Both the position numbers and the translations under genes were made by a program. Below, piece by piece: positions 1 to 5,889 of a stretch of 5,889 bases of DNA. The notes below the pieces were generated by a model, which was given only the letters and a program-made list of their open reading frames with translations, made no database searches and was not told where the DNA came from. Position 1 is the first letter of the stretch; each line of letters starts with the position of its first letter. This DNA comes from Elusimicrobiota bacterium (GTDB lineage Bacteria > CAYTYR01 > UBA6262). The stretch covers positions 872-6,760 of the forward strand of contig PMCA01000020.1 in the NCBI GenBank assembly GCA_003153935.1. The letters run 5' to 3'.

Positions 1-1194
1 GAAGCCATCTATTTTGACAATAATGCCACTATGGCCTATCTGGCGGTAGTCACTGGCCTGCCGATAGGCGGCGCCACTGCTCCCGGCAATCCCTGGTACT
101 ATACTGGCGATATTGGCCTGGACCTGAATAATGACGGTGTCTATGAGTATGGCATTGATGTTCGCGAATATGACGCGGTCAACAAAAAAGCCAAACTATA
201 CAAAAACCTGACTGCCTCTAACTGGCAAGGCTGTTATTTATACCCTTCGTCCAATCCCTGGCAGATAAGCTCCGGTTCCACCTTTGACTGGGTGGATTTT
301 GTCTATAGCGGCAACCAGAATACCCATTATGTGCTGGAAGCGGGTATCCCCTTATCCTCTCTTGGCCTGAATAGCAATTCCTCACAGAACCTGACCGTTC
401 ATTGGACCATGCAGTGCGGCAATGATGCCCTGAACCTGCCGGCTGATGTTAATCCAACTCCTCCTCCTCCGATACCCGAACCGGGCACGATGCTGCTGTT
501 CGGCAGTGGTATCATAGGGTTGCTGGCTACTACCGTCAGGAGATTCTTTAAACAGATTAAAGGCGTATTTGACATAATTGGTTCTACGCTGTTCATTATT
601 ATTTCAGCTCCTCTGTTAGTGGTAATAGCCGCATTGGTGAAGCTGACTTCCCGCGGGCCGGTATTCTTAAAGCAGGAAAGAGTCGGCGAGAACAGGCGCA
701 AGACTGAGCGTCGGGCCGAGAGAAGGAATGTAGGACGCAGGGCTGGTGAAAGTTATGGCCAGCCGTTTAACCTGTTTAAATTCCGTACGATGTATTTTGA
801 CGCGGAGAAACATAGCGGCCCGGTTTGGGCGGAGAAAAATGACCCAAGAATTACACCATTGGGCCGTTTCCTGCGCAAGACCCATCTGGATGAATTACCT
901 CAGTTGATAAATGTGCTAAAGGGTGAAATGAGCATAATAGGCCCCAGGCCCGAAAGACCGATGTTCGTTAAGGCATTGCATGTAGAGATCAAGAAGTATC
1001 CTAACCGCTTAAAGGTCAAGCCCGGTATCACCGGACTGGCCCAGGTCAGGCAGCATTATGATACATCACTAAGGGATGTTAAGAAAAAAGTGCATTATGA
1101 CCTGCTATATATAAGGAAGATGTGTTTATTGATGGACCTGCGGATAGTCTTCGGTACCATGAGGGTAATGTTAACAGGCAAAGGCGCACATTAA
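1..1194 (+). CDS. PEP-CTERM ectodomain fused to an exopolysaccharide sugar transferase (monotopic phosphoglycosyl transferase), 5' partial
   Basis: The frame is open to base 1, so the true start is upstream; residues here count from the Met at base 31. The N-terminal part (about 1-140) is a secreted beta-rich domain with an acidic DLNNDG loop (31-36), similar to domains of other PEP-CTERM proteins. A proline-rich hinge (142-147) leads to PEPGT (149-153), a membrane helix (154-169) and RR (170-171). A bacterial sugar transferase domain follows at once: hydrophobic re-entrant-type helix with S192/P194, SRGPVF (207-212), KFRTM (250-254), NDPRIT (270-275), LDELPQL (286-292), GPRPE (304-308) and KPGITGLAQV (330-339). 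This family moves a sugar phosphate from a nucleotide sugar to polyprenyl phosphate on the cytoplasmic face. The topology agrees: ectodomain outside, basic end and catalytic domain inside. An Arg-rich insert (221-243) interrupts the usual path to KFRTM. Domain calls are firm; the sugar and the processing are unknown. Confidence 0.9.
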   Translation, partial: EAIYFDNNATMAYLAVVTGLPIGGATAPGNPWYYTGDIGLDLNNDGVYEYGIDVREYDAVNKKAKLYKNLTASNWQGCYLYPSSNPWQISSGSTFDWVDFVYSGNQNTHYVLEAGIPLSSLGLNSNSSQNLTVHWTMQCGNDALNLPADVNPTPPPPIPEPGTMLLFGSGIIGLLATTVRRFFKQIKGVFDIIGSTLFIIISAPLLVVIAALVKLTSRGPVFLKQERVGENRRKTERRAERRNVGRRAGESYGQPFNLFKFRTMYFDAEKHSGPVWAEKNDPRITPLGRFLRKTHLDELPQLINVLKGEMSIIGPRPERPMFVKALHVEIKKYPNRLKVKPGITGLAQVRQHYDTSLRDVKKKVHYDLLYIRKMCLLMDLRIVFGTMRVMLTGKGAH

Positions 1195-1199
1195 AATCG

Positions 1200-1280
1200 T
1201 TGATAGTACGCTGCGCTGATAGTTGATTGTTGATAGGCAAATCTTTAATCTGTGTAATCTTTCTTGTAATCAGTGTAATC
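1200..1280. repeat. Short-word intergenic repeats (TTGATAG and TGTAATC)
   Basis: The first half of the gap after the fusion gene holds two TTGATAG words (from about 1200 and 1230), with the variants CTGATAG and TTGATT between them. The second half holds TGTAATC at 1253-1259, 1265-1271 and 1274-1280, plus TTTAATC at 1244-1250. The spacing is irregular and there is no unit and spacer arrangement, so this is degenerate low-complexity repetition. Similar words (GTAATCTTTGTAAT) recur near 3677. A regulator-binding role cannot be told from sequence alone. I see no intrinsic terminator for the fusion gene here. Confidence 0.5.
1230..1258 (+). promoter_or_regulatory. Candidate sigma-70-type promoter for PEP-CTERM gene A
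   Basis: TTGATA (1230-1235) matches the -35 consensus at 5 of 6 positions. TGTAAT (1253-1258) matches the -10 consensus at 5 of 6, with a 17-base spacer. It would start transcription about 60 bases upstream of the ATG at 1326. The TGTAATC repeats supply other possible -10 elements, so the exact start is uncertain. No sigma-54 (GG-N10-GC type) site was seen. Confidence 0.45.
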
Positions 1281-1307
1281 ATATTAAAAAGGTAAGTAAA
1301 TCTATAA

Positions 1308-1325
1308 AAGGAAGGGGGTGAAAAT
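1308..1325 (+). promoter_or_regulatory. G-rich ribosome binding site of PEP-CTERM gene A, shared with paralogue B
   Basis: The purine block GGAAGGGGGTGAAAAT lies directly before the ATG at 1326. The same block, with one extra T, precedes the ATG at 3859. The GTG inside it is out of frame with the gene here, which shows that it belongs to the leader. That settles the start of paralogue B, where the same GTG happens to be in frame. Confidence 0.7.
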
Positions 1326-1949
1326 ATGAAAAAGATGATCTTAATAGTGATGTTTAGTTTGATGATGGCAACAACGGCTTTCGCAATTCCGTTGTTACCA
1401 GGCACTTTTGGAGTGGTTCCGACTGGAGTTGCCCCACTAAGTGGTACATTAGTAGCTTCTGTTATTAATGCCCCATTTACTGGCGTAGATGCAAATGGCA
1501 TAGTTAAGTTCACTGGGTTTCTAACTCAGAAGGTGTATTCCACCTCAGCAGGTATGTTATTTACATATCTGTTTAGTAGTGGTTCTGGGTCGGCAAATGT
1601 TATTGAACGACTGTCCACTACTGATTTTACCGGTTGGACAACCGATGTGAATGCACTTCTGACTCCTGGAAACCCTCCTGGTACCTTCGAGAGAAGTTCC
1701 GATGGTTCAACGGTGAGTGGCGCGCATTTTGCAATAGGAGCGGGTCAAACCAGTAGCTTATTATGGATACAGACCAATGCTACAAGTTATAAAATAGGGA
1801 GTACTTCACTGATTGATGGTGGAATAGCAAACATCAGTACCTATGCTCCGTCAGCCCCAGTACCAGAACCAGGTAGTTTAGCACTGCTGGGAATGGGTTT
1901 ATTGGGAATGATCGGCTATGGCAAGGCAAGATTCGGCAAGAAATCGTAA
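1326..1949 (+). CDS. PEP-CTERM sorting domain protein A (paralogue of the gene at 3859)
   Basis: A 207-residue exported protein. The signal peptide ends at AFA (18-20). The mature part is a Ser/Thr/Gly-rich beta domain without catalytic motifs; it resembles a PEP-CTERM family I recognise by pattern, with GTL near the start, a GxLTQxVYSN-like strand, a TTDFTGWTTDV block (98-108), WIQTNAT (147-153) and IDGG (163-166) just before the tail. The tail is VPEPGS (179-184), a glycine-rich hydrophobic helix and GYGKARFGKKS. In this system the protein crosses by Sec, is held by the C-terminal helix and is processed at PEP by an exosortase. Its molecular role is unknown; surface or matrix protein is an inference. 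It has its own promoter candidate and strong ribosome binding site, and an inverted repeat follows its stop. By eye about half its residues match the paralogue. Confidence 0.9.
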   Translation: MKKMILIVMFSLMMATTAFAIPLLPGTFGVVPTGVAPLSGTLVASVINAPFTGVDANGIVKFTGFLTQKVYSTSAGMLFTYLFSSGSGSANVIERLSTTDFTGWTTDVNALLTPGNPPGTFERSSDGSTVSGAHFAIGAGQTSSLLWIQTNATSYKIGSTSLIDGGIANISTYAPSAPVPEPGSLALLGMGLLGMIGYGKARFGKKS

Positions 1950-1986
1950 GTTAGTAAGTTAGTTGATGCGCATAAATCAACTTGAA

Positions 1987-2066
1987 AAATGTCCTAGCGG
2001 TGTCAGGGACCAAAATCCCTGATACCGCGTGGATACAAAATTCGGACGGGATATGGAACATTTCCC
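1987..2066 (+). other. Possible structured RNA leader or 3' UTR upstream of the 2163 operon
   Basis: AAATGTCC (1987-1994) can pair with GGAACATTT (2055-2063), leaving one bulged A. This would close a domain that contains the strong hairpin at 1997-2028. Alternatively GGGATAT (2049-2055 region) can pair with ATTTCCC (2060-2066). Two exclusive foldings ahead of a terminator are what a switch or attenuator would show. I match it to no riboswitch class I know, and the closing helices are short, so this is a weak call. Confidence 0.22.
1997..2028. repeat. Inverted repeat element, copy 1
   Basis: GCGGTGTCAGGGA (1997-2009) and TCCCTGATACCGC (2016-2028) form a 13-bp stem with one G-T pair and a 6-base loop. 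No T-run follows, so it is not an intrinsic terminator. It sits 47 bases after the stop of PEP-CTERM gene A. A near-identical palindrome lies 33 bases after the stop of paralogue B (4516-4557), so this is a repeated element and not a chance hairpin. It could be a REP-like dispersed repeat, an mRNA 3' stabiliser or a protein site. Confidence 0.75.
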
Positions 2067-2087
2067 CGGAGTGAAAATGAGAATTCT

Positions 2088-2126
2088 AAAGCTGCAAAAG
2101 ACTAAGGTCTTTCTGCGGCTTTTTTT
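2088..2126 (+). terminator. Intrinsic terminator or attenuator
   Basis: AAAGCTGCA (2088-2096) pairs with the TGCGGCTTT side, and AAAGAC (2097-2102) pairs with GTCTTT (2107-2112), with a bulged C at 2113 and a TAAG loop. Seven T residues follow (2120-2126). This is a textbook rho-independent terminator. It ends only 36 bases before the next start codon, so it may either end the gene A transcript or act as a leader terminator for the downstream operon. Confidence 0.8.
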
Positions 2127-2129
2127 GTT

Positions 2130-2155
2130 TATAAAAGTTGCTAACCTATAAGGAG
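2130..2155 (+). promoter_or_regulatory. AAGGAG ribosome binding site, with a weak -10-like TATAAA
   Basis: AAGGAG (2150-2155) stands 7 bases before the ATG at 2163 and fixes that start. TATAAA (2130-2135), just after the terminator T-run, could be a -10 box giving a very short leader. However, no convincing -35 lies 16-18 bases upstream, because that stretch is the terminator stem. Either this weak promoter or read-through from upstream must supply the transcript. Confidence 0.4.
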
Positions 2156-2162
2156 TTCATTT

Positions 2163-2888
2163 ATGAGAATTAAACGGTTTTGGCAAATGTTCGTGGCGCT
2201 CGGTTTATTAATATTATTGCCCGGTTTGTGCCAGGCCTATACCTATACTGTTGATTTTACCGCCGGAGATATTAAAAGCCATATCACCGACCCCCTAAGC
2301 AATAATGAACATGCCTGGGGCATCTGGGCGCTGGTGGCCTATCCTGACCTGGCGAATTACAGTATCACCGGGTTATCTACTAACCAGGATGAATGGTATG
2401 TGACCCATGATTCCGAATTCGTGGATACGAACGGCGCTTGCTTTAGGGCCGTGCCGGGCGCGGAACTGCCGGGGAATCCGCCTCATCCGCTGCATATGAT
2501 AAGTGACCAGCCGGACCCGTTATCAGATCACCTGATGAGTTATTTTGGCGATACTACTACGAATATAACCAATGGCACTTTGTTCAGCTTTACTTTTACT
2601 TCTGATTCTATTTGGGGTGGTTGCTGGCATTTCCTGCTGGATGGCTCCCGCTATAATAAACAGGCTAATGGTCCCGCCACCTGGGATGAAGATTTCTGGG
2701 GCGGCAGGAATAACGGAGAACCTTTCTGGCTCACCCGCGATTCTGGCGGCGGTTTAGCGGGAAATATAGACGGTTATATGGTGTGTCGTCCCGTACCGGA
2801 ACCGGGTAGCTTGTGGATGCTGGGGATGGGATTGTTAGGCTTGATCGGCTATGGCAAGGCCAGATTAATGGTAAAGGGAGGGAAGTAG
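2163..2888 (+). CDS. PEP-CTERM sorting domain protein, Trp/Asp-rich
   Basis: A 241-residue exported protein, first gene of a two-gene operon. The N-terminus MRIKR and a long hydrophobic core end at CQA (23-25), a plausible signal peptidase I site. The Cys there lacks the small residue before it that a lipobox needs. The mature region is rich in Trp, Asp, Asn and Gly, starts with YTYTVDFTAGD and contains two later cysteines (154, 208). No enzyme motif is visible. The tail is VPEPGS (211-216), a glycine-rich hydrophobic helix and GYGKARLMVKGGK, close to the tails of genes A and B although the bodies are unrelated. Export and exosortase processing follow from the family; the function is unknown. 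The next gene starts one base after its stop. Confidence 0.9.
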   Translation: MRIKRFWQMFVALGLLILLPGLCQAYTYTVDFTAGDIKSHITDPLSNNEHAWGIWALVAYPDLANYSITGLSTNQDEWYVTHDSEFVDTNGACFRAVPGAELPGNPPHPLHMISDQPDPLSDHLMSYFGDTTTNITNGTLFSFTFTSDSIWGGCWHFLLDGSRYNKQANGPATWDEDFWGGRNNGEPFWLTRDSGGGLAGNIDGYMVCRPVPEPGSLWMLGMGLLGLIGYGKARLMVKGGK

Positions 2889-2889
2889 C

Positions 2890-3579
2890 GTGAAAAAGCT
2901 TTTTTTGTTGGCGGTTATATCGCTCTTAGTCTTTGGTTTGGCCGGCTCGGCAAATGCTACTTATGTAAATATTTACAACCTGGGGTTGGTATATTCTCCT
3001 GATTCCACGAGCAAAACCAATCCCGCAAATATTAATTCTTTAACAGATGTGGCAGTGAACACTGGGGGCTCAGTTTTTATCGGTGCGAAAGATGACAATG
3101 TTATATGGCCTGATAATGCTAGTCAACCAGTCGGTATTTTTGGTGTAGGCGCTCCCCTGGCTTCGTTAGGAACGACGCCCGGTTTTTATAATATAAAATT
3201 TGACAGTCATTTCCGTACCTTTGATAGCACGGGATTTGATGATTTCCTGGCAGTAATTACACAGGGGAACTATTTATGGGCGGGCGGCAGCTTGATAGGC
3301 GGCTATGATTGGGGCGGGACAGATGAAGATGCAGCCCTGGCAACAAGCGATATTTCTCCGGCTATAAAGATGGCCACTGTTATTGTGAATCCTGCATCAA
3401 ATTACTATCTTAATATGGTCCTGAAGACCACTGGGGATGATACTTTTCCGTCTTGGGGCAGGTTCAGTGATGTTGGGGTGGAGTACAATGAATGCAGTCC
3501 CGTACCTGAACCGGGCAGTTTAATGCTAATGGGTATGGGGTTGTTGGGACTGCTGGGACTGAGGATGAAAATACGTTAG
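2890..3579 (+). CDS. PEP-CTERM sorting domain protein, GTG start
   Basis: A 229-residue exported protein. It starts with GTG one base after the previous stop, with AGGGAGGG inside the upstream coding end as ribosome binding site, so the two genes are very likely co-transcribed and translationally coupled. The signal peptide MKKLFLLAVI with a hydrophobic core ends at ANA (21-23). The mature domain is beta-rich, with many Asp, Gly and aromatic residues (for example FDSTGFDDFL near 111-120 and GGYDWGGTDEDAA near 137-149). No catalytic motif is recognisable. The tail has VPEPGS (205-210), a Leu/Gly/Met helix and a short basic end, RMKIR, without the GYGKAR motif of its neighbours. Sorting is as for the other PEP-CTERM proteins; the specific role is unknown. 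A hairpin terminator follows at 3709. Confidence 0.9.
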   Translation: MKKLFLLAVISLLVFGLAGSANATYVNIYNLGLVYSPDSTSKTNPANINSLTDVAVNTGGSVFIGAKDDNVIWPDNASQPVGIFGVGAPLASLGTTPGFYNIKFDSHFRTFDSTGFDDFLAVITQGNYLWAGGSLIGGYDWGGTDEDAALATSDISPAIKMATVIVNPASNYYLNMVLKTTGDDTFPSWGRFSDVGVEYNECSPVPEPGSLMLMGMGLLGLLGLRMKIR

Positions 3580-3589
3580 CCGAAAGATA

Positions 3590-3663
3590 GTGTTAAGTTA
3601 AAAGTGTTAAGTGTTAAATTATTGTGGAATACCTTAACTTAAAACTTAAAACTTATAACTTTA
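3590..3663. repeat. AT-rich imperfect inverted repeat of TTAAGT words
   Basis: The left part (3590-3618) repeats GTGTTAAG and AGTTAA words. The right part (3634-3663) repeats TTAACTT, AAAACTT and TATAACTT words, which are largely the reverse complement of the left. A spacer of about 15 bases separates them. The arms can pair in several registers, as expected of slippage-born simple repeats. No other function is evident between this and the terminator at 3709. Confidence 0.55.
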
Positions 3664-3708
3664 AACTGCTTTAAAAGTAATCTTTGTAATTGTTTTAATG
3701 TGTATATG

Positions 3709-3747
3709 TAGAGGGCGGGAGATTAAATCTCCTGCCCTCTATGTTTT
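3709..3747 (+). terminator. Hairpin terminator of the 2163-3579 operon
   Basis: TAGAGGGCGGGAGAT (3709-3723) pairs with ATCTCCTGCCCTCTA (3727-3741) over 15 bp, with one G-T pair and a TAA loop. Only a short T-run follows (TGTTTT, 3742-3747), so the stem is very strong and the T-run modest. The near-symmetric stem could also work in the reverse direction, but no gene on that strand needs it. Confidence 0.7.
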
Positions 3748-3780
3748 AGGTGGAAATAAGTCTATTATACCTCAGTACAA

Positions 3781-3815
3781 TTGACTATCTTTTGGTTTAA
3801 GCCCATACTTATAAT
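3781..3815 (+). promoter_or_regulatory. Candidate sigma-70-type promoter for PEP-CTERM gene B
   Basis: TTGACT (3781-3786) is a 5/6 match to the -35 box. A 17-base spacer leads to CATACT (3804-3809), 4/6 of the -10 box. A perfect TATAAT lies just beyond at 3810-3815, but at 23 bases from TTGACT. The true -10 is one of these. The position, between the terminator and the gene's ribosome binding site, fits a dedicated promoter. Confidence 0.5.
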
Positions 3816-3858
3816 ATGAAGAAGAAGTACATACAATAAAGGGAAGGGGGTGAAAATT

Positions 3859-4482
3859 ATGAAAAGGATTATTTTAGTGGCGATATTTAGTTTAATGATG
3901 GCATCAACGGCTTTTGCCTTTTCGTTGGTACCGGGATCTAGCGTTACGCCTGATGGGACAGCCTCACTTGGCGGAACATTAGTCGCTTCTATTGTCAATA
4001 CCCCATTCAGCAATGTTTGGTTTAATGGCACACTGACGCAGAATGTTTATTCCAACGCAATTGGTATGTTATTTGAATACCAGATCACCAATTCAGAATC
4101 ATCAATCAATAAAATTGCAAGGTTGTCAACGACCGATTTTACCGGTTGGACAACTGATGTAAACTCACTGCTAGGCGGTAGCTTAGTCAATCCATTGTCA
4201 ATCGTTAGAGATTCTTCTGGTTCGACTTTAAGTTTTAACTATGTCAGCCCTACTGGGGTTGGCGATCTTGGCCAGGGACAGACAACGAATATTGGATGGA
4301 TACAGACTAACGCTACAGGTTTTACGTGGGGAACTTCAGCAGTGATCGATGGCGGCATATCACAGGTCCGTACCTATGCTCCTACTTCGGCGGTTCCTGA
4401 GCCGGGCAGCTTTATGCTGATGGGCGCGGGATTACTGGGATTGATCGGCTACGGCAAGGCCAGGTTCGGCAAGAAAGCGTAA
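3859..4482 (+). CDS. PEP-CTERM sorting domain protein B (paralogue of the gene at 1326)
   Basis: A 207-residue exported protein of the same length as paralogue A, with PEP at the same residues (180-182). The start is ATG 3859, preceded by GGGAAGGGGGTGAAAATT. An in-frame GTG at 3850 would add three residues but lies inside this ribosome binding site, and the matching GTG before gene A is out of frame. The signal peptide ends at AFA (18-20). Blocks shared with A are GTLVAS, GMLF, RLSTTDFTGWTTDVN (88-102; 15 identical residues in a row), WIQTNAT, IDGGI, TYAP and GYGKARFGKK. Between these blocks the two differ strongly and have compensating small indels, which points to an old duplication with divergence of exposed loops. 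The function is unknown; exosortase-dependent surface display is inferred. The inverted repeat found after A also follows this gene. Confidence 0.9.
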   Translation: MKRIILVAIFSLMMASTAFAFSLVPGSSVTPDGTASLGGTLVASIVNTPFSNVWFNGTLTQNVYSNAIGMLFEYQITNSESSINKIARLSTTDFTGWTTDVNSLLGGSLVNPLSIVRDSSGSTLSFNYVSPTGVGDLGQGQTTNIGWIQTNATGFTWGTSAVIDGGISQVRTYAPTSAVPEPGSFMLMGAGLLGLIGYGKARFGKKA

Positions 4483-4515
4483 GGTAATACAAGCTCTTGG
4501 ATTTTTTCATGATTG

Positions 4516-4557
4516 CTGTGCGGTATTAGGGAGACAAGGTACCCTGGTACCGTACAG
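4516..4557. repeat. Inverted repeat element, copy 2
   Basis: CTGTGCGGTATTAGGG (4516-4531) and CCCTGGTACCGTACAG (4542-4557) form a 16-bp stem with three G-T pairs and a 10-base loop. The inner part matches copy 1 at 1997-2028 (GCGGT.T.AGGGA and CCCTG.TACCG), and the substitutions keep pairing on the RNA. No T-run follows it; a short one (ATTTTTTC, 4501-4508) precedes it without a good stem. It lies between the stop of gene B and the ribosome binding site of the barrel gene, so it could be a 3' end structure of one or a leader of the other. Confidence 0.75.
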
Positions 4558-4581
4558 GAACGAAAAGAAGAGGCGGGGGGA

Positions 4582-5064
4582 ATGAAAAAAGTTATATTTC
4601 TAATCTTCATATTGCTATTATTATCTATGCCCTCTATCGGTCTCGCGGGAGGCCTAAGCATTGGCTTAGGTTATCCTTATGTTTCTATTAAGTATGATTT
4701 CCCGGTTATGGCTATTGAAGGAAGGTTTGTCACTGAATCAGGAGTCAAGGCGTATTCCGGCCGGGGCTACTGGAATTACTACTCGAGCGATCAACTAAAG
4801 GGTTTTACCGGATTGGAAGGCGGGTATATCAACTTTGATACCCTGGAAACCAAAGGGACCGGTTACGAAGGGGCGGTATTTTTAGGCGGAGAATATTTTA
4901 TGAATAAGTGGCTTTCGGTGCTATTAGACTTGGCCCCCACATATATGTCTTTAAAACATGACGCTGATTCCAGCGTTAGTGTCCAAGGTTTTGACTTAGT
5001 GGTAAATATTGCCCTTTATGTCCATTTTGGCGGCAATACAGAAGGAGATAAAAAGAATGAGTGA
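4582..5064 (+). CDS. Small predicted outer-membrane beta-barrel protein
   Basis: A 160-residue protein. ATG 4582 is chosen because the purine-rich AGGCGGGGGG lies just before it and a clear signal peptide begins there (MKK, then a Leu/Ile core, ending near LAG at 21-23). A longer frame from 4513 would put a charged, non-conserved stretch and the inverted repeat inside the gene. The mature part alternates short amphipathic strands and turns: GLSIGLGYPYVSIKYDF, then MAIEGRFV, an Arg/Tyr-rich strand near 60-67, FTGLEGGYINF, GTGYEGAVFLGGEYF, LSVLLDLAPTYMSL and VVNIALYVHFGG near the C-terminus. This is the pattern of a small (about 8-strand) OmpA/OmpX-size barrel. The barrel call is structural inference; no ligand or enzyme site is seen. 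It overlaps the next gene by 8 bases, so the two products probably work together. Confidence 0.75.
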   Translation: MKKVIFLIFILLLLSMPSIGLAGGLSIGLGYPYVSIKYDFPVMAIEGRFVTESGVKAYSGRGYWNYYSSDQLKGFTGLEGGYINFDTLETKGTGYEGAVFLGGEYFMNKWLSVLLDLAPTYMSLKHDADSSVSVQGFDLVVNIALYVHFGGNTEGDKKNE

Positions 5065-5889
5065 GCCAATCAGGAAATATTATAAAATCATCCCGGCAGC
5101 GCTAATTGCCGTGATATTAATATCTGGCTTTTCTTTTAATTCTTTTGCCGGAACTTATATGGGACTTGCCTCCGCGGTTAAATCCAGGGTCCAGCAGTTA
5201 AAAGATGAGAAAGAAAAACAGCAGGAAGAAAGCATAGCTATTACTGCCACCGATGGCACTGATGTTACCAATCATCCGCCGGTAATTGCATCTTTAACGG
5301 CAAATCCTGCGAGTATCCCCGTCGCCATAAACACAACCATTACCTGCAGCGCTTCGGATCCTGATAATAACCCCCTGGCCTATGGCTGGAGCGCGGCCCA
5401 AGGGATAATAACCGGAACTGGCTCAATTATTATCTGGACAGCCCCCGCCACCAGCGGTTCATATATGATTTCCTGTACAGTATCAGATGGGAAGGGCGGA
5501 ACTGCCCAGCAAAGCGTGACTGTAACAGCGACCGCTGTCGCGCCTCCTGCGCCTATTGTGCCTGCAAATTGGACCAAACAATTTGGCACAATATTTGATG
5601 ACGAGGGGTTGGCAGTGGCCACAGATACCTCCGGCAATATTTATATTACCGGGTGGACCGATGGCGATTTAGACGGTAATACCAATAAAGGCTCTCATGA
5701 CATATTCCTGATTAAGTATGATATCACTGGAACCAAGATCTGGACAAAGCTGCTTGGCACATCTGTCGCGGATGAGGGTTTAGGGGTGGCTGTAGATCCA
5801 TCAGGTAATGTTTATGTCACTGGCTATACCTTTGGCGATCTGGACGGCAATACCAATCAGGGCGGACAGGATGTGTTTTTAACGAAGTA
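5057..5889 (+). CDS. Secreted Ig-like and SBBP beta-propeller repeat protein, 3' partial
   Basis: The frame starts at ATG 5057, with GGAGAT ahead of it inside the upstream gene, and stays open to the window end (277 full codons). It overlaps the barrel gene by 8 bases. The N-terminus is a signal sequence with a core near 11-24, ending around FNSFA (27-31). A short charged, coiled-coil-like stretch follows (about 40-58; VQQLKDEKEKQQEE). Next is an Ig/PKD-like domain (about 73-158) with C97, W111 and C140 in Ig-like spacing, DPDNNPL (101-107) and SDGKGG (143-148). After a Pro/Ala linker (160-170) come SBBP propeller repeats of 57 residues, starting at W172 and W229, each with SGNxYxTG and GDLDGNTN. 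Such proteins are extracellular and usually carry many more repeats, so most of the propeller probably lies outside the window. The ligand is unknown. Confidence 0.85.
   Translation, partial: MSEPIRKYYKIIPAALIAVILISGFSFNSFAGTYMGLASAVKSRVQQLKDEKEKQQEESIAITATDGTDVTNHPPVIASLTANPASIPVAINTTITCSASDPDNNPLAYGWSAAQGIITGTGSIIIWTAPATSGSYMISCTVSDGKGGTAQQSVTVTATAVAPPAPIVPANWTKQFGTIFDDEGLAVATDTSGNIYITGWTDGDLDGNTNKGSHDIFLIKYDITGTKIWTKLLGTSVADEGLGVAVDPSGNVYVTGYTFGDLDGNTNQGGQDVFLTK
5570..5889 (+). repeat. Tandem 171-base SBBP coding repeats (1.9 units visible)
   Basis: Unit 1 starts at TGG 5570 and unit 2 at TGG 5741, exactly 171 bases (57 codons) apart. Over the 49 complete residues of unit 2 that are visible, 32 match unit 1. 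DEGL, SGN, GDLDGNTN and the spaced D.FL.K pattern are constant. The codons differ widely between the units, so they are long diverged and under protein-level selection, not a recent slippage product. Confidence 0.85.

Follow-up and report, generated by a model that had tools for sequence, protein, structure and literature searches.

The tie between exosortases and exopolysaccharide has been recognized from gene neighbourhood since 2006. The sorting signal of PEP-CTERM proteins typically lies at the very end of the polypeptide, with 87% of the known proteins having fewer than 10 residues after it (PMC1569441), and in other systems sorting tags in mid-protein positions are reportedly functional (PMC11980579). 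The compound to which exosortases attach proteins is described as yet to be identified (PMC7468200). Among the phosphoglycosyl transferases (PGTs), EpsB2 of the XrtA/PEP-CTERM system (TIGR03013) is needed for floc formation in Aquincola (PMC9850573), and the bifunctional monotopic enzymes (Bi-PGTs) also carry fused domains (PMC10942596).

The window analysed here, a stretch of 5,889 nucleotides from the draft genome of an Elusimicrobiota bacterium (GCA_003153935.1, contig PMCA01000020.1, positions 872 to 6,760), encodes a protein in which a PEP-CTERM signal and a PGT are joined in one polypeptide. The fusion is real. The features of the window are as follows:

1..474, + strand: C-terminal part of a secreted ectodomain, window-frame residues 1-158 (open frame; relatives of 497, 503 and 493 amino acids with the same ectodomain)
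475..543, + strand: PEP-CTERM signal with PEP motif, transmembrane helix and RR, residues 159-181 (PF07589 over cut-off)
571..648, + strand: predicted re-entrant membrane helix of a monotopic PGT with D191 and P204 (60/60 relatives; helix in the model; alignment to PglC and WbaP)
649..1191, + strand: predicted cytoplasmic PGT catalytic domain with KFRTM, D297-E298 (889-894), GPRPE and KPGITG (PF02397; PglC/WbaP match by sequence and fold)
694..765, + strand: insert of about 24 residues, rich in Arg, that lies between RVGEN and FKFRTM of the PGT domain (alignment)
1326..1949, + strand: separate PEP-CTERM protein downstream of the PGT (PF07589 over cut-off)
2163..2888, + strand: separate PEP-CTERM protein (PF07589 over cut-off)
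2890..3579, + strand: separate PEP-CTERM protein (PF07589 over cut-off)
3850..4482, + strand: separate PEP-CTERM protein (PF07589 over cut-off)
5009-5887: reading frame that contains SBBP beta-propeller repeats plus an Ig/PKD-like domain and runs on beyond the window

A single open frame extends from window base 1 to the stop codon at 1192-1194 and gives a 397-residue reading across the junction. Within it the PEP-CTERM profile PF07589 covers residues 157-181 (25.9 bits, cut-off 20.7), TIGR02595 also scores above its threshold (18.9 bits, cut-off 16), and PF02397 (Bac_transf) matches the rest of the reading with 209.5 bits against a cut-off of 27. The sequence-only reading of this DNA, which had proposed one polypeptide with a complete sugar transferase domain behind the RR pair, is thereby borne out; its RR at 170-171 corresponds to residues 180-181 of the window frame, with D191 of the re-entrant helix 10 residues further on, and its topology, with the ectodomain outside and the catalytic domain inside, is coherent. 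It erred in placing the start of the gene at base 31. The open frame reaches back to base 1 and the gene begins upstream, bases 1-1194 being its 3' part; the likely ATG is at contig position C34:610, where a signal peptide (MKNLIRALLVALMLISASVAHA, read by eye) begins, and N-terminal signal peptides were likewise read by eye in relatives.

The PEP motif, the hydrophobic helix and the basic cluster of a PEP-CTERM signal are all present in the fused protein. The signal is, however, not placed at the extreme C-terminus, as a whole PGT follows. This part carries the re-entrant helix with its Pro (D191, P204) and the catalytic Asp-Glu pair (D297-E298), conserved in relatives, and its fold matches PglC and WbaP; it is a predicted phosphoglycosyl transferase with a complete catalytic core. 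The Arg-rich insert (694-765) is common to the window's group and to a further Elusimicrobia locus (L034), and is missing in Omnitrophota and in the TIGR03013 relatives.

That an assembly or frameshift artefact joined two genes could be suspected from two N's in the 5' region of the gene (G000:C34:870-871, directly before base 1 of the window). As printed they shift the two halves of the gene out of frame, which a gap of 1 or 4 bases would not do; in intact relatives (497 and 503 amino acids) the ectodomain is continuous at this point. However, the N's lie about 470 bases from the junction, which they leave unaffected, and in comparisons with G001, G002 and G003 the PEP-CTERM and PGT parts show far more silent than amino acid change. 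Since homologues with the identical junction occur in many separate assemblies, the junction did not arise in assembly, and an artefact, vanishingly improbable in our estimate, is ruled out.

The distribution of the junction was assessed by scanning GTDB genomes for a pattern and by sampling two phyla. Searching with the ectodomain and junction yielded counterparts over the full length in G001 (59% identity) and G004 (52%), while G002 and G003 carry the same junction with other or shortened ectodomains; G003 shares a 22,022-base contig and the protein with L031, Elusimicrobia bacterium UBA6262 (NCBI: Elusimicrobiota). A profile of the 77-residue junction, built from 11 sequences, gave a whole-junction match in all five species examined in the window's phylum-level group, and a match covering PEP in about 55 of 384 Omnitrophota species genomes. 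Most of the Omnitrophota members are 260-340 amino acids long and consist of a signal peptide, about 40 residues, PEP, the helix and the PGT. Among the matches listed by the GTDB scan were another Elusimicrobia genome with the same ectodomain (L034) and four Omnitrophota; those matches in other phyla that were inspected proved to be long PGTs or PEP-CTERM proteins of the ordinary kind, none of them a fusion. The sequence-only reading had expected a genuine fusion to recur in many independent, mostly exosortase-positive genomes, and had regarded it as fatal if no other genome showed the two parts within a single frame; homologues of the former description were found, with both parts in one frame.

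Phylogenetically, the fused PGTs form one clade (support 98/94 in the careful tree), sister to the PGTs that score above the TIGR03013 cut-off (joint clade 96/94). The fused PGT itself reaches 243.9 bits with TIGR03013 (EpsB2), below the family cut-off of 393.35; the profile aligns in its C-terminal part only, with the best stretch at positions 295-442. A separate, ordinary PGT of about 475 amino acids is also present in all five genomes checked. The sister clade of nine Omnitrophota PGTs retains the membrane helix and lacks PEP, and two further sequences, nested among the PEP-type members, have lost it. A link between the loss of PEP on the PGT and loss of the whole system was considered and is unsupported, as the exosortase is kept in 11/11 of these PEP-less genomes and PEP-CTERM proteins in 8/11. 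The PGT stays near an exosortase in the PEP-less clade and in the two sequences that have lost the motif, so the system does not require PEP on this enzyme. In most of the PEP-less loci (L213-L223, Omnitrophota) the exosortase is found downstream of the PGT rather than upstream.

The usual order in Omnitrophota, on one strand, is exosortase, EpsI and PEP-CTERM-PGT; PEP-CTERM genes often come next, along with a membrane protein of 280-300 amino acids without an assigned family. Across 65 loci, a set that includes PEP-less ones and L034, exosortase genes were identified in 58 and EpsI genes in 55; in L032 both score above the cut-offs of TIGR02602 and TIGR02914. The earlier link of the gene to glycan priming is strengthened by this position beside exosortase and EpsI in Omnitrophota, together with the sister relationship to EpsB2/TIGR03013. 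At the genome level an exosortase is present in 53 of 55 PEP-type Omnitrophota genomes versus 64 of 329 others (Fisher p = 1e-29, a value that overstates the number of independent events as the genomes are related), and in the two exosortase-less PEP-type genomes the PGT lies on contigs shorter than 4 kb. The membrane protein of 280-300 amino acids and no known family (L013:1044-1940, contig C34, and homologues) stands beside the PEP-CTERM-PGT in 43 of the 65 loci. Also observed, right after the PEP-CTERM-PGT locus, were small proteins (L032:9349-9663 and L063:8626-8991) which by eye have a lipoprotein-type N-terminus and carry a C-terminal PEP-CTERM tail, and so look as if marked for two anchors.

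In the window the fused PGT is followed by the PEP-CTERM cluster and by homologues of the membrane and TPR proteins of L034, where the order is PEP-CTERM genes, fused PGT, membrane protein, TPR protein, exosortase, EpsI and, by eye, putative polysaccharide export genes. Profile searches detected no exosortase in the window's own draft genome (G000, 95.4% complete), either at the locus or in the rest of the draft, which has seven PEP-CTERM motifs. Nor was an exosortase found in G002 or G004 (G000, G002 and G004 are drafts, 88-95% complete), while G001 and G003 have one. One candidate in G000 (contig C12; PF09721, E 3.7e-4, below cut-off) was rejected as its reading frame resembles, by eye, a Pit-type phosphate transporter.

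The ectodomain has a counterpart as a gene of its own. With a profile of the window-type ectodomain, separate PEP-CTERM proteins encoded downstream of the PGT in the same orientation were identified in about ten Omnitrophota loci, in several of them within about 40 bases of the PGT gene or overlapping it. The partner in G250, 18 bases downstream of the PGT, is 48% identical to the ectodomain of the window, and in G003 a separate partner gene lies 54 bases downstream of the shortened fusion. Thus in one lineage the partner stands as a gene next to the PGT, while in the other it forms the N-terminal half of the fusion, a Rosetta stone arrangement. A simple read-through fusion of neighbours is an unlikely origin, because the partner gene is downstream of the PGT yet the ectodomain is N-terminal in the fusion; recombination between the two PEP-CTERM segments is a possible alternative. 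No family was found for the ectodomain in Pfam or NCBIfam beyond the PEP-CTERM tail. Confidence in the structure models was low to moderate (mean pLDDT 67.5 and 63.2), and the best fold matches of the ectodomain (glucodextranase, the gamma subunit of ethylbenzene dehydrogenase and a putative carbohydrate-binding protein; Z 5.8-6.4) give only a hint of a CBM9/DOMON-like sandwich. The idea that the ectodomain acts as a sensor fails as a general reading, because most members carry only a signal peptide and about 40 unconserved residues before PEP.

The PEP motif shows a different pattern from the residues preceding it. Among 60 PEP-type members, a count of related sequences that omits the 11 PGTs classed as PEP-less, the motif is conserved as P in 59, E in 60 and P in 56; the search profile itself includes PEP, and the PEP-less sequences were found with it too. 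Three PGT positions, the re-entrant helix D and P plus an S close by, are invariant (60/60 each), while the linker columns preceding PEP mostly hold less than 1.5 bits. P-E-P is thus conserved as strictly as the core residues of the PGT and the linker is not, and the motif looks selected. In 2006 Haft et al. suspected the few PEP-CTERM motifs located far from the C-terminus to be non-functional (PMC1569441); for the clade of fused PGTs, the conservation argues against this.

We infer that the gene encodes the priming PGT of an exosortase/exopolysaccharide system, whose tag docks the exosortase and is cut at PEP at least part of the time, a proposal that we regard as evenly balanced. The ectodomain and PEP would lie outside, a single helix would cross the membrane and the PGT would work inside. 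Docking on the priming enzyme by way of the PEP-CTERM signal would bring the start of the lipid-linked glycan and the sorting of PEP-CTERM proteins to one place. When the exosortase cuts at PEP, the ectodomain (in Omnitrophota the peptide of about 40 residues) would pass to the acceptor of the exosortase, and the active PGT would stay bound to the membrane. A bolder form, in which exosortase and PEP-CTERM-PGT make up one membrane complex and PEP-CTERM proteins are transferred onto the lipid-linked glycan started by the PGT, is unlikely; if true, it would identify the acceptor of exosortases, and the fusion would be its evolutionary trace.

The same observations may be read without any exosortase action, the PEP-CTERM segment being only a membrane anchor, or a relic, derived from a PEP-CTERM gene. 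The helix retained in the PEP-less clade, the failure to find an exosortase in the window's own draft genome and the suspicion of Haft et al. (PMC1569441) are all consistent with this. However, an anchor needs no PEP, and neither the strictness of P-E-P in 60 members, matching the PGT core and not shared by the linker, nor the exosortase gene that usually adjoins this one would be expected of it, which leaves it rather unlikely. The conservation of PEP and the exosortase neighbourhood would be accommodated equally by a proteolytic switch, in which the cut activates, inactivates or times the PGT and the glycan need not be the acceptor; the tag persists where ectodomains differ or are all but missing, which fits a cut that matters more than its cargo. 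Against such a switch, no example is known of an exosortase regulating an enzyme, and the PEP-less clade retains its PGT; we consider it distinctly improbable. The presence of the fusion in dozens of species, in Omnitrophota usually beside an exosortase gene, is evidence for physical coupling. As substrate and enzyme are contained in one protein, such a construct makes the long-suspected link between protein sorting and the sugar coat directly testable, in two poorly studied bacterial groups.

No report of a PEP-CTERM-PGT architecture was found in the literature covered, which is partial; nor did that literature yield a paper on PEP-CTERM proteins in Omnitrophota or on exosortases in Elusimicrobiota. 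Like the PEP-CTERM proteins (PF07589/TIGR02595), the fusion has a signal peptide, a PEP motif, a helix and basic residues, and scores over cut-off, but its signal is internal with about 215 residues behind it. It shares its predicted catalytic core and fold with the small and bifunctional monotopic PGTs (PglC-like, Bi-PGT), among which no described member fused to a sorting signal was found. With TIGR03013/EpsB2, the PGT of the XrtA/PEP-CTERM system, it has in common the sister position in the PGT tree and the tie to exosortase systems; those relatives possess an N-terminal four-helix membrane domain and a DUF, whereas the fusion instead has a signal peptide, an ectodomain and the PEP-CTERM signal. 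The internal MYXO-CTERM protein MXAN_5598 and the EpsH-CAAX protease fusions are precedents for an internal tag and for a Rosetta stone fusion in a sorting system, respectively (PMC11980579, PMC1569441), but neither couples a sorting tag to a glycan-priming enzyme. The parts of the fusion all belong to known families; what is new is their combination, its conservation and its neighbourhood.
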